Origin: an uncultured Ruegeria sp. | GTDB taxonomy: Bacteria; Pseudomonadota; Alphaproteobacteria; Rhodobacterales; Rhodobacteraceae | Assembly (NCBI RefSeq): GCF_947497005.1 | Contig: NZ_CANMFF010000008.1 | Location: 62,001-126,000 of the forward strand | Length of the DNA stretch: 64,000 nt | Direction: 5' to 3' | In this document: positions 1 through 64,000 of the stretch, piece after piece | How the letters are laid out: every line of letters begins with the position of its first letter | Numbering within the stretch: the first letter of the stretch is position 1 | The notes under the pieces: generated by a model | The model's database searches: none | Told to the model about the DNA's origin: nothing | What the model saw: only the letters and a program-made list of their open reading frames with translations | Position numbers and translations under genes: made by a program

Positions 1-438
1 GAGGCCAAGACCTACGTGTTCAAAATCTTCAAAGCGGGCACACGCAGCTTTGATGTGGGCTGTTTTCAGATCAACTATCGCTGGCATGGCAAGGCATTCC
101 GCTCGATCGACGCGATGTTCGATCCGGATGAAAACGCGACCTACGCCGCCCAATTCCTGAAAGACCTGCACGCCGAGCTTGGCTCGTGGCCTGCCGCCGC
201 CGGGGCTTATCATTCCCGCACCACGTCTTTGGCCGAAGCTTACAAAGGGCGGTTTCAAACGGTGCTGGCACAGCTTGAAGGCTCCCCGCAACCCCGGATT
301 GCGGCCATGCCCCGCGACCCCTTCACCGGGGCCGGAACCCCTTTGATCCCAATACAGACGAACTCGCCCCACACCGGCGCATTGGGGTCTTTGATGCCAA
401 CCAAGGGCGCTGCAACCGCGTTCATCGCCTTCAACTAG
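1..438 (+). CDS. Lytic transglycosylase (SLT domain), 5' end outside window
   Basis: The reading frame is open to the first base of the window (E-A-K-T-Y-V precedes the first listed start), so this is the C-terminal part of a longer protein. GCFQINYRWHG and the later AYHSR stretch match the conserved QIN and AYN-like motifs of the soluble lytic transglycosylase fold; the catalytic glutamate would lie upstream and is not visible. The last ~50 residues are proline-rich and low in complexity. Such enzymes cleave the glycan strands of peptidoglycan in the periplasm. The gene ends 9 nt before flhA, so a role in opening the cell wall for flagellum assembly is a reasonable inference, as with other transglycosylases in flagellar operons. 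Confidence 0.8.
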   Translation, partial: EAKTYVFKIFKAGTRSFDVGCFQINYRWHGKAFRSIDAMFDPDENATYAAQFLKDLHAELGSWPAAAGAYHSRTTSLAEAYKGRFQTVLAQLEGSPQPRIAAMPRDPFTGAGTPLIPIQTNSPHTGALGSLMPTKGAATAFIAFN

Positions 439-447
439 GAGCTTTGC

Positions 448-2535
448 GTGCCCAAGATCGACATCCGGTCCCTGTTTTCGCCAACTGTCCTGTTGGCTCT
501 GGCGCTGATGACAGTCATCGTCATGATGATCCTGCCCATGCCCGCCTGGGTGTTGGACGTGGGGCTGGCCACCTCCTTTGCTCTGGCCATCTTGATTTTC
601 ACACTAACCCTGTTCATCGAACGTCCACTGGATTTCTCGTCCTTCCCGACGATCCTGCTGGCATCTCTCATGTTGCGGCTGTCGCTGAACGTGTCCTCGA
701 CAAAACTGATCATCGGACAAGGGCATACCGGCCCTAACGCGGCAGGCGATGTCATTGAAGGATTCGCCAATTTCGTCATGGGCGGAAGCATCTTTCTGGG
801 TCTTGTGGTGTTCGGTGTACTGCTGATTGTGAACTTTATGGTCATCACCAAAGGCGCGGCCCGGATGGCTGAGGTTGGCGCGCGTTTTGCCCTGGACGGG
901 ATGCCGGGCAAACAGCTCGCTATCGACAGCGACATGTCCGCCGGGGCTATCGACCACCAGCAAGCCAAGGAACGGCGCGAACGCGTGCAGCAGGAGACGA
1001 CTTTTTTCGGCTCACTGGATGGTGCGTCGAAATTTGTAAAAGGCGATGCCGTTGCCGGGCTTCTGATCACTCTGCTGAACCTTGTGATGGGTCTGATCAT
1101 GGGCGTGATTGTACACGGAATGCCCGTAGTTGCAGCATTCGAAACCTATGCGATCCTGACCGTGGGCGACGGGCTGGTGTCGCAGATTCCTGCGGTGATC
1201 ATCTCGATCGCCTCTGCTTTGTTGCTGGCGCGCGGCGGAACGCAAGGGGCCACGGACAACGCCATCTTTTCTCAACTCGGCCGCCACCCCGCGGCACTGT
1301 CTACCGTCGCCGTGCTGATGGTTCTGTTCGCGCTGGTGCCCGGCCTGCCGTTTCTGCCATTCATCCTCGGCGCAGCCGTACTGGGATATGCGGCCTACAG
1401 TGTTCATCGAAAACAGCGAGATGCAGAGGCATCAACGCAACTGCCCCCGACCGAAACCGATACGCCGATGTCTCAAGCCATCGGAGATATTCTGGACCTG
1501 GATGATGTCCATCTGGAATTCGCCCCCGACCTGGTCAGCATGGTCCTGAACCCTGGCACGGGGCTGGATGCCCGTATCGCCAATATGCGCACCTATGTGG
1601 CGTCAACCTTCGGCCTGATCCTGCCTGAAATCCGACTGACAGACCGCGCCGACCTGCCAACCGGAACCTATGTTATCAAGGTTCAGGGCGTCGAACAGGC
1701 GCGCGGTGTCCTGAACCCCGATCTGATCCTGGCGCTGGTGCAGGACGGGTTTGACCTGCTGCCGGACGGCAATGACGTGACCGAGCCGGTCTATGGTGCG
1801 CCTGCACGATGGATTCTACCCAAAGATCAGGAGGACGCAGCGCTGAGCGGCGCCACCATCGTCTCACCCCCGGAAATTCTGGCCACCCATCTGCTCGAGA
1901 TCATCAAACAGAACTTCTCGCGCCTGCTCACACTGAAATCCCTGCGCCGTCTTCTGTCCGAGATGACCCGCCTGAGCGATCCGGTGCGTGCCGAAGCCAA
2001 CCGCAAACTGCTGGATGAACTGATCCCCGACAAGGTGCCCATCGATACCTTGCATGCGGTGTTGCGCCTGCTTCTGGATGAACGTGTGTCGATCCGAAAC
2101 ATGGCCCTGATCCTGGAAAGCGTAGCCGAAGCCCGGCTGACCACAACGCAACCCGAAGGCATTTGCGAGCTGGTGCGCCAGCGCCTTGGATTCCAACTGG
2201 TCGCTGACATGAAGCGCGAGGATGGCTCGATCCCTCTGATCCAGCTGGCCCCAGAATGGGAGGATACGTTTGCCAACTATCAAATCGACGCGCCAAATGC
2301 CGGGCTGGATGTCGCACTCCCGCCGAACCTGTTCAACAAACTGGCCGACGGCGTGGTCAGCAGCGTCGCCAGATCCGCCGACAGCGGACTGTTTCCGGCT
2401 GTTGTGACCTCGACCCGACGGCGGCGGTTGCTGCGAACGATCATGTACGCCCGCGGCATATCCAATCCGGTTCTGTCGTTCGAAGAAATCGGGCTGGAAG
2501 CCAAACCCGCTCTGGTCGGAACGGTCCCTGCGTGA
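448..2535 (+). CDS. flhA: Flagellar biosynthesis protein FlhA
   Basis: A 695-residue protein of the usual FlhA length. The N-terminal half (about residues 10-325) has the run of hydrophobic segments expected for eight membrane helices. The FHIPEP family signature lies around residues 140-165 (ARFALDGMPGKQLAID). The remaining ~370 residues form the cytoplasmic domain that docks export chaperones and substrates. FlhA is the main gate component of the flagellar type III export apparatus in the inner membrane. The GTG start is preceded by AGGAG at a good distance. It is followed directly by fliR (4-nt GTGA overlap) and flhB, so the three export-gate genes are translationally coupled. Confidence 0.97.
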   Translation: MPKIDIRSLFSPTVLLALALMTVIVMMILPMPAWVLDVGLATSFALAILIFTLTLFIERPLDFSSFPTILLASLMLRLSLNVSSTKLIIGQGHTGPNAAGDVIEGFANFVMGGSIFLGLVVFGVLLIVNFMVITKGAARMAEVGARFALDGMPGKQLAIDSDMSAGAIDHQQAKERRERVQQETTFFGSLDGASKFVKGDAVAGLLITLLNLVMGLIMGVIVHGMPVVAAFETYAILTVGDGLVSQIPAVIISIASALLLARGGTQGATDNAIFSQLGRHPAALSTVAVLMVLFALVPGLPFLPFILGAAVLGYAAYSVHRKQRDAEASTQLPPTETDTPMSQAIGDILDLDDVHLEFAPDLVSMVLNPGTGLDARIANMRTYVASTFGLILPEIRLTDRADLPTGTYVIKVQGVEQARGVLNPDLILALVQDGFDLLPDGNDVTEPVYGAPARWILPKDQEDAALSGATIVSPPEILATHLLEIIKQNFSRLLTLKSLRRLLSEMTRLSDPVRAEANRKLLDELIPDKVPIDTLHAVLRLLLDERVSIRNMALILESVAEARLTTTQPEGICELVRQRLGFQLVADMKREDGSIPLIQLAPEWEDTFANYQIDAPNAGLDVALPPNLFNKLADGVVSSVARSADSGLFPAVVTSTRRRRLLRTIMYARGISNPVLSFEEIGLEAKPALVGTVPA

Positions 2536-3305
2536 TTGCTTTGCCGCCAGAGCTGCTGTCACAGCTGTCCGATGCCCTCTGGCAGGCCTTTGTCGTGTTT
2601 CTCAGGGTCTCTGCCCTTGTCTCTCTGCAGCCTGCATTTGGTGAGCGCAGCATTCCGACACGGATCAAGCTTGGCATTTCCGTTGCGTTTACCCTGGTCG
2701 TCCTGCCCGCAATTCCTCCTGTCAGATTTAATCCCGAATTGTGGACGATGATCCGCCTGGTCGCGAGCGAAGTTCTGATCGGGCTTGTCCTGGGGATCGG
2801 GCTGCGTCTGTTTGTGCTGGCTTTGCAAACCGCGGGATCCATCGCAGCTCAATCCACATCTTTGTCCCAACTTCTGGGCGGGGCGGCTGCTGATCCGGTC
2901 CCCGCCATGGGATATCTGCTGACACTGGCAGGGCTGACACTCGCCGTGACCATGGGCCTGCATGTGCGTGCCGCTCAGCTCTTGATCCAGAGTTACACCC
3001 TGTTTCCGGCAGGGTTGTCCCCCGACGCCCCCGACTTGTCCCGCTGGGGCGTACAGCAGGTCGCGCGCAGTTTTGAACTGGCTTTTGCGCTTGCAACGCC
3101 GTTCGTTATCGCGTCGCTGATCTATAACCTTGCGCTTGGGGTAATCAACCGGGCCATGCCGCAACTGATGGTGGCCTTTGTCGGCGCCCCAGCAATTACC
3201 TTTGCCGGGCTGTTTCTTCTGTTTGCTGGCACACCTCTTATTCTGTCTGTCTGGTCTGACGCTCTGATAGCCTTTTTCACAAACCCGTTCGGAGCGCGAC
3301 CATGA
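2532..3305 (+). CDS. fliR: Flagellar biosynthetic protein FliR
   Basis: A 257-residue multi-spanning inner membrane protein of the FliR family, part of the FliP-FliQ-FliR export channel at the base of the flagellum. The ORF-track start (2256) lies inside flhA and is not credible. The GTG at 2532 overlaps the flhA stop (GTGA) and gives the typical N-terminus IALPPELLSQLSDALWQAF. About six hydrophobic segments are visible, with the conserved ERSIPTRIKLG stretch after the first. The 3' end overlaps flhB by 4 nt. Confidence 0.95.
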   Translation: MIALPPELLSQLSDALWQAFVVFLRVSALVSLQPAFGERSIPTRIKLGISVAFTLVVLPAIPPVRFNPELWTMIRLVASEVLIGLVLGIGLRLFVLALQTAGSIAAQSTSLSQLLGGAAADPVPAMGYLLTLAGLTLAVTMGLHVRAAQLLIQSYTLFPAGLSPDAPDLSRWGVQQVARSFELAFALATPFVIASLIYNLALGVINRAMPQLMVAFVGAPAITFAGLFLLFAGTPLILSVWSDALIAFFTNPFGARP

Positions 3306-4390
3306 GCGGCGCCGATGACGACAGCGACAAATCATATGAACCGACGCCGCAAAAGCTGCAAAAAGCACGTGACAAAGGTGAGGTGCCCAAATCCAACGAC
3401 CTTTCGGTTGTGGCCGCGTATACCGGGCTAGTCATCGCTCTGCTGGCAGCCGGGCAGTACACGACACAGCAACTGGGATCCGTTTTTATGGTCCTGATCG
3501 ATCAGTCCGACGAGATCGCGACCCTCCTTGCAAATGGGCCGGCAACCGCTCCTGTTGCCGGGATTCTAAAAGGTTCCCTGCTGCCCGTAGCGTTGCTGTT
3601 CTGTCTCCCTGCCACAGCTGTTCTGTTGAACCTGATCGCCCAGCGCGCCCTGATCTTCGCACCCAACAAGCTGAAACCGAAACTCTCTCGAATCTCGCTT
3701 GTTTCGAATGCCAAGAACAAGTTTGGACGCGGCGGTCTGTTTGAGTTTGCCAAGAGCGCGGTCAAACTGGTGATTTATGGCACCTGTCTTGCGCTTTTTC
3801 TCAACGCGAATCTGACCGATATTCTGTCTGCCAGCGCAGCCCCGGCAAAGACGTCTGTTTTGCTGATGATGAACCTGCTGTTTCGCTTTCTGTTCATTGT
3901 GATCGTGATAGCCCTGATCATCGGGGTTGTTGATTTCCTTTGGCAATACGCCGAACACATGCGCAAGAACCGAATGTCGCGCAAGGAAATTCAGGATGAA
4001 ACCAAGGATGCAGAAGGCGACCCTCATATGAAACAACACCGCCGCCAACGCGCACAGGAGATAGCTACAAATCAAATGATGGCAGACGTTCCCGGCGCAG
4101 ACGTTGTGATCGTAAACCCAACCCATTTCGCCGTTGCTTTGAAATGGTCGAAAGCCGCAGGCAGCGCACCAGTTTGCGTCGCCAAAGGGGTGGACGAAAT
4201 CGCCGCTGCCATCCGCTCTGCCGCTAGAGAAGCCGGTGTGCCGATCCACTCAAACCCTCCAACAGCACGCGCGCTTCATGCGACCGTGGATATCGGTCAG
4301 GAGATTGCCGAAGAACACTACCGGCCCGTCGCCGCCGCCATCCGGTTTTCAGATGCGATGCGAAAGCGTGCGAAGGAACAATTTCGATGA
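3302..4390 (+). CDS. flhB: Flagellar export switch protein FlhB
   Basis: A 362-residue FlhB with the charged N-terminus (EPTPQKLQKARDKGEVPKS), four hydrophobic segments and a cytoplasmic domain carrying the self-cleavage motif N272-P273-T274-H275. Cleavage between Asn and Pro is what lets this family switch export from rod and hook to filament substrates, so the protein should be functional. It starts within the fliR stop codon (ATGA) and its own stop overlaps the next small gene in the same way. Confidence 0.96.
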   Translation: MSGADDDSDKSYEPTPQKLQKARDKGEVPKSNDLSVVAAYTGLVIALLAAGQYTTQQLGSVFMVLIDQSDEIATLLANGPATAPVAGILKGSLLPVALLFCLPATAVLLNLIAQRALIFAPNKLKPKLSRISLVSNAKNKFGRGGLFEFAKSAVKLVIYGTCLALFLNANLTDILSASAAPAKTSVLLMMNLLFRFLFIVIVIALIIGVVDFLWQYAEHMRKNRMSRKEIQDETKDAEGDPHMKQHRRQRAQEIATNQMMADVPGADVVIVNPTHFAVALKWSKAAGSAPVCVAKGVDEIAAAIRSAAREAGVPIHSNPPTARALHATVDIGQEIAEEHYRPVAAAIRFSDAMRKRAKEQFR

Positions 4391-4773
4391 AACGTACTCA
4401 GTTACCCGACTTGGAAAGAGTGACTGACGCCGCATTTCAGAAGCAGTTTCAAACCTTGCGTCCGATCCTTGAGGCCGAGGCACGAATACAACAACAACTG
4501 GCCAGATTGGATAGGCAGCTCAACCAGACGCGCGAAGACAGCGGCAAGACCGAAGGGTATCAGGTTTCAGGGACCGACATTCTCTGGAATAGCTGGGAAT
4601 CCGCCACGCGCCGGCAGTTGAATCTTCAGCTCGCACAAACACGCGCTCTGAAACTGGCCGGGCTTGATGCGGTTCGCACTGCGTTTGGGCGAAAACAGGC
4701 TGTCGAAACCTTGCTTGTAAAGATTCAGAAAGAACACCGTCGCGCAGCCGCCAGAAAACAAATCGGGCAATAG
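4387..4773 (+). CDS. Small coiled-coil protein downstream of flhB, possibly FliJ-like
   Basis: A 128-residue protein that overlaps the flhB stop by 4 nt and so belongs to the export-gate operon. It is rich in Gln, Arg, Leu and Ala and looks like two long helices (about residues 20-55 and 70-125) separated by a short loop near SGTDILWNSW; there is no signal peptide or membrane segment. Size, charge and helical hairpin character resemble FliJ, the coiled-coil stalk that couples the FliI ATPase to FlhA, and no other fliJ candidate is seen in this window although fliI is present. I see no diagnostic motif, so the name is left open. Confidence 0.65.
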   Translation: MKRTQLPDLERVTDAAFQKQFQTLRPILEAEARIQQQLARLDRQLNQTREDSGKTEGYQVSGTDILWNSWESATRRQLNLQLAQTRALKLAGLDAVRTAFGRKQAVETLLVKIQKEHRRAAARKQIGQ

Positions 4774-4806
4774 CTTGACTAGTCAGACAATTCGGACCAA
4801 TCAGCA

Positions 4807-5313
4807 TCAGCTGTCTTGTCGGTTGACACTCATGATCAACACTTTTGACACGTCTTCACCAAAGTCCTTGCGCGCCACTTCCAGCAAGGATTTTCGCAAG
4901 ACATCCAGGTTTCTGGATTCAGTGAAAATCCCGTCAAATCCACCCGTGTTCGCATGATCAAAAAGAACCTGAAGAAAGCCGTCCCTTAGTTTGGGCTCGT
5001 TCGCGTAGAACATTTCTGTAATGGCAGAGTTTGCCTCAAGACTCAGTGCCAAAGTGACCATAGCCTCTATCCGGTCGTCTTTGACGACGGGGACAACAAA
5101 ATGCTTGGTCATTTTCAGGTACCCAAAACCCTCTTCCTCACCTTTCTTCCTAGATTTTTCAGATTTTTTACCAGATTCTTTTTCTTGTCCTGCCGCTTCT
5201 TTTTCGTATGCACCATCTTCAGCCTTCTCCGCAGGTGCAAAAACCAGGCCGACACCTATGCCTGAACCCAGACCAACTATCAGAAATATCACCGGTATCA
5301 GTTTTGCGACCAC
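4807..5313 (-). CDS. fliL: Flagellar basal body-associated protein FliL
   Basis: A 168-residue FliL family protein: one N-terminal membrane helix (about residues 4-27, rich in Ile, Val and Gly), a highly charged linker of Glu and Lys (about 30-60), then a compact periplasmic domain. FliL surrounds the stator units and supports torque under load. It is the last gene of the minus-strand flagellar operon that begins at flgB and lies 9 nt after flgH. It is tail-to-tail with the flhB-side operon, with about 30 nt between the stops. Confidence 0.9.
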   Translation of the reverse strand: MVAKLIPVIFLIVGLGSGIGVGLVFAPAEKAEDGAYEKEAAGQEKESGKKSEKSRKKGEEEGFGYLKMTKHFVVPVVKDDRIEAMVTLALSLEANSAITEMFYANEPKLRDGFLQVLFDHANTGGFDGIFTESRNLDVLRKSLLEVARKDFGEDVSKVLIMSVNRQDS

Positions 5314-5322
5314 AATCTCACC

Positions 5323-6057
5323 TCAGAATGGCAAAAGTGAATCAAGGACTTGCTGTCCGTATCGAGGTTGCTGAACATCCGTTATCTGCCCTCTGCCGCC
5401 GTATGATACGCGTGCCGACGCAATTTTGTCGTAGGTGATTTCGTTTTGCCGCGAGATATCCTGTGGGCGGACATATCCCGCCACCAAAAGCTCACGTAAC
5501 TCGAAATTGACTCGCAATTCCTGCGACCCCGATATCGAAAGAACCCCGTTCGGCAGCACATCCAGCACTGTCGCGGCAACACGCAGCGTCAGTTTTTCGT
5601 TTCGTCTGACCGATCCCCGCCCAGCGCTGGAGGAATCCGCTTCGATCGATACGGCTTCGTCCAGCGATGCGCCCTCGGGTAAGTTTTTCTGCACCCGTTG
5701 CGGCAAACCGAAGAGGCCGGGAACGTCAAGGTTCTCTGATCCGGATCTGGATCGTCTGGTGTTGTTCGAAATCTCGGCTTCTTCGTCCAGTTCAATGACA
5801 ACGGTCAGGATGTCACCTTTCTTGATCGCACGCTGATCACCCAGCAATGAGTGCTGGCCGCCACTCCATAAAGAGGATCGGTCAACGTTGCGTTGGGGTT
5901 GCGTGTGCAGGGGCAAACCCGGCCACAGCATTGCAACCTGCTCTGGGGAATCCTCGTTCGGTGTGAAATTTGGCGGCTTGCCCAGGTGATCCAACCGGCC
6001 ACATGCAGACAGGGTGAAAGCTGTGAGGAGGAGGGTTTTTGGCAGTTCGTACATCAC
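5323..6057 (-). CDS. flgH: Flagellar L-ring protein FlgH
   Basis: A 244-residue outer membrane lipoprotein precursor. A short hydrophobic leader ends in the lipobox L-S-A-C with Cys19 as the lipidated residue. The body contains FlgH family features such as SLWSGGQHSLLGDQRA near residue 70 and the C-terminal region around VAGYVRPQDISRQNEI. FlgH forms the L-ring bushing for the rod in the outer membrane. The gene overlaps the flgA stop by 4 nt. Confidence 0.95.
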   Translation of the reverse strand: MMYELPKTLLLTAFTLSACGRLDHLGKPPNFTPNEDSPEQVAMLWPGLPLHTQPQRNVDRSSLWSGGQHSLLGDQRAIKKGDILTVVIELDEEAEISNNTRRSRSGSENLDVPGLFGLPQRVQKNLPEGASLDEAVSIEADSSSAGRGSVRRNEKLTLRVAATVLDVLPNGVLSISGSQELRVNFELRELLVAGYVRPQDISRQNEITYDKIASARVSYGGRGQITDVQQPRYGQQVLDSLLPF

Positions 6058-6473
6058 TTTACCTCAACTTGACCATCTCGGCGAATTCGGCCCGATACCG
6101 TTGTTCGGGACGAAAGGTTCATGACCCGAATGCGATCGCCGGCGGCACCACGCCCCAACGCCCGGCCCTCTGTGGTGATCGACAAAGGTTGGCTACTGAA
6201 CACCAGAACAACCAGATCGTTGCGATCTACGATGGCTGGCGGCCCGACATCGGTGTCACGAATTGGACGACCGGGGTAAAGCGCCACCCGAGCCTCTTGA
6301 CCAATCAAAAGATCCGGATCGGTAACCGCACCGGCTATATCCGTTGGTTTCAACTCGAGATCGACCACAGAAATGATTTCCTTGGCCCGGATCGTGCGGG
6401 TCGAAACCACAATGTCTGCCTGCACGGCAATTGGGGCAACTAGCGTCAGAGAAAGAACAAGACGTCGCATCAC
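6054..6473 (-). CDS. flgA: Flagellar P-ring assembly chaperone FlgA
   Basis: A 139-residue periplasmic protein with a signal peptide (cleavage likely after the QA near residue 19). The mature part matches the SAF-type domain of FlgA (RAKEIISVVDLELKP, then ALYPGRPI). FlgA chaperones FlgI during P-ring assembly. It is shorter than the ~220-residue enterobacterial protein because the extra N-terminal domain is missing, which is common in alphaproteobacteria. It overlaps flgG upstream and flgH downstream by 4 nt each. Confidence 0.9.
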   Translation of the reverse strand: MMRRLVLSLTLVAPIAVQADIVVSTRTIRAKEIISVVDLELKPTDIAGAVTDPDLLIGQEARVALYPGRPIRDTDVGPPAIVDRNDLVVLVFSSQPLSITTEGRALGRGAAGDRIRVMNLSSRTTVSGRIRRDGQVEVK

Positions 6474-7255
6474 CGCACCTGCGTTGTCGCACTCATCATC
6501 TGGTCCACGGCCGAGATGACTTTGGCATTCATCTCGTAACCGCGCTGGGCTTCGATCAGCTCTGTAACCTCGCGTACTGCATCGACCGAACTGTCCTCCA
6601 GATATCCTTGCCGCAAAGTCCCCAGACCATCTTCGCCCGGCGTTCCCAGAACCGGAGCACCAGAGGCTTCGGTTTCCTTGAACAGATTGCCTCCGATGGC
6701 CTCCAGCCCCTTGGCGTTCGAGAAACTGGCAAGTGCAAACTCGCCAAGCAGCTGCCCTTCGGGAGAATCGTCGAAATACGCGTAAACCTCACCCGACGCA
6801 TTGATCGAAATCGACCGCGCGTCGTCGGGAACGGTGATTTCAGGTGAAACCGCAAACCCGTCGGACGTGACGATCAACCCTTCAGCCGAGCGTTTCAGGC
6901 TGCCGTCGCGTGTGTATGCAGGCTGCCCGCTGGGCTGGGTCACCTCAAGATATCCACGACCTTCGATCGCCACATCCAGATCGCTGCCGGTGGCCGACAA
7001 AGCGCCTTGTTCCAATTGCACTGTCACTGCGGCGGGCCGCACGCCCAGGCCCAGTTGAATACCCGTGGGCAGAACCGTTCCGTCCGATGCGTTCACAGCC
7101 CCGGCCCGCGCCATCTGCTGGTAATGCAGGTCGGCGAATTCGGCCCGCCGGGCGTTGTAGCCGGTGGTGTTCATATTCGCCAGGTTGTTCGAGATCGTCT
7201 CGACCCGCATCTGTTGCGCAGTCATTCCGGTGGCCGCAATCTTAAGGGCTCGCAT
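6470..7255 (-). CDS. flgG: Flagellar distal rod protein FlgG
   Basis: A 261-residue rod protein of standard FlgG length. The N-terminus MRALKIAATGMTAQQMRVE with ISNNLANMNTTGY is the classic flagellar rod/hook N-terminal motif, and the C-terminus has the matching heptad helix (VTELIEAQRGYEMNAK). FlgG forms the distal rod through the P- and L-rings. It lies 21 nt after flgF and overlaps flgA by 4 nt. Confidence 0.97.
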   Translation of the reverse strand: MRALKIAATGMTAQQMRVETISNNLANMNTTGYNARRAEFADLHYQQMARAGAVNASDGTVLPTGIQLGLGVRPAAVTVQLEQGALSATGSDLDVAIEGRGYLEVTQPSGQPAYTRDGSLKRSAEGLIVTSDGFAVSPEITVPDDARSISINASGEVYAYFDDSPEGQLLGEFALASFSNAKGLEAIGGNLFKETEASGAPVLGTPGEDGLGTLRQGYLEDSSVDAVREVTELIEAQRGYEMNAKVISAVDQMMSATTQVR

Positions 7256-7276
7256 GTCTAACTCTCCTTATCCAAA

Positions 7277-7987
7277 TCACCGCATCAGCGCCTTGAGCGC
7301 CCCGCGCATGCGTTCGTCTTCGCTCTCAAGAAAACTCTGCCCAAGCTCATAGGCACGCTGGATTTCCACCAAGCGAGTCACCTGCTGAATAGCGTTGACG
7401 TTTGAACCTTCGAGAAAGCGATGCAAAACAACTGGCTCATCAACCGGGTCTATTGCGCCATCGGCGCGAAAAAGTGTGCTTCCTTCACGCACAAGGGCCT
7501 GCGTGTTGGTGACATTGAAAACACCCAACTGGCCCAACAATTGACCATCGACACTCAGCGTCCCGTCGCTGCCGACATCAATCGATGCTGCGTCAGGCGG
7601 GATGAAAACCGGGGCGCCGTTGGCATACAATACGCGAGCCCCATCCATCGTGACCAGATCACCTTGAGCATTCGGAGAAAAGCTGCCAGCCCGCGTAAGC
7701 CGGTCGCCATCCGGGGTTTCAACCATGAAGAACCCGTCGCCTTCGATAGCGAAATCAAACTGCCCATCGGTTTCGGTAAGCACACCCTGTCGCAGCGATG
7801 TATTTCGCGCCTCGGCCCGGACCATCGACAGCGAAGAGTTGTTCGGCATGTCCTGGATGAACTCTGAAAACACCAGGCCTTGCTGGCGATAGCCGGTCGT
7901 GTTGGCATTGGCGATGTTATTCGCCACCAGACGCATTTCGTTCATCAGCCCGGACTGGCGGGACAGGGTAACATAGGCAGTGTCCAT
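7277..7987 (-). CDS. flgF: Flagellar proximal rod protein FlgF
   Basis: A 236-residue rod protein. The listed ORF runs further upstream through the fliQ region, but the true start is the ATG at 7987 (MDTAYVTLSRQSGL), preceded by GGAGGTCGCTG as a clear ribosome site and overlapping the fliQ stop (TGATG). The rod motif NNIANANTTGY is near residue 25 and the C-terminal rod helix (VTRLVEIQRAYELGQS) is present. FlgF is part of the proximal rod, joined to FlgG. Confidence 0.94.
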   Translation of the reverse strand: MDTAYVTLSRQSGLMNEMRLVANNIANANTTGYRQQGLVFSEFIQDMPNNSSLSMVRAEARNTSLRQGVLTETDGQFDFAIEGDGFFMVETPDGDRLTRAGSFSPNAQGDLVTMDGARVLYANGAPVFIPPDAASIDVGSDGTLSVDGQLLGQLGVFNVTNTQALVREGSTLFRADGAIDPVDEPVVLHRFLEGSNVNAIQQVTRLVEIQRAYELGQSFLESEDERMRGALKALMR

Positions 7988-8259
7988 CAGCGACCTCCTG
8001 CAATCAATGGAACAAGCGTTCCGGTGAAAAAGGTGACGAGTGTTTGAGTCATGAATCCCATCGAAATCCAGAACACGACGACGATGGCGATCAGTTTGGG
8101 AACAAAGGTCAGCGTCATTTCCTGAATTGACGTCAGCGCCTGAAACAGCCCGACAATCAGGCCCGATACCAGAGCAACGGCCAGGATCGGGACGGATGTG
8201 ATGACCGCAATCCACAACGCCTGGCGCACGATGTCGTAGAAAAGACCTTCGCTCAGCAT
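7987..8259 (-). CDS. fliQ: Flagellar export protein FliQ
   Basis: A 90-residue inner membrane protein with the two hydrophobic helices typical of FliQ (about residues 15-40 and 50-75) and the conserved ALTSIQEMTLTFVPK loop between them. It belongs to the FliPQR export channel. The start at 8259 (MLSEGLFYDIV) is chosen because upstream sequence in this frame lies inside fliE. The stop overlaps the flgF start by one base. fliP is not in this window. Confidence 0.94.
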   Translation of the reverse strand: MLSEGLFYDIVRQALWIAVITSVPILAVALVSGLIVGLFQALTSIQEMTLTFVPKLIAIVVVFWISMGFMTQTLVTFFTGTLVPLIAGGR

Positions 8260-8263
8260 CGCG

Positions 8264-8554
8264 TCAGACCGGCATCCGCAGGATTTCCTGATAGGCCTCG
8301 ACCACTTTGTTGCGGACGATAACGGCCGTTTCGACCGCCAGTTCTGTCTGGGCCAGCGCCTGCACCAGAGCATGTGGATCGGCTTGCCCGACCATTGCGG
8401 TCTGAGACATCTGCTCGCTGTGCTTCAGCGTGGCGGCAAAGTCCTGAAAGCTTGCCTTCAGCCCCTGCGCCATCCCGCTGTGATCAGGGTCAGCCTGGGT
8501 TGCGGAGCGAGCGCCGGCATAATTCTGCGCGGCGGTCAGGGTTCGGATATCCAT
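8264..8554 (-). CDS. fliE: Flagellar hook-basal body protein FliE
   Basis: A 96-residue small protein matching FliE, the adaptor between the MS-ring/export gate and the proximal rod. The C-terminal half (ALVQALAQTELAVETAVIV followed by RNKVVEAYQEILRMPV) is the conserved FliE helix pair and ends in the usual M-P-V. The gene is 4 nt upstream of the fliQ start and 12 nt after flgC. Confidence 0.93.
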   Translation of the reverse strand: MDIRTLTAAQNYAGARSATQADPDHSGMAQGLKASFQDFAATLKHSEQMSQTAMVGQADPHALVQALAQTELAVETAVIVRNKVVEAYQEILRMPV

Positions 8555-8566
8555 TCTGGCTGTCCT

Positions 8567-8953
8567 TTATTTTCTGAGCAGTTCCATCAGCGACGACGAC
8601 ATCTGCCGGGTCTGATCAAACATTTTGAGATTGGCTTCGTAGCTTCGCTGCGCCTCACGCGCGTCGGCGATTTCGATCATCAGATCGACATTCGATCCCT
8701 GATAGTGACCACTGGCATCCGCCATCGGGTGTCCGGGATCGTAGATTCTGCTCAGGTCGCGCCGATCAAGCGTTACGCGACCGGCCTGAACCATATCGCG
8801 GCCGTCCTTCTGAACGGTTTCGAATGGCACCGTCTTGCGGCGATAACCGGGCGTGTCCGCGTTCGAGATATTCTCGGACACATGACGCAACCGGGTTGCC
8901 TGGGCACGCAGGGCTCTGGCTGATGCTGTGAGAGAGTTGGAAAAGTCGCTCAT
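8567..8953 (-). CDS. flgC: Flagellar proximal rod protein FlgC
   Basis: A 128-residue proximal rod protein. ALRAQATRLRHVSENISNADTPGY near the N-terminus is the FlgB/FlgC type rod motif, and the C-terminal helix (IADAREAQRSYEANLKMF) matches FlgC. The protein polymerises into the lower rod with FlgB and FlgF. It lies 11 nt downstream of flgB in the same operon. Confidence 0.95.
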   Translation of the reverse strand: MSDFSNSLTASARALRAQATRLRHVSENISNADTPGYRRKTVPFETVQKDGRDMVQAGRVTLDRRDLSRIYDPGHPMADASGHYQGSNVDLMIEIADAREAQRSYEANLKMFDQTRQMSSSLMELLRK

Positions 8954-8964
8954 CCTCGGTCCTC

Positions 8965-9351
8965 CTATCCACGACCCAGGCTGGTGCGCAAAACACTCAT
9001 CGAGGATTTGTAGATCGCCAGCGCGCGGTCATGCTGTCGTTTGACTTCGACCGATTTCAGCATCTCTTCCTCAAGGGATACACCGTTGCCGTTGGGATCA
9101 CCTGATGGAACGGCCTCGTGCTCTGCCCAGAGACGTGCACCGGCATTGCCATGAAGATGACCTTGCCGAGTGGCCGCCATAGCCACGTCCCGCCCGGAGG
9201 TTTCAAAAGCTTTCTGAAAGGCCTCGATATCGCGCGGTTGGTAACCCGGCGTATCCGCATTGGCCATGTTGCGCGCAATGACGGCCTGCCGTTTTCCGGC
9301 ATGGGTTGCCATTGCGTGCGCTGTCTTAAAGACGTTCAGGTCATAGAACAT
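8965..9351 (-). CDS. flgB: Flagellar proximal rod protein FlgB
   Basis: A 128-residue rod protein and first gene of the minus-strand flagellar operon. The ORF track begins nine codons upstream, but the ATG at 9351 (MFYDLNVFKTAHAM) follows GAGGGAGAAG at the right distance. The rod motif RNMANADTPGYQPRDIEAF is present near residue 35, and the C-terminal helix begins near EEEMLKSVEVKRQHD. The gene is divergent from fliI with an 87-nt shared promoter region. Confidence 0.94.
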   Translation of the reverse strand: MFYDLNVFKTAHAMATHAGKRQAVIARNMANADTPGYQPRDIEAFQKAFETSGRDVAMAATRQGHLHGNAGARLWAEHEAVPSGDPNGNGVSLEEEMLKSVEVKRQHDRALAIYKSSMSVLRTSLGRG

Positions 9352-9374
9352 CGGGGCTTCTCCCTCGATCAATT

Positions 9375-9390
9375 TCAATCAAGGCTTAAC
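9375..9390. promoter_or_regulatory. CtrA-like motif between flgB and fliI
   Basis: TCAA-N7-TTAAC in the 87-nt gap between the divergent flgB and fliI genes. It differs from the CtrA recognition pattern TTAA-N7-TTAAC at one base. CtrA controls flagellar genes in many Rhodobacteraceae, which makes a regulatory role plausible, but short motifs occur by chance and no binding is shown. Confidence 0.35.
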
Positions 9391-9438
9391 CCCGATTCCT
9401 TTAGAAACCGTTTTCAGAACACAGTTGGAGAACCCACG

Positions 9439-10776
9439 ATGTCCGATCTCGACCCGATGATTCTGAAACATGAATTCGACAGGATGACTGCGGTCCGGCA
9501 TGTAGGCCTTGTCAGTAGCGTCGTGCAGGGGCTGGTCGAGATCAGTGGTCTGAACGAACACGCGCGAATCGGAGATTTGCTGACATTGCAGCGGCGCGCG
9601 GGGGCCGATCTTGCTGGCGAAGTGCTGCAAGTCGGTGCGGACCATATCCATATGATACCGGGCGCGGCGCCCGATGGCGTCAGACTGGGAGACCGTGTGT
9701 ATCTTGACCCCTCGTCGAATTTCGCGCCCGGCATGCACTGGCTTGGGCGGGTCATCGATCCGTTTGGCAAACCGTTGGACAGCAATCCGCTGCTGAACGG
9801 ATCGCATGATCGCGATATCATGCAGGCCCCTCCCCCAGCTGTGGCGCGTAAGCCGCTGGGAGAACGGATGGTCACTGGATTATCCGTTCTCAACACAATG
9901 CTGCCGATTGTGCGCGGTCAACGCGTGGGATTGTTTTCAGGATCGGGTGTGGGAAAATCTACGCTACTGTCGACACTGGCGCGTTCCATGCAGGCCGACG
10001 TGGTTGTGGTGGCTCTGATTGGTGAACGTGGGCGCGAAGTGAATGAGTTTGTCGCCCACGCCATTGGCCCGGAAGCCATGAAACGCACAATCGTTGTGGC
10101 CGCCACGTCTGATCAGTCGGCATTGACACGCAGGCGGTGCGCGTGGTCGGCCATGTCAGCGGCAGAATTCCTGCGCGATCAGGGGCTGAGTGTTCTGTTT
10201 CTGGCCGATTCGGTAACCCGCTTTGCTGAAGCGCACCGTGAAATTGCCGTTGCAATGGGGGAATCTCCGTCGCTCAGAGGGTATCCAGCCTCGGTCACAC
10301 CCTTGATTGCCAATCTGTGTGAACGCGCAGGCCCCGGCACGCAGGAGCAAGGTGATATCACCGCCGTGTTCAGCGTTCTGGTCGCGGGCTCGGACATGGA
10401 TGAGCCCATCGCCGACATCCTGCGCGGTGTTTTGGACGGGCATATCGTACTAAGCCGCGACATTGCCGAACGCGGGCGTTTCCCGGCCATCGACCTCAGT
10501 AAATCCGTATCACGCAGCCTGCCAGAAGCTGCGTCTGAGGCTGAGAATCAGATGATCAAGGAAACCCGCAAACTTGTCGGCAGCTACGAACAGTCCGAAG
10601 TGATGATCAAAGCCGGGTTATACGCGGAAGGATCAGATCCGCTCTTAGATCAGGCAGTGCGCATTTATCAGGAGTTGGACTCGTTTTTCGGAAAACCCGA
10701 TTCCGAGGGGATCAGAACCAGTTTTGACCGCCTGTCCCTGATTCTGCGGCGCGCCTCGGCCGGGTTGCCTCGTTAG
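9439..10776 (+). CDS. fliI: Flagellum-specific ATPase FliI
   Basis: A 445-residue ATPase of the F1-beta-like export ATPase family. The Walker A motif GSGVGKST is at about residues 168-175, and the Walker B region is in LSVLFLADSVTRFAEAHREI around residue 250. The listed ORF extends upstream over flgB in the opposite strand; the ATG at 9439 (MSDLDPMILKHEFD) after GGAG is the real start. FliI hexamers at the export gate unfold or release substrates from chaperones. It is divergent from flgB and about 86 nt upstream of motB. Confidence 0.96.
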   Translation: MSDLDPMILKHEFDRMTAVRHVGLVSSVVQGLVEISGLNEHARIGDLLTLQRRAGADLAGEVLQVGADHIHMIPGAAPDGVRLGDRVYLDPSSNFAPGMHWLGRVIDPFGKPLDSNPLLNGSHDRDIMQAPPPAVARKPLGERMVTGLSVLNTMLPIVRGQRVGLFSGSGVGKSTLLSTLARSMQADVVVVALIGERGREVNEFVAHAIGPEAMKRTIVVAATSDQSALTRRRCAWSAMSAAEFLRDQGLSVLFLADSVTRFAEAHREIAVAMGESPSLRGYPASVTPLIANLCERAGPGTQEQGDITAVFSVLVAGSDMDEPIADILRGVLDGHIVLSRDIAERGRFPAIDLSKSVSRSLPEAASEAENQMIKETRKLVGSYEQSEVMIKAGLYAEGSDPLLDQAVRIYQELDSFFGKPDSEGIRTSFDRLSLILRRASAGLPR

Positions 10777-10800
10777 GGGAACTCTGAACAGTTTTAAGTA

Positions 10801-10815
10801 TTAAGGCCGCCTTAA
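10801..10815. promoter_or_regulatory. CtrA-like site upstream of motB
   Basis: TTAAGGCCGCCTTAA is an exact TTAA-N7-TTAA arrangement, the core CtrA pattern, and is also a near-perfect inverted repeat. It lies 48 nt upstream of the motB ATG, between fliI and motB. It may control motB and the following hook genes. Confidence 0.45.
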
Positions 10816-10862
10816 GACCCGCGCTGCTACTCAGGTAGTTGGGTGATAAAAAGGTGGTGGAG

Positions 10863-11702
10863 ATGGGTGCGCAATCCAATGCGGCGCCAATCATCATCAA
10901 GAAGAAGCGTGTATCAGGTGGTGATGGCCACCACGGTGGCGCGTGGAAAGTCGCATATGCCGACTTTGTTACGGCCATGATGGCCTTCTTCATGTTGATG
11001 TGGCTGCTAAACGCAACAACTGAACAGCAACGCAAGGGGCTGGCGGATTATTTCGCACCAACAATCCCGTTAAGCCCGGAATCCGGTGGCGGTGACGGGG
11101 CATTTGGTGGCGACAGCATGCTGTCTGAAGAGATATTTCTGCGCGACGGTGTTGGAGCTACCAATACGCACCCGACCGAAGAACGTCAGGCGCGTGGTTC
11201 AATCGGTATGGATGCCGATGGCGGCGGCAAAGGTGACACCGAAGATTTCACCACACTCGAGGCGCAGCTTTTAGGCCGAAGCGGCGAAAGCGAAGTGTCG
11301 GACAAGTTGCTCAAGCATATTGTCACACGGGTCACCGACGAAGGGCTTGTGGTTGAACTATTCGACACTGATGACCAGCCACTGTTCGAATCGGGTTCCG
11401 AAACACCAACGCGGATCATGCGGACGCTTGCCCTGATCATTGCCCTGTCTTCGGATCTGGTTACAAATCCGATTGCCGTCGAAGGCCATGTCAGCGCGTC
11501 TCCGGTCGTGCAGGTTCGCAATACGGCTTGGGATCTGTCTACGACACGCGCGCAAACACTGCGCCAGCTGCTGCAGGACAAGGGTGTGATGGCAAAGCGT
11601 ATGGATCGTGTCACCGGCCACGCCGACCGGGAACTGTTCGCCGCCAATCCGATGGCCGCGCGGAACAATAGAATCGAAGTGATTTTTCTGCGCCGACCCT
11701 AA
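10863..11702 (+). CDS. motB: Flagellar motor stator protein MotB
   Basis: A 279-residue MotB-type protein. A basic cytoplasmic tail (IIIKKKR) and the stretch AWKVAYADFVTAMMAFFMLMW contain the single membrane helix with the proton-binding aspartate (YADF). The C-terminal third (about 180-279) is the OmpA-like peptidoglycan-binding domain, ending in ATRAQTL-like and NNRIEV motifs. MotB anchors the stator to the wall. The ATG at 10863 is chosen over the upstream start for its AAGG at 8 nt. motA is not in the window. Confidence 0.92.
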   Translation: MGAQSNAAPIIIKKKRVSGGDGHHGGAWKVAYADFVTAMMAFFMLMWLLNATTEQQRKGLADYFAPTIPLSPESGGGDGAFGGDSMLSEEIFLRDGVGATNTHPTEERQARGSIGMDADGGGKGDTEDFTTLEAQLLGRSGESEVSDKLLKHIVTRVTDEGLVVELFDTDDQPLFESGSETPTRIMRTLALIIALSSDLVTNPIAVEGHVSASPVVQVRNTAWDLSTTRAQTLRQLLQDKGVMAKRMDRVTGHADRELFAANPMAARNNRIEVIFLRRP

Positions 11703-11724
11703 AGGATAAAACGCATTTTACATG

Positions 11725-11739
11725 TTAGCGCGCTGTTAA
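11725..11739. promoter_or_regulatory. Imperfect CtrA-like site upstream of flgE
   Basis: TTAG-N7-TTAA located 55 nt upstream of the flgE start, in the gap between motB and flgE. One mismatch to the CtrA core. It is listed because comparable motifs occur at the other two flagellar promoter regions of this block. Confidence 0.3.
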
Positions 11740-11793
11740 GGGGCAGCGCGTTACCTGTTGCATCAAAGATTGACGCAACAGAAGGGCGCACCG

Positions 11794-13089
11794 ATGACCA
11801 TTTCCTCTTCATTGAATGCCGGTGTGGCGGCGTTGAAGGCCAACGCCAACAGGCTGGCCACGATTTCCGATAACATCGCGAACTCTTCGACCTACGGATA
11901 CAAACGGGTCGAGACAGATTTTCATTCGATGGTCACGTCGGGCCAGGGTGGCAGCTACTCGGCCGGCGGTGTGCGCACGACAAGCCAACGCATGATTGAT
12001 CAGCGCGGGTCTCTGGTGACGACCAGCAACTCCACCGATTTGGCAGTACGCGGGCGTGGCATGCTGCCTGTACGCTCCAGCTCGCAGATCGGCACCAATT
12101 CAAACGAGATGCTACTGACCACAACAGGATCCTTCCGGACCAACGAAGAAGGGTACCTTGTCACCGAATCCGGCCTGGTTCTTCTGGGATGGCGCGCTGC
12201 GGCAGATGGTTCCATTCCGTCTGTTCCGCGCGACACACCCGCCGCGCTTGAACCCATTCAGCTGAGCGTCAATCAATTGTCCGGTGCCCCGACGACACAG
12301 ATGAACCTGCGTATGAACTTGCCCGCCACGGCAACAGACGCAGGCGCGCCCGGGGACATTCAACCTTTGTCGGTCGAATATTTTAACAACCTCGGCAAGT
12401 CCGAAAGCGTCGACATCGAACTGATCCCAACAGTTCCTGCAACCGGCAGCAGCAATGAATGGACCATGGTTCTGCGCGATTCGGCATCTGGCGGCGCAAT
12501 CATAGGGGAATACACGCTGACTTTTACCGACAATCGGACGGCCGGTGGCACCCTGTCCAGCGTCACGCCTGTTTCCGGAGGAGCCTATGATCCGGCAACA
12601 GGCAGCGTCATGGTCAACGTTGCCGGCGGCCCGATGGAGGTCAACATTGGCCTGATTGGCGATGCTGATGGCATAACTCAGCTCTCTGACACGTTCGCAC
12701 CGGTTTCAATCACCCGCGACGGCTCTGCGGTTGGCACGATGACCAGCGTTCAGGTGGATGAAAATGGCTATGTCTACGCATTCTACGACACGGGCGTCAG
12801 TCGTCGGATGTTTCAGATCCCGCTGGCGGATGTCCCCAATCCCAACGGCTTGACCGCACTGGACAGCCAGACTTACGCGCCATCCCGAGAGAGCGGGACA
12901 TTTTTCCTTTGGAATGCAGGCGAAGGCCCGACCGGAGATCTTGTTTCCTTCGCACGCGAAGAATCCACCACGGATGTGGCGACCGAGCTGACGTCCCTGA
13001 TCCAGACACAGCGCGCATATTCTTCCAGCGCCACAGTCATCCAGACGGTGGACGAGATGCTTCAGGAAACCACGAACCTGAAACGCTGA
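11794..13089 (+). CDS. flgE: Flagellar hook protein FlgE
   Basis: A 431-residue hook protein. The start at 11794 (MTISSSLNAGVAALKANANR) with upstream AAGGGCG replaces the longer listed ORF. The rod/hook N-terminal motif SDNIANSSTYGYKRVETDF is at about residues 25-45 and the C-terminal helix (TELTSLIQTQRAYSSSATVI) closes the D0 domain. The central region (about 140-340) is Gly/Thr/Val-rich, as expected for the surface-exposed hook domains. FlgE forms the flexible joint between rod and filament. Confidence 0.93.
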   Translation: MTISSSLNAGVAALKANANRLATISDNIANSSTYGYKRVETDFHSMVTSGQGGSYSAGGVRTTSQRMIDQRGSLVTTSNSTDLAVRGRGMLPVRSSSQIGTNSNEMLLTTTGSFRTNEEGYLVTESGLVLLGWRAAADGSIPSVPRDTPAALEPIQLSVNQLSGAPTTQMNLRMNLPATATDAGAPGDIQPLSVEYFNNLGKSESVDIELIPTVPATGSSNEWTMVLRDSASGGAIIGEYTLTFTDNRTAGGTLSSVTPVSGGAYDPATGSVMVNVAGGPMEVNIGLIGDADGITQLSDTFAPVSITRDGSAVGTMTSVQVDENGYVYAFYDTGVSRRMFQIPLADVPNPNGLTALDSQTYAPSRESGTFFLWNAGEGPTGDLVSFAREESTTDVATELTSLIQTQRAYSSSATVIQTVDEMLQETTNLKR

Positions 13090-13122
13090 TCCGAACGTTG
13101 ATCAAAGCAAAGGAGCGGCCTT

Positions 13123-14574
13123 ATGAATATGTCGACAGCACTGAACAACGCATTGGGTGGTTTGACGGCAGCAAGTCGCGGGGCTGCTGTGGTTTCAGGG
13201 AATATCGCAAATGCTCTGACACCCGGTTACGCGCGCCGGTCACTTGAACTTACAACCAGCTCCAGTTCGGGAAACGGTGTGCGCACTGTAGGAGTAACCC
13301 GGCATCAAGACCCTGTTCTGACCGCCAACATGCGGTCCTCTGACGCTGAACTTGCCTTTCAATCGTCCATGTCAGAATTCCACACGCAGTTTGAAAAGCT
13401 CGTGGGGTCGGTGGACGGCTCGCCTTCGATCGCGACCCGGCTTTCATCTCTGGAAGGCAGCTTCATCACAGCAGCCAGCCTGCCCGATTCGATCGAAAGA
13501 CTTGATCAGGTGGCGCGCGCGGCCCGCGATCTGACGAATGAATTGAATGCAGCTTCCGAAGGTGTGAGCAAGGCACGGTCTGATGCTGATCGAAAGATAG
13601 GGGCTCAGGTTCAAAGCTTGAATCAGACGTTGCAAGACATCCAGGATCTGAACGCCAAGATTCCCGCCATTCAGAATTCCGGCGGTGACATCGGGTCCCT
13701 TCTGGATCAGCGCCAAGTCCTGATTGATCAGGTTAATGCCCTGATACCCGTCAACGTCGTTCCTCGCGCCAATGACCAGGTGTCCTTGTATTCGGACGGC
13801 GGGTTGATCTTGCTGGAAGGCAAAGCTTCCGAATTCACCTTTTCCATTACGGGTGAAACCAAGCCTCATATGACTATAGCAAATGGGTTATTGTCCGGGC
13901 TTGAAATGAACGGCAATCCGGTTCGAACCAGTGGCGGCAACGCGCAGATTCGCGGCGGTGCCCTAATGGCCCAGTTCGCCATTCGTGACGAGTTGGCCGT
14001 TGAGGCTCAGGTTCAGCTGGATACCATCGCACGTGATTTGGTCGAGCGGTTTGAGACTCCGGGGCTGGATCCGACTGCTCTTGCCTCCGATCCCGGTCTC
14101 TTTACCGATGATGGCAATCGCTTTGATCCGACTGCATTTGTCGGGTTGGCCTCGCGTATTTCACTCAATTCGGTCGTGGATCCCGACAATGGCGGAAACA
14201 GCTGGAAATTGCGCTCGGGTCTTGCCTCTGTAACCCCGGGTGATCCCGGCCAGGCCTCTCAGCTTCGCGCATTCGGGGCTGTCCTGAGTGACGCACGTGC
14301 TGTTCCGGGCGGGCTGTTCGGCACCGGAAACATGCGGGCGGCCGAATTGACCGAGGCGTTGCTATCAAAAACCGGGGCGCAGGCACATGCGGCAGATCAG
14401 CGAAAAACATTCGCCAACACCGCCCAACAGCAAATGGTTCAGATCGAGGCCGAGCAGGGTGTTGATTCGGATCAGGAACTGCAAAGGCTTATGCAGATCG
14501 AACAGACGTATGTGGCGAACGCACGCGTTATCTCGGTCGTTGATGAACTTATGGAAACTCTTCTGAGGTTGTGA
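13123..14574 (+). CDS. flgK: Hook-associated protein FlgK (HAP1)
   Basis: A 483-residue hook-filament junction protein. The N-terminus (ALNNALGGLTAASRGAAVVSGNIANALTPGYARR) is the FlgK form of the rod/hook motif, and the C-terminus ends with LQRLMQIEQTYVANARVISVV, the usual terminal helix. FlgK caps the hook with FlgL so the filament can be attached. A good AAGGAG lies upstream of the ATG; the stop is almost contiguous with flgL. Confidence 0.94.
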   Translation: MNMSTALNNALGGLTAASRGAAVVSGNIANALTPGYARRSLELTTSSSSGNGVRTVGVTRHQDPVLTANMRSSDAELAFQSSMSEFHTQFEKLVGSVDGSPSIATRLSSLEGSFITAASLPDSIERLDQVARAARDLTNELNAASEGVSKARSDADRKIGAQVQSLNQTLQDIQDLNAKIPAIQNSGGDIGSLLDQRQVLIDQVNALIPVNVVPRANDQVSLYSDGGLILLEGKASEFTFSITGETKPHMTIANGLLSGLEMNGNPVRTSGGNAQIRGGALMAQFAIRDELAVEAQVQLDTIARDLVERFETPGLDPTALASDPGLFTDDGNRFDPTAFVGLASRISLNSVVDPDNGGNSWKLRSGLASVTPGDPGQASQLRAFGAVLSDARAVPGGLFGTGNMRAAELTEALLSKTGAQAHAADQRKTFANTAQQQMVQIEAEQGVDSDQELQRLMQIEQTYVANARVISVVDELMETLLRL

Positions 14575-14576
14575 CC

Positions 14577-15584
14577 ATGAACTTGACTTCTATCGGCGAT
14601 CTGGCACGGGGGCTGACCTTGCGAACCCGCGCCACGGATATCAAAACACAGATCGAAACTCTTTCTTACGAATTGTCTACTGGGCAGGTGCAGGACATAT
14701 CCGGGCGGCTTGGCGGGGATTATTCGCAGATTCTGGACCTCGACCGAAGCTTGGCAAGGCTTGACGCATTTGGCATCGCGACATCCGAAGCGACTCTGTT
14801 CACGGATGCCATGCAACTAGGCCTTACGACCTTCGGAGATTCGGTTGCGGACATGACCGCATCTCTGCTCGCTTATGGAACTGCAAATCAACCTATTAAC
14901 CACGAACAGGCCTCGGTTCAGGCAAAAAACGAACTGGATACGATGATTTCAGCGCTGAACTCGCGCGTGGGTGGGCGCAGCCTGTTTTCCGGAACGGCCA
15001 CGGATGTATCGCCGTTGCCTTCATCGGATACAGTTCTGACAGCGCTGAAAACCCAGCTCACGGGGCACGCAACCCTTGCAGACATCCGGCTGGCTGCAGA
15101 CACCTGGTTCAATGATCCAACCGGGTTTGACGCCGTGATCTATCAGGGGTCGAATAATACGCTCGCCCCGATGCAAATCTCAGAAAATGAAAGTGTTGCA
15201 CTGCCGATCACTGCAACTGATCCGGCGTTCAAAGCCGCACTCAGGGATGTTGCGGTGGCCGCTTTGGCAACAGACAGCGCCTTGGCAATATCGCCGGACC
15301 AACGCACCGCCTTGTTCACGCAGTTGGGTGCCGATCTGGCCAACGCACAGGACGCCACGGTCAAACTTCGGGCGGGAGTCGGCGCGGCAGAAGCCCGCAT
15401 CGAAGAAGCCGCCACGCGCAATTCAGCGGCCCGTACCAGCCTCGAATTCAGCCGGAATGAGCTGATCGCAGCCGATCCCTATGAAACCGCAGCGAAACTG
15501 CAAACGGTGCAGTTTCAATTGGAAAGCCTGTATTCCGTAACCGTTCGAAATGCGAACTTGTCTTTGGTGAATTTTCTGAGATGA
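14577..15584 (+). CDS. flgL: Hook-associated protein FlgL (HAP3)
   Basis: A 335-residue flagellin-like junction protein following flgK. N-terminal (SIGDLARGLTLRTRATDIK, then LSYELSTGQVQDIS) and C-terminal helices resemble the flagellin D0/D1 pair used by FlgL. The ATG at 14577 has GAGG about 8 nt upstream and is preferred over the listed GTG at 14571, which overlaps the flgK stop; the difference is two residues. The stop overlaps flgI by 4 nt. Confidence 0.9.
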   Translation: MNLTSIGDLARGLTLRTRATDIKTQIETLSYELSTGQVQDISGRLGGDYSQILDLDRSLARLDAFGIATSEATLFTDAMQLGLTTFGDSVADMTASLLAYGTANQPINHEQASVQAKNELDTMISALNSRVGGRSLFSGTATDVSPLPSSDTVLTALKTQLTGHATLADIRLAADTWFNDPTGFDAVIYQGSNNTLAPMQISENESVALPITATDPAFKAALRDVAVAALATDSALAISPDQRTALFTQLGADLANAQDATVKLRAGVGAAEARIEEAATRNSAARTSLEFSRNELIAADPYETAAKLQTVQFQLESLYSVTVRNANLSLVNFLR

Positions 15585-16675
15585 GAGCGCTGATATTTGC
15601 CTTTCTCCTCCTCCCGGGCATGGCTTGGGCAGGCGCGATTCGCCTCAAGGATTTGGTGGATTTTGACGGTGTACGAGGCAATGATCTGGTCGGTTATGGT
15701 CTGGTCGTAGGTTTGAATGGAACCGGCGACGGATTGCGCAACGCGCCCTTCACCGAAGAAATCATGTCCAACATCCTCGAACGTCTGGGCGTCAACGTAA
15801 CCGGCGAGGATTTTCGCCCCAAGAACGTGGCCGCTGTTTTGGTAACAGCAACCCTGCCTCCCTTCGCCAGGGTCGGTGGCCAAATTGACGTGACGGTCTC
15901 AGCCATAGGCGATTCCAACAGCTTGCTCGGTGGGACGCTGATCATGACACCCCTGAACGCCGCTGATGGGCAAATCTATGCTGTTGCTCAAGGCACAATA
16001 CTTGCAGGCGGCGTGTCCGCCGAGGGCGAAGCGGCTTCGGTTGTTCGCGGAGTGCCGACCGCAGGTGTCATCCCGTCCGGCGCAAGGGTCGAGAGGGAGA
16101 TTGATTTCGATCTGTCTACGCTGACCCAAGTGCGCCTCGCCCTGCGGGAACCGGATTTTACCACAGCCGCCCGCATTGAATCCGCAATAAACACTGAATT
16201 CAACAGGGCCGTGGCGATCATGCGGGATTCCGGTACGGTTGAACTCAGCATTACTGCGACCCAGGCCGTTTCCACAGCCCACGCCCTGGGGCGAATCGAA
16301 AACATCCTGGTCGAGCCCGAGACAAAGGCGCGTGTAGTTGTAGACCAACGCTCCGGCACAATTGTCATGGGGCAAGAGGTCCGCATTTCACGGGTTGCGG
16401 TATCGCAGGGAAATTTGACCCTGACAGTTCAGGAAGCGCCTATTGCGGTACAACCAAACCCATTCGCCCGTGGGGAAACAGTTATTGTCCCCCGCACCAT
16501 AACCGGGATCGAGGAAGATGAAGGTACGGGTCTTGCCGAAATCCCCGAGGCCACAACACTTTCAGAAGTGGTCGCTGGCCTGAACGCGTTGGGCGTTTCG
16601 CCGCAGGACATGATCGACATTCTGAAAACGATCAAAGCGGCAGGGGCACTACACGCCGAGTTTATTGTCAGGTGA
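15581..16675 (+). CDS. flgI: Flagellar P-ring protein FlgI
   Basis: A 364-residue P-ring protein with a signal peptide (cleavage after GMAWA near residue 17) followed at once by the conserved IRLKDLVDFDGVRGNDLVGY. Further family motifs include VVGLNGTGDGLRN, near residue 45, and a C-terminal LNALGVSPQDMIDILKTIK. FlgI forms the periplasmic rod bushing with help from FlgA. It is the last gene of the flagellar block and overlaps flgL by 4 nt. Confidence 0.97.
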   Translation: MRALIFAFLLLPGMAWAGAIRLKDLVDFDGVRGNDLVGYGLVVGLNGTGDGLRNAPFTEEIMSNILERLGVNVTGEDFRPKNVAAVLVTATLPPFARVGGQIDVTVSAIGDSNSLLGGTLIMTPLNAADGQIYAVAQGTILAGGVSAEGEAASVVRGVPTAGVIPSGARVEREIDFDLSTLTQVRLALREPDFTTAARIESAINTEFNRAVAIMRDSGTVELSITATQAVSTAHALGRIENILVEPETKARVVVDQRSGTIVMGQEVRISRVAVSQGNLTLTVQEAPIAVQPNPFARGETVIVPRTITGIEEDEGTGLAEIPEATTLSEVVAGLNALGVSPQDMIDILKTIKAAGALHAEFIVR

Positions 16676-16701
16676 CTGCCAATCAGAGTTGATACGGCAG
16701 G

Positions 16702-16728
16702 AAGGCGCGCTGTCATACAGCACGCCTT
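16702..16728. terminator. Likely terminator between flgI and the convergent DUF1523 gene
   Basis: AAGGCGCGCTGT and ACAGCACGCCTT pair over 12 positions with one mismatch around a 3-nt loop; a TTT follows on the plus strand. The gap is only 65 nt between two convergent genes, so it may act in both directions. Confidence 0.5.
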
Positions 16729-16740
16729 TGGACGATAAAC

Positions 16741-17385
16741 CTATTTTGATTTCCAGCTGTCCAACCAACGACGAAAACGATTGCGACGCTCTTCAATCGC
16801 ATCACCAGCGGCGTAAATACCGTCTTCCACGTTTTCGATCATCGGATCAATCCGGGCTTGCCGGAACCTGCGCCAACGGACCCAAATAGCCCAGACAAAC
16901 GCAGCAAAGATCGTCAGGAAGATGATATTGAACCAGGGAATGACCCGAACATCAGGCCCTTCTACATCTTTGATGAAGATGGCGTTGGGAAAAATCGACA
17001 TAAACTCATTGCGCCAACCATAATGGGTCACGACCACCCATTTCGGGTTTTCCTTGGTCGATTTCGCGTCGTTGGCCTCGGTATAGAGATTCGCCGTGTC
17101 GAATTTGAAGTAAGGGGGCCACCCCCAACCGGTATCCTCATTTCGGTATACGATGGGTTTTCCGTTGGCCCGCACCGCCTGAATGAACTGCACATCCCGG
17201 TTGGACAGGCTGGTGGATTGATCTTCGGGCTCGGACCAGAAGATCCGCGTCCAGTCGTTCAGATCCTGCCGTTCTTCATAGGTGTTGACGATGCGCACAA
17301 TGTCATGCTGTGGCAGCGAATATTGCAGGAACGCCGCAATTGTGCCCCAGAATATGATGATGAACACCCATTTTACATAGGCCAT
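16741..17385 (-). CDS. DUF1523 family membrane protein
   Basis: A 214-residue protein that I recognise as the DUF1523 type. There is a membrane helix at about residues 5-22, a ~120-residue region likely facing the periplasm (with YEERQDLNDWTRIFWSEPED and NGKPIVYRNEDTGWGWPPYF), a second helix near 145-168 (FNIIFLTIFAAFVWAIWV) and a basic cytoplasmic tail. The function is unknown. It is the last gene of the minus-strand unit headed by the coiled-coil gene at 23800, 10 nt after the small membrane gene. Confidence 0.8.
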   Translation of the reverse strand: MAYVKWVFIIIFWGTIAAFLQYSLPQHDIVRIVNTYEERQDLNDWTRIFWSEPEDQSTSLSNRDVQFIQAVRANGKPIVYRNEDTGWGWPPYFKFDTANLYTEANDAKSTKENPKWVVVTHYGWRNEFMSIFPNAIFIKDVEGPDVRVIPWFNIIFLTIFAAFVWAIWVRWRRFRQARIDPMIENVEDGIYAAGDAIEERRNRFRRWLDSWKSK

Positions 17386-17395
17386 GCCTAAACCC

Positions 17396-17662
17396 TCACA
17401 TGTAATTCACAATGTAGATCATCGCGCCAATCGCCACCCAAGGCACTATATAAACACCCAGGATCAGTTTGCGCCGGAACGAATTGTCATACACGTGCAA
17501 TCCGCGTTCCACAAAAGCGTCCTTGTTGCCCGTCTTGCCTTTTTCATCCCACCAGGTTTCCAGTTTGCGGCGGCGCATCCCGCGCGAATAGAAAGACAGC
17601 GCAAAATAGATAATCGTCTGGATCACCAGCAAGATCAGCAAAAGGCGCAACAATCCGAACAT
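17396..17662 (-). CDS. Small two-helix membrane protein of the DUF6638/AAA unit
   Basis: An 88-residue protein with an N-terminal hydrophobic helix (LLRLLLILLVIQTIIYFALSF), a basic and charged middle of ~40 residues (SRGMRRRKLETWWDEKGK), and a second helix at the C-terminus. I do not recognise a named family. It is 1 nt from the preceding DUF6638 gene and 10 nt from DUF1523, so it is very likely co-translated with both. Confidence 0.75.
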   Translation of the reverse strand: MFGLLRLLLILLVIQTIIYFALSFYSRGMRRRKLETWWDEKGKTGNKDAFVERGLHVYDNSFRRKLILGVYIVPWVAIGAMIYIVNYM

Positions 17663-17663
17663 A

Positions 17664-19001
17664 TCAGCCTTTCCTCACCGAACCCCATGGACCGACCCGA
17701 GCGATTACGTCATCGCTGACCCGATCGTCGCCGCTCATATCCGGCTCATGCCCGAACAGCGCGGCGCGGGCACCTTGCTTGTCCACCTGATACTCGCGCA
17801 CAAGGAAATCGGCAACATAGGCTTTTTTGCTCTCGGGCCATCTGGAATACGTGCTGTAGAACAGCTCCTTGTGGCAGATGAACATCTGGCGCGGGTCCAG
17901 CGGGGCCAGTTCGGCCAGTAACATGTTTACCAGATCACGGTTCGGCGTATTCGCGGCGCGTAACGTATAGAAATAGGCCGGATGGTCCGAAGTGATACGC
18001 GGCCACGGCCCCCCGTCACTCGCCCAGCGCAGCAGTTGCGCCAGACCGTGATAGGCATCAGGCAGGCGATCCGAGTGGTTTCGCGCCAGCCGCCGCATGT
18101 CGCTGCGGTCCAACCCGGTCAGGTCGACATCCGCATCCGCCGCCGCGTCAACGGTCAGGAAATCCATCTTCTGTTGCAGGATCGCGGCGGCATCCACGCC
18201 GCGCGCCTTGACGATCGGTTCGACCAGATCGTTGTAATCCAGAAACTTGGCGATTTGGTTCCGCTGTGACGGATCAAACGTGTACTTGATCGGCAGGTCG
18301 TCGGGCTTTTCACCCATGCAAATCGCGGCTGGGTGATCCAGATCGGGAAACAGGTACAGCCCGCCGAAATGCGCCGTCCAGAAATTGCGCTGCTCGAACG
18401 CTGTGTGACGCAGGCGGACGGGGTTTCGGGTGACGTCTCCGGTTTCCTTGGCCGTTTCGATCATCCTGGCGATCAGCACATCGTCGAACCAGGCGTCTTC
18501 TTCCGTCTTGAACTGTTCGACCATGCCCGCCAGTTGCAGTGCCTTGCGCAGGGTACCGCCTGCTGTGTCGGCCTCGATCTCAATCTTGCGCAGGTTCAGC
18601 AGATCGCGCGGCGTGCTGAGTTTGATGACCGAGTTCACCAGCTCTCCAGCCACCGCATCGGTAGCGGTCAGGGCGAACAGCTGTGCCTCGTTCATCTCGA
18701 TGAATTCGCGCAGAATATCGCGCGAGGTCGAGAATTTGACGTTCAGCAGAGGTGCGCGTTTCTGCTCGGTCGTCAGCAGGATGAACTGCCGGTTGACCCC
18801 GTTGGGGTTGAGGTAAAGCTCATCCTCCAGCTCAATCCCCATCTCCGGCGAATAGCCCGAGATATCGATATGGAAATCCGAAAGCTGAGTGGTCTTGCCC
18901 GCCAGATGCTGCAGCGCGCGGTTATACCGCTCGACCAGAGCCGGGCTGGAGATGTGGACGAGATTGCCGAACATCAGGCCTTTTTTGATGAGGCGGATCA
19001 T
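17664..19001 (-). CDS. DUF6638 family protein
   Basis: A 445-residue protein without signal peptide or membrane segment, which I recall as DUF6638, a family seen mainly in Rhodobacteraceae. It has an N-terminal region with many hydrophobic strands (about 1-130), a Leu- and Ala-rich helical middle, and a C-terminal region with repeated aromatic and acidic residues. No catalytic motif is evident. The start overlaps the stop of the small membrane gene upstream (4 nt). The constant company of an AAA+ ATPase and membrane proteins suggests a part in a shared complex. Confidence 0.7.
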   Translation of the reverse strand: MIRLIKKGLMFGNLVHISSPALVERYNRALQHLAGKTTQLSDFHIDISGYSPEMGIELEDELYLNPNGVNRQFILLTTEQKRAPLLNVKFSTSRDILREFIEMNEAQLFALTATDAVAGELVNSVIKLSTPRDLLNLRKIEIEADTAGGTLRKALQLAGMVEQFKTEEDAWFDDVLIARMIETAKETGDVTRNPVRLRHTAFEQRNFWTAHFGGLYLFPDLDHPAAICMGEKPDDLPIKYTFDPSQRNQIAKFLDYNDLVEPIVKARGVDAAAILQQKMDFLTVDAAADADVDLTGLDRSDMRRLARNHSDRLPDAYHGLAQLLRWASDGGPWPRITSDHPAYFYTLRAANTPNRDLVNMLLAELAPLDPRQMFICHKELFYSTYSRWPESKKAYVADFLVREYQVDKQGARAALFGHEPDMSGDDRVSDDVIARVGPWGSVRKG

Positions 19002-19339
19002 GCTGGATCACCGAATCGGAACTGCAGCCTCATACCCAGGCCGAGTGCAAACACGTAGGGCAATGCGAATAAGACCAGGAAAGCGGAATACCAAACTTCA
19101 GAGCCGAAAATTTGTTTCGGGTCATAATAGTTCCAAAACCATCCGAGTCCCAGAAACAAGGGGATAAGACCGACAAATGGACCTACACAAACACTGAGGG
19201 AAAACCAAACAAGGAACCTAAGCGCGAACAGCTTGCCTTCTGGCACGGGTAGATTTCTGCGAACGGCGAAGCTCGCCGTCCAACAAGCGAAGGGCACTCC
19301 TATCAACAGGATAGCAATGAGCTGCGCAGCTTCCGTCAC
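18998..19339 (-). CDS. Small multi-spanning membrane protein, unknown function
   Basis: A 113-residue protein with three or four hydrophobic segments (starting LIAILLIGVPFACWTASF; further ones near residues 40-68 and 85-105). It overlaps the AAA+ ATPase stop and the DUF6638 start by 4 nt each, which is strong evidence of translational coupling in one unit. No family recognised. Confidence 0.7.
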   Translation of the reverse strand: MTEAAQLIAILLIGVPFACWTASFAVRRNLPVPEGKLFALRFLVWFSLSVCVGPFVGLIPLFLGLGWFWNYYDPKQIFGSEVWYSAFLVLFALPYVFALGLGMRLQFRFGDPA

Positions 19340-21267
19340 CCATTCCCCTCCAGATACCGCCGCTTGGCCTCTTCCATCCGGCCCATCTCACGCACCGCGT
19401 TTTCGATGGCGACCTCGTCGCTCTTGTCGGCATAGCGGAACTCGCTGTCGGCGTAGCGGTTTATCTCCTGGATCACCATCTCGACCGTGATCGGCTGGCG
19501 CAGGTCCTCGATCATGGCTTTCTTGGTGTCGTAGTCGCGGAACAGGAACAGGTCGGGGTTTTCCATCCATTCATCGGGCAGTTCGAAATCCATCGCGCGG
19601 ACCTTGACCGCGTCGGTGATGTTTTTGATCGCGCGGCCGGTGAACCGCTCATCCGCTTGTTGGATCGCCTTGAGGTAGGTGCCCATCTTGGCAATCGTGT
19701 CCATCTGGCCGATATCGCCGGACACCCGGTCATAGACCTGCAACAAAGCGTCCTCATGCGGGCGGGAATGGCTTTCGAAACTGGCGGCGACGGCCTTTTT
19801 GATTTCCTGCGCTGCATAGGCTTCGTGCTCGCCCAGCGGGATGTCGTGGTTGCGGCCCATCAGCAGGTGCAGGATGTCGATGTAATCCTCGCGCGTTTGC
19901 GGCCCGTCCACCAGGAACCGTGCACCCGCCCGCTGGCGTAGGGCGTCGTCCACATTCTCAGGGTAGTTCGAGAACATGCCAAAGGTGCAATTGCCGCGCA
20001 CAACGGTGTTGGCGCCCGCAAAGCTCTCCATCAGCACGGCGGTGATTTCCAGTTGCCCGGCTGACGACTGCCGGTCGCCGCGTTTGCCCGCCAGTTGGTC
20101 GATATCGTCGATGGTGCCGAAGCCGATGACCGAGGGGTCGATGATCGTGTTGATGAAGGCCTTAGCGTTCTGACCGGATTTGCCCTGATAGCTGTCGATA
20201 TTGTCGGTGCTCAGGTTCTGATAACGGAACGGATAGCCTGCGTTCTGGCAATAGTCGTTGATCAGCCCGGCCATCATCTGGATCAGGGTGGTCTTGCCGG
20301 TACCCGGTTTGCCGTCGCCCATGAAGGTAAAGATGAACCCGCCGAGCTCGGCAAACGGGTTCAGGCGGCGGTCAAAGTCATAGGCCATCACCATCTTTGC
20401 CAGCTTCATCGCCTGATATTTGGCGATGTGGTTGCCGACCACTTCGTTCGGTTTCTTGAACGTCATGGTCAGGGTGGTGGATTTCGCCTTGGATGCTGGC
20501 TCAAAACCCCGGATCGTCAGATCATCCGCCTCGATATGCCAGGCAGCGTTCTGAAACGGGGCCAGATGACTGGCAGACTGGGCGCGCAGGGCGGCCTTCT
20601 CCATCAGTTGTTCGGCATAGCCGCTGGTGGCCGCGATCAGGTGTGCATCATCGGGGGCATGTTTGGCCAGCGTCTGGTCCAGTTCCCAAAGCGCGCCGTG
20701 CAGGGCGAGTTGACCATTGTCGGTCAGAACCTCTTCGATTTCGTCAACATCAGCAGTGGTTTCACCCAGATGCGAAGACATCAGATAAGCCAGCGCATTG
20801 CCGAACACGTGAGAGGTAATCAAAGCTTCGGCGGTCAGCAGTTCCGAAAACTCGGTCTTGCGTGCAGCGGGCAAATCCCCGGCCAGATTGGCTCGTTTCA
20901 GATCGGCCAGTGGCGTCTGCTCCGCATAAGCCTCGGCAAGCGCCAGAGCAATCGCAATGGCCCGGCGAATGGCCTGCTGCGTGGTGGCCTGCGGCGGCGA
21001 AACCAGCGCATCGCCATCATCCGAAGCCTCGATCCGTTCGACCAGATGCACCCCATCGGTGCGTACGGTTCGACGTGTCACCAGACCCGGCGTTGTCGAC
21101 CGAAACCGTCGCCCGGTTGATACGCCCGGAGAGCGTTCAACGGTGGCTTCAACAGCCTTGGCAATCCGTGGCGCATGCTCGAAACCGTTCAGCAGGGCAG
21201 TCGCTGCCGGATAATGCTTGCGAATATCGTCTTCGCGCAATTCCATCTGATCTGACGTCAAACTCAT
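19336..21267 (-). CDS. AAA+ family ATPase of the DUF6638 unit
   Basis: A 643-residue protein. The first ~300 residues are helical and Ala-rich with no motif recognised. A Walker A motif GKPGTGKTT lies at about residues 318-326, followed by a Walker B-like FGTIDDIDQL near 382 and an AAA-type arginine-containing region (DDALRQRAGARFLVDGP) about 70 residues further on. ATP-driven remodelling of a partner complex is the natural expectation; the partner is not known. The gene starts 57 nt after the upstream 372-residue protein and overlaps the next gene by 4 nt. Confidence 0.85.
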   Translation of the reverse strand: MSLTSDQMELREDDIRKHYPAATALLNGFEHAPRIAKAVEATVERSPGVSTGRRFRSTTPGLVTRRTVRTDGVHLVERIEASDDGDALVSPPQATTQQAIRRAIAIALALAEAYAEQTPLADLKRANLAGDLPAARKTEFSELLTAEALITSHVFGNALAYLMSSHLGETTADVDEIEEVLTDNGQLALHGALWELDQTLAKHAPDDAHLIAATSGYAEQLMEKAALRAQSASHLAPFQNAAWHIEADDLTIRGFEPASKAKSTTLTMTFKKPNEVVGNHIAKYQAMKLAKMVMAYDFDRRLNPFAELGGFIFTFMGDGKPGTGKTTLIQMMAGLINDYCQNAGYPFRYQNLSTDNIDSYQGKSGQNAKAFINTIIDPSVIGFGTIDDIDQLAGKRGDRQSSAGQLEITAVLMESFAGANTVVRGNCTFGMFSNYPENVDDALRQRAGARFLVDGPQTREDYIDILHLLMGRNHDIPLGEHEAYAAQEIKKAVAASFESHSRPHEDALLQVYDRVSGDIGQMDTIAKMGTYLKAIQQADERFTGRAIKNITDAVKVRAMDFELPDEWMENPDLFLFRDYDTKKAMIEDLRQPITVEMVIQEINRYADSEFRYADKSDEVAIENAVREMGRMEEAKRRYLEGNG

Positions 21268-21324
21268 TTCATAAACCGCTCTTGCTTCATCTTTTTAAAA
21301 ATACTCCCGCCGGAGGCGTGAATC

Positions 21325-22443
21325 TCAATATCTCAACACTTGTCCGGCCTTGCTGACGACGAACTTGCGCACATCGGCAAACCCCGGCGGGTTGCGTTCG
21401 GCCAGCACCTGGAACGGACGTTGCGGCAGGATGATCGACCGCTGGGTGCGCGTGGCCCCGGTCTCGGCCCCCTGCCCGCCGAACGGGTCCAGTGCGAAAA
21501 CCTCGCGCTCGACGGTGGAAAACCACCCGGCGCGTTCTTCAATCACCTCTTCGCTTTGCAGCTCTTCGGTGGTCCAGGCCAGCGCCCAATCCTGACCTTG
21601 CGGCGATTGCGCATCTTCCAACACCTGCCGAAGGGGTCCTGATTGCTCGGTAAAGGCCGAAGAATACATCGGCCCCACATGGATGCGGCGCATATGTTTG
21701 GGGTGCAGGTCATCGAAATCCTGATCGAAGCCTTTGGCGATGGTCACAAGTTTCAGACCACCCAAGCTCTGCGCCATCAGATGCGCCTGCACTTCGGGCC
21801 AGCGGCGCTGATCTTTGGGCAGGGCGGTTTTGCCGCTGTCCTCCAGCTGCATCATGTAGATCACCGGTAGGTTGATCTGACTGTCATAGACCGCCCAGTG
21901 GATCATAAACTGCCGCCGCTCGCCCTCATTTCCGATCCAGTGACATTCGGGATCGTTGCGGGCCCAGAACAGCTCTCCTTTCAGCAATTCCTCGTAATAG
22001 AGCCTTTGGGACAGCGCGAATTGCAGCTTGGTTGGGATTTCGCGGTCGCCGATGATCGTCCGCACCATGTCGGTTTTCAGGTCGTCTTCCGAGGGCATAT
22101 TCGCCAGATGCACCTGCGCCTGCTGCGCGTCATTGGCCATGGTCAGCAACTCAGCCGCCACCGGAAACCCACTGTCGCGCTTGTCCATGGCGAGGCTGCC
22201 AAAGAATCGCCCCGTATCGCGCCCGACCAGCAGATATTTCATGGACAGCGCGCGGAAAGTGTAGAGCAGCCCCGAAAGGTAGCGCGACACGATCCGCACC
22301 TCTTGTTTTGAGATCGCGCCCTCCGCCTCCATCGTCGCAGCCACGCGCAGAAGGTGGACGGTGATCACCTCGAATTTGCGGAAGTAGCGGCGCGAGGCGA
22401 AAGTGTCGGTCAGGCCGACATGGTCTTGGGTGGGGTCACTCAT
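21325..22443 (-). CDS. Conserved protein of unknown function in the AAA/DUF6638 unit
   Basis: A 372-residue soluble protein that I do not recognise. The N-terminal part (about 1-130) is helical with FRKFEVITVHLLRVAATMEAEG; the middle contains several aromatic-rich strands; no signal peptide, membrane helix or catalytic motif is visible. It overlaps the upstream small membrane gene by 4 nt. Its position directly before the ATPase suggests it works in the same complex. Confidence 0.7.
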   Translation of the reverse strand: MSDPTQDHVGLTDTFASRRYFRKFEVITVHLLRVAATMEAEGAISKQEVRIVSRYLSGLLYTFRALSMKYLLVGRDTGRFFGSLAMDKRDSGFPVAAELLTMANDAQQAQVHLANMPSEDDLKTDMVRTIIGDREIPTKLQFALSQRLYYEELLKGELFWARNDPECHWIGNEGERRQFMIHWAVYDSQINLPVIYMMQLEDSGKTALPKDQRRWPEVQAHLMAQSLGGLKLVTIAKGFDQDFDDLHPKHMRRIHVGPMYSSAFTEQSGPLRQVLEDAQSPQGQDWALAWTTEELQSEEVIEERAGWFSTVEREVFALDPFGGQGAETGATRTQRSIILPQRPFQVLAERNPPGFADVRKFVVSKAGQVLRY

Positions 22444-22700
22444 AAACGGTTCCCAAACCTATCGAAATGCCATGGACGATTTTTCTTTTCGATTTTCAGC
22501 ATTTCTTCTTTGAGCATCCTTAGCGAATACAGAAGTAGCCAAAAGCTACCGAGTACAACGGATAAGCCCACTAGCTGGAAGAGGAAATCGTATTCACCCA
22601 AAAACCTTTGAGTTACGAAAAATACGAAAAGCATCGCTCCAACTATGCACCCGAACATCGCTAGCAGCTTGAGGAGCAGAATGAATACGTCTTTCGTCAC
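22440..22700 (-). CDS. Small two-helix membrane protein
   Basis: An 86-residue protein with two hydrophobic helices (about 5-30 and 38-60) and a basic C-terminal tail (KIEKKNRPWHFDRFGNRL). It lies 20 nt after the coiled-coil gene and overlaps the next gene by 4 nt. Base composition is lower in GC than its neighbours. Family unknown. Confidence 0.65.
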   Translation of the reverse strand: MTKDVFILLLKLLAMFGCIVGAMLFVFFVTQRFLGEYDFLFQLVGLSVVLGSFWLLLYSLRMLKEEMLKIEKKNRPWHFDRFGNRL

Positions 22701-22720
22701 GTCAAATCTCGCTGACTAGC

Positions 22721-23800
22721 TCAACCCCCGTACAAATTCTTATCATGCTTCTCGACAATCGAGGCAAACCGGCGGGCAAAGCGCTCATCCGCCTTGGCCT
22801 TCTTCTCCAGCACGTCGCGGGCAAAGACCATGTGATCCTCATGTGCCTCGAGCATGTCGGCCATCTTCTGGTTGGTCGCGGTGCCGATGGCGGCCATGGC
22901 GGTTTGCGCCTCTTGGTCGGTCTGAACGCCGATCTCGTTGATGCGGTGGGCCACGTCCTGCTGCTGTGCGGTTTTCAGCGATTTGGTCAGCGCGTCATAC
23001 AGCACCACGCGCTGTTGCGTGTCTGTCTGCAGCTTGTTAATCAGCACCATCTGCGTCGCCGCCTGGTTCTGCAGGGAATCGACCCAAGTCTTGCCCTTTT
23101 CGATATAGCGCTCCAGCGTCTGCGACTTGGCCAACTTGACCTGCTCTTCCTGAACTTTGGCGTTGTATTGCTTGTTCAGCTCGGCCAATTCAGTCTCTAA
23201 CTGAGTGCGCGCGGCGGCGTCCTGTTCGACGCTGATCTTGTTTTCCAGCGTGATGATCGTCGGGTCCATGCCCTGAATCTCAGACCGCAGTGCCTCCAGT
23301 TCGGCCACAGTCGCCTCACGGTCGTCCAGCGTGACGGTCAGGTTCTCTTCGACTTTGACGCGCTGTTCTTCCAGCACCGACAACTGCCCCTCAAGCAGCT
23401 TCACGATCACGTCGGATTTGGCGATCAGGTCCTGCAGCTTGTCATCGATATTGGCGGTGCGCATACGTTCCTGCCGCATCGATTCAGATTTGCCTTTGGA
23501 AAAGATGCCGACAAAGCTCTCCCATCCGGATTTCGAGCGCATCTCGTCAAAATCCTTGGAAAAGGCGCTGGTGACGTCGTCCAGACCCATGATCAACTCA
23601 GCGATGTTGGCATTCATCACCTCGGTATGGGCGTGCACGTCTTCGAGCGTGGCGTTTTCGATGTCGATATCCGCTTCGGCCGTGCCGATCTTGGCCCGCG
23701 CCGCATCGATGCGTGAGGTCAGCCCTTCAATTTGCGACTGGCTTTCACGTACTTTGGTTTGCGTTTCCTTAATAAGCGCTTCGAATTGCTGGTTCGACAT
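22721..23800 (-). CDS. Coiled-coil protein heading the AAA/DUF6638 unit, TelA-like in overall build
   Basis: A 359-residue protein almost entirely of long helices with heptad character (about 5-75, 90-260, 265-345) and no signal peptide or membrane segment. A break near WESFVGIFSKGKSESMRQERM separates the first helix from the rest. The build, with a last helical block full of Gln, Thr and Ala, recalls the toxic anion resistance (TelA) family, but I cannot confirm homology by eye. It is the first gene of the eight-gene unit, with a promoter expected in the 287 nt upstream. Confidence 0.7.
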   Translation of the reverse strand: MSNQQFEALIKETQTKVRESQSQIEGLTSRIDAARAKIGTAEADIDIENATLEDVHAHTEVMNANIAELIMGLDDVTSAFSKDFDEMRSKSGWESFVGIFSKGKSESMRQERMRTANIDDKLQDLIAKSDVIVKLLEGQLSVLEEQRVKVEENLTVTLDDREATVAELEALRSEIQGMDPTIITLENKISVEQDAAARTQLETELAELNKQYNAKVQEEQVKLAKSQTLERYIEKGKTWVDSLQNQAATQMVLINKLQTDTQQRVVLYDALTKSLKTAQQQDVAHRINEIGVQTDQEAQTAMAAIGTATNQKMADMLEAHEDHMVFARDVLEKKAKADERFARRFASIVEKHDKNLYGG

Positions 23801-24087
23801 CTCTGCTGTCCTCTTTTTCTTTAATTACCCAATAAGATAGGGAATGTTACGGCCATTTACATCCCTTTGGGCCCAAAAATCAGGGGAACTTTGGCAAACT
23901 CACGACGGAAAGGAAAGGTACGTGGTTGCACCCTGACTTAGAACTTGGCGCTGCGGCCAAGTTGCAACGCCGGCGCCCGAAAAAATTTGATCAAAACTGG
24001 AATGATCAGCCTAACTCAGTGGCCATAGACAAAGCAGGCAACACCTGTTTGTGTGCGCCCAACTCAATTTCTGCGCGGAGGAAGATC
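23801..24087. other. Divergent intergenic region between the coiled-coil gene and gabD
   Basis: 287 nt without a supported gene. It must contain promoters for both the minus-strand eight-gene unit and gabD. It is AT-richer near 23815-23850. The ORF track extends gabD into this region, but that part has no coding character and the GGAGGAAG ribosome site lies just before the ATG at 24088. No clear operator or hairpin was seen. Confidence 0.5.
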
Positions 24088-25563
24088 ATGCTGGATGCAT
24101 CGACCGATTTGAAATCAATCCTGAAGAACCCCGAACTGCTTGCTACCAAGGCCTATATCGGCGGTCAGTGGGTAGACGGTGACAATGGTACGTTCAAAGT
24201 GACCAACCCGGCGCGTGGCGATGTGATCGCCGAGGTTGCCGATGTCAGCCGCGCTCAAGTGGCCGGAGCAATCGCACAAGCCGAAGCCGCGCAGAAGGAA
24301 TGGGCCAAACTGACCGGCAAGGAACGCGCGGTGATCCTGCGGCGCTGGTTCGATCTGATGATGGAAAACGCGGAAGACCTGGGTAAAATCCTGACCGCTG
24401 AGCAGGGCAAGCCGCTGGCAGAGGCCGTCGGCGAGATCGGCTATGGCGCGTCTTTCATTGAGTTTTTTGGGGAAGAGGCCAAGCGTGTCTACGGCGAGAC
24501 CATCCCGGGCCATCAGCGTGACAAACGGATCATGGTGCTAAAACAGCCCATTGGTGTGGCGGCCTCGATCACGCCTTGGAACTTCCCGAATGCTATGATC
24601 ACCCGTAAGGCAGGACCAGCGCTGGCCGCGGGCTGTGCCTTTGTTGCGCGTCCAGCCGCAGAAACCCCTCTTTCTGCGCTGGTTCTGGCGCTACTGGCAG
24701 AACAGGCCGGCGTTCCCGCAGGCGTGTTCAACGTTGTGCCTTCGTCCCGGGCCAGCGAGATCGGCAAGGAGTTCTGCGAAAACCCCGGTGTGCGCAAGCT
24801 GACCTTTACCGGTTCTACTGAAGTGGGCCGCATTTTGCTGCGCCAGGCTGCCGATCAGGTCATGAAATGCTCGATGGAACTGGGCGGCAACGCGCCGTTC
24901 ATCGTGTTTGACGATGCCGATCTGGATGCGGCGATCGAAGGCGCGATGCTGTGCAAATTCCGCAACAACGGCCAGACCTGTGTTTGCGCCAACCGCATCT
25001 ATGTACAAGCCGGTGTTTATGACGCATTCGCTGCCAAGCTGAAAGCGGCGGTCGAAGCACTGGAAATCGGCGACGGCTTGACCGAAGGCACCACAACGGG
25101 TCCGCTGATTAATGCAGATGCGGTCGCCAAAGTCGAAGAGCATATCAAGGACGTGACCGAAAAAGGCGGAGCGGTTCTGACCGGAGGCCTGCCGCATGAT
25201 CTAGGCGGTACGTTCTTCCAGCCGACCATCGTAACCGGTGTGACACAGGATATGATGGTGGCGCAGGACGAGACTTTTGGTCCGCTGGCCCCACTGTTCA
25301 AGTTTGAAGATGAAGATGACGTAATCGCGATGGCCAACGACACGATCTTTGGTCTGGCATCGTATTTCTATGCCAAGGACCTGAGCCGCGTCTACAAGGT
25401 AGCCGAGGCGCTGGAATACGGCATCGTTGGCGTGAACACCGGCATCATCTCGACCGAGCTGGGCCCATTTGGCGGCGTCAAGCAATCCGGTCTGGGCCGC
25501 GAAGGCAGCCATCACGGCATGGAAGACTATCTGGAGATGAAATACGTCTGCCTGTCGGTCTGA
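24088..25563 (+). CDS. gabD: NAD(P)-dependent succinate-semialdehyde dehydrogenase
   Basis: A 491-residue aldehyde dehydrogenase of the GabD subgroup. The catalytic cysteine is C298 in NNGQTCVCANR and the general-base glutamate is E264 in MELGGNAPF; the nucleotide-binding FTGSTEVG precedes it. The extra cysteine two residues after C298 is typical of GabD enzymes. The enzyme oxidises succinate semialdehyde to succinate at the end of 4-aminobutyrate breakdown. The start follows GGAGGAAG. It is a single-gene unit ended by a hairpin. Confidence 0.93.
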   Translation: MLDASTDLKSILKNPELLATKAYIGGQWVDGDNGTFKVTNPARGDVIAEVADVSRAQVAGAIAQAEAAQKEWAKLTGKERAVILRRWFDLMMENAEDLGKILTAEQGKPLAEAVGEIGYGASFIEFFGEEAKRVYGETIPGHQRDKRIMVLKQPIGVAASITPWNFPNAMITRKAGPALAAGCAFVARPAAETPLSALVLALLAEQAGVPAGVFNVVPSSRASEIGKEFCENPGVRKLTFTGSTEVGRILLRQAADQVMKCSMELGGNAPFIVFDDADLDAAIEGAMLCKFRNNGQTCVCANRIYVQAGVYDAFAAKLKAAVEALEIGDGLTEGTTTGPLINADAVAKVEEHIKDVTEKGGAVLTGGLPHDLGGTFFQPTIVTGVTQDMMVAQDETFGPLAPLFKFEDEDDVIAMANDTIFGLASYFYAKDLSRVYKVAEALEYGIVGVNTGIISTELGPFGGVKQSGLGREGSHHGMEDYLEMKYVCLSV

Positions 25564-25571
25564 TCTTAAAA

Positions 25572-25596
25572 GGCCCCGGCGCTACATGCCGGGGCC
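25572..25596 (+). terminator. Hairpin terminator after gabD
   Basis: GGCCCCGGC and GCCGGGGCC form a perfect 9-bp stem with a 7-nt loop starting 9 nt after the gabD stop. The T-run is weak (GTTCAGTT), so its efficiency is uncertain. Confidence 0.6.
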
Positions 25597-25729
25597 GTTC
25601 AGTTGTGACAGGACTGCAAACAGACCGCCATATTCTGGCAATGACCCGCGTTCATCCGCCTTTCATCCAAATTTAAAAAGGACAACAACCGTTGTCATTG
25701 CGCTTTGTTTGCCTGACTTCTGCCAAATT

Positions 25730-26178
25730 ACGTCCTTCCTTATCGTCAGAAACATCGCCGAAGGGGTCGATACCAGCCGTGAGACCTCGACCGAGATCAT
25801 CGCGACGATCGATGGCCTGACACTGATCTACACCGAAAGCCAGTCTGGCCGCCTGCATGAGCCCGGCGCGGTGAATTGGATCGAAGACACCCAATACGCC
25901 ACTGCCAACGAAGGCGGATCGCGCGATTGGGTGATCTGCCATAAGGACGGCACCGAAATTGACGAGAACGGTGCCGGTTTCGAGAAAGCCATCATCCAGA
26001 TCGGCCACTACTCCGACAAACGCACGGACAGCAAAGGCGTTGAGCCAGAAAGTTTGACCGAGGCGATTTTAATGGCACCCCGATGATTGTTGCTGGTGCC
26101 GAGCGCGCCTTGGGCGAGACGCTTGTAATGACCGACAATGACGGCGTCGACGATGTCCCGGACGAGGTGGTGTTCTGA
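25730..26178 (+). pseudogene. Frameshifted remnant, possibly of a secreted esterase/phytase-like protein
   Basis: Two pieces of coding-like sequence in different frames. The first reads IVRNIAEGVDTSRETSTEI with DGLTLIYTESQSGRL and continues to a stop at 26086. From about 26050 a second frame gives GDFNGTPMIVAGAERALG and MTDNDGVDDVPDEVVF, ending at 26178. The two read like the beginning and end of one protein with much of the middle missing. From memory they resemble secreted esterase-like or phytase-like proteins of roseobacters, but the match is weak. No signal peptide or good ribosome site is seen at the front. A sequencing frameshift alone would not explain the short length. Confidence 0.45.
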
Positions 26179-26381
26179 TCCATCGGCTCTGTGAGGATGA
26201 GAACAGGCCCTAACGCTGGCGTTATTAAGGCCTCACACAAAGATGCGCGGAACCTTTCGCGCGCACCGAACGCATCCCGTGCAACTTTGATTTTCGATTC
26301 AGTGTCGACCCTTCTGGCTTGACGTCCCGATCTTACAACCATAGAGAGGCGGCTTTCGCAAATTCATCGGGAGCTTCTGGT

Positions 26382-27632
26382 ATGGCGTCTTATGGCCCTG
26401 TATTAGGCATTGATTTCGGCACCTCAAACTCTGCAGCCGGTTATCTGGTGGATGGCAGCCCGCAACTTGTCGAGGTGGAGCCCGGGCAACAAACTCTTCC
26501 CACTACTTTTTTCTTCGATTTTGAATCGCGCAAGACATTGATGGGCGAGCCTGCAAATGCTGCGCTGCTGAACGGGGCAGAGGGTCGGTTCATGCGTGCC
26601 CTGAAACGGGTATTGGGCACCAGCCTGATGCACGAAAAACGCCAGATCCTGAATGAACGCGTTACCTTCGTCGATGTCATCTCACGCTTTCTGGCCCGGA
26701 TCAAAGCACAGGCGGAGGCGCAGGCAGGATGTGCCATCGACCGTGTTCTATCGGGCCGCCCGGTGGTGTTTCACGGTATGGGCGATACGCGGGAAAACCA
26801 GGCAGAGGCCGACTTGCGATCCTGCTATTTGGCCGCCGGGTTCAAACAGGTGGACTTCATGCCTGAACCTGTCGCAGCAGCGATTTCAAGCGGTGCATTG
26901 GATCGCCCCGATCAGATCGGACTGATTGTGGATATCGGCGGCGGAACTTCGGATTTTTCCCTTTTTCGGTCAAACGATGATCAAATCGGGATTCTGGCAA
27001 ATCACGGCGTAAGGATCGGCGGCACGGATTTTGATCGGTCGATCAGTGTGGATCAGGTGATGCCACTTCTGGGCAAGGGGACAGAGCTGCGCAAGGTAAT
27101 TGGTGGCGGGACCACGCCCACTCCGGTCGCGATCTTCAGCGATCTAGCCACGTGGGAGAAGATACCTTTCCTCTACACCGCCCAGAACCGCCGCTTGGCG
27201 GATGAGATGGCGCGGTTGGCACAGGAACCTGAAAAACTGACACGTCTGGCAACAGTTCTGCGGGATGAGCTGGGCCACGACATGGCCTTCGCGGTGGAAC
27301 AGGGCAAGATTGCTGCCAATACGCAGAAGGCCAATGCCGCCATCCTTCTGGATCAGATCGAACGCAACCTGTCGGTCCCAGTTCGAATGGAAGACCTCGA
27401 CTCGATCCTTACGCCACATGCCCGCACGCTGAGCGATGGGGTTGCGGAAACCCTGCGCCTTGCAGGCCTTGCGGCGGATCAGGTTGATTGCGTTGTATAT
27501 GTTGGCGGATCCAGCCTGATGTCTACGGTCACCGATACGATGAAGGCTGTCTTTCCCAACGCACAACACCGGTTTTCCGAGGTCTTCACAGCCGTCGCCG
27601 ACGGTCTGGCGATTGCGGCCAACAGGCCCTGA
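26382..27632 (+). CDS. Hsp70 family protein, YegD-like
   Basis: A 416-residue protein limited to the actin-like ATPase domain of Hsp70. GIDFGTSNSAAGYLVDG near the N-terminus is the phosphate-1 loop, LIVDIGGGTSDFSLF near residue 185 the phosphate-2 loop, and VYVGGSSLMSTV near residue 370 the adenosine site. No C-terminal substrate-binding domain is present, as in the E. coli YegD group. The role is probably a chaperone or regulator and is not established. The ATG at 26382 with GGGAG is preferred to the listed upstream start. Confidence 0.85.
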   Translation: MASYGPVLGIDFGTSNSAAGYLVDGSPQLVEVEPGQQTLPTTFFFDFESRKTLMGEPANAALLNGAEGRFMRALKRVLGTSLMHEKRQILNERVTFVDVISRFLARIKAQAEAQAGCAIDRVLSGRPVVFHGMGDTRENQAEADLRSCYLAAGFKQVDFMPEPVAAAISSGALDRPDQIGLIVDIGGGTSDFSLFRSNDDQIGILANHGVRIGGTDFDRSISVDQVMPLLGKGTELRKVIGGGTTPTPVAIFSDLATWEKIPFLYTAQNRRLADEMARLAQEPEKLTRLATVLRDELGHDMAFAVEQGKIAANTQKANAAILLDQIERNLSVPVRMEDLDSILTPHARTLSDGVAETLRLAGLAADQVDCVVYVGGSSLMSTVTDTMKAVFPNAQHRFSEVFTAVADGLAIAANRP

Positions 27633-27640
27633 ATGTACAA

Positions 27641-27668
27641 CGCCCCGCGTCTGGAGGAACGCGGGGCG
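27641..27668. terminator. Bidirectional hairpin between hsp70-like and hsp20 genes
   Basis: CGCCCCGCGT and ACGCGGGGCG form a perfect 10-bp stem with an 8-nt loop, starting 9 nt after the Hsp70-like stop. The next gene is on the opposite strand, so it may serve both. There is no clear T-run. Confidence 0.5.
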
Positions 27669-27719
27669 TGTGATGCGACAGTCCGGGAGGAGGAGACTGC
27701 CGCAGGAGTTTCAGAAGCC

Positions 27720-28187
27720 TCAGTTCACGGCTTTAGCGTCAACCACGTCCTTCTCGATGGCCTTGGCCGAGGTGATCTCGATCCGGCGCGGTTTCAGGGC
27801 TTCTGGAACTTCGCGCTTCAGTTCGATGTTCAGCATTCCGTTTTCGTGGCTCGCGCCGGTGATGCGGACATGGTCTGCCAGCGCAAACCGACGCTCGAAC
27901 GCGCGGGTGGCGATGCCACGATGCAGATAGCTGCGTTCCTTGTCTTCGGCGGCTTTTTTGCCAGCCACGACCAGCGAATTCTCTTTCACTTCGACAGTCA
28001 GGTCATTTTCAGAAAAACCGGCAACTGCTACCGAAATCCGGTAAGTGTCGACGTCGGTTTTTTCAATGTTGTAAGGCGGATAGCTGGGCTGAGCCACATC
28101 ATTGGTCAGAACGCGGTCCATCATGTCGGCGATCTGGTCGAAACCAATGGTTGCGCGGTGCAGCGGTGCAAAATCAAATGTACGCAT
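27720..28187 (-). CDS. Small heat shock protein, Hsp20/IbpA type
   Basis: A 155-residue Hsp20. The start at 28187 (MRTFDFAPLHRATIGFDQIA) matches the usual N-terminus of alphaproteobacterial IbpA-like proteins. The alpha-crystallin domain (about 40-135) is clear, with PPYNIEKTDVDTYRISVAVAG at its start, and its late motif GMLNIELKREVPE is the conserved strand. It holds unfolding proteins in ATP-independent fashion. AAGGATGAGGA precedes the start. A temperature-sensing leader would be expected in this class, but none could be folded with confidence. Confidence 0.9.
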   Translation of the reverse strand: MRTFDFAPLHRATIGFDQIADMMDRVLTNDVAQPSYPPYNIEKTDVDTYRISVAVAGFSENDLTVEVKENSLVVAGKKAAEDKERSYLHRGIATRAFERRFALADHVRITGASHENGMLNIELKREVPEALKPRRIEITSAKAIEKDVVDAKAVN

Positions 28188-28310
28188 GTGTCGTATCCTC
28201 ATCCTTGAGCGATTCACGATTTATGCCCTCCAACTGGACGGGCGATTAAAGGTACCGGACCCCATTGTGGCGATCCGATATACATCACATGGGCAGCGAT
28301 CTAACCGAGT

Positions 28311-29126
28311 TCAACCCCCGCCAGAACTGATGAATTTCGCACCGGACCCGTACTTACCGGAACCAACCTGCAATCGGCGGATCGAAGCCTTGGGCTGCGG
28401 CGCGTCGCGCCGCATGATGGCCTTGAGCTCGGCGACAATCCCGTCAAGCTCCATGCCAAACCCCACCTTTCTTTGACCGTTTGTGCCAACCGCCGAAACC
28501 ACCGACAGGATCTGCCAACGCGAACCGTTTTTCGCCAGAATGGCGGATCCGGAAGACCCGAACGTGATATCGCAATCAAAGGTGATCAAGCCCTGCCTGC
28601 GGTCGATGATTCGGCACGACCGTTCCCGCGTGATCGCCTCGGACCGTCCTCGCCCGTACGAAGCAATACTGATCTCGTTGCCCGGAACGCGCCCGCTGTG
28701 CAGCGCAAAAGGGTCGGCGACGGAATAGGGGATCGACTCATCCAGCCGCATCAGAGCCACATCCATCTGAACGCCTTCGTGCGAAAGCGGGTTGTGCGAA
28801 CCATAGCTGGGATGAACGGCGATTTGCGCAACCTGCCGTTCGGCCAATGCGTTACCGTTGCTGAGGCCCGCGCGAAAGGTGATGTCTTCAGGCCTATATG
28901 GTTTTCCCGTTCGCCGGTCCACAGCGCAGTGTGCAGCCGTCAGAACCACATCCTGAGCGATTAAAGTGCCGGTGCAATAAGAACCGTCGCCGACATCCAG
29001 ACGTCCGATAGCTTCCCAACCATAGAGATCATCCCGGTCCGTCAGCTTTCGCTTGTTGGCTTGCCCAAAAGACGCTGTCGCCAGAACACTCAGGCCCAAA
29101 ATCAGGCTCCAGAAAACTCTATTCAT
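28311..29126 (-). CDS. Secreted trypsin-like serine protease (second of tandem pair)
   Basis: A 271-residue protein with a signal peptide (about residues 1-23) and a chymotrypsin-fold peptidase domain. The catalytic triad is His66 (LTAAHC), Asp122 (MDVALM) and Ser192 (FGSSGSA). Cysteines near residues 51/67 and 171/185 could form disulfides, consistent with export. The C-terminal tail is Gly/Ser-rich (VGSGKYGSGAKFISSGGG). It overlaps its upstream paralogue by 4 nt and ends near the hsp20 promoter region. The substrate is unknown. Confidence 0.88.
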   Translation of the reverse strand: MNRVFWSLILGLSVLATASFGQANKRKLTDRDDLYGWEAIGRLDVGDGSYCTGTLIAQDVVLTAAHCAVDRRTGKPYRPEDITFRAGLSNGNALAERQVAQIAVHPSYGSHNPLSHEGVQMDVALMRLDESIPYSVADPFALHSGRVPGNEISIASYGRGRSEAITRERSCRIIDRRQGLITFDCDITFGSSGSAILAKNGSRWQILSVVSAVGTNGQRKVGFGMELDGIVAELKAIMRRDAPQPKASIRRLQVGSGKYGSGAKFISSGGG

Positions 29127-29914
29127 GGCCGAATAAACCTTGCGCCTATGTTCTTGCCCGATCCTGATCCGGACGATGACAGCCCGAATCCACGCCCGGC
29201 AGATAGTTCGTCGCGCAGCAGCTGCAGCGAATGTTCAACCGAAGTGCCAATCGCAACGCTCTGTCCATCCATGCTGGCCTTGGCCGCCACAACAGACACA
29301 ATCTGGGGACGCGTGCCAGCGAAAGAGAAAACCGGTGCCCCCGATGATCCGAAATCGACGTCACAGGACATGACCATGATTCCTTCTTGCCGGTTCATGA
29401 CTGAACAGACCTGTTGCAATGACGGTGCCTCGGACCGGTCATGTGCATAAGACACAACGCCCACCTCTGAGCCTCGTCGGGGCTGATCCCCGGATTCAAA
29501 CGGAATGACGGCTGTGTTTCGGATCGGCTGCCAAAGCTCGATCAATGCAACGTCTGCATTCATCCGGTCTGCCGAGGAATCGGCGTTGAATTGGTAATCG
29601 GGATGGACAACGGCCTGCCTGGCCGTCCGATATGCCAAAGCGCGTCCTAACCGCCACCCGGCCAGAAACTCGATATCGGTCGGATTAATCTGTTGCCCGG
29701 ACACTTTGTCGAACAGGCAATGCGCCGCAGTCAGAACATGCGTCGGTGAAACCAATGTTCCGGTACAAAACCCTTTGCCGGCAATATCCAGCCGCCCAAC
29801 AGCCATCCACTTGCGCCCGGAATCCGAAGTTTCCAGACTTTCCAGTCCGGAGTCTTGTGCTGTGGCCGCCATCGGCAAGACACAGAGCACAATCGCCTTG
29901 ATCCAGTTGCGCAC
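29123..29914 (-). CDS. Secreted trypsin-like serine protease (first of tandem pair)
   Basis: A 263-residue paralogue of the next gene with a signal peptide (cleavage after ATA or ATAQ near residue 19). The catalytic triad is His65 (LTAAHC), Asp121 (NADVAL) and Ser191 (FGSSGAP). The tail GSGSGKNIGARFIRP resembles that of the other copy, suggesting a shared terminal signal. Divergence between the copies is considerable, so this is an old duplication. They overlap by 4 nt and are likely co-expressed. Confidence 0.88.
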   Translation of the reverse strand: MRNWIKAIVLCVLPMAATAQDSGLESLETSDSGRKWMAVGRLDIAGKGFCTGTLVSPTHVLTAAHCLFDKVSGQQINPTDIEFLAGWRLGRALAYRTARQAVVHPDYQFNADSSADRMNADVALIELWQPIRNTAVIPFESGDQPRRGSEVGVVSYAHDRSEAPSLQQVCSVMNRQEGIMVMSCDVDFGSSGAPVFSFAGTRPQIVSVVAAKASMDGQSVAIGTSVEHSLQLLRDELSAGRGFGLSSSGSGSGKNIGARFIRP

Positions 29915-30033
29915 GCGGTTCTCCGGGATTCACACTGACCTATTTCTCCTATGCGCCTCGTTGGGCGAAAATAGGGCGATTAAGCTCTAAGGGAAATTCC
30001 TGAGGAAATGATGCGAGTTAGCATCAACGTGGA

Positions 30034-31347
30034 TCACCGAAGAATGAGAACCTGATCCTCTGTCCGCTGCAACGCTTGCGGCTTTGGTCCACCCGTCGCC
30101 CAGTCCAACAGCTCTACAGTGTGAACAACCGGCAGATTCGTACCGGAACCGATCTGCATCATGCACCCGATATTGCCTGCCGCGATAATGTCAGGCTTCT
30201 TTGCTTCCAGTGTCCGAACCTTGCGCAGTTTCAACTGGCCCGAGATTTCCGGCTGCATCAGGTTATAAGTCCCCGCACTGCCACAGCACAAATGGCTGTC
30301 GGCGGGCTCGACCACCTTGAACCCGGCTCGTTTCAGCGCGTCTTTTGGATAGGTCTTGATCTTCTGACCATGCTGCAGAGAACAGGCTGCGTGATAAGCA
30401 ATAGTGAGGCCCTGATCGCGACCTTCGGGCAAATTCAGCTGCGTGACCAGTTCACTGATATCCATTGCAATGTCCGAAACGCGCGCCGCATCCTTGGCGA
30501 GCGGATCGTTACGGAACATATGTCCGTAATCCTTGACCGTCGTCCCACAACCAGACGTATTTATGACAATGGCGTCCAATCCACCACCGTCCATTTCGCG
30601 ATTCCAGGCTCTAATATTGGCTATTGCGGCTGTATGGCTGTCCTGCACCTTTCCCATGTGATGGGTCAAAGCTCCGCAACAGCCTGCACCTTCCGCCACC
30701 ACGACCTCACATCCCAACCGGGTCAGAAGGCGGATCGTGGCGTCATTGATATCGGTATTCAGTGCCTTTTGCGCACATCCTGTCATCAGGGCCACCCGCT
30801 TTTGCCGCGCACCTTTGGGTGCAAAGCTCTGCGGATCATCGTTACGGCTGACCGGCGGGATATGCTTGGGCGCCATATCCAGCATAGCCCGCAAACGGGC
30901 ATCGGGCATCAGAAACCGGAACGGACGGCCCAGCTTGGCCCCGATAAGGGCCCAACGGAACCGCATCGGATAGGGCAGAATCTTCGCCAGAATCCAGCGC
31001 AATATACGATCCGTCAGAGGGCGTTTGTAATGCGCCTCGATGTATTCTCGCGCGTGATCCACGAGATGCATGTAATGCACGCCCGACGGGCATGTGGTCA
31101 TACAGGCCAGACAGGACAGGCAGCGATCAATATGCTTGACCGTCTTTTCGTCCGGCACACGCTCGTTTTCCAGCATATCCTTGATCAGATAGATGCGCCC
31201 GCGCGGGCTGTCCAACTCATCGCCAAGCACCTGATAGGTGGGGCAAGTGGCCGTACAAAATCCGCAATGTACGCAATTGCGCAAAATCTCGTTTGAGCGC
31301 CGGATTGCCGGGTCTTGCAGTTGTTTTTCAGTGAATGTCGTCTGCAT
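30034..31347 (-). CDS. glcF: Glycolate oxidase iron-sulfur subunit GlcF
   Basis: A 437-residue protein with two 4Fe-4S cluster motifs near the N-terminus (CVHCGFCTATCP and CLSCLACMTTCP) and two cysteine-rich CCG-type motifs later (GCCGALTHH and LCCGSAGTY) that mark this electron-transfer subunit. With GlcD and GlcE it oxidises glycolate, a common phytoplankton exudate, to glyoxylate, passing electrons to the membrane quinone pool. It follows glcE by 4 nt and is the last gene of the operon. Confidence 0.94.
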   Translation of the reverse strand: MQTTFTEKQLQDPAIRRSNEILRNCVHCGFCTATCPTYQVLGDELDSPRGRIYLIKDMLENERVPDEKTVKHIDRCLSCLACMTTCPSGVHYMHLVDHAREYIEAHYKRPLTDRILRWILAKILPYPMRFRWALIGAKLGRPFRFLMPDARLRAMLDMAPKHIPPVSRNDDPQSFAPKGARQKRVALMTGCAQKALNTDINDATIRLLTRLGCEVVVAEGAGCCGALTHHMGKVQDSHTAAIANIRAWNREMDGGGLDAIVINTSGCGTTVKDYGHMFRNDPLAKDAARVSDIAMDISELVTQLNLPEGRDQGLTIAYHAACSLQHGQKIKTYPKDALKRAGFKVVEPADSHLCCGSAGTYNLMQPEISGQLKLRKVRTLEAKKPDIIAAGNIGCMMQIGSGTNLPVVHTVELLDWATGGPKPQALQRTEDQVLILR

Positions 31348-31351
31348 TGCC

Positions 31352-32452
31352 CTATCCCATCATCCCCGGATTAAACAAACCATGAGGATCAAATTTCGTG
31401 CGTAAGCCTTTTGTTAGAGCCGATACTGCGGCCGGCTCCGGTTGAAATCGACCCAATCTCATGATCGTTGCAATGTCGGAACGCACCAGGGTCGCGTGAC
31501 CTGAAAATTCGCCAAGTTGAGCTCGCACATCAGTGCCATTTGGCACCCGCAACCAAACAAGCCCGCCCCCCCAATCAAACAGCGTTTGATTAGCCTCGAC
31601 ACGCGCCGTTACTTCAGCCGCATCGCCGGGTTTGACTGACAACCGCCATATATCTCCATCCTGCCCCCGAAATGGATGAACGTCTCGGATCCCGGTCCAA
31701 AGCGCGGCGGCATCTTCTTCTTCCGTTACCTCACCAAAACCTGCCAGTTCCGCAGTCAATCGATGGATCCGATACGCAACCGAATCTGCGAAACCCTCAA
31801 CCCTAAGCATGGCTTTTTTGCCAACTGGATCGTACGCGGCCCCAGTCACTTCGAAGGGTGACTTCAACGCGGTGGACAGAACCTGTACCGCGCTACTAGC
31901 GTCCTGAGCATCGACAGACAGGGTTGCCATACTTTCCGGCTTGGGCAGCACCTTCAGCGACACCTCTGTCAACACACCTAACGTACCCCAGGACCCACTC
32001 ATCAGTTTGACCAGATCATAGCCGGTGACATTTTTCATCACGCGGCCACCATTCTTGACAACTTGCCCGCGCCCGTCGACGAAACGCACGCCCAACAAGA
32101 AATCCCGGCATGCGCCGACCTGAATCCGCCGCGGGCCCGAGATGTTGGCCGCCACGACGCCGCCGATCGTTGGTTCGCCCCGAGTATCAAGCAATCTGCG
32201 GTGATCCATCGGCTCAAACGCCAGTTGCTGGCCTTCTGCGTCCAGCGCGGCCTCAACCTCTGCCAATGGCGTCCCCGCCTTGGCCACGAGGGTTAGAGCC
32301 CCCGGTTCATAAAGCGAAATGCCATGCAGTGCCCCTGTTTCAATCCTAGCTTCGGGACCCGAGATTCCGCGCGTACCGCCACCGACTATACAAACAGGGT
32401 CTTTCAACCCGGCCACCAGGTCAGCTAGTTCGGATTCTGTTTCAGGTTTCAT
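31352..32452 (-). CDS. glcE: Glycolate oxidase FAD-binding subunit GlcE
   Basis: A 366-residue FAD-binding protein of the PCMH fold, shorter than GlcD, as expected for GlcE. VGGGTRGISGPEARIETG and GGVVAANISGPRRIQ are the flavin-binding stretches. The listed ORF starts 16 codons upstream and would overlap glcD; MKPETESELADLV at 32452 is the likely start, although its ribosome site is weak. The GlcD-GlcE order and close spacing fit a glcDEF operon. Confidence 0.9.
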   Translation of the reverse strand: MKPETESELADLVAGLKDPVCIVGGGTRGISGPEARIETGALHGISLYEPGALTLVAKAGTPLAEVEAALDAEGQQLAFEPMDHRRLLDTRGEPTIGGVVAANISGPRRIQVGACRDFLLGVRFVDGRGQVVKNGGRVMKNVTGYDLVKLMSGSWGTLGVLTEVSLKVLPKPESMATLSVDAQDASSAVQVLSTALKSPFEVTGAAYDPVGKKAMLRVEGFADSVAYRIHRLTAELAGFGEVTEEEDAAALWTGIRDVHPFRGQDGDIWRLSVKPGDAAEVTARVEANQTLFDWGGGLVWLRVPNGTDVRAQLGEFSGHATLVRSDIATIMRLGRFQPEPAAVSALTKGLRTKFDPHGLFNPGMMG

Positions 32453-32489
32453 GACTTTTCTCTTTATTAGAGCCTGTTTTTTGGGAGAT

Positions 32490-33923
32490 CTACGCGTCAC
32501 GACGTGTTTCAGAAACGTCCAGCGGAAACACTTTGGCGGGGTTCAGAAGCCATTTGGGATCAAACACATCCTTGACCGCCATCTGCGCCTCAAGATCGGC
32601 AGGGGCATATTGATGTGACATGAGATCCCTCTTTTCGATGCCCACGCCGTGTTCTCCGGTCAGGCAGCCGCCTTCGTCCACGCAGAGCTTCAGAATTTCG
32701 GCCCCGAATGCCTCGCATTTTTCCAGATCGCCGGGTTTGTTGGCATCGAACAGGATCAGTGGATGCATGTTCCCATCACCCGCGTGAAAAACGTTCCCAA
32801 CCGGCAGCCCGAACTCCTCACTCAGTTCACCGATCCTGCGCAACACAGTTGGTAGTGCAGATACCGGGATCGTACCGTCGAGGCACATATAGTCGTTCAA
32901 TTGCCCCATGGCGCCGAATGCAGACTTGCGACCCAACCAGATTTTGGCGCTTTCCTCGGCCGACTGACTTTCACGCAACTCGACCGGGTTGTGGCGCTTG
33001 GCAATCTCGATGATTTTCGACAGTTGGTAGTCGATTTCGGCTTCCGAGCCTTCCACTTCGACAATCAGCAGCGCATGGCAATCGGGATACCCGGCATGGG
33101 CAAAGTTTTCGCAGGCCTTGATGCACAACGTGTCCATGAACTCGATCGCTACCGGCAAAATGCCCGACTTGATAATGTCAGAGACACATTGACCCGCGAC
33201 TTCGTTGTCGTCGAACCCCATAAGAACCGGTCGCGCGCCCTCGGGTTTGCGCAGAATGCGCAGTGTGGCCTCAGTCACCACACCCAACTGACCCTCTGAT
33301 CCGCAGATGACACCCAACAAGTCCAGACCGGGCGCATCCAGATGGGCACCGCCGATCTCGACGACATTGCCGTCCATCATCACCATCGTCACGCCCATTA
33401 GATTGTTCGTGGTCACGCCATATTTCAGGCAATGGGCACCGCCAGAGTTCATTGCGATATTGCCTGCAATGGCGCAGGCCAGTTGGGAGGAAGGATCAGG
33501 GGCGTAAAAAAATTCTTCTTCCTCGACCGCACCGGTAACACTCAGATTGGTGCGTCCGGTCTGAACCCTGATGAAACGGTTGTCATAGTCGACCTCCAGC
33601 ACGTCGTTCATCCGCGCAACGCCTAGGATTACGCAATCGGCTGTCGGCAAAGCCCCACCAGCCAGCGAAGTACCGGCACCGCGCGGAACGACCGGCACTC
33701 CTTCCTCGTGGCATATTCGCAAAACGCCCGAGACTTCCTGCGTGCTAGACGGCAGCACGGCCAACATCGGAGGGCATTTGTAGGCCGTCAGCGCATCGCA
33801 CTCATAGGCTCGCGTTTCAGCCGGATCATGGATGATTGCATCCATTGGCAGGACACTCGACAGCCGCGCGACGACCGCGTTTTTACGGCTCAGTACATCC
33901 GGGCTTGGCTTTGGCATCTCCAT
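32490..33923 (-). CDS. glcD: Glycolate oxidase catalytic subunit GlcD
   Basis: A 477-residue flavoprotein of the FAD-linked oxidase family. PRGAGTSLAGGALPT near residue 80 and the C-terminal GEHGVGIEKR are the diagnostic stretches. The start at 33923 follows AAGGAGG at 7 nt; the longer listed ORF runs into the operator region. It is the first gene of glcDEF. No GlcC-type regulator gene is in the window. A long inverted repeat sits just upstream. Confidence 0.94.
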   Translation of the reverse strand: MEMPKPSPDVLSRKNAVVARLSSVLPMDAIIHDPAETRAYECDALTAYKCPPMLAVLPSSTQEVSGVLRICHEEGVPVVPRGAGTSLAGGALPTADCVILGVARMNDVLEVDYDNRFIRVQTGRTNLSVTGAVEEEEFFYAPDPSSQLACAIAGNIAMNSGGAHCLKYGVTTNNLMGVTMVMMDGNVVEIGGAHLDAPGLDLLGVICGSEGQLGVVTEATLRILRKPEGARPVLMGFDDNEVAGQCVSDIIKSGILPVAIEFMDTLCIKACENFAHAGYPDCHALLIVEVEGSEAEIDYQLSKIIEIAKRHNPVELRESQSAEESAKIWLGRKSAFGAMGQLNDYMCLDGTIPVSALPTVLRRIGELSEEFGLPVGNVFHAGDGNMHPLILFDANKPGDLEKCEAFGAEILKLCVDEGGCLTGEHGVGIEKRDLMSHQYAPADLEAQMAVKDVFDPKWLLNPAKVFPLDVSETRRDA

Positions 33924-33937
33924 GGCGGCGCCTCCTT

Positions 33938-33958
33938 TTGGTAAAATAATATTACCAA
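33938..33958. promoter_or_regulatory. Inverted repeat at the glcD promoter
   Basis: TTGGTAA-N7-TTACCAA is a perfect 7-bp inverted repeat with an AT spacer, immediately upstream of the glcD ribosome site and within the divergent gap to the DUF599 gene. Its TTGGT/ACCAA half-sites are of the general kind bound by FadR-subfamily GntR regulators, which often control glycolate and lactate genes, though the spacing differs from the usual 3 nt. A repressor site is likely; the protein is unknown. Confidence 0.5.
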
Positions 33959-34004
33959 TTTGATGGTATGGCAAGTTCTGACCTCCGGTCTTACTGTCGC
34001 GCCC

Positions 34005-34715
34005 ATGACCTGGATCGAACGTGCCTCTCTGTTTGCCCCTCTGGACTACGCCTCACTGGCGTTGCTGCTGGTTGCCTGGCTTTGGATTGGGTGGAAGATC
34101 GAACATCCGTCGCCACAGAAACGATCCGTCGCCCTTATGATGGATGATTACCGACGCGACTGGATGCATGAGATGGTAACACGCCAACCACGCGTGTTCG
34201 ACGCACAGGTCGTGGCCGCCATGCGGCAGGGCAGCACCTTTTTTGCCTCAACCACGATGATTGCCATCGGCGGTGGTTTGGCCTTGCTGGGCAATACCGA
34301 GCGGTTAGCAGGTGTCGCCAGCGACCTAGCCATAGGCAGTGCTCCGGCGATGGTTTGGGAAATCAAGATACTTGTCGTCGTCCTGCTGCTGGCCAACGCG
34401 TTTCTGAAATATGTCTGGGCGCATCGTCTCTTTGGCTATTGCGCGGTATTGATGGCCTCGGTTCCGAACGACCCTGAAGATCCTCAAGCCTTGCCCCGGG
34501 CCGGTCAGGCAGCCGAAATCTGTATCACCGCCGCCCGCAGCTTCAACCGTGGTCTCCGCGCTACCTATTTCGCTCTTGCTTCGCTGGCGTGGTTTCTTGG
34601 ACCGATCGCGTTGATGATGGGCACAATGATAACTTTCGGTGTCTTGTATCGTCGCGAGTTTGCCTCGCATTCCCGTGCAGTCCTCATGGCCCAAAACTCA
34701 AACACAGAGACGTGA
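34005..34715 (+). CDS. DUF599 domain membrane protein
   Basis: A 236-residue membrane protein that I recognise as DUF599. Hydrophobic segments lie near residues 10-28, 80-98, 125-142 and 190-212, with the conserved VALMMDDYRRDWMHEMVTR loop after the first. The function is unknown. The ATG at 34005 is chosen as the first giving the typical N-terminus; an upstream in-frame ATG at 33963 is possible. Divergent from glcDEF. Confidence 0.8.
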   Translation: MTWIERASLFAPLDYASLALLLVAWLWIGWKIEHPSPQKRSVALMMDDYRRDWMHEMVTRQPRVFDAQVVAAMRQGSTFFASTTMIAIGGGLALLGNTERLAGVASDLAIGSAPAMVWEIKILVVVLLLANAFLKYVWAHRLFGYCAVLMASVPNDPEDPQALPRAGQAAEICITAARSFNRGLRATYFALASLAWFLGPIALMMGTMITFGVLYRREFASHSRAVLMAQNSNTET

Positions 34716-34720
34716 TCCCC

Positions 34721-35098
34721 ATGCTTCGCCGTAAACCTTACGTTCAAACCATGCGATATGTGATTCTCAGTGCCTTTCTGGCCGTCCCTGCCCTTGCCGA
34801 CCCGCCAACAATCGAACAGGTCCACGCCAGCACCAACGGCGATGCGTGGCGGTTTGATGTGACGATCCGACATCCAGATACAGGCTGGGACCACTATGCC
34901 GACGGCTGGCGCGTTCTGGACATGGACGGAAATGAGCTGGGAATGCGTTTGCTGCACCATCCTCACGAGACTGAGCAACCCTTTACGCGCTCGCTTGGTG
35001 GCGTTGTTATTCCTGAAAGTGTCACGCAGGTACAGGTTCAGGCGCGGTGCAATGTGGATGGTTGGAACGAAGACACCACATTGGTCAAATTGGACTGA
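34721..35098 (+). CDS. Secreted small protein, unknown function
   Basis: A 125-residue protein starting 5 nt after the DUF599 stop. If the second Met (34751) is used, MRYVILSAFLAVPALA is an ideal signal peptide with cleavage before DPP; the upstream start adds ten basic residues. The mature ~95 residues are rich in Asp, Trp and His with beta-sheet character (NGDAWRFDVTIRHPDTGWDHYADGW) and no catalytic motif. Likely periplasmic. I do not recognise a family. Confidence 0.7.
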   Translation: MLRRKPYVQTMRYVILSAFLAVPALADPPTIEQVHASTNGDAWRFDVTIRHPDTGWDHYADGWRVLDMDGNELGMRLLHHPHETEQPFTRSLGGVVIPESVTQVQVQARCNVDGWNEDTTLVKLD

Positions 35099-35101
35099 CA
35101 G

Positions 35102-35587
35102 TCAGAAAATACCCATAGACAGACCAGCACCGAGCGCTGCTCCGATCTCACGGCACTGATCCAGCTGAGCTCGCGGGATGGTCTTTTCGGCCAATATTGC
35201 CTCGGGTGTTTGCGCATGTGTGCAGATAATCAGCGGCAACTGGACCTCTTTCAGCCGCCAGCCGGTGGCAATCCGGGCAATCTGGCGGGCGGCGTTCTCT
35301 CCGTCTGATCCGGCGCAAATCATCTGTGCGTAAGGTCGACCCTCAATCTTTCCCAGCACCGGGTAATAGCAGCGGTCAAAGAACTCTTTCATCAGACCTG
35401 AAATCGCCGCCAGATTCTCTGGCGCGCAGAAGATGTAGCCATCGGCGGCCAGTACATCTTCCGGTCTGGCCTGATCCGCGGGTACGAGTTTCGTGTCAGT
35501 TTCACCTCGCGCCACTTCCGCCGCTGCTTCGGCCATTTGCCGGGCACCGCCTGTGCGCGAGTGATAAACGATCAGAAGCTGCGCCAT
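35102..35587 (-). CDS. Flavodoxin family protein
   Basis: A 161-residue flavodoxin-fold protein. LLIVYHSRTGGARQMAEA is the FMN phosphate-binding loop, and FCAPENLAAISGLMKEFFDRCYY with CAGSDGENAARQ are the two further FMN-binding loops. It may be an NAD(P)H-dependent FMN reductase or electron carrier. It starts 1 nt after rlmH and is the last gene of the rsfS-rlmH group. Confidence 0.8.
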   Translation of the reverse strand: MAQLLIVYHSRTGGARQMAEAAAEVARGETDTKLVPADQARPEDVLAADGYIFCAPENLAAISGLMKEFFDRCYYPVLGKIEGRPYAQMICAGSDGENAARQIARIATGWRLKEVQLPLIICTHAQTPEAILAEKTIPRAQLDQCREIGAALGAGLSMGIF

Positions 35588-35588
35588 A

Positions 35589-36059
35589 TCAGACCCGGTG
35601 ATAGGGGCCGCCTGACAGAATGGTCGCGGCCCGATAGAGTTGCTCGGCCAACATCACACGGACCAGCATGTGGGGCCAGACCATCGATCCGAATGAAATG
35701 GAAAAATCAGCCTCAGCGCGCAGATCTGGGTCTATTCCGTCTGCTCCGCCGATGATCAGGGCCAGATCCTGCCGTCCTGCGTCCCGCCAGCCTCCCAGTT
35801 TCTTGGAAAAATCAGGCGAGGACATCACTCGTCCTCGCTCGTCCAACGTGCAAATCACGGCACCTTTGGGTATGGCCTTGCGCAGCAGCACTGCTTCGGC
35901 CGCCATGCCAGCGTTTTTCTTGCCTTCAACCTCGATCACCTTCGCAGGTCCAAGGCCCAGCGCGCGGCCGGTCCGGTCGAACCGGGTCAGATAATCGTCA
36001 AGCAGGGTCTTCTCCGGTCCGGCGCGCAATCGCCCGACCGCAACTATGCTGATACGCAT
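35589..36059 (-). CDS. rlmH: 23S rRNA pseudouridine-1915 N3-methyltransferase RlmH
   Basis: A 156-residue SPOUT-class methyltransferase. The knot region [12 protein letters not shown] and the end [20 protein letters not shown] with GGPYHRV are the RlmH hallmarks. It methylates helix 69 of 23S rRNA in assembled ribosomes. It follows rsfS by 44 nt, a pairing seen across bacteria. Confidence 0.96.
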
Positions 36060-36103
36060 ATCTCTCTCGCCTCCGGCCCTTTAATGCAGGCCGGGATGGC
36101 GCC

Positions 36104-36463
36104 TCAGTTCGCCGAGGCGCTACCGCCCTGAGGCAGCCACATCTTTTCCAGCTGATAGAATTCACGCACTTCGGGGCGGAAGATATGGACGATCACGTCG
36201 CCCGTATCGATCAGCACCCAGTCGCCGGCATCTTTGCCTTCGACCTTCGAGGTGAAACCGAATTCCTGCTTGATGCGATCCGTCAGCTTTTCTGCCATGG
36301 CCGAGACCTGACGTGTCGAACGCCCGGATGCAATGACCATGTGATCCGCAACAGACGACTTGCCCTGCAGGTTGATCTGCACGACGTCTTCGGCCTTGTC
36401 GTCGGAAAGTGAGGAAAGGATACGCTCAAGCAGCTTGTCGCTGATTGACTGAGAGTGGGCCAT
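36104..36463 (-). CDS. rsfS: Ribosomal silencing factor RsfS
   Basis: A 119-residue Iojap/RsfS protein. DKAEDVVQINLQGKSSVADH followed by MVIASGRSTRQVSAMAEKL, DWVLIDTGDVIVHIF and FYQLEKMW are the family motifs. It binds ribosomal protein uL14 and blocks subunit joining when nutrients are short. The listed ORF begins at a TTG nine codons upstream inside a hairpin; the ATG at 36463 (MAHSQSISDK) is more likely. Confidence 0.93.
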   Translation of the reverse strand: MAHSQSISDKLLERILSSLSDDKAEDVVQINLQGKSSVADHMVIASGRSTRQVSAMAEKLTDRIKQEFGFTSKVEGKDAGDWVLIDTGDVIVHIFRPEVREFYQLEKMWLPQGGSASAN

Positions 36464-36481
36464 CAAGCTGGCCCGGTCATC

Positions 36482-36497
36482 GGCGGGCAAACCCGCC
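36482..36497. repeat. Short perfect hairpin upstream of rsfS
   Basis: GGCGGG-CAAA-CCCGCC, a 6-bp perfect stem 19 nt upstream of the rsfS ATG. It could occlude or mark the leader of the transcript. No function is known. Confidence 0.35.
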
Positions 36498-36545
36498 TGA
36501 GTATGTAGAGACAGAACATAGTCCTCCTTTGCTGCGCGCCGTGAA

Positions 36546-36561
36546 ACCCCGGCGCCGGGGT
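36546..36561. repeat. 16-bp perfect palindrome between rsfS and mscS
   Basis: ACCCCGGCGCCGGGGT reads the same on both strands with no spacer. It lies in the 164-nt gap between the mscS stop and the rsfS start. It could be a protein-binding site or part of a terminator for the mscS transcript, without a T-run. Confidence 0.35.
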
Positions 36562-36627
36562 ACTAATAAGGTAACAAGGGGATTGCAACATTTCAATGAA
36601 AGCGCATCTGACCCTGCACAAGGATGA

Positions 36628-37980
36628 TCACTCTTCGGCGATCTGTTGCACGAATGCGTTTTCTGACAAAACCCGAACCTCGCGCTGTGGGAAGGGGATT
36701 GAGATGCCTTCGTCTTTGAATGCATCCCATAGTGCGAGGTAAACGTTACCCCGGATATTGGTCAGGCCCTTGGTCGGGTCGCTGATCCAGAATCGCAGCA
36801 CGTAATCCACGCTGCTGTCACCAAAGCCCGTGATATGGCAAACTGGTTCATGCTTGCCGCCACTGAGCACTCGGTTCACCGCCTTCACTGCCCGGATCGC
36901 CGTTGCGCGTACCTTGTGAGGGTCATCCTCATAGCTGGTTCCGAAATCCAGATCCAACCGCACGAACTTATCGGAATGCGACCAATTCACCACCTGGTTG
37001 GTGATCAGATCCTCGTTCGGGATCAGGTATTCGCGCCCGTCCCGCGTCACGACTGAGACATACCGCGCACCCAGCGCGTTAATCCAGCCGAACGTATCGC
37101 CCAACGAAATCACATCGCCCGGTTTGATCGAACGGTCCATCAGGATGATGATCCCGGAAATCAGGTTTGAAACCACCTTTTGCAGGCCAAACCCGATGCC
37201 CACACCAATTGCACCGGACAACAGCGCGATGCCGGTCAGATCGAATCCCAGCGTTCGGATGGCGGCCAGAAAAACCGCGCCATACAGCAGAACCTGAATT
37301 CCCTTGGCCAACAGCACCTGCATGGACGGGGTGATGTCATCATTGCCCTGCAATCCGCGCTCGGCCGCGCGGGTACCAATCCGGGCCAGCGTCAACAGGA
37401 TGCCAATCAGAAGAATGGCTTTGAGAATGCCGAGCACCGAAATGTGCAGATCCCCGATGGAAATCGCGACACCGTCAAGGAATTCGGCCACGTCATCCGT
37501 CAGATTCAGCGCAATAAGCGTTGCATAGACCCACATTGCCCACTTGAACAACCGTCGCAGCGTCCGATTGCGGACCAGTCTTGCGACCAGTGAAATAGCC
37601 AGCCAGGCCGTTGCCAGCGTAGCAATTATCCCAATTAGATAGCTGCGCGAAGGCCAGGTGACATGCAGCATGATCTGATACAAGAACCAGGACAGCAGAA
37701 CAAAATAGACCAGTGTCAGCCGCTGCATCAACTGCACCATGATGCGAAGCCGCCATTTCGGCCATCCGGTCCGGGCGCGTGTCCAGTCATTCCATCGCGG
37801 CTGCGTCAGAACTTTCAGAAGGAACGCCAGCGCCCATAGGAAAAGGATGATGACCAGCTGGTACTGCCGCCAGCCTGGCGTGACGACCAGCTCGACCAGT
37901 TCTGCAACTTGCGAGGAAAAGCCCGCGACCATGTTGTTATAGAGGTCCGACAGCGAGCTGGGGAGCAGGTCTTGGTTCAT
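36628..37980 (-). CDS. MscS family mechanosensitive channel
   Basis: A 450-residue inner membrane protein of the small-conductance mechanosensitive channel family. There is an N-terminal region with several membrane helices (about 30-230) and the pore-lining segment GIALLSGAIGVGIGFGLQKV with Gly/Ala spacing, followed by NLISGIIILMDRSIKPGD, then the beta and alpha/beta cytoplasmic cage. It releases solutes on hypo-osmotic shock. The start at 37980 (MNQDLLPSSL) with AGGAG is chosen over the longer ORF. Confidence 0.9.
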   Translation of the reverse strand: MNQDLLPSSLSDLYNNMVAGFSSQVAELVELVVTPGWRQYQLVIILFLWALAFLLKVLTQPRWNDWTRARTGWPKWRLRIMVQLMQRLTLVYFVLLSWFLYQIMLHVTWPSRSYLIGIIATLATAWLAISLVARLVRNRTLRRLFKWAMWVYATLIALNLTDDVAEFLDGVAISIGDLHISVLGILKAILLIGILLTLARIGTRAAERGLQGNDDITPSMQVLLAKGIQVLLYGAVFLAAIRTLGFDLTGIALLSGAIGVGIGFGLQKVVSNLISGIIILMDRSIKPGDVISLGDTFGWINALGARYVSVVTRDGREYLIPNEDLITNQVVNWSHSDKFVRLDLDFGTSYEDDPHKVRATAIRAVKAVNRVLSGGKHEPVCHITGFGDSSVDYVLRFWISDPTKGLTNIRGNVYLALWDAFKDEGISIPFPQREVRVLSENAFVQQIAEE

Positions 37981-38083
37981 ACAGGTCTCCTGCCCTCCAG
38001 CTTGGACAGCAACGCCGGGCGATGCAAGCCTGACACAGGTTTTGAACCTTGATTGCAGCAGAGACGCGGTATATCTGAACCGC

Positions 38084-38191
38084 ATGAGACTCAAAGTGGC
38101 CCAACTTCAGAATCTGGAAGATCGCGCACGTTTGCGCGAACGGTTCTATGGGGCCGCCCGCACGGTCCTGGCACGCCTACCTGTCGCCTGA
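38084..38191 (+). CDS. Possible 35-codon ORF in the leuC leader
   Basis: ATG to TGA encodes [20 protein letters not shown]-type sequence, continuing to ARLPVA, 43 nt upstream of leuC. It is basic and helical, with six Leu among 35 residues in varied codons and no run of Leu codons. It could be a small protein or a leader peptide for leuC attenuation; I cannot see competing hairpins, so neither is established. Confidence 0.3.
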
Positions 38192-38234
38192 GCCAACTCG
38201 CCAGCTATTTCTCATTACATACGGGAGAGGACCG

Positions 38235-39638
38235 ATGTCCCCCAAAACACTCTATGACAAGATCTGGGATGCCCATGTCGCGCACGAAGCCGATGATGGC
38301 ACCTGCCTGCTTTATATCGACCGCCATCTGGTGCACGAGGTTACCAGCCCGCAAGCCTTCGAAGGGCTTCGTATGGCAGGCAGGCCGGTGCGCGCCCCGG
38401 AAAAGACCATCGCGGTGCCGGATCACAACGTGCCTACCACGGCGGATCGTGTGAACGGGATCGAAAACCCCGAATCGCGCATTCAGGTCGAAGCGCTGGA
38501 CAAGAACGCCAAGGATTTCGGCATTCACTATTACCCGGTACATGACGTGCGTCAGGGCATCGTGCACATCGTCGGCCCGGAACAGGGCTGGACCCTGCCC
38601 GGCATGACCGTGGTTTGTGGCGACAGCCACACGGCCACGCATGGTGCGTTTGGCGCGCTGGCGCATGGCATTGGTACGTCCGAGGTCGAGCATGTTCTGG
38701 CCACGCAGACGCTGATTCAGAAGAAATCCAAGAACATGAAGGTCGAGATTACCGGTAAACTGCAGCCGGGCGTGACCGCCAAGGACATTACTCTGGCCGT
38801 GATTGGTGAGACCGGTACTGCCGGCGGCACCGGCTATGTCATCGAATATTGCGGTGAAGCGATCCGTGATCTGTCGATGGAAGGCCGCATGACCGTCTGC
38901 AACATGGCGATCGAAGGCGGCGCACGCGCAGGTCTGATCGCTCCGGATGAGACCACCTATGAATATGTCAAAGGCCGTCCGCATGCACCTAAGGGCGCGC
39001 AGTGGGAAGCCGCTCTGAACTGGTGGAAAACGCTTTACACCGACGAAGACGCACATTTCGACAAGGTCATCACCCTGCGCGGCGAAGACATCGCACCCGT
39101 CGTCACATGGGGCACCAGCCCCGAGGACGTGCTGCCAATCACCGCGACAGTGCCTCAGCCCGAAGACTTCGAAGGCGGCAAGGTTGAAGCAGCCCGCCGT
39201 TCCATCGAATACATGGGTCTGGAAGCCGGTCAAAAGCTGAGCGATGTGGAAATCGACACTGTCTTCATCGGTTCCTGCACCAACGGTCGGATCGAAGACC
39301 TGCGTGCTGCAGCTGAGATTTTGAAAGGCAAGAAGATCAAAGACGGTATGCGCGCCATGGTCGTGCCGGGATCAGGCCTGGTTCGCGCTCAGGCCGAGGA
39401 AGAAGGTCTTGCCGAAATTTTCAAAGAGGCCGGTTTTGAATGGCGTCTGGCCGGGTGCTCGATGTGTCTGGCGATGAACCCCGATCAGTTGCAGCCGGGC
39501 GAGCGCTGTGCCGCGACCTCAAACCGCAACTTCGAAGGCCGTCAGGGCCGGGGTGGGCGAACCCATCTGCTGAGCCCGGCGATGGCTGCCGCGGCGGCAA
39601 TCACAGGACGGCTGACAGACGTTCGTGAAATGATGTAA
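38235..39638 (+). CDS. leuC: 3-isopropylmalate dehydratase large subunit LeuC
   Basis: A 467-residue aconitase-family enzyme of the usual length. DHNVPTT and [19 protein letters not shown] near the N-terminus and the cluster-binding cysteines in IGSCTNGR and AGCSMC are all present. With LeuD it isomerises 2-isopropylmalate to 3-isopropylmalate in leucine synthesis. The start at 38235 follows GGGAGAGGACC. An HdeD-type gene separates it from leuD. Confidence 0.97.
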
Positions 39639-39675
39639 GGTGCCCTCATATCTAGATATTTGAGGAATTGAAGAC

Positions 39676-40221
39676 ATGAGTGACTGGATCAAATGGCTTT
39701 TGCTGGGACTTCTGTCCATAGCGTTTGGCGTCTTTGCCCTGGGTAATGCTGTGGCGGCGTCGCTGGCCGTGACCGTAGTGACCGGGGCATTGCTGCTGGT
39801 TTCTGGCGCATTCCAGATCGTCGGCGGGTTCACCGTTGAAGGCGCCGGCAATAAAATCCTGTCACTCATCATGGGTGCGGTCATGCTGTTTCTTGGCTGG
39901 TCTTTTCTGGATCACCCACTGCAAGGCACGCTGACGCTGGCGACCGTGATGTTGATTCTGTTCATGGCAGGCGGCATCGCCCGGATCATTCTGTCGTTTC
40001 AGATGAAAGGAACGCAGTTTTTCTGGCCCACGCTGATCTCGGGCATCTTGTCGATCATATTGGCCGGTATCATCTGGTCTTATGCAGCGGCAGAACCGAC
40101 AGCCTTGCTGAGTTTGCTGGGCATCCTGCTGGGCATCGAGATGCTGTTCAACGGGTTCGGCTTGGTCTTTATGGCGCTGTTCGTCAAAAACGCACCCAAA
40201 GGTGAAACACAACAGACGTAA
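39676..40221 (+). CDS. HdeD family (DUF308) membrane protein
   Basis: A 181-residue membrane protein with about six hydrophobic helices in three pairs (WIKWLLLGLLSIAFGVFALG; LAVTVVTGALLLVSGAFQIV; and so on), the repeat build of HdeD/DUF308 proteins. HdeD is linked to acid resistance in enterobacteria; the function here is unknown. It lies between leuC and leuD (37 nt and 42 nt gaps), so it is probably on the same transcript. Confidence 0.85.
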   Translation: MSDWIKWLLLGLLSIAFGVFALGNAVAASLAVTVVTGALLLVSGAFQIVGGFTVEGAGNKILSLIMGAVMLFLGWSFLDHPLQGTLTLATVMLILFMAGGIARIILSFQMKGTQFFWPTLISGILSIILAGIIWSYAAAEPTALLSLLGILLGIEMLFNGFGLVFMALFVKNAPKGETQQT

Positions 40222-40263
40222 TCGCGGGGCATGGGCGCGGCCCTCTCCCGCAGGAGTGTAGAC

Positions 40264-40869
40264 ATGGAAAAGTTTGACAAAGTCCACGGGGTGGCCGCCC
40301 CAATGCCACTGATCAATATCGACACCGATATGATCATCCCGAAGGTACACCTGAAAACCATCAAACGGTCCGGCCTTGGCGTCGTGCTGTTTGATGAGAT
40401 GCGGTACCATGACCACGGTGGCGAAAACGAAGAGTTCGTGCTGAACAAGCCCGCCTACCGCAATACCGAGATTCTGGTGGCTGGTGACAATTTCGGCTGC
40501 GGCTCATCGCGCGAACACGCGCCATGGGCGATCAAGGATTTCGGCATCAAGGTCGTGATCTCGACCAGCTTTGCCGACATCTTCTTCAACAACTGCTTCA
40601 AGAACGGCATCCTGCCGATCGTGGTCGAAGAAGAACATCATGCGGTTCTGATGGAAGATGCGCATAAAGGTGAAAACGCCCGCATGACAGTGCATCTGGA
40701 AGATCAGCAGATCACCACTTCGGATGGCGTCGTCATCGAGTTCCACGTCGACCCGCATCGCAAACATTGCCTGCTGAACGGACTGGACGATATCGGCCTG
40801 ACGATGGAAAAAGATCATCACATCGACAAATTTGAAGATCACGCCAGTCAGGCCCGTCCCTGGGTGTGA
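40264..40869 (+). CDS. leuD: 3-isopropylmalate dehydratase small subunit LeuD
   Basis: A 201-residue Leu[21 protein letters not shown] near the N-terminus and [19 protein letters not shown] around residue 78 are the swivel-domain signatures. It completes the LeuCD dehydratase. The start at 40264 with AGGAG replaces the longer ORF. The operon ends in a strong hairpin 32 nt after the stop. Confidence 0.96.
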
Positions 40870-40900
40870 TTCTGGGGGCGATTCTGTGGACACTCAACCT

Positions 40901-40926
40901 AACGGGGTCGCTGTGGCGACCCCGTT
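40901..40926 (+). terminator. Strong terminator after leuD
   Basis: AACGGGGTCGC and GCGACCCCGTT form a perfect 11-bp stem with a TGTG loop, followed by CTCGTTCTT. It ends the leuC-hdeD-leuD unit. Confidence 0.8.
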
Positions 40927-40929
40927 CTC

Positions 40930-41201
40930 GTTCTTGGGGTTGATTTTTGCAAAACCACAACATGTAGGTCTCACTTTGAGATACACGTCGGATTTGCGTC
41001 TGAAATGATGCAATCCCGCACCAGTTGCGCCATCTTTTTGCCCGAAATCACGTGTTTTCTGCACCCTGACTTGAGCGAAATGCCGCTTATCGTCCATGTT
41101 GGCGCTAAAGAGGCATCCGTCAGAATAAACGAGGCAAAGAGCACAAGTTGGAATTAAGTCGGCAAAGATCGGCTGATCCGGTTTGAAAAAGGGTTCGGAT
41201 A
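40930..41201. other. Intergenic region after leuD
   Basis: The 332-nt stretch from leuD to the next gene holds the terminator and then 270 nt in which I see no supported gene. ORFs on the minus strand here have no ribosome site or recognisable product. It must carry the promoter for the downstream membrane protein gene. Confidence 0.5.
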
Positions 41202-42032
41202 GTGATTGCGCGCACAACTGGGGCGGCGATACGTGGAATACTTGTGGCACTGATGGTGCTGACACCCGCGTTGTACCTGCCTGTAACATCGACGAACGGG
41301 ACCGAGATACTGGTCTTCCTCGCGATCCTCGCGTTCATCCTTACGTTTGCCGAATACAACTCTGCTTTCCCCAGTTTTATCGAATTTCGTGACGCACCGC
41401 CGGTAAACCGCCTGCGTTTCGTCGGCCTGATGTCGATGGTCACCTTCCTGACGCTGATCTGCAAAAACGCGTATGAGCCCAGTGACCTGACCACGTTTGC
41501 CTATGCAGTCGGTCTGGCTGCCGCAAATGTCGTGGACTTTCCCTATTCTCCGGTCCGGTTGATTGTGCTGATGGTACCGGCGGACGCCGGCCAGCCTTTG
41601 ATCGAACTGGTCCGGATTTCAGCCAGCGTGGCTTATGTCGCGGCTTTGGTCACCATCGCCACCTTCGCTTACGCAGTCAAAGTCAAGGGCTGGCCCACGG
41701 GCAACGGTGCCTTCAACGTGTGGACCAATCTGCCTCTTTTTGATCCCACCAAGGGCGGTGATGTTGTCACCCGCCTGCAACGAGATGGCCGTCTGAATAT
41801 CTGCATTGGTGTCCTGCTACCCTTCCTCATTCCGGCCGTCATCAAGCTGATGAGCAGCGTAGCCGCTCCGATCTCGCTCAGTAACCCGCAGACATTGATC
41901 TGGACCATGAGTGCCTGGGCGTTCCTGCCCGCCAGTATGATCATGCGTGGCATGGCGACCCTGCGGATCGCGGGTTTGATCGTGGAAAAACGCCGCGCCT
42001 ATTCAACAAGCGAGACGACACAAGCCGCATGA
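41202..42032 (+). CDS. Multi-spanning membrane protein, unknown function
   Basis: A 276-residue integral membrane protein with about seven hydrophobic segments (first ILVALMVLTPALYLP near residue 13, last near 235-255). The GTG start follows AAGGG. No transporter or enzyme motif was recognised. It overlaps the following phosphatase-family gene by 4 nt, so the two are translationally coupled and may work together at the envelope. Confidence 0.75.
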   Translation: MIARTTGAAIRGILVALMVLTPALYLPVTSTNGTEILVFLAILAFILTFAEYNSAFPSFIEFRDAPPVNRLRFVGLMSMVTFLTLICKNAYEPSDLTTFAYAVGLAAANVVDFPYSPVRLIVLMVPADAGQPLIELVRISASVAYVAALVTIATFAYAVKVKGWPTGNGAFNVWTNLPLFDPTKGGDVVTRLQRDGRLNICIGVLLPFLIPAVIKLMSSVAAPISLSNPQTLIWTMSAWAFLPASMIMRGMATLRIAGLIVEKRRAYSTSETTQAA

Positions 42033-43057
42033 TCCGTGCCCTTGCTCTGCTAATGCTGCCTTTTGCGGCGCAGGCAGAAGTTGTGCGCATCGCTACCTAC
42101 AACACTGAACTCAGCAGAAATGGCCCAGGTCTTTTGCTGCGTGACATCCAGCGAGATGATGAACAGGTTTTAGCAATCGTCGATGTCATTGCAGCCTCGC
42201 GCCCTGACATCATCGCCCTTCAAGGCATCGACTGGGATTTGGAACGGGCAGCGGTAAACGCCCTGACCGGGAAACTGCGCGATGCGGGTTTGGATTACGT
42301 CTATCACTTTTCGGCACAACCAAATGCAGGTCAGCAAACATCGCTGGATTTGGATGGTGATGGCCGATCACAAGGGCCCGGCGACGCGCAAGGCTGGGGA
42401 AAGTTCACCGGCCAGGGCGGGCTGGCGGTTCTGTCTCGTTTCGAAATCATGGCCGAAGACGTTCAGGACTATTCCAATCTGTTATGGCAGGACCTGCCGG
42501 GGGCTACTTTGCCCAGTGTTGATGGCCGCCCATTCCCCTCTGATGCCGCGCAAAAGATACAACGTCTGTCCTCGACCGCGCATTGGGTGATCCCAATTGA
42601 AACCCCGCTTGGACGGCTCAATCTGATGACCTTCCACGCTGCGCCACCGGTTTTCGACGGGCCAGAGGATCGCAACGGTCTGCGTAACCGGGACGAGATT
42701 CGCTTTTGGTCTGTTTTGCTGAACGGCGACCTGGGACAAGTTCCCAACGGTCCCCTCGTGATTGCCGGGGACGCCAATCTCGATCCAAAACACGGCGAAG
42801 GCCATAAACAGGCCATTCACACTCTTCGGACACTCTCGCTTTTGCAGGACCCGATGCCTATGGATCCGTCTGGGTCAACTGCAACCGTCGCGTGGAAGGC
42901 GACCGGAGAGATGCGCGTTGATTACGTGTTTCCGTCCAGCGATCTTCGCGTCTCGGGCGCCGGTGTCATATGGCCCGAGGAAGGCGACAAGCTTTACGAC
43001 AGTGCCCAACGTGCCAGCCGACACCGTCTGGTCTGGGTTGACGTAACCCTACCCTAG
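42029..43057 (+). CDS. Secreted endonuclease/exonuclease/phosphatase family protein
   Basis: A 342-residue protein with a signal peptide (cleavage after AAQA near residue 16) and the EEP fold: RIATYNTELSRNG gives the Asn metal site, PDIIALQGIDWD stands where the usual Glu motif reads LQE (here Gly, unusual), and PLVIAGDANLDP and ASRHRLVWVD give the later catalytic Asp/Asn and His. It could be a nuclease or phosphodiesterase in the periplasm. It overlaps the membrane protein gene upstream (4 nt) and the tail of the convergent epimerase gene (9 nt). Confidence 0.82.
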   Translation: MIRALALLMLPFAAQAEVVRIATYNTELSRNGPGLLLRDIQRDDEQVLAIVDVIAASRPDIIALQGIDWDLERAAVNALTGKLRDAGLDYVYHFSAQPNAGQQTSLDLDGDGRSQGPGDAQGWGKFTGQGGLAVLSRFEIMAEDVQDYSNLLWQDLPGATLPSVDGRPFPSDAAQKIQRLSSTAHWVIPIETPLGRLNLMTFHAAPPVFDGPEDRNGLRNRDEIRFWSVLLNGDLGQVPNGPLVIAGDANLDPKHGEGHKQAIHTLRTLSLLQDPMPMDPSGSTATVAWKATGEMRVDYVFPSSDLRVSGAGVIWPEEGDKLYDSAQRASRHRLVWVDVTLP

Positions 43058-43957
43058 AACCTCGCCCATATGCTCTGTTGTGCACGATGAATCTGAAAAC
43101 TGGGGCGGAATTGCCGAACACAAGGCATCATCCAATTCGGTCTGAGAAACCTGTCCCAGCAATTCGTTAATATATCCGCCATCCAGCTTATGTGGCACTT
43201 GCCAGAGGTATCGCATCTCAAGCAAGTGTGGGGCCATGCGCCAAAATGAGCGGGCCAGATACAATGGCCACCATTTCATACGCTGTACCGAAACCGACCT
43301 GCCAGTGACCAGCGAAAGAGACTGCGCAATCTGCGCCCCGGTCAATGTGTATCCCTGGAATGGAACATCGCAGAATCGGGGCAAGTCTTGCCGTATCTCA
43401 GCCAATGCAACGGCAAAACGGGCCAAATCCGGCAGATAAGCCCAGGCATGCAGCGCCTCCGGGTCACCGGGATAGATCAATTGACCGTGGGACAGGTGTT
43501 TGATCATCACTTGGTCGAACCAGTTACCCGAAGGCTTAGTATCAATGAAATCCCCTGCCCGCAGGATGATGGTTCGCACGGTCGATGCGCGATAGGCTTC
43601 TTCCATCTCGATCCGGATCCGGCCTAACGGGTTGGTTGCCTGATGTGGTGTCCCACCTGCCCATGGGCCCGGCGTATCCTCGCCAAATACGTAGACATTG
43701 CCTGGCACTATCACGGTCGCATCCGTGTTTGACGCGACTTCTATCACACGCCGTGTCAGCACAGGAACATCGCGCGCCCAATCAGGATAGGGCGGGTTCC
43801 ATCCGTTCACGATGACATCCGCTCCACGCGCTCCCTGTGCAAACGTATCGGTACTACGGTCGAATTCTTTTACATCCCAGCCTGCTTTTCGAAAAGCCAA
43901 TGCTGCATTGCGCCCAAAACGACCCGATGCGCCTAGTACCAGTGCTGTTTGTGCCAT
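43049..43957 (-). CDS. NAD-dependent epimerase/dehydratase family protein
   Basis: A 302-residue Rossmann-fold protein of the extended or atypical SDR class. LVLGASGRFGRNAALAF is the NAD(P) loop. The Tyr-x-x-x-Lys pair of classic SDRs is not evident, which fits atypical members. The gene is divergent from a LysR regulator, and paired inverted repeats in the gap suggest control by it. The substrate cannot be told. Confidence 0.78.
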   Translation of the reverse strand: MAQTALVLGASGRFGRNAALAFRKAGWDVKEFDRSTDTFAQGARGADVIVNGWNPPYPDWARDVPVLTRRVIEVASNTDATVIVPGNVYVFGEDTPGPWAGGTPHQATNPLGRIRIEMEEAYRASTVRTIILRAGDFIDTKPSGNWFDQVMIKHLSHGQLIYPGDPEALHAWAYLPDLARFAVALAEIRQDLPRFCDVPFQGYTLTGAQIAQSLSLVTGRSVSVQRMKWWPLYLARSFWRMAPHLLEMRYLWQVPHKLDGGYINELLGQVSQTELDDALCSAIPPQFSDSSCTTEHMGEVLG

Positions 43958-43982
43958 GGCTACCTCCTGTCTGAGGTCAATC

Positions 43983-44048
43983 TATCCATTCATCTCATGC
44001 AAGGAATTGCCGTAAATTGCAGAACGTGTATTCATATCTGAATGGATA
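43983..44048. promoter_or_regulatory. Inverted-repeat pair between epimerase and lysR-type gene
   Basis: TATCCATTCA at 43983 and its exact complement TGAATGGATA at 44039 flank the gap; the second overlaps a further palindrome ATTCA-TATC-TGAAT and the lysR start codon. This layout fits an autoregulated LysR operator serving both divergent genes. Confidence 0.4.
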
Positions 44049-44935
44049 AAGCACTTACACATGCAGATTGGTCACTGATCCAAAGCTTTCTGGCCGTGGC
44101 CGAAACAGGTTCACTATCCTCTGCGGCCCGACATCTGGATCGCAGCCAACCTACATTGGGGCGACAGGTGCAAAGCCTAGAGGACGAACTGGGCGTGTCC
44201 CTGTTCGATCGACACGCGCGTGGGTTGAGGCTGAGCGAGGCTGGCGCAGAGCTTCTGCCAATGGCCCAGCAGATGCACAGCGCAATGACAGCCTTCAGCC
44301 TGGCTGCGGCGGGGCAGTCGCAGCAGCTTGAGGGCTCGGTACGCATTACTGCATCGGTTTTTGCGTCGCACCATCTGCTGCCACCGATCCTGGCGGACAT
44401 CCGAAGACAGGAACCCACCATTCAGCTTGAACTGGTCGCCACCGACACCACCGAGAATTTGCTCTATCGCGAGGCGGATATTGCCGTACGCATGTATCGC
44501 CCCGCGCAGATGGACATTATTTCACGGTACCTCGGTGATGTGCCGCTGTGTTTTTGTGCGGCCAGGTCCTATCTGGATCGAATGGGGCGCCCTAAAACGC
44601 CGGAAGAGATATTTACACATGACCTTGTGGGGTTTGACGCCAATCAGGAAATCATCAAGGCAATGCGCGAAAAAGGATGGCCCGCCAACCGCGACAGCTT
44701 TACCACCCGCTGCGATCTGCAAAGCGCTTATTGGGAACTGATCCGGGCAGGGTGTGGCATTGGCTTCAGTCAGGTCCAGGTCGCCGAAGCTGATCCTGAT
44801 GTGGAAATCCTGCCGCTGGATGTTGAAATCCCGATTCTACCGGTTTGGCTGGCCGCACCGCAGGCCATGCGCCAGACCCCGCGTATCCGCAGGGTCTGGG
44901 ATTTGCTGGCTGAAGGGCTCAAAGCCAGTCTCTGA
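44042..44935 (+). CDS. LysR family transcriptional regulator
   Basis: A 297-residue LysR regulator. The N-terminal winged helix (about residues 8-66) is clear: LIQSFLAVAETGSLSSAARH, then LDRSQPTLGRQVQSLEDELG. The rest is the periplasmic-binding-like effector domain. The adjacent divergent epimerase gene is the likely target. The stop is 4 nt from the end of the convergent peroxiredoxin-like gene. Confidence 0.9.
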   Translation: MDKALTHADWSLIQSFLAVAETGSLSSAARHLDRSQPTLGRQVQSLEDELGVSLFDRHARGLRLSEAGAELLPMAQQMHSAMTAFSLAAAGQSQQLEGSVRITASVFASHHLLPPILADIRRQEPTIQLELVATDTTENLLYREADIAVRMYRPAQMDIISRYLGDVPLCFCAARSYLDRMGRPKTPEEIFTHDLVGFDANQEIIKAMREKGWPANRDSFTTRCDLQSAYWELIRAGCGIGFSQVQVAEADPDVEILPLDVEIPILPVWLAAPQAMRQTPRIRRVWDLLAEGLKASL

Positions 44936-44938
44936 CGG

Positions 44939-45466
44939 TCAAAGTGGTCCGGTATAAGTTCCACGCGCGGGGTAGTTATTGCCCAATGTAAATTTCAGAC
45001 CTCCGACGATATCTGCAGTAGACGGACGCCCGAACGGCGTGGTCTGCTGCCACGCGTAGTACAACGTCTGGTCGGACGCGATGTAGAAATGGCCGGGTTC
45101 CGCAAACAGGTCCGGCTCGGTGCTGCCGTCGCGCTTGGACGAGATGTTCAGACCCCAATCATCCCGCGCCTCAGACAGTGGCAGGCTGTGACCCACGCGC
45201 AGGCGCGACACTCCGGCTTTCTCGGCGGTTTCGGCGGCGCGTTCGGCGGTATCCGTGGTGATCATGATGACCTCGACACCCAGCGCGGCAAAGTCGTCCA
45301 GCGCTGCCTCGACCTCGGTCATCTGCCTGATGCAGATCGGGCAATGCAGCCCGCGATATTGAATCACCAGTGTTCCGTTTTCGCCCTTGTCCGCCTCAAT
45401 ATCGAAGCTGCCATGCGCCACAGTTTCGATTTTCAGCGCAGGAACCGGATTTCCAGGTGTCAGCAT
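44939..45466 (-). CDS. Peroxiredoxin-like (AhpC/TSA) family protein
   Basis: A 175-residue thioredoxin-fold protein. YRGLHCPICIRQMTEVE near residue 40 places a CPIC motif where AhpC/TSA proteins have the peroxidatic cysteine, so it may act as a reductase or two-cysteine peroxiredoxin. FGRPSTADIVGGL near the C-terminus is typical of this subgroup. Divergent from leuB with a 91-nt gap. Confidence 0.8.
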   Translation of the reverse strand: MLTPGNPVPALKIETVAHGSFDIEADKGENGTLVIQYRGLHCPICIRQMTEVEAALDDFAALGVEVIMITTDTAERAAETAEKAGVSRLRVGHSLPLSEARDDWGLNISSKRDGSTEPDLFAEPGHFYIASDQTLYYAWQQTTPFGRPSTADIVGGLKFTLGNNYPARGTYTGPL

Positions 45467-45557
45467 GTGTTCTCCTCGTGTTTTGAAGGGTTCGTCTCAT
45501 TGACCCGATGCTGTGCAGACGCTAGGCCCTGTGCAACAAAACGCAAGGAGACCCTTC

Positions 45558-46661
45558 ATGTCCAACCCCTCGCTCCTCATCCTGCCCGGAGATGGAATTG
45601 GCCCGGAAGTTATGGCCGAAGTGCGCAGAATCATCGATTGGTACGGCACCAATCGCGGTCTTCAATTTGACGTGAGCGAGGACCTGGTCGGCGGCGCAGC
45701 CTATGATGCCCACGGCAAGCCTTTGTCCGATGAGACCATGGCCAAGGCACAAGAGGTGGATGCGGTTCTGCTGGGCGCTGTTGGCGGCCCGAAATACGAT
45801 GATCTGGATTTCAGCCTGAAGCCCGAGCGCGGCCTGCTGCGCCTGCGCAAGGAAATGGACCTGTATTCGAACCTGCGCCCAGCCCAGTGCTTTGACGCGC
45901 TGGCCGACTTCTCGTCGCTGAAGAAAGACATCGTTGCTGGTCTGGATATCATGATCGTGCGCGAGCTGACATCGGGCGTCTATTTCGGCGAGCCGCGCGG
46001 TATCTTCGAGGAAGGCAATGAGCGTGTGGGCATCAATACCCAGCGCTACACCGAATCCGAGATCGAACGCGCCGCGCGCTCGGCTTTTGAACTGGCGATG
46101 CGCCGGAATAAAAAGCTGTGCTCGATGGAAAAAGCCAACGTGATGGAATCGGGCATCCTCTGGCGCGAGGTGGTCAATCGCGTTGCAGCGGACTACCCCG
46201 AAGTTGAGCTGAGCCATATGTACGCAGACAACGGTGCGATGCAGTTGGTCCGCGCCCCCAAGCAGTTTGACGTCATCCTGACGGATAACCTGTTTGGCGA
46301 CATCCTGTCCGACTGCGCCGCCATGTTGACCGGCTCGCTGGGTATGCTGCCTTCAGCCAGCCTGGGCGCTCCGATGGCAAATGGCCGTCCCAAGGCGATG
46401 TACGAGCCGGTCCACGGCTCGGCACCCGATATCTCTGGTCAGGGTAAGGCCAACCCAATCGCCTGCGTTCTCAGCTTTGCTATGGCGCTGCGCTACAGCT
46501 TTGATCAGGGCGAAGAAGCGGATCGTCTGGAAGCTGCGATCGAGAAAGTTCTGGCCGATGGCGTACGCACCGGAGACCTGCTGGCGGATGAGGGCGTTCA
46601 GCCTGTCTCGACCAGTGAAATGGGCGATGCGATTCTCGCAGCTTTGGACGCAAGCGTCTAA
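45558..46661 (+). CDS. leuB: 3-isopropylmalate dehydrogenase LeuB
   Basis: A 367-residue decarboxylating dehydrogenase. [10 protein letters not shown] at the N-terminus, [18 protein letters not shown] and the signature [20 protein letters not shown] are present, with the NAD-type [10 protein letters not shown] later. It catalyses the third committed step of leucine synthesis. The start at 45558 follows AAGGAG. It is separated from leuCD by about 4.7 kb of unrelated genes and is ended by a good terminator. Confidence 0.97.
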
Positions 46662-46683
46662 AACGCAAAAAACTTGAATGACA

Positions 46684-46710
46684 AAAGGCGGTGCCCAGCG
46701 CACCGCCTTT
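46684..46710. terminator. Bidirectional terminator between leuB and PBP1A gene
   Basis: AAAGGCGGTGC and GCACCGCCTTT form a perfect 11-bp stem with a 5-nt loop, with T's after the stem on both strands (CTTTCTT and TTTTGT). The 54-nt gap separates convergent genes. Confidence 0.8.
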
Positions 46711-46715
46711 CTTAG

Positions 46716-48878
46716 TCAGTTACCGCCAAAGATATTTTTCAGCAGATTATTGATGTCCTCGGCAAAGCCACCCTGTCTGCGGCGTGGTTTTGGTTGTGCC
46801 ACCTGAACAGGCGGCTCGGGGATCATCATCGGCAATGGGGTTGGTGTCATCCCCTCGGTCACACGCAGCATGGTTTCCTTCCAAATCTCGGCGGGCAACC
46901 CGCCTCCGGTCACGCCAGACAGCGGCGTGTTGTCGTCATACCCCATCCAGACACCGGTCACGTAGTCAGCGGTAAAGCCGATAAACCACGCATCGCGTGC
47001 GGCCTGGGTCGTACCGGTCTTGCCCGCCACCTGCCAGCCCGGCAGTTTGGCCCGCCCGCCCGTGCCTTCAGACACCACACGCTCCATCATCCAGGTCAGT
47101 TGTTTTGCAGCCACGTCATTGATCACCCTCTCACCAATACCGGTCGTCGTGACCATGACAGGCGTGTCATCTCCCAACAGCTTCAGTTCGGTCAAACCAT
47201 AAGGTTCAACCTGTGACCCGCCATTCAGGATGCCGGCATAGGCCCCGGTCATTTCGATCAACGTGCTTTCTGATGCACCAAGCGCCAGCGCCGGGCCCTG
47301 TGCAAGATCGCTGGCAATTCCAAAGCCGCTGGCGATCGTCCGAACATTGTCCAGGCCAGAAATCTCGGCCACTTTGACAGCGGGAATGTTCAGTGAATTT
47401 TTGAGCGCATCCGCCAGCGTCACCCGCCCATAGTACTTGTTGGTATAGTTCTTGGGACACCACTGGCCTGACCCCGGGATGTTCACGCAGTAAGGTTCGT
47501 CCATCACCGTATCATAGGGTGAATACCCCAGCTCCAAGGCCGTTGCATAAACAAACGGCTTGAACGACGACCCCGTTTGCCGCAGCGCCTGAGTGGCGCG
47601 GTTGAATGCACCCGACACTCGTGTCTTGCGACCACCAACCATGGCGCGCACGGCACCATCCGCAGACATCACGACGATGGCGGCCTGTGCCTTTGACCCT
47701 TCGCGGACCTTTTCCTGAAAAATAAACTGCAGCGCTTCTTCGGCAGAGGTCTGGATGCGCTGGTCCATCGTGGTTCGGATCACGACATCCTCGGTCGTGT
47801 TGCGGGTAAAGAACTCGGGTCCGCTGGCCATGACCCAGTCCGCAAAATAGCCACCCGCCCGCGCAGCCGCCGCATCCGAAAGTTGGGCCGGTCTGGCGCG
47901 CGCCTCGCTGGCCTGCGCGGAGGTCAAATAGCCTTGATCCTCCATCAAACCGATCACAAGGCGTGCCCGATCCTGCGAGCGTTGCAGGCTGTTTGTCGGT
48001 GCGTATCGCGTGGGCGCAACCAACAAACCGGCCAGCATCGCGGCCTCTGCCGGCGACACTTCGGCCGCGGATTTGCCAAAGTACCGCTGGCTGGCGGCCT
48101 CGAACCCGCGCGCACCAGCACCGAGGAAGGCGCGGTTCAGGTAAATCGTCAGAACCTCGTCCTTGGAGTATTTCACCTCCATCGCGATCGCATAGGTGGC
48201 CTCTTTGGCTTTCCGCCACAGCGAGCCTTGACGGCAATCGGCTTCATAGGCAGCTTCGGATTCCCATTCAGTCGGATCGTAAGGCACTCCCAGACACAAC
48301 AGTTTGGCCGTCTGCTGCGTGATAGTGGACCCGCCATGCCCGGACAAAGGTCCACGTCCTTCGCTCAGATTGATGCGCACCGCACTCGCAACACCGCGTG
48401 GGCTGACACCGAAATGTCGATAAAACCGTTTGTCCTCGGTCGCGATGACGGCGTTCTTCAGATGCGGTGACACGGTATCGGCCGTGATCACACCGCCAAA
48501 CTGATCGCCGCGCCATGCAAACACCTTGCCCTCTCGATCCAGCAAGGTGACCGACCCGCGCGCGCGCCCGTCCAGTAAGGCATTCACGTCAGGCAAGGAG
48601 GTATAGACGATACCCACTGCCAACGCGATCAGCATGGCGACAATTGCCCCGACCCGCCAGGTCAGACCCCAGACCAGACGCCAGATCCAACGGAAAAAGC
48701 GCCGGAAGATGCCGCCGCTCTTGCCTCCTGACCTCTTGCGTGTTGTTTTGCGTGTGGTCGTCTTGCGCGCGGTCGATTTCTTGCCTGCCGGGCGCTTTGA
48801 CGCCGACGGTTTACGCCCCTTGGACGGGTACCTTTTATCCGCAACCAATCTCGGCTTGCGGCGCTTGGACTCAGTCAT
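46716..48878 (-). CDS. PBP1A-type penicillin-binding protein
   Basis: A 720-residue bifunctional peptidoglycan synthase. The first ~60 residues are extremely basic (repeated KKSTARKTTTRKTT type), then a membrane helix (about 75-95), the GT51 glycosyltransferase with catalytic Glu148 in ATEDKRFYRHFG, and the transpeptidase with Ser near 436 in TGSSFKPFVY and a later KTGTT. It builds and crosslinks glycan strands. The start at 48878 is well inside the longer ORF. The tail is Pro/Arg-rich. Confidence 0.92.
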   Translation of the reverse strand: MTESKRRKPRLVADKRYPSKGRKPSASKRPAGKKSTARKTTTRKTTRKRSGGKSGGIFRRFFRWIWRLVWGLTWRVGAIVAMLIALAVGIVYTSLPDVNALLDGRARGSVTLLDREGKVFAWRGDQFGGVITADTVSPHLKNAVIATEDKRFYRHFGVSPRGVASAVRINLSEGRGPLSGHGGSTITQQTAKLLCLGVPYDPTEWESEAAYEADCRQGSLWRKAKEATYAIAMEVKYSKDEVLTIYLNRAFLGAGARGFEAASQRYFGKSAAEVSPAEAAMLAGLLVAPTRYAPTNSLQRSQDRARLVIGLMEDQGYLTSAQASEARARPAQLSDAAAARAGGYFADWVMASGPEFFTRNTTEDVVIRTTMDQRIQTSAEEALQFIFQEKVREGSKAQAAIVVMSADGAVRAMVGGRKTRVSGAFNRATQALRQTGSSFKPFVYATALELGYSPYDTVMDEPYCVNIPGSGQWCPKNYTNKYYGRVTLADALKNSLNIPAVKVAEISGLDNVRTIASGFGIASDLAQGPALALGASESTLIEMTGAYAGILNGGSQVEPYGLTELKLLGDDTPVMVTTTGIGERVINDVAAKQLTWMMERVVSEGTGGRAKLPGWQVAGKTGTTQAARDAWFIGFTADYVTGVWMGYDDNTPLSGVTGGGLPAEIWKETMLRVTEGMTPTPLPMMIPEPPVQVAQPKPRRRQGGFAEDINNLLKNIFGGN

Positions 48879-49067
48879 GCTCAAACTCTGCCCGATTTTA
48901 CTTTTGCGCCACCATACCCCGGCGATCTGAGTATGTAGAGGTCCGAATTTCCGTAAATTCCCCTCATAGAAATGCCTAAATTTTAATCCCTCACGATGAA
49001 TCGTGCAAAAATTGTGCAACTTTGCGCCATTTTACCGTCCGTTTACGCCCCAAGACCGTTTCTTACT

Positions 49068-49087
49068 GCGCCTCGGCGCGCTTTTTT
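49068..49087 (+). promoter_or_regulatory. Short hairpin with T-run in the glnK leader
   Basis: GCGC-CTCG-GCGC followed by a run of six T (49082-49087), 50 nt upstream of glnK. It has the form of a small intrinsic terminator or pause site in the leader. The 4-5 bp stem is short, so the call is weak. Direct repeats GTGCAA lie upstream at about 48999-49020. Confidence 0.3.
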
Positions 49088-49136
49088 CTGCAGGTGCAAA
49101 CAAACCGGCCCCGCCGGAAAACCAAAGGGGAAAGAC

Positions 49137-49475
49137 GTGAAACTGATCATTGCGACAATCAAGCCGTTCAAGCTGGAGGAGGTGCGCGAGGCACTGACCG
49201 AGGTCGGCGTGCGCGGCATGATGGTGACCGAAATCAAGGGCTTCGGCTCGCAATCCGGTCACACCGAAATCTATCGCGGAGCCGAATACGCCGTGAACTT
49301 CGTCCCCAAGATCAAGCTCGAGATCGTGGTACCTGCGGCAATGGCCGACCAGATCGTCGAAACCATCACCAAAACAGCCAAAACCGGCAAGATCGGCGAC
49401 GGCAAGATATTCGTCCTCGATATCGAGCAGGCCCTGCGCGTGCGGACCGGGGAAACCAACGAGGAAGCGCTGTAA
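49137..49475 (+). CDS. glnK: Nitrogen regulatory protein P-II (GlnK)
   Basis: A 112-residue PII protein. The T-loop tyrosine is Tyr51 in RGAEYAVNFVPK, the site uridylylated under nitrogen limitation, and KTGKIGDGKIFV is the conserved C-loop region. PII proteins bind ATP and 2-oxoglutarate and block AmtB when ammonium is plentiful. The GTG start follows AAAGGGG. Its position 33 nt before amtB supports GlnK rather than GlnB. Confidence 0.94.
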   Translation: MKLIIATIKPFKLEEVREALTEVGVRGMMVTEIKGFGSQSGHTEIYRGAEYAVNFVPKIKLEIVVPAAMADQIVETITKTAKTGKIGDGKIFVLDIEQALRVRTGETNEEAL

Positions 49476-49508
49476 GCGCGGCCACTCACACTCATTCGAG
49501 GACTGAAA

Positions 49509-50837
49509 ATGAACCTGATGAAATCTCTCATCCCTGCCGCCGCGATTGTCGCGCTGCCGCAGATGGGTCTTGCGCAAGAGGCCGCTGTAACCGGCGAGAC
49601 CGCGCAGCACACGCAATATATCCTGACCTCGCTGCTGTTTCTGGTCGGCGGTTTTCTGGTGTTCTGGATGGCCGCGGGCTTCGCAATGCTCGAGGCCGGT
49701 CTGGTGCGTTCCAAGAATGTTGCCATGCAACTGGTCAAGAACATGGGCCTGTTTTCCTTTGCCGCCATCATGTACTGGCTGGTGGGCTTTAACCTTATGT
49801 ATCCGGGCGATGGCTGGACCATCACTGGCATTCTGGGCGCGTTCTCGCCAACGTCGCTTGAGCCGGTTGGCCTGGCTGACACCGAAACCGCGCTGGATTA
49901 TGCATCTGTCGGCTCAGACTTCTTTTTCCAGCTGATGTTCTGCGCAACCACCGCATCAATCGTATCCGGCACCATGGCCGAACGTGTCAAACTGTGGCCG
50001 TTCTTCTTCTTCGTGATCGTCCTGACCGGCATCATCTATCCGATCGAAGCGTCCTGGCAGTGGGGTGGTGGCTGGCTGTCCGAGATGGGCTTTAGCGACT
50101 TCGCTGGCTCGACCCTGGTGCACGCCGCAGGTGGTTTCGCAGCGCTGGCCGGTGCCATCGTGCTGGGCCCGCGTATCGGCAAGTATAACAAGGATGGCAA
50201 AGTGATTCCGATCCCCGGCTCGAACCTGGCGCTGGCCACTCTGGGAACGTTCATCCTGTGGCTGGGTTGGTTCGGCTTCAACGGCGGTTCGCAGCTGGCA
50301 ATGGGCACCATCGGTGACATGGCCGATATCAGCCGCATTTTCGCCAACACCAACATGGCCGCTGCTGCTGGTGCTGTTGCAGCGCTGATCCTGACGCAGG
50401 TGATGTATGGCAAGGTAGACCTGACCATGGTGCTGAACGGCGCCCTGGCTGGTCTGGTGTCGATCACCGCTGAACCGCTCGCCCCGTCGCTGTTCCAGGC
50501 CCTGATCATCGGTGCAATTGGTGGTGTTATCGTGGTCCTGACCGTCCCGATGTTGGACCGCATGAAGATTGACGACGTCGTCGGTGCGATCCCAGTTCAC
50601 CTGATCGCAGGCTTCTGGGGTACCTTCATCGTTGCATGGACCAACAGTGACGCTAACTTTGTGACGCAGATCATTGGCTTCGCTGCCATTGGTATCTTCG
50701 TCTTCGCGGTCAGCTTCATCCTCTTCTCGATCCTCAAGGCAACTGTTGGCCTGCGGGTTGGCGAGGAAGAAGAGATCAATGGCCTGGATATGGGTGAGTT
50801 GGGTATGGAAGCCTACCCCGAGTTCTCGAAAGGCTGA
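49509..50837 (+). CDS. amtB: Ammonium transporter AmtB
   Basis: A 442-residue Amt family transporter with a signal-like leader (cleavage near GLAQ, residue 22) and about eleven membrane helices. DFAGSTLVHAAGGFAALAGA holds the first of the twin pore histidines, and NGALAGLVSITAEP is a family motif. It conducts ammonium across the inner membrane and is gated by GlnK. It ends in a very strong terminator. Confidence 0.96.
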   Translation: MNLMKSLIPAAAIVALPQMGLAQEAAVTGETAQHTQYILTSLLFLVGGFLVFWMAAGFAMLEAGLVRSKNVAMQLVKNMGLFSFAAIMYWLVGFNLMYPGDGWTITGILGAFSPTSLEPVGLADTETALDYASVGSDFFFQLMFCATTASIVSGTMAERVKLWPFFFFVIVLTGIIYPIEASWQWGGGWLSEMGFSDFAGSTLVHAAGGFAALAGAIVLGPRIGKYNKDGKVIPIPGSNLALATLGTFILWLGWFGFNGGSQLAMGTIGDMADISRIFANTNMAAAAGAVAALILTQVMYGKVDLTMVLNGALAGLVSITAEPLAPSLFQALIIGAIGGVIVVLTVPMLDRMKIDDVVGAIPVHLIAGFWGTFIVAWTNSDANFVTQIIGFAAIGIFVFAVSFILFSILKATVGLRVGEEEEINGLDMGELGMEAYPEFSKG

Positions 50838-50851
50838 GATCCTTGAATAAC

Positions 50852-50889
50852 AAAAAACGGCCCCAGCCCTGTGCTGGGGCCGTTTTTTT
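50852..50889 (+). terminator. Strong rho-independent terminator after amtB
   Basis: A 16-bp perfect stem (AAAAAACGGCCCCAGC with GCTGGGGCCGTTTTTT) around a CCTGT loop, ending in seven T. This is the clearest intrinsic terminator of the window. Confidence 0.92.
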
Positions 50890-50943
50890 GTGCGGCAGTC
50901 ATTTTTGGGTTAGAATCGGCCTGTCAAAATAGGGGGGAGTGCA

Positions 50944-51312
50944 ATGCCGGACGCACCGCACACGCTTGTTGGCACAAGCCTAGAATGGACTGGGGTCCAC
51001 CACTCCGGGCATGGCGATTTCGAAGACTTATCGACACACACGGTCAGTTACGAAACCGAAAACACCTGCTATGTCACTGCGAACGGCATGCTGGTAGGCG
51101 AGGCGGATTACACATATCGCCGCCTTGATGAACAGGTCGGCATATGTATCTACCACCCTCGTGAGTATCAGGGCAGAACTGATGTCGTGCTAAATGCAAT
51201 GTTCGACTTTCGAGCGATGAAAGATCGGGCCGTGATAACGGCGGGCGGAAACCCTTTCGCCGTGGCGGACGGAGACATGCAGTTCGTCAAAACTCCGCCG
51301 CGCCCGGGCTGA
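50944..51312 (+). CDS. Small protein, MoaF-like
   Basis: A 122-residue soluble protein with alternating strand-like stretches and no signal peptide. The middle part (GEADYTYRRLDEQVGICIYH) and DVVLNAMFDF resemble the lipocalin-like MoaF domain in my memory, but I cannot confirm this. It stands alone between the amtB terminator and a convergent aminotransferase gene, with a GGGGGGAG ribosome site. Confidence 0.6.
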   Translation: MPDAPHTLVGTSLEWTGVHHSGHGDFEDLSTHTVSYETENTCYVTANGMLVGEADYTYRRLDEQVGICIYHPREYQGRTDVVLNAMFDFRAMKDRAVITAGGNPFAVADGDMQFVKTPPRPG

Positions 51313-51334
51313 GCCAGGCGCGACGGCTGTCCGA

Positions 51335-52519
51335 TCAGACGCCGACGTCGACAATCGCCTTGGCTAGAATCGGCACTGTTGTCGCGTTCAGTCCGGCGAT
51401 GTTCAGGCGGCTGTCGCCGACCATGTAGATGCCGTGTTCGACGCGCAGTTTCTCAACCAGTTCAGGCGCGGCCTCGAGGCGTGAGAACATACCGCGGTGC
51501 TGGGCGATAAAGCCGAAGCGGTCCGAGCCGCTCAGGCGCTGCAATTCGTCGGCCAAGTGCTGACGCAGACCCAGCATGGACAGGCGGACCTCTTCCAGCT
51601 CAGCCGCCCAGTCGGCGCGCAGGGCGTTATCATTCAGGATCGTGGTCACCACTCGCGCGCCGTGATCCGGCGGGAAGGAATAGTTCTGCCGGTTCAGGAA
51701 AGCCAGAGTGGCCTGGTTCAGCGCCGTTTCCTCGGCATTGTCGCTGATGGCCATCAAGAGTCCGGTGCGTTCGCGATAAACACCAAAATTCTTTGAGCAT
51801 GACGCCGCGATCAGACACCGTTTGACCGAAGACGCGACAAAACGGGCGGCCTGCGCATCTTCTTCCAAACCGTCGCCAAAACCCTGATATGCAATGTCGA
51901 TCATCGCAACGAGACCAAGCTCGTTGATCACCTTCACGACCTCTTGCCATTGCACCATGTTCAGGTTGGCGCCGGTCGGGTTGTGGCAGCAGCCGTGCAG
52001 CAGAACGACGTCACCTGCTTTGGCGGTTTTCAGGTCGGCGATCATGCCGTCGAAATCAACACCACGGGTTTCACTGTTGAAATAGCAATACTGGACCGTT
52101 TCCATCCCCAGATAGTTCAGGATCGACAGGTGGTTTGGCCAGGTCGGGTTCGATACAAATACACGAGCCGACGGATTGGCCATACGGATCATCTCGAACG
52201 CCTGACGGCAAGCACCGGTGCCGCCCGGCGTCGCCACAGCGGCAATGTTGCCTCGTGGAACCGAGGTGCCAAGGATCAGGCCGATCATCGCATCCGCATA
52301 TGCGGGATCACCGGCCAGCCCGGTATAAGCCTTTGTTTCCTGCTCTTGCCAGATACGTTGCTCGGCGGCTTTCACCGCGCGCATGACAGGCGTTATACCC
52401 TCAGCATTCTTGTAGACACCCACCCCCAGGTCGATCTTCTGATCGCGCGGGTCTTCGCGGTACATCTGCATCAGCGCCAGAATCTTATCTGCCGGCTGCG
52501 GTTTCAGGTTCTCGAACAT
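51335..52519 (-). CDS. Aromatic/aspartate aminotransferase (class I)
   Basis: A 394-residue PLP-dependent class I aminotransferase of the AspC/TyrB subgroup. DLGVGVYKNAEG and LHGCCHNPTGANL near residue 190 mark the group, and SCSKNFGVYRERTG holds the PLP lysine. Substrates may include aspartate, aromatic amino acids or cysteine. It overlaps the sulfurtransferase stop by one base (TGATG), so its translation depends on that gene. Confidence 0.92.
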   Translation of the reverse strand: MFENLKPQPADKILALMQMYREDPRDQKIDLGVGVYKNAEGITPVMRAVKAAEQRIWQEQETKAYTGLAGDPAYADAMIGLILGTSVPRGNIAAVATPGGTGACRQAFEMIRMANPSARVFVSNPTWPNHLSILNYLGMETVQYCYFNSETRGVDFDGMIADLKTAKAGDVVLLHGCCHNPTGANLNMVQWQEVVKVINELGLVAMIDIAYQGFGDGLEEDAQAARFVASSVKRCLIAASCSKNFGVYRERTGLLMAISDNAEETALNQATLAFLNRQNYSFPPDHGARVVTTILNDNALRADWAAELEEVRLSMLGLRQHLADELQRLSGSDRFGFIAQHRGMFSRLEAAPELVEKLRVEHGIYMVGDSRLNIAGLNATTVPILAKAIVDVGV

Positions 52520-53373
52520 CAGTTCTCTCCGGTTGCGACGGGCAGGGTCGGGAAGGCACCCCATTCAGCCCAGGAGCCGTCATAAAGCGAGTGGTCTTTC
52601 TTGCCGATACGTTCCAGCGCAAGACTGAGGATCGCGGCCGTTACGCCCGACCCACAAGAGGTGATTGCCGGTTTCGACAAGTCAACGCCAGCGGCCTCGA
52701 ATACAGCGCGGCAGTCCTCGGGCGATTTCATGGTGCCGTTTGAATTCAGCAACTGCCCAAAGGGAACATTGCGTGAGCCCGGAATATGGCCCGAGCGCAG
52801 ACCCTGGCGCGGCTCGGCCTCGGCCCCGGCAAACCGACCGGTAGAGCGGGCGTCGATAATCTCATGATCACCCAGCTTGGCTGCGGCGGATACTTGAGTG
52901 ACGTCTCTGACAAGTTGGTTTTGCACACGCACGGTCATATGACGGTCACGAATAACCGGCGGCAAGTCCTCGATCTCGCGTCCCTCCGCCTGCCATTTCG
53001 GCAAGCCCCCATCCAAAACAGCAATATTTTCCTGCCCCATCAGACGGAACAGCCACCAGACGCGTGCTGCCGACATCAACCCGGCACCATCATAGACCAC
53101 AACCTGATGACCATCGCCCACACCCATCGCCCGCAGACGCGACATGAATTTCTCAACCGGAGGTGCCATATGCGGCAGGTCTGAACGGTGATCCGAAATC
53201 TCGTCAATATCGAAGAACCGTGCTCCGGGGATGTGACCGGCATCATACTCGGCCATGGAATCGCGGTTTTGCGTGGGCAAATACCAAGACCCGTCCAGAA
53301 TCCGCAGATCCGGGTCTTTCATGTGCGCGGCCAGCCATTCGGTAGATACGAGGGTTTTCGGATCGTCCTGCAT
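52519..53373 (-). CDS. sseA: 3-mercaptopyruvate sulfurtransferase
   Basis: A 284-residue tandem rhodanese protein. The active-site loop is SCGSGVTA in the C-terminal domain, the CG(S/T)GVT form of mercaptopyruvate sulfurtransferase rather than the CRKGVT of thiosulfate enzymes. The first domain (about 1-130) is the inactive rhodanese fold. It moves sulfur from 3-mercaptopyruvate to thiol acceptors. The start at 53373 follows GGGGAGG. It is coupled to the downstream aminotransferase. Confidence 0.92.
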   Translation of the reverse strand: MQDDPKTLVSTEWLAAHMKDPDLRILDGSWYLPTQNRDSMAEYDAGHIPGARFFDIDEISDHRSDLPHMAPPVEKFMSRLRAMGVGDGHQVVVYDGAGLMSAARVWWLFRLMGQENIAVLDGGLPKWQAEGREIEDLPPVIRDRHMTVRVQNQLVRDVTQVSAAAKLGDHEIIDARSTGRFAGAEAEPRQGLRSGHIPGSRNVPFGQLLNSNGTMKSPEDCRAVFEAAGVDLSKPAITSCGSGVTAAILSLALERIGKKDHSLYDGSWAEWGAFPTLPVATGEN

Positions 53374-53466
53374 CAAAGCCTCCCCTAAGCGAGCTTGGAT
53401 TTTCCCTATACCCGGCAGCATAGGGGTTCAAGTCTGGATAGCGCTAGCGCCTGTTAACCGCTGGAT

Positions 53467-53736
53467 TTATCGCGCCCTGCGCAGGCGGAAATGCTGGATA
53501 ATTCCAATAATGCTGATCAGAATCCAGAACCCTTCGATCAACATCGAGGCCAGATTAAAATTCTGCAGCAGGGAATAGACAATCAGCACGGACCCCAGCA
53601 GGTTGATCACCGGAAAGGCCAGATCGTCCGAATTCATCATCCGCATCTGCGTTGCGAAATATGCGGCAACCACGATCAGCGCTCCAAACGAGCCGATGCC
53701 GTCCACGATGGTCAGGCTGTCGATAAATGCGGTCAT
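53467..53736 (-). CDS. CBU_0592 family small membrane protein
   Basis: An 89-residue protein with three hydrophobic helices (about 10-28, 42-60, 62-82) and a basic tail (HFRLRRAR). It resembles the CBU_0592 group of small membrane proteins of unknown role. The start overlaps the cupin regulator stop by 4 nt, so it is co-translated with it. Confidence 0.75.
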   Translation of the reverse strand: MTAFIDSLTIVDGIGSFGALIVVAAYFATQMRMMNSDDLAFPVINLLGSVLIVYSLLQNFNLASMLIEGFWILISIIGIIQHFRLRRAR

Positions 53737-54296
53737 GGATGGGCCTTGCCGTTTTCAAGAAACTCTGTGTGTTGAGCGTAATGATGCATGTTCAGAAAAG
53801 CGGCACCTTGTACCCCGGCGCGATAGCCATGCGAAACATCCGCTGCAAACCGCAAACCCTGCCCAGCCTGCAATAGCACCCATTCTTCACCTCGTAGAAT
53901 TTCCACCGCACCACTGAGGACGAACACTTCCTCGGTCACACCGGCAGCATGCGCTGGGGATTCGTGGCTTTGGTTCGGCGCAAGGTTCACGTGAAAGGTT
54001 TCGGCACCTAGTGCGGGATCGAAGGGGAAGACGATCTTGACCTCGATACTACCTGGGAAAGTCACAGTCTGAAAAACAGAGGGGTCGCCCTGTACTGTGT
54101 CGATCAGAGCACTCAACGGCACCTGAAACCCTTTGGCGATTTTCCAGAGCGTGGCAATCGTCGGGCTGGATTCGCCCCGTTCGATCTGTCCCAGCATGGC
54201 TTTGCTGACGCCCGTCAGTTCGGCCACCTTGGACAGACTCAGCCCAGAGGCCGCCCTGACATCCCTTAGCTTCAGCGTAATGTCGTCTATTGCCAT
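53733..54296 (-). CDS. XRE-cupin transcriptional regulator
   Basis: A 187-residue regulator with an N-terminal helix-turn-helix (about 8-62: LSLSKVAELTGVSKAMLGQI, then ERGESSPTIATLWKIAKG) and a C-terminal cupin domain (about 110-180), a family that senses small molecules. The ATG at 54296 is chosen over the listed start, which lies in the operator. A 16-bp inverted repeat between this gene and ilvD is the probable binding site, so it likely represses itself and may affect ilvD. Confidence 0.87.
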   Translation of the reverse strand: MAIDDITLKLRDVRAASGLSLSKVAELTGVSKAMLGQIERGESSPTIATLWKIAKGFQVPLSALIDTVQGDPSVFQTVTFPGSIEVKIVFPFDPALGAETFHVNLAPNQSHESPAHAAGVTEEVFVLSGAVEILRGEEWVLLQAGQGLRFAADVSHGYRAGVQGAAFLNMHHYAQHTEFLENGKAHP

Positions 54297-54317
54297 GTCG
54301 TCGTCTTTCGAATCCTC

Positions 54318-54362
54318 TTGTGCGTTATAGCGCACATGTGTTACGAGCGCTATAACGCACAA
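54318..54362. promoter_or_regulatory. 16-bp perfect inverted repeat between XRE-cupin gene and ilvD
   Basis: TTGTGCGTTATAGCGC and GCGCTATAACGCACAA are exact inverted copies separated by 13 nt. Each arm contains a near-palindromic core (GCGTTATAGCGC), so this looks like two operator sites about 25 bp apart, centre to centre. It covers most of the 107-nt gap between the divergent genes. Binding by the adjacent regulator is inferred. Confidence 0.7.
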
Positions 54363-54403
54363 ACCCCAAGACATGCAACCCGAGGCAATAGGGAAACAGC
54401 ATC

Positions 54404-56236
54404 ATGCCATTGTACCGATCCAGAACCTCTACTCATGGCCGCAACATGGCCGGTGCCCGTGGATTGTGGCGCGCCACCGGTATGGGCGACGACGATTTCG
54501 GCAAACCGATCATCGCCATCGTCAACTCCTTCACCCAGTTCGTTCCCGGTCACGTGCACCTGAAAGATCTGGGACAGATGGTTGCGCGCGAGGTTGAGGC
54601 CGCTGGTGGTGTTGCGAAAGAGTTCAACACCATCGCGGTGGATGACGGCATCGCCATGGGTCATGACGGAATGCTCTATTCGCTGCCTTCGCGCGAAGTG
54701 ATCGCGGATTCGGTTGAATACATGGTCAACGCGCATTGTGCGGATGCGATGGTCTGCATTTCGAACTGCGACAAGATCACCCCCGGCATGCTGATGGCCG
54801 CCATGCGCCTGAACATCCCGGCGATCTTTGTGTCCGGTGGTCCGATGGAGGCCGGCAAGATCGATATCGCCGATCTGGATGCCAAGAAAATTGACCTTGT
54901 AGACGCAATGGTGGCCGCCGCGGACGACAAGTTCACCGACGAGCAGGTTCAACACATCGAAGAGAATGCCTGCCCGACCTGCGGGTCTTGCTCGGGCATG
55001 TTCACTGCCAACTCGATGAACTGTCTGGCCGAAGCGCTGGGTCTGGCACTGCCGGGCAATGGCTCGACACTGGCAACACATGCCGACCGAAAAGAGCTAT
55101 TCCTGGAGGCGGGTCGCCGCATCGTAGAGATCACCAAACGGCATTACGATCTGGACGAAAAAGGCTTCCTGCCGCGTGAGATCGCAACATTCGACGCGTT
55201 CCAGAACGCCATGAGCCTGGACATCGCCATGGGCGGGTCGACCAACACGGTGCTTCATTTGCTGGCCATCGCGCATGAGGGCGAAGTGGATTTCACCATG
55301 TCCGACATGGATCACCTGAGCCGTCGCGTGCCTTGCCTGTGTAAAGTCGCGCCCAACACCGAGAACGTCCACATGGAGGATGTCCACCGCGCCGGCGGCA
55401 TCTTCTCGATCCTTGGCGAGCTCAGCCGCGCAGGCCTGCTACACGAAGATTGCCACACGGTGCATTCGGCCACCATGGGCGAGGCGATTGCCAATTGGGA
55501 CATCAAGATCGCCAACAATCCCAAGGCACAAGAGTTGTTCAAGGCCGCCCCCGGTGGTGTGCGCACCACTCAGGCATTCAGCCAATCGAACCGATTCAAA
55601 GAACTGGATACCGATCGCGAAGGCGGCGTGATCCGCGCGAAAGAACACGCGTTCAGCCAGGATGGTGGCCTGGCGGTTCTGTTCGGCAACATCGCCCGAG
55701 ACGGCTGTATTGTGAAAACTGCCGGTGTGGATGCCAATATCCTGCAATTCACCGGCTCGGCTTACGTGTGCGAAAGCCAGGATCAGGCAGTCAGCGACAT
55801 TCTCACCGGCAAGGTGAAAGAGGGTGACGTGGTGGTGATCCGCTATGAAGGCCCGCGTGGCGGTCCGGGGATGCAGGAAATGCTGTATCCGACGTCTTAC
55901 CTGAAGTCCAAAGGGCTTGGCAAAGCCTGCGCTTTGCTGACCGATGGTCGTTTTTCGGGCGGCACATCCGGTCTGTCGATCGGTCACGTATCACCCGAGG
56001 CCGCCGAAGGTGGTGAGATTGGTCTGGTACAGAATGGCGACGTGATCGAGATCGACATCCCGAACCGCACTATCCATCTGGCCGTCTCAGATGAAGAGCT
56101 TGCCGCCCGACGCGAAGCACAAGACGCAAAAGGATGGGAGCCTGCCGCGCCGCGCAAACGCAAGGTGTCTACCGCGCTCAAAGCCTATGCCAAGTTGACG
56201 ACCAGCGCGGCAAAAGGGGCTGTACGCCAAGTCTGA
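54404..56236 (+). CDS. ilvD: Dihydroxy-acid dehydratase IlvD
   Basis: A 610-residue IlvD/Edd family dehydratase. [14 protein letters not shown] and [18 protein letters not shown] hold the cluster cysteines, and the later [19 protein letters not shown] is conserved. It makes the 2-oxoacids that precede valine, isoleucine and leucine. It completes the branched-chain theme of leuCD and leuB in this region. It is divergent from a cupin-domain regulator that may control it. Confidence 0.97.
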
Positions 56237-56316
56237 TCCAATACGGTACAGACTTGCTGAATCAGCAGGCCGGTAAATCGACCGTTCGCAAGAACTCCCG
56301 CACCCAAATCGCACCA

Positions 56317-56436
56317 TCAGCTTCGCTGATGCCACGTTTGGTCTTGGGCCCGGCGCCGCGCAAAGCGCTGCGCCGGGCCCAACCAGAGGAGATGTTCCGC
56401 TAGAAACAGTGACGATGGGCGGGAGCACCCCGCCCC
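56317..56436. repeat. Composite intergenic hairpin element after ilvD
   Basis: Three stems in 120 nt. ATCAGC-TTC-GCTGAT lies at 56317-56331. A large hairpin at 56344-56382 has arms TTGGGCCCGGCGC and GCGCCGGGCCCAA plus an inner GCGC-AAA-GCGC. GGGCGGG/CCCGCCC lies at 56417-56435. It sits between convergent genes and may terminate both, but its size and layout suggest a dispersed genomic repeat. No second copy is in this window. Confidence 0.55.
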
Positions 56437-56440
56437 AAAG

Positions 56441-57259
56441 TCAGTCGCCGAGTTTGGCGTGAATTTCGTGCAGATCAATTTCGCCGATCGGCATCTTGTT
56501 CGCAGGGTTTTCGAAATCGTATTTGAATAGCTCGAAATCCTGTTTGTAGATCTCATAGACCAGATGCATTGACAGATCGTCGAAGTAATCCTCGACCGGG
56601 TGTGCACGCATTGGTCCGTGGCCTTCAGATTCATTGAACCGTGGAATATCAGACAATGTAACAGAGTGCTCCAGCTCGATATTATTCAGAACATCCTGCA
56701 TCCCGTCGTTGAACGTTTCGGTCCAGAAAATCCGGTCATAGTGACCCCCGTTGACGATGAAGGTCGACACATGACCCGACATTGCCGACCAGTGAATATC
56801 CGGGTCCATCGGTCTGCGCCAGCGGATCGTGTCGCGCGCAAACAACAGAAATCGGCGGAAACTGGCGATCTGGTCAAACTCTCCTTTGCCGTCTTCACCG
56901 CCCACTTCAATTCCGTAGTTGTAGATCAGCGTCGGCACCAGATTGCCTCGGTATCGCTTACCATTTCGTTGAATGCCGCAAATCTTGTCAAAAAATGAAC
57001 TGAGGATGCGGGTATATGGATTGCGCACACAGGTGAAAGTATAAGACGCGTGATTGCGCACATTGTTCGATATCAGGCCCTGACTCTGATCAAATGCCCA
57101 TTTATGCATGCCGTCCTTGGCGTCATGGATATCACCATCGAAAAACTGACCATGGTCCGAATAATACATGATCTGACCAATGGTCGAGCAGGCACATTTG
57201 GGCACCACACGGTACACCATGCTTTCGCTCTCGGTCATCCAGGTACCGGGAAAACCCAT
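56441..57259 (-). CDS. Sulfotransferase family protein
   Basis: A 272-residue cytosolic sulfotransferase of the family-2 carbohydrate type. The PAPS-binding 5' loop is VPKCACST (Pro20-Lys21) and the 3'-phosphate motif is FTCVRNPYTRILSSFFD with Arg79. It would transfer sulfate from PAPS to a sugar or other acceptor. AAGGAGG lies 8 nt before the start. Divergent from the GT14 glycosyltransferase gene 143 nt away, which suggests joint work on a surface glycan. Confidence 0.85.
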   Translation of the reverse strand: MGFPGTWMTESESMVYRVVPKCACSTIGQIMYYSDHGQFFDGDIHDAKDGMHKWAFDQSQGLISNNVRNHASYTFTCVRNPYTRILSSFFDKICGIQRNGKRYRGNLVPTLIYNYGIEVGGEDGKGEFDQIASFRRFLLFARDTIRWRRPMDPDIHWSAMSGHVSTFIVNGGHYDRIFWTETFNDGMQDVLNNIELEHSVTLSDIPRFNESEGHGPMRAHPVEDYFDDLSMHLVYEIYKQDFELFKYDFENPANKMPIGEIDLHEIHAKLGD

Positions 57260-57402
57260 CTGCTGTGCCTCCTTCGCTGGTCAGGTCTCGATCCGATACG
57301 CCAGCTTTTGGTAACAAAGAACCAAAATTATTCTGTTTATTCAATCGCTCATCCTCAGTATCACGGTTGAAACCGGGCAGAAACGGAAATTACGTAACCT
57401 CA

Positions 57403-58980
57403 ATGGCAAAGATCGCCTATATATTGCTGTGCCATAAGGACCCTGATGCAATCATCGCACAGGCCGAACAGCTGACTGCGGCGGGCGATTGCATGGCGAT
57501 CCATTTTGATGCCCGCGCCAGCTCCGAAGCGTATGATCAGATCCGCGCAGCACTGAGCGGAAACCCCAACGTGACCTTTGCACCCAAGCGCGTCAGATGC
57601 GGCTGGGGAGAATGGTCCCTGGTGCAGGCCACGCTGAACGCCTTGCAAGCTGCTGTCGACACCTTCCCCCGCGCCACGCATTTCTACATGCTGTCTGGCG
57701 ATTGCATGGCCATCAAAACGGCAGAATATACTCACCGTTTTCTGGATGATCGCGACAAGGACTTTATCGAAAGCCACGATTTCTTTGAAAGCAACTGGAT
57801 CAAGACGGGTATGAAGGACGACCGGCTGATCTATCGTCATTTTTTCAATGAACGCACTCAGCCCAAGTTGTTTTATACCGCCTATGAGGTGCAGAAACGT
57901 TTTGGTCTGACGCGTGCAATTCCCGAAGACGTTCAGGTCATGATCGGTAGTCAATGGTGGTGCCTACGCCGCAGAACAGTCGAAATGATCCTGGATTTCC
58001 TGCGCCAGCGCCGTGATGTGATCCGGTTTTTCTCGACCACGTGGATCCCGGATGAAACGTTCTTTCAAACGCTGGTGCGTCACCTGATCCCGAAAGATGA
58101 GATTGAAAACCGAACTCTGACGTTTCTGATGTTCTCGGATTACGGAATGCCTGTCACGTTCTACAACGACCACTATGATATGTTGCTGGGCCAGGATTAT
58201 CTGTTTGCCCGCAAGATCAGCGCAGAAGCTCATGAGCTGAAGGAGCGGCTGGGCTCGCTCTACGCAAGTGAGGGCGTCGATTTCCCTGGTTCGAACGAAG
58301 GGCGCAACCTGTACGCGTTTCTTGCCGGTCGTGGACGCATCGGCCGCCGGTTCGGGCGGCGATTCTGGGAGGCCGGAAGTGCAATTGGGTCAGAACGGGA
58401 ACTGTTCATAATTGTCTGCAAGAAGTGGCATGTCGCCAAACGCCTTGTCGATCAGATCGCGTCGGAAACAGATATTCCCTGCGTTGAATACCTGTTTAAC
58501 GAAGAAGATACGTTGCTGCCTGATCTGGGTGGAATCGAAACAAACTTGACCAAGCGCACCCGCCATCGGCGGGCCGTTGTACGAATGCTGTTCGACAGTT
58601 TCGGGTCAGATCAGCTGGTTCTGTGTCTCGACCCGGCCAACCTTGACGCAATTCAGGATTTTTGCAGCGATCAGGCCAGAACTCATGTGCTTGAAATCGA
58701 ATGCGACTACTCGGATGACTATCTGATCGGTCACGCCCGTCGTGTCGGGTTGGCTGGTGACAGCAGCCCTGTGGAAACTGTTGCGCATCTGCTGCCCACG
58801 CTTCGCAACGATCTGAACCACGAATCCGAACAGATCCGTGCCGCCGGGTTGGAAAATCACCTGCGTCTTCGGGAAACGGCCCAGCGCGCCGAGAATGAAG
58901 CCGTGGTCGCCAAGTTTCTTGGGGTGAGCGAGGAAAAAGCCCAAGCTGTTATGCGGTTGGATTACCTTTTCCTCGACTGA
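57403..58980 (+). CDS. GT14-type N-acetylglucosaminyltransferase with DUF5928 C-terminal domain
   Basis: A 525-residue protein. The first ~270 residues match beta-1,6-N-acetylglucosaminyltransferases (IAYILLCHKDPDAI at the start, HFYMLSGDCMAIKT, and GSQWWCLRRRTVEMIL). The C-terminal ~230 residues correspond to the DUF5928 domain that follows GT14 in Rhodobacteraceae. The listed ORF begins 46 codons too early; the ATG at 57403 gives the proper start. It likely adds GlcNAc to an envelope polymer and pairs with the neighbouring sulfotransferase. Confidence 0.82.
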   Translation: MAKIAYILLCHKDPDAIIAQAEQLTAAGDCMAIHFDARASSEAYDQIRAALSGNPNVTFAPKRVRCGWGEWSLVQATLNALQAAVDTFPRATHFYMLSGDCMAIKTAEYTHRFLDDRDKDFIESHDFFESNWIKTGMKDDRLIYRHFFNERTQPKLFYTAYEVQKRFGLTRAIPEDVQVMIGSQWWCLRRRTVEMILDFLRQRRDVIRFFSTTWIPDETFFQTLVRHLIPKDEIENRTLTFLMFSDYGMPVTFYNDHYDMLLGQDYLFARKISAEAHELKERLGSLYASEGVDFPGSNEGRNLYAFLAGRGRIGRRFGRRFWEAGSAIGSERELFIIVCKKWHVAKRLVDQIASETDIPCVEYLFNEEDTLLPDLGGIETNLTKRTRHRRAVVRMLFDSFGSDQLVLCLDPANLDAIQDFCSDQARTHVLEIECDYSDDYLIGHARRVGLAGDSSPVETVAHLLPTLRNDLNHESEQIRAAGLENHLRLRETAQRAENEAVVAKFLGVSEEKAQAVMRLDYLFLD

Positions 58981-59309
58981 CCCACAAAACCATCCGACGA
59001 TTGGCGGCCTGCGGGCCCCCGCAGCCGTGCATTCCTTGCCTCGAAACGGCGTATGATCTGTTGCGGCGGGCAGGGTCCTGAGCGCCTGCAACTGCATTCG
59101 TGATTTTTGTTCAAAAATCGGATACTGTGCAGTCAATTGGGCCATTTTGTTCATTTTTTTCGATCAGTAATGCGGCCCTGGCCAGTGAAAAACACGAAAA
59201 ACAGGCAGGTCTTGTTTTCCGAATGACAGGTATCTGAGCGTCGAAGGATCCAAAAACACTGGCTGGAATAAGGTTGAATTTTGAAACGCAACTCCGGGGG
59301 GACACAGTT
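58981..59309. other. Upstream region of the multidomain fusion gene
   Basis: 329 nt without a gene. It holds a hairpin CTGCGG-GCCC-CCGCAG at 59009-59024 (probable terminator for the GT14 gene) and an AT-rich perfect stem GATTTTTG-TT-CAAAAATC at 59102-59119 that could be an operator or part of the fusion gene promoter. AT content rises clearly from 59100 to 59170. Confidence 0.5.
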
Positions 59310-62300
59310 GTGCCTATAGATCAAATTGCCAAATCCAGACCATACATCCCAAATGACACAGACTGGAAGTTGATATACAACGTCCTGCCGGGCGAAACTC
59401 AGGTTGCGGACCCGGCCGTCATCAATCCTCAGTTCGAATGCATCGAGGTGACCGGGAACGCGGTCCTGCCGGCGAAAGGCATGTATGTCGTGCTGCGAGG
59501 CGTGGTTCAGTTGCGCCAAGATGGGAAACCGTTGGCCAGCGCGGATGTTGGTGACTATTTCTATGAAGAACATCTGCAGATCACGGATATTCCCGTCAGC
59601 CTCGAAGCGCTTGCGTTGGACGGAACGCGTTTGGCCTTTCTGTCCAGTGAGGAATGGAAACAGATACCTGCAGATATCCGGAAACCCTGCTTTGGACGGA
59701 TGTTCGGCGATCTCCTCAGCGTCCAGATCCAGAACTTTCAGCAGCCGATCAATTGCTGCAGTGTAACCGCCGCAGCGCTCAGTATGTCGGCATTGGGTTT
59801 CAGCTGCGAGGTGAATGACATCTTCCGCGAATGTGCCCTGCCTTCATCCTTTGTGGTGAATGACGGCATTTCACTGGGAGAACTGTTTGATGTCGCCTGC
59901 ACCTACATTCACTCGCAGGGCCTGCGGGAAAGAGTGCAGGTTCAGGCCTATTTCATGGACGGGGACACGACTGACGTACCGCTGTTGCTGGAGGCCATCG
60001 ACGAATCCAATCAGTTGGGCGGCGACAATGATATTCTGGTGGCGAATTTCCAGGTCGGAGTCGCCCATGGTAAAGAGAACATGCCGGGGGGGCATTTTGC
60101 CGTTATTGCCAAATGCAACGCAAGCACCGGGCTTGTGCACATGATGGATGTGCATCCTGAGAAATACGGCAAGCTGTGGGTCACAACGATCCAACGGCTT
60201 TGGGAAGCGATGTCAGACAGGGACGGGACCTCGATGCGGTCCAGAGGCATTCTGCGCTTTTCGGCGCGTGCAGCGGTCAAAAGCCATCTGAAAACCTTCA
60301 AACAAAGATGCAACTATATCGACAGCACACGGTATCTGGCGAAAGATCCCAAGAAACGGCGCAACCTGTTCCGCCGCGCCACCCCAAATCTGAACTCTCT
60401 GGGTGTTTTGGTGGAAAGCCTCGCCATACATGGCGACCATCAAGTGGACGAAGACAAGCTGCTGCAGGCAACCGAATCGTCCTTTACTGATGCCGTCAGC
60501 CGGGTTGCGACTGCAAAAGATATGCACGAGATGGCAAAAAAATACCTGAGCCAGTCCGAAGACGTGCATGTGGACAGTTCGTTTCATAGCTTCGAGACCC
60601 GTGACGACAAGTCAATTCAAACCCCCGAAGACTGGTTCAAGGCTCAGTTGAAAAGCCTGAAGGTCAACAAGGATCGTCACCTGATGATCAACATCGATTT
60701 CAATCGCGTAACCGGGATAAACGCGATCGAACCGCCGAAAAATGTGTACCGTGAAACCGCGCTGCTGGAAGAGTTCTGGTGTCTGTGCATCGATTACGAC
60801 GAAGACGAAGACGTTGTGACCATTGTCGACATGAGCCCTGCAACTTCACAAGTCTGGCAGGCGCCTCGCGGCAATATTTTCCGTGGTCTGCGCGATCTCG
60901 AAGACCCGGCACTTGTGTTAATCGAAGAGGTTGAGCCGCCCGAAGACCCTGGTGATGTCGACAGTATCATCAAGAACAACCCGATGGTCCTGTTTTACGA
61001 GGATGAAGATCCCTGGTCCTACATGCTCAGAAGTATCCTTTCGAACATCGGCGCAACGAGCGTCAAACAAGTGGATGTGGGTGGGCGTGATCCGAATGCC
61101 ATAAAGATGCGGCGGCAATTGGTATCGCTTGGTCACAAGCCCAAGGTTCCATACCTGTTTTTCAAAGGCAAATGCATCAGCAAAAGCGAGAAGCTGCAAG
61201 ATATCGTGGATATGATCAAGTCAGGTCACCTGCAAGACCGTATGCGCGGCGCAGGGCTTCCCGTTTCAAAACTGGATGATACACCCAGTCTGAACAAGAA
61301 TATGTTTGGCTATCCCAAGGGGGTGCTGAACGAGGTCAGTGCCGGCAAGCGCAATGTGTTGTTATGCGCCTGTGGATCCTCGGCCGCGGACAAGATCCCT
61401 GAACTTGTCGAACGCATCGTCGATGCGGGGCACAACGTCAAGTTGATCCCTTCGGTATCTGCCGAAAAGTTCTTTCGGGATTTTGGCGCTGAACGAATCG
61501 ACGCCAAGATCACCCACAACGACTATTACCGCGACGACGATGAGTGGAACTTCCGATACATGGAGTTCGACATGCCGGTGCGCGCCTCGCATCTTGCCCT
61601 TTGTGACTGGGCCGATTGCGTGATCGTGGCACCCATTACCTGCAACACGATGGGCAAGGTGGCGAACGGGATCGCCGACAATCTTCTAACCTCGGTCTTC
61701 GTGGCTTGGCAGTACCAGAAGAAACCAGTGATCCTTTGCCCCGCGTGCAACACGAATATGTGGAACAACATCACGACCCAGAACAACGTCTCAAAACTGA
61801 AAATGCTGGGCGCGGATCTCATTGGACCCCGGGAAGGACGCCTGTCCAACGGCCGGATGGGTATCGGTATGATGGCCACTCCGGACCAGATCATGGAAGC
61901 ACTGGGCGAAGCTTTCGAGGAGCTGGACGACCAGAAGTACCGCGTTTGCAAATGGGCGCGAGAGGCTGCCGCTGCCGATGATATCAATGAATGGAAACGC
62001 GTGTTCCGCGTTATTGATGAAGGTATCGTCGGCGTCAATATTGTGGACGAAACCCACGGGGATTCATTGCTGCATTATGCAGCAGGTGGTGAGGGTGAGT
62101 TGAATGAAGGCGGTCATGATCTGGGCAAGCCCGACTATGAAGCCGCTCAAGATCTGATTGACAGGGAAATTGACGTCAACATTGTCAATGATCACGGGTT
62201 TACGGCGCTGCATGTTGCGGTGATGAACAAAGCCCCGAAGATGGTCGAAATCCTGTTGGCGGCAGAGGGCATGGATGCGACCTCGTGCATCGAGTTTGTT

Positions 62301-62909
62301 CAAGGCGCGGATATCTCACCCGAGATCCGGGCCATGCTGGATGTTTGGGCACGGGATCACAATCTGAAAATGGCAGATGCCGAACAGGGGCGCGATGAAA
62401 GTTTTGTGACCGTGAACGAACCTTCTTACCTGTACTTCACATACGGGTCACTAAAGCAGGGGTTCCCCAATCATGACGCGCACAACACAGTTCTGAACGA
62501 CTTCGTGGGGACGGCCCGCACGCGGCAGCCAATGCCTCTGATCGTTCCGAAAGAGCCCTTCTGCGACAATCCGAACTGCAAGTTTCTGCATCGGATGGCA
62601 ACGCTTGTCGATCAACAGGGCATGGGCAAACAGGTAAGCGGTGAGGTCTACCGGGTCACGGAATCCGGCTTGCATGAACTGGACAGACTGGAAGGCTATC
62701 ATGGCCCCGGTTCACCCGAGAACGTCTATATCCGCAAGAAGATCAATGTGGTCGTGGATGGCGTGATGAAGCCAGCTTATGCCTATGTGATCGCTGACCC
62801 CGCGAAGTATCTGCAGGGATTACGCGATGGAACTTCTGAAATGGTGAACGACTACACACTCGATATGGCGCAGGGCGAACTCAAACCGGGTTTCAAATCC
62901 GAAGATTAG
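59310..62909 (+). CDS. Multidomain fusion: CNMP-like / phytochelatin synthase / Grx-like / HFCD flavoprotein / ankyrin / GGCT
   Basis: Numbering follows the 1211-residue ORF from TTG 59274; I prefer GTG 59310 (1199 residues), after GGGGGGAC. Domains: cyclic-nucleotide-binding-like, 45-135; phytochelatin synthase, 150-335, with Cys162 (NCCS), His274 (GGHF) and Asp292; a degenerate second copy, about 440-545, with Phe501 in place of His; glutaredoxin-like, 568-660, without its CPYC; an HFCD flavoprotein domain like phosphopantothenoylcysteine decarboxylase, 693-880, with His773, Asn826 (PACNTNMW) and a clamp RLSNGRMGIGMM where the reducing Cys is Asn859; ankyrin-like, 928-1000; gamma-glutamylcyclotransferase, 1051-1180, with YGSL and Glu1140. 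All catalytic parts act on glutathione-type or cysteinyl substrates. Cytosolic, with no signal peptide. The stop overlaps that of the convergent channel gene by 4 nt. The joint pathway is inference. Confidence 0.85.
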   Translation: MPIDQIAKSRPYIPNDTDWKLIYNVLPGETQVADPAVINPQFECIEVTGNAVLPAKGMYVVLRGVVQLRQDGKPLASADVGDYFYEEHLQITDIPVSLEALALDGTRLAFLSSEEWKQIPADIRKPCFGRMFGDLLSVQIQNFQQPINCCSVTAAALSMSALGFSCEVNDIFRECALPSSFVVNDGISLGELFDVACTYIHSQGLRERVQVQAYFMDGDTTDVPLLLEAIDESNQLGGDNDILVANFQVGVAHGKENMPGGHFAVIAKCNASTGLVHMMDVHPEKYGKLWVTTIQRLWEAMSDRDGTSMRSRGILRFSARAAVKSHLKTFKQRCNYIDSTRYLAKDPKKRRNLFRRATPNLNSLGVLVESLAIHGDHQVDEDKLLQATESSFTDAVSRVATAKDMHEMAKKYLSQSEDVHVDSSFHSFETRDDKSIQTPEDWFKAQLKSLKVNKDRHLMINIDFNRVTGINAIEPPKNVYRETALLEEFWCLCIDYDEDEDVVTIVDMSPATSQVWQAPRGNIFRGLRDLEDPALVLIEEVEPPEDPGDVDSIIKNNPMVLFYEDEDPWSYMLRSILSNIGATSVKQVDVGGRDPNAIKMRRQLVSLGHKPKVPYLFFKGKCISKSEKLQDIVDMIKSGHLQDRMRGAGLPVSKLDDTPSLNKNMFGYPKGVLNEVSAGKRNVLLCACGSSAADKIPELVERIVDAGHNVKLIPSVSAEKFFRDFGAERIDAKITHNDYYRDDDEWNFRYMEFDMPVRASHLALCDWADCVIVAPITCNTMGKVANGIADNLLTSVFVAWQYQKKPVILCPACNTNMWNNITTQNNVSKLKMLGADLIGPREGRLSNGRMGIGMMATPDQIMEALGEAFEELDDQKYRVCKWAREAAAADDINEWKRVFRVIDEGIVGVNIVDETHGDSLLHYAAGGEGELNEGGHDLGKPDYEAAQDLIDREIDVNIVNDHGFTALHVAVMNKAPKMVEILLAAEGMDATSCIEFVQGADISPEIRAMLDVWARDHNLKMADAEQGRDESFVTVNEPSYLYFTYGSLKQGFPNHDAHNTVLNDFVGTARTRQPMPLIVPKEPFCDNPNCKFLHRMATLVDQQGMGKQVSGEVYRVTESGLHELDRLEGYHGPGSPENVYIRKKINVVVDGVMKPAYAYVIADPAKYLQGLRDGTSEMVNDYTLDMAQGELKPGFKSED

Positions 62910-64000
62910 TTTTCCTGCACACTGATCGGTGGCGGTTCGGAACGTTCCTTGATGCTGAGGTTATACGCAGTGATCGCCACCATACACAGCAGCACAAACG
63001 GCCAGAAGCTGGCCTTGGGAAAAATATTGTCCCGATAGTGGATAATCCGCAGCGATGACACCGCCTCGGAGGCGAAAAGATACGTGTTGATCGAAACCGC
63101 CAGCAGCATGAAATACATCAGGAAAAAGAACGATTCCATGTAGATCACAGGTGACCCCGCAAACCCTTCGCGCAGCTGTACATGGGCCAGCAGGATCACG
63201 AAGAACAGAACCGAGCAAGTGCCGATTACGCTGGACGTACTGAAATCGTGCCGCTCTGCCAGACCCTCGCGGCGGGTGACGGTCATGACCGCCCCAAACA
63301 GCAGCATCATCACAACAATCAAGGGGATCATGTGGACTATGAAGGCGTTTGCGAAATTACGTTTGATGACGAAATTATAATGCAGCTCAGGCGCATTGGT
63401 CCGGTACGCATTTTGTCGGATGCCCAGCGTCGTATCCAGATTTGACAGCTTGTAATCGAAATACGTGTTCTCACGTTCCCACGTTCCCATTACGATCTGG
63501 TTGTCGATCCCAAAGATGTCATCCGGCCCGGTCGCCGGATAAGCCTCGAAGTCAGGTACTATCGCAATATTGACGTCAAATGAGTTGGGCCAGAACCGCA
63601 CCCAAACCGTTTTGTGATCAAAAGGGTAGCTTGTGTAGTCAAAACTCTGACGCAGGGTTTGTTCGAAATACCACCCAATCAGCACGCCGTCGGGTTGCAG
63701 CAACCGATACGCCTCGGCAATCAGGCCGTTTGCGGTATCGACCGCTTCGGGCAGAAGAAAACCGACCTCACCTTCGGCCGGAATAATCGCATCATGTTCA
63801 CCTGTCTTGTAGTGCTGCCAGATATAGCCGGTAACTTGTATGTCGCTGGCACCCAGAAAGCTGAACGACTTTAGGAAGATCCCTGTTCTCAAACGGTAGT
63901 CCGGCGCCACGTCTAACTTGCCCAGATATGCATCAACCGAAGCCTGATCAGGCAGCTGCGTCGGATCACCCTCAAAATGGTTCAGTTCAATCCAAAGTTT
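62906..64000 (-). CDS. Pentameric ligand-gated ion channel homologue, 5' end outside window
   Basis: The frame is open to the window edge (about 30 residues before the listed start), so the N-terminus is missing. The extracellular domain shows GIFLKSFSFLGASDIQVTGY, a stretch typical of the first beta strands, and FDYTSYPFDHKTVWVRFWP, which is the Cys-loop region without cysteines, as in bacterial members (YPFD). Four membrane helices follow (ORF residues about 186-208, 224-245, 255-279, 302-320); M2 carries Ser/Thr residues that would line the pore. The M1-M2 linker is unusually long (~14 residues). The protein would sit in the inner membrane with its ligand site in the periplasm. Convergent with the fusion gene. 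Confidence 0.8.
   Translation of the reverse strand, partial: KLWIELNHFEGDPTQLPDQASVDAYLGKLDVAPDYRLRTGIFLKSFSFLGASDIQVTGYIWQHYKTGEHDAIIPAEGEVGFLLPEAVDTANGLIAEAYRLLQPDGVLIGWYFEQTLRQSFDYTSYPFDHKTVWVRFWPNSFDVNIAIVPDFEAYPATGPDDIFGIDNQIVMGTWERENTYFDYKLSNLDTTLGIRQNAYRTNAPELHYNFVIKRNFANAFIVHMIPLIVVMMLLFGAVMTVTRREGLAERHDFSTSSVIGTCSVLFFVILLAHVQLREGFAGSPVIYMESFFFLMYFMLLAVSINTYLFASEAVSSLRIIHYRDNIFPKASFWPFVLLCMVAITAYNLSIKERSEPPPISVQEN

Follow-up and report, generated by a model that had tools for sequence, protein, structure and literature searches.

Deletion of a permease gene, benE, probably joined a SutR-type operator-promoter to ilvD in the ancestry of Ruegeria, and an adjoining XRE-cupin regulator now likely represses both ilvD and its own gene. 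We hold this reading with reasonable though not full confidence, from a comparison of related genomes with a 64,000-nucleotide stretch of DNA from an uncultured Ruegeria sp. (the window). The features of the window that bear on it are:

53467..53736, minus strand: CBU_0592-family small membrane protein, 89 aa, its start overlapping the regulator stop (ATGA)
53733..54296, minus strand: SutR/YdcN-type XRE-cupin regulator, 187 aa, ATG at 54296
54318..54362: exact 16-bp inverted repeat (arms 54318-54333 and 54347-54362), made up by both boxes
54319..54336: regulator-side putative operator box TGTGCGTTATAGCGCACA, with TATAAC toward the regulator at 54329-54324
54344..54361: ilvD-side putative operator box CGAGCGCTATAACGCACA, with TATAAC toward ilvD at 54351-54356
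54390..54396, plus strand: likely ilvD ribosome-binding site AGGGAAA, assigned by sequence and kept in relatives
54404..56236, plus strand: ilvD, dihydroxy-acid dehydratase, 610 aa (NCBIfam NF009103 equivalog)

The repeat sits between the regulator start at 54296 (minus strand) and the ilvD start at 54404. As reported in the first-pass annotation, its 16-nt arms are exact (100% complementary, with a gap of 13 nt), and the accompanying judgement that it is far beyond chance also held, since simple arithmetic gives ~7e-4 such perfect repeats expected in 64 kb. The near-palindromic core that had been seen in each arm, GCGYTATARCGC, belongs to a longer unit: both boxes are 18-bp near-palindromes, with centres 25 bp apart, and the sequence at 54344-54361 is a copy of TGTGCGTTATAGCGCACA with 2 mismatches. 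Because many relatives differ in the outer letters of the arms while both boxes stay, the conserved unit is the box rather than the arm pairing. On this comparison, the repeat is best read as two near-palindromic boxes, the exact identity of the arms being incidental. The core occurs at just these two places in the whole 5.27-Mb genome. A genome-wide search with the 18-mer box, allowing up to 3 mismatches, found no further site, and a wide regulon of close-match sites was rejected.

We considered whether the repeat instead acts in a leader RNA, as the hairpin of an attenuator or a terminator. Its predicted RNA fold is strong (-26.4 kcal/mol, z -6.5), but no terminator-like site was found at the repeat, the arms are individually palindromic, and arm pairing is broken in relatives that keep both boxes, at variable spacing. 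The locus thus does not show the attenuator/terminator pattern of a stem with a U-run behind it and conserved pairing, and we regard this explanation as very improbable.

Counting perfect 16-bp inverted repeats with arms at most 100 bp apart, the window holds two, including the one at 54318-54362. The other, AAAAAACGGCCCCAGC... at 50852-50888, looks like an intrinsic terminator; an ammonium transporter gene ends just before it, at 50837. Elsewhere in the window, a 1211-aa ORF (59274-62909) has, by eye, an unusual domain combination, with phytochelatin-synthase-like and flavoprotein/decarboxylase-like parts, ankyrin-like repeats and a gamma-glutamylcyclotransferase-like end.

The regulator has an N-terminal Cro/C1-type HTH and a C-terminal cupin (HTH_3, PF01381, and Cupin_2, PF07883, both over cut-off) and is 45% identical to E. 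coli SutR (YdcN) in a full-length match over 172 aa. In E. coli, sutR and ydcO diverge from a 91-bp intergenic region that contains twin boxes, CGTGCGTTATAGCGTACA and TGTCCGTTATAACGCACA, with 1 and 2 mismatches (chance expectation 0.02). The window regulator thus has both the domain layout and the upstream twin GCGYTATARCGC boxes of a SutR/YdcN-type protein. The two loci differ in box spacing, which is 25 in Ruegeria and 32 in E. coli, and in their neighbours: the Ruegeria locus has no partner permease, and ilvD stands at the far side of the operator in place of a divergent BenE/YdcO gene. As the window locus is not a SutR-YdcO pair, its regulator is called SutR-type for its sequence and its operator only. 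For YdcN itself, ChIP-exo revealed a palindromic motif (PMC8464067). Since the same twin boxes accompany regulator homologues from Ruegeria to E. coli, the earlier proposal that the repeat is an operator for the XRE-cupin regulator is well supported, and the boxes can be taken as the putative operator pair of the adjoining gene, to which its product would bind.

The first-pass annotation had also suggested searching related genomes for the motif in front of the same gene. All Ruegeria-type loci have two boxes between regulator and ilvD, and boxes were likewise found at SutR-like loci beyond. Family and phylum samples were drawn evenly, with one genome per species, and counts over related genomes are not counts of independent events. 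Outside the family, 21 of 21 SutR-like loci (L109-L128 and L130, from a 399-genome phylum sample) have a divergent BenE/YdcO gene and two boxes, each with at most 2 mismatches. Within the family, 13 loci of other genera (L087, L088, L096-L106) have a BenE-family permease divergent from the regulator, across the operator; the outgroup permease is 46% identical to E. coli YdcO. In L087, L088, L096 and L098, the loci for which enough sequence was read and a match obtained, ilvD comes next beyond benE. Distant paralogues (L129, L131-L133), 30-33% identical to SutR, have neither boxes nor BenE. One of these, L133 (G000:C8:34080-34595), is a second XRE-cupin paralogue in the genome of the window, 36% identical and without boxes or a BenE neighbour; L133-like genes occur throughout the genus.

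In 55 loci from Ruegeria and close kin, the permease is gone and ilvD abuts the operator. These ilvD-adjacent loci lie on one side of a branch of the regulator tree (SH-aLRT 100), corresponding to one change. As E. coli and the other outgroups have benE/ydcO at this place, benE is the ancestral neighbour. From these neighbourhoods, ilvD would be a secondary target, and the ancestral partner is a BenE/YdcO permease lost in the Ruegeria lineage. We rejected the possibility that the lost benE moved elsewhere in the genome. The sole BenE homologue, away from the locus, is 35-40% identical; its identity to the outgroup partner is just 40% and it carries no box, which marks it as a different paralogue. 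In genome G261, CGCAACCCTACC beside the box appears to be left over from the permease leader.

Among relatives, conservation is concentrated in the operator region, with information content of 1.84 bits in the boxes, 1.78 in the spacer, and 0.98 and 1.12 in the flanks (48 distinct sequences). The regulator is also well kept: an orthologue is present in 36 of 37 genus genomes (78-100% identity), and dN/dS is about 0.03-0.09, with synonymous sites near saturation and strong purifying selection in both domains. Together, conservation of the boxes and spacer and purifying selection on the regulator indicate that the system has stayed in use after loss of the permease. The CBU_0592-family gene occupies the same position in most Ruegeria loci and probably shares one transcript with the regulator, judging from their overlap. 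In outgroups L087, L088 and L096-L101, an EamA-type permease gene lies downstream of the regulator; most Ruegeria have the CBU_0592-family gene in its place, and both flanks of the regulator have thus been remodelled.

Spacing between the boxes bears on how they work. Box centres are 25 bp apart in 49 loci, 26 in 12, 27-28 in four, 16 in two and 31-39 in 22, with no common helical phase. A paired-box search of 397 family genomes at a fixed spacing of 25 bp matched only the genus because other genera space the boxes differently. The first-pass annotation had proposed cooperative binding of two dimers and, should the regulator also repress ilvD, a tie between valine/isoleucine synthesis and the small molecule sensed by the cupin. 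The exact 16-bp repeat and the constancy of the 25-bp spacing in 49 loci favour this proposal. However, the spacings of the other relatives share no helical phase, arm identity is lost among relatives, and the boxes are older than their link to ilvD. As a fixed cooperative unit the proposal did not stand, and we consider it quite unlikely. Given spacings of 16-39 bp, two separate operators, one for each promoter, fit better than a rigid unit.

In 48 of 49 loci TATAAC points toward ilvD, and in 48 of 49 toward the regulator, which would suit boxes that also serve as -10 elements; this orientation fails in some distant relatives. A consensus scan returned no sigma-70 promoter, and no -35 hexamer matches TATAAC. 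Since an ordinary promoter must precede the ribosome-binding site at 54390, geometry would put the -35 element no further downstream than 54347-54358, within the box or ahead of it. In most species of the Ruegeria clade, the start of the ilvD-side box lies at -54 to -58 relative to the ilvD ATG, so that a usual ilvD promoter would have to overlap the box.

An upstream element of ilvD lay at this position in the ancestral arrangement. ilvD matches NF009103 at 1159.6 bits (cut-off 710) and is present in a single genome copy at E<=1e-100. In outgroups, an element, TTGCNTTTNTTGCGCAAAT (also given as TTGCNTTTRTTGCGCAAAT), lies at -53 to -57 relative to ilvD and keeps 16-17 of 17 letters in seven loci (L134, L135, L137, L138, L087, L088 and L098), where it is perhaps the gene's own promoter or a regulator site. 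It was absent across the Ruegeria clade loci compared. A search of 249 family genomes gave mostly scattered one-mismatch matches, so the element is not family-wide for ilvD, and its presence holds for the outgroups examined. G017, the sole genus genome without an orthologous regulator, carries a weaker version of this element at its ilvD, which has no box. Promoter geometry and loss of the ancestral upstream element together make control of ilvD by the regulator probable. The simplest account of these sequences is that one deletion took out both benE and the ilvD upstream region. Searching published work on Ruegeria and ilvD, we found nothing relevant.

A competing explanation is autoregulation only, in which both boxes act on the regulator gene and on that of the membrane protein coupled to it, while the neighbouring ilvD uses another promoter. 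Such regulation occurs among XRE-cupin regulators (PMC7901475), and roughly 130-155 bp separate ilvD from the boxes in R. pomeroyi (L085) and G261 (L095/L136), two cases in which the gene may have its own promoter. Most of the clade, however, leaves no space outside the box where a promoter of ilvD could lie, the old upstream element of ilvD is gone, and the ilvD-side box is conserved as much as the regulator-side box. Autoregulation only is possible, but the balance of this evidence makes it doubtful.

A model that joins these observations begins with a SutR/YdcN-type XRE-cupin regulator that most likely acts as a repressor and has the two boxes as its operator. In the ancestral state, the boxes would have lain between the regulator and a divergent BenE/YdcO-family gene, one near each promoter, giving autoregulation and permease expression under ligand control. 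A deletion in the common ancestor of Ruegeria and its close kin would then have removed benE together with the sequence upstream of ilvD, joining the permease operator-promoter to ilvD. Until its cupin binds a small molecule, the regulator would now probably repress ilvD, its own gene and that of the coupled small membrane protein.

As E. coli SutR, for which a sulfur-related regulon has been reported, is annotated as a dual regulator, the sign of control could be repression or activation. By analogy, we infer repression relieved by a small-molecule ligand. XRE-cupin regulators typically act locally, repressing neighbouring genes, and binding of a ligand to the cupin usually lifts the repression (PMC7901475). 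The Pseudomonas local repressors ErfA, PsdR and PauR (PMC7901475) resemble the Ruegeria regulator in domain layout, palindromic operators and local targets, a likeness drawn without comparing operator sequences, and differ from it in which genes they target. As to the ligand, the V. cholerae XRE-cupin regulator PDB 1Y9Q, which matches the Ruegeria protein over its full length (E 8.9e-38), has D-methionine in its cupin (PMC7901475); this sole clue is a lead only.

Gene loss appears to have given rise here to a new version of the SutR-YdcO system. We lean slightly toward the fuller statement that deletion of the permease gene, along with the upstream region that ilvD once had, rewired a SutR-type permease regulator onto the only ilvD, such that the synthesis of branched-chain amino acids responds to whatever the cupin binds, possibly a sulfur amino acid, methionine for example. 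The comparison extends the E. coli SutR operator and regulator to alphaproteobacteria and indicates BenE/YdcO permeases as the ancestral target. Since outgroups preserve the state before the change, the effect on ilvD is directly testable. The locus would be a clear example of gene loss rewiring regulation: a core biosynthetic gene apparently took over a promoter and operator that had belonged to a transporter gene, since deleted, and this arrangement was then kept genus-wide.

Follow-up and report, generated by a model that had tools for sequence, protein, structure and literature searches.

The fusion gene and its distribution

The window, that is, the whole stretch of 64,000 nucleotides of an uncultured Ruegeria sp. 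genome analyzed here, carries near its end a single uninterrupted open reading frame of 1199 codons plus stop on the plus strand (59310..62909). The gene starts with GTG, a start codon from which its homologues align as well. A probable ribosome-binding site, GGGGGG (59296..59301, plus strand), lies 8 nucleotides before the start, and a G-rich site at about this distance upstream of the GTG is conserved in the Ruegeria homologues. A first-pass annotation of this DNA had counted residues from an upstream TTG at 59274; it chose the right residues under the wrong numbers, and counted from the GTG they are Cys150, His262, Asp280, His761, Asn814, and Glu1128. Wherever a sequence covers these catalytic positions, the residues are invariant.

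From its N to its C terminus, the encoded protein comprises a cyclic-nucleotide-binding-like (CNB-like) domain, a phytochelatin synthase (PCS)-like domain, a second, dead PCS-like fold, a glutaredoxin-like domain, an HFCD flavoprotein domain, ankyrin repeats, and a γ-glutamylamine-cyclotransferase (GGACT)-like domain. The first-pass annotation had proposed that PCS, HFCD, and cyclotransferase domains are joined in one protein. The domain search and structure prediction that it suggested as checks recovered these three enzyme folds: Pfam matches to Flavoprotein (E 9.5e-27), GGACT (1.1e-14), Phytochelatin (6.1e-11), and Ank (3e-6) all score above their cut-offs, and the structure model (pLDDT 73.6) is matched by Foldseek to AtHAL3a, human GGACT, and the Nostoc PCS Alr0975. 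Its list of domains had missed the dead PCS-like fold, the glutaredoxin-like domain, and a Cys-to-Asn change in the HFCD domain. Its statement that no bacterial enzyme of this architecture has been described holds as far as tested, since neither a curated family nor a paper was found in the literature accessible without journal subscription.

The full-length fusion protein is present in 31 of 54 Ruegeria genomes and in other Rhodobacteraceae, and SAR116/Rhodospirillaceae and Halieaceae assemblies encode it at 50–55% identity. The architecture is collinear, at 50–88% identity, across genera and into one Halieaceae (gammaproteobacterial) assembly, and the 38 further loci that were found are nearly all full-length. 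A chance or frame artefact is ruled out, since even homologues at 50% identity are full-length and collinear and their active sites do not vary. Samples at the class and phylum levels yielded no further match to the fusion protein, and the search for plasmid-borne copies returned matches to the HFCD/CoaBC region only. Within the genus Ruegeria, the locus shows patchy gain and loss.

Catalytic domains and degenerate companions

The PCS-like domain (aa 125–320; 59682..60269, plus strand) has a papain fold and matches PF05023 with 42.4 bits against a cut-off of 24.9, and 23 of 23 homologues match this family too; comparison with Alr0975 in the PDB gives a profile E value of 3e-7 and TM scores of 0.60–0.67. 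Its Cys-His-Asp triad (Cys150, His262, Asp280) and an upstream Gln144 are invariant wherever these positions are covered. The spacing of 18 residues between His and Asp had been correctly noted. Where two cysteines adjoin, the second had been taken as the catalytic one, which is supported by the first being Ser in two homologues. The second PCS-like fold (aa 330–545; 60297..60944, plus strand) retains Asp507 and has lost the catalytic Cys and His. The order of its helices and strands in the model matches that of the first domain, the hhalign match between the two is weak (158 columns, E 0.015), and the profile search of the PDB returned no match. Because direct proof by profile failed, the assignment rests on the secondary-structure order in the model.

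The glutaredoxin-like domain (aa 548–652; 60951..61265, plus strand) matches PDB glutaredoxins in a profile comparison (E 2.6e-9). The CPxC active site is replaced by DPWS, Asp567, Trp569, Ser570, and Pro614 are invariant, and the cis-Pro region is kept. With neither a CxxC nor a CxxS motif, and with the active-site Cys absent, an intact glutaredoxin is ruled out. The CNB-like domain at the N terminus (aa 36–135; 59415..59714, plus strand) is a weak match to PF00027 (E 0.004; 17.4 bits, below the cut-off of 27.5); the model is found at E ≤ 0.1 in 17 of 23 homologues, one of which, L042, exceeds the cut-off (29.1, E 9.9e-7). Glu86 is invariant, and the usual position of the phosphate-binding Arg is occupied by Val, Leu, or Ile (aa 96) when aligned by eye; control of the fusion protein by a cyclic nucleotide is made less likely by the apparent absence of this Arg. 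Ankyrin repeats (aa 905–1000; 62022..62309, plus strand) are recognized by Ank models in each of the 23 homologues.

The HFCD domain (aa 680–875; 61347..61934, plus strand), which resembles phosphopantothenoylcysteine (PPC) decarboxylases, matches PF02441 with 94 bits. In sequence it matches AtHAL3a (E 8e-28) and EpiD (1e-12), and in fold its best Foldseek match is AtHAL3a C175S (TM 0.80 to AtHAL3a), with further matches to EpiD, MrsD, SpaF, and TvaF. The first half-reaction depends on His761, Asn814, and Met817, none of which varies. The motif PACNTNMW (PACNxxMW) keeps the Asn, the second Met, and the Trp of PXMNXXMW, while the first Met is an invariant Cys (Cys813). In PPC decarboxylase, Cys175 of AtHAL3a is the redox-active residue for enethiol reduction (PMC9604783); Asn847 stands at this position in 23 of 23 sequences, whereas the CoaBC and PPCDC rows of the alignment have Cys. 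The decarboxylation put forward in the first-pass annotation is less simple than proposed: His, Asn, and Met are in place for its first half-reaction, but the enethiol-reducing Cys is an invariant Asn. Owing to this replacement, the domain is predicted to form an enethiol, like EpiD, rather than cysteamine directly, unless another cysteine stands in for the redox Cys; the reductive half-step may be absent. A separate CoaBC-type gene (G000:C7) is present in the host genome, and in the HFCD tree the fusion domain falls with PPC decarboxylases of the eukaryotic type and not with CoaBC, which argues that it is not the housekeeping CoA enzyme. A housekeeping PPC decarboxylase is also ruled out by the absent redox Cys.

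EpiD-type decarboxylases are without the redox Cys and stop at the enethiol. This shared absence, together with the fold matches to EpiD, MrsD, SpaF, and TvaF, would agree with an HFCD domain that acts on the C-terminal cysteine of a peptide or protein, as in aminovinyl-cysteine RiPPs, the PCS and GGACT domains being accessory peptidases. Such a function is quite improbable, given that the sequence is nearer to PPC decarboxylases than to EpiD and that no conserved small-peptide or lanthipeptide gene was seen in an inspection of the neighborhood that was non-exhaustive for short open reading frames.

The last domain (aa 1039–1190; 62424..62879, plus strand; PF06094) had been taken for a γ-glutamylcyclotransferase with YGSL and a catalytic Glu, then numbered 1140. 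The cyclotransferase fold and the residues stand, while the type does not: a GGCT/ChaC-type enzyme is rejected in favor of GGACT, as human and mouse GGACT are matched by profile at E 1.3e-8 against 0.2 for human GGCT, and as the fold has a TM score of 0.70 to GGACT, with GGACT entries and no GGCT among the best 50 Foldseek matches. The active site of GGACT is formed by the YG[ST]L loop, the catalytic Glu82, Tyr88, and Tyr115 (PMC2954230). In the fusion proteins, YGSL (1045–1048), Glu1128, Tyr1140, and Tyr1159 are invariant, the equivalence of the Glu having been established by profile and those of the two Tyr by eye.

It is conceivable, if rather unlikely, that these domains do not catalyze successive steps at all and that the protein either responds to glutathione as a regulator or degrades it. 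From glutathione, the PCS and cyclotransferase domains would then yield glycine, 5-oxoproline, and cysteine, and the flavoprotein domain would be a redox sensor or a scaffold, as yeast Hal3 is for its phosphatase. Hal3-type HFCD proteins do moonlight as regulators (PMC9604783), the HFCD domain is without its redox Cys, and the CNB-like and ankyrin domains have a regulatory look, as do the dead PCS and glutaredoxin domains. Against a purely regulatory role stand the strict invariance of His761, Asn814, and Met817 and the resemblance of the cyclotransferase to the γ-glutamylamine type, not to those acting on glutathione or on γ-Glu-amino acids.

The channel-like and cyclase genes

A channel-like gene for a protein of 387 residues (62906..64000, minus strand) is convergent with the fusion gene and overlaps it by 4 nucleotides; the channel-like gene begins outside the window, at window-equivalent 64069. 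The low-confidence model (pLDDT 60.6) consists of a transmembrane helix, a β-sandwich, and four helices, in a divergent pentameric ligand-gated ion channel fold, with GLIC/ELIC as top Foldseek matches (E 2.8e-10, TM about 0.3–0.44); searches of Pfam (E ≤ 0.5) and NCBIfam (E ≤ 0.001) gave no channel family. The gene that follows on that strand, located just past the edge of the window (L057:2091-5366), codes for a SAM/class III cyclase/AAA/TPR protein. The three genes occur all together in the same 31 of 54 Ruegeria genomes, and in two distant loci the cyclase gene is directly upstream of the fusion gene on the same strand (33 nucleotides in G142, 51 in L054). The SAR116/Rhodospirillaceae and Halieaceae fusion loci have neither a cyclase nor a channel gene nearby.

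A class III cyclase close to a CNB-like-domain protein and a membrane protein, the match of PADLOC PycC models to the cyclase domain (E 4e-19), and the uneven occurrence within one genus might evoke a nucleotide-signal defence locus, in which the cyclase would fire on phage infection and the fusion protein would drain the thiol pool. This is very unlikely. What the PycC models recognize is the class III cyclase fold in general, which is found some 24 times in the host genome, the Pycsar effectors PycTM and PycTIR gave no match, and the fusion and channel-like proteins are without a meaningful PADLOC match.

Metal chelation and turnover of glutathione conjugates are known roles of the PCS family. 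They would fit a detoxification of metals or electrophiles, with phytochelatin synthesis or the trimming of glutathione conjugates by the PCS domain and further processing by the remaining domains. HFCD enzymes require a free thiol, which S-conjugates do not have, and no metal transporter, metal regulator, or glutathione transferase was seen among the conserved neighbors, so that this function appears improbable. A reference on PCS roles of this kind is cited in PMC7411734.

A possible route from glutathione to a sulfur amine

The domains, folds, conserved residues, distribution, and gene linkage were computed here, and from them we infer a substrate, an order of steps, a product, and a mode of regulation. 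We tentatively favor, at somewhat less than even chances, a single-chain, three-step enzyme acting on glutathione-derived thiols, with probable regulation through the CNB-like domain and a role in signaling or stress. The PCS domain would cleave glycine from glutathione via a Cys150 acyl-enzyme, giving γ-Glu-Cys or a transpeptidation product. Using FMN, the HFCD domain would then oxidize the cysteine thiol, with loss of CO2, to γ-glutamyl-aminoethenethiol, or, if an invariant extra cysteine such as Cys813 replaces the redox Cys, reduction to γ-glutamyl-cysteamine could follow. Finally, the GGACT domain would release 5-oxoproline and a small sulfur amine. This order is made more plausible by the fact that the last domain is nearest to GGACT and that decarboxylated γ-Glu-Cys is a γ-glutamylamine. 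For the dead PCS fold and the Cys-less glutaredoxin domain, a role in stabilizing the fold or in binding glutathione is probable, and activity is probably controlled through the CNB-like domain. Because the locus has a class III cyclase and, in the Roseobacter group, the channel-like protein, the reaction probably belongs to a signaling or stress response.

A three-enzyme protein that adjoins, in Ruegeria, a cyclase gene and a channel-like gene thus suggests an undescribed route from glutathione to a small sulfur amine. If the chemistry is right, one polypeptide takes the main cell thiol to such an amine, for which no described counterpart was found, and the placement of an enethiol-stopping decarboxylase before a γ-glutamylamine cyclotransferase is explained. 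Papers on enzymatic γ-glutamylcysteamine were not found in the same non-subscription literature, and a search of the host genome, run with no working positive control, gave no match to the cysteamine dioxygenase family.

We know of no established natural source of cysteamine for ELIC, of which it is a ligand. Cysteamine is the strongest agonist of ELIC (PMC3119659). An extended, doubtful version of the three-step proposal would make the locus a sulfur-amine signaling module, in which glutathione is converted to cysteamine or aminoethenethiol plus 5-oxoproline, the ELIC-like channel senses the amine, and the cyclase links this to control by cyclic nucleotides. Such a module would, to our knowledge, contain the first glutathione-to-aminothiol route independent of coenzyme A breakdown and would place an amine-gated bacterial channel in a natural setting; through the adjoining gene, the question of what bacterial pentameric ligand-gated channels sense becomes testable.

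Each part of the system belongs to a known fold family, and the novelty is in their assembly. The channel-like neighbor has the topology of ELIC and GLIC and differs from them by an extra N-terminal helix, in a low-confidence model with no Pfam or NCBIfam match. Dithiol and monothiol glutaredoxins are alike in profile and in the cis-Pro region, while both of their active-site cysteines are absent from the fusion protein. EpiD/MrsD-type peptidyl-cysteine decarboxylases have the same fold as the HFCD domain and likewise are without the PPCDC redox Cys, but their sequence similarity is lower and no RiPP cluster was seen near the fusion gene. PPC decarboxylases (AtHAL3a, human PPCDC) are the best match in both sequence and fold, sharing the His, Asn, and Met and, for the eukaryotic enzymes, the DEW motif, and they differ in having the redox Cys where the fusion domain has Asn, and PXMNXXMW where it has PXCNXXMW. 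GGACT/A2LD1 (PF06094) has the YG[ST]L loop, the active-site Glu and Tyr, and the fold (TM about 0.7) in common with the last domain, which is instead the C-terminal part of a large fusion and harbors a Cys-containing insertion, CDNPNC. Lastly, the papain-like fold, the Gln-Cys-His-Asp set, and the 18-residue His-Asp spacing are those of Alr0975 and phytochelatin synthase (PF05023, peptidase family C83), whereas in the fusion protein this domain is embedded in a multi-enzyme of 1199 residues and is followed by a catalytically dead copy of its fold.

A conserved fusion of three enzyme domains

The reading frame at 59310-62909 (+) is open throughout and encodes 1199 aa, in a host genome of 5.27 Mb and 77 contigs. 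An alternative TTG start upstream, at 59274, would yield a product of 1211 aa; the aligned homologues, however, begin at the position corresponding to 59310, which a G-rich ribosome-binding site directly precedes. The first-pass annotation counted residues from the TTG, and its numbers must be lowered by 12 to be based on the GTG, while the catalytic residues that it named stand.

Its proposal that phytochelatin synthase (PCS), a flavin cysteine-decarboxylase-family domain (HFCD) and a cyclotransferase are joined in one protein was borne out. Phytochelatin (E 6.1e-11), Flavoprotein (9.5e-27), GGACT (1.1e-14) and ankyrin repeats exceed the Pfam cut-off, and each is matched in all 23 aligned family members. 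The matches to cNMP_binding, which had also been expected, and to Glutaredoxin are weak (E 0.004 and 0.086; 17/23 and 13/23 members); as a family profile, the latter region matches solved glutaredoxins (E 2.6e-9), with DPWS in place of CPxC. The AlphaFold2 model built from the 23-sequence alignment has a mean pLDDT of 73.6 and a pTM of 0.45, so that the placement of domains relative to each other is not reliable. In a single Foldseek search, its best match was the C175S mutant of AtHAL3a complexed with pantothenoylaminoethenethiol, and CoaBC, EpiD, human and mouse GGACT, Nostoc Alr0975 (including acyl-enzyme and glutathione complexes), cGMP-dependent kinase and thioredoxin-glutathione reductase were also matched. 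The architecture is real and conserved, which confirms and extends the original observation.

In the model, residues 359-540 repeat the helix and strand order of the PCS domain (150-319). Profile comparison of the two regions aligned 158 columns at an E-value of only 0.015, and the second region had no match among PDB profiles. In the family alignment this region retains Asp507 and seems to have other residues opposite Cys150 and His262; it is thus likely a duplicated, catalytically dead PCS fold.

A scan of one genome per species with two short peptide patterns, which distant relatives would escape, identified 38 loci, 26 in Ruegeria and 12 elsewhere, including Seohaeicola, Roseivivax, Roseibacterium, Roseovarius, SAR116/Rhodospirillaceae assemblies and one Halieaceae assembly. 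The protein is present in 31 of 54 Ruegeria genomes and in 4 of 199 sampled across the Rhodobacteraceae, where only 14 carry any PCS domain; no others were found in the class and phylum samples. As had been surmised, the architecture is, as far as found, undescribed: searches of 5.39 million papers, all open-access, turned up no mention of it, and NCBIfam has no curated model spanning the whole protein.

Partner genes and a possible signalling role

In Ruegeria loci the fusion gene is convergent with a gene for a 387-aa membrane protein (62906-64000, -; full gene, L057:907-2070, with its start beyond the window), followed by a ~1090-aa SAM/class III cyclase/AAA/TPR gene. The fusion gene, the membrane-protein gene and the close orthologue of the cyclase have an identical distribution in Ruegeria: all three are present in one set of 31 genomes and none in the other 23, leaving aside one additional genome with a cyclase paralogue of 42% identity. 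The genes flanking the trio vary among strains. In genome G142 and locus L054, a SAM/cyclase gene shares the strand of the fusion gene and lies directly upstream of it, at distances of 33 and 51 nt; the G142 fusion protein is 55% identical, its cyclase only 31% identical to that of Ruegeria. This second arrangement independently supports the fusion-cyclase link. The host genome encodes about 24 class III cyclase domains, several in proteins with the SAM/cyclase/AAA/TPR layout and size of the neighbour, and a cyclase as such is therefore not rare. SAR116-type and Halieaceae copies have neither partner nearby, so the fusion enzyme is probably able to function without both.

Several loci show further features. 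Upstream, at 56441-58980, are genes for a Sulfotransfer_2 protein and for a Core-2/I-branching glycosyltransferase with a DUF5928 domain, which are found with the trio in only some Ruegeria loci. The membrane-protein gene is apparently split in Ruegeria intermedia (L034:13657-14853), and the cyclase orthologues of four genomes (G863, G1008, G951, G966) have one in-frame TAG each; the fusion gene is intact throughout. In a single Halieaceae assembly, ergothioneine-biosynthesis genes EgtB and EgtD (L052:16286-18509) lie ~2.8 kb downstream. Some EgtB enzymes use gamma-Glu-Cys as substrate.

Pfam and NCBIfam give the membrane protein no family identity. Its model (pLDDT 60.6) comprises a helix, a beta-sandwich and four helices, and all 50 Foldseek matches listed are pentameric ligand-gated channels (best, GLIC, E 2.8e-10). 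The model thus supports the fold assignment but not its details, since the TM-scores of the best match are low (0.37 and 0.43). Standalone relatives (36-39% identity) occur in other Rhodobacteraceae genera. The channel ELIC is opened by primary amines, with cysteamine eliciting the strongest response (PMC3119659). The pairing of an ELIC-like protein with a neighbouring enzyme whose product may be cysteamine or a similar compound is striking, but it is not evidence of sensing. Cyclic-nucleotide binding by the N-terminal cNMP-binding-like domain is doubtful, because the phosphate-binding Arg seems to be missing, although the Glu is kept.

Active sites and relation to known decarboxylases

Wherever the family alignment covers them, the catalytic residues are invariant: Gln144, Cys150, His262 and Asp280 (PCS), His761, Asn814, Met817 and Trp818 (HFCD), and Tyr1045-Leu1048, Glu1128, Tyr1140 and Tyr1159 (GGACT). 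Cys150 is the likely PCS nucleophile, since the adjoining Cys149 is Ser in two homologues. In phosphopantothenoylcysteine (PPC) decarboxylases, His, Asn and Met work in the oxidation leading to decarboxylation, and reduction of the enethiol requires Cys175 (PMC9604783). The fusion family has the residues for the first half-reaction, but Asn847 replaces the redox Cys in 23/23 members, while the aligned CoaBC and PPC decarboxylases keep it. The straightforward prediction is therefore that decarboxylation stops at an enethiol, not at the amine originally proposed.

The cyclotransferase, previously taken as a gamma-glutamyl cyclotransferase, has its closest match in gamma-glutamylamine cyclotransferase (E 1.3e-8) and is remote from gamma-glutamyl cyclotransferase (E 0.2). 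The substrates of the former enzyme are gamma-glutamylamines, and gamma-Glu-Cys becomes one only once decarboxylated; PCS relatives remove glycine from glutathione to give gamma-Glu-Cys. The activities thus fit the order along the chain: the PCS domain would take glycine off glutathione, the HFCD domain would decarboxylate gamma-Glu-Cys, by default to an enethiol of the gamma-glutamylamine type, and GGACT would act on that product. With the enethiol substituted for the amine, the pathway is plausible; as an explanation of the whole protein we advance it tentatively, at slightly below even chances. Among the open-access papers searched, gamma-glutamyl-cysteamine is mentioned only in cystinosis and cystic-fibrosis papers.

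That the HFCD domain is the coenzyme A enzyme of the host can be ruled out, because the host has a separate CoaBC-type gene and the domain clusters with the PPC decarboxylases of plants and human, apart from CoaBC (support 1.00; 39-40% identity versus 32-34% to CoaBC). It differs from these relatives in the PXMNXXMW motif, where the first Met is an invariant Cys813, unique to the fusion family among those compared; full reduction past the enethiol would require a different residue, for instance Cys813, to stand in for the redox Cys of PPC decarboxylases.
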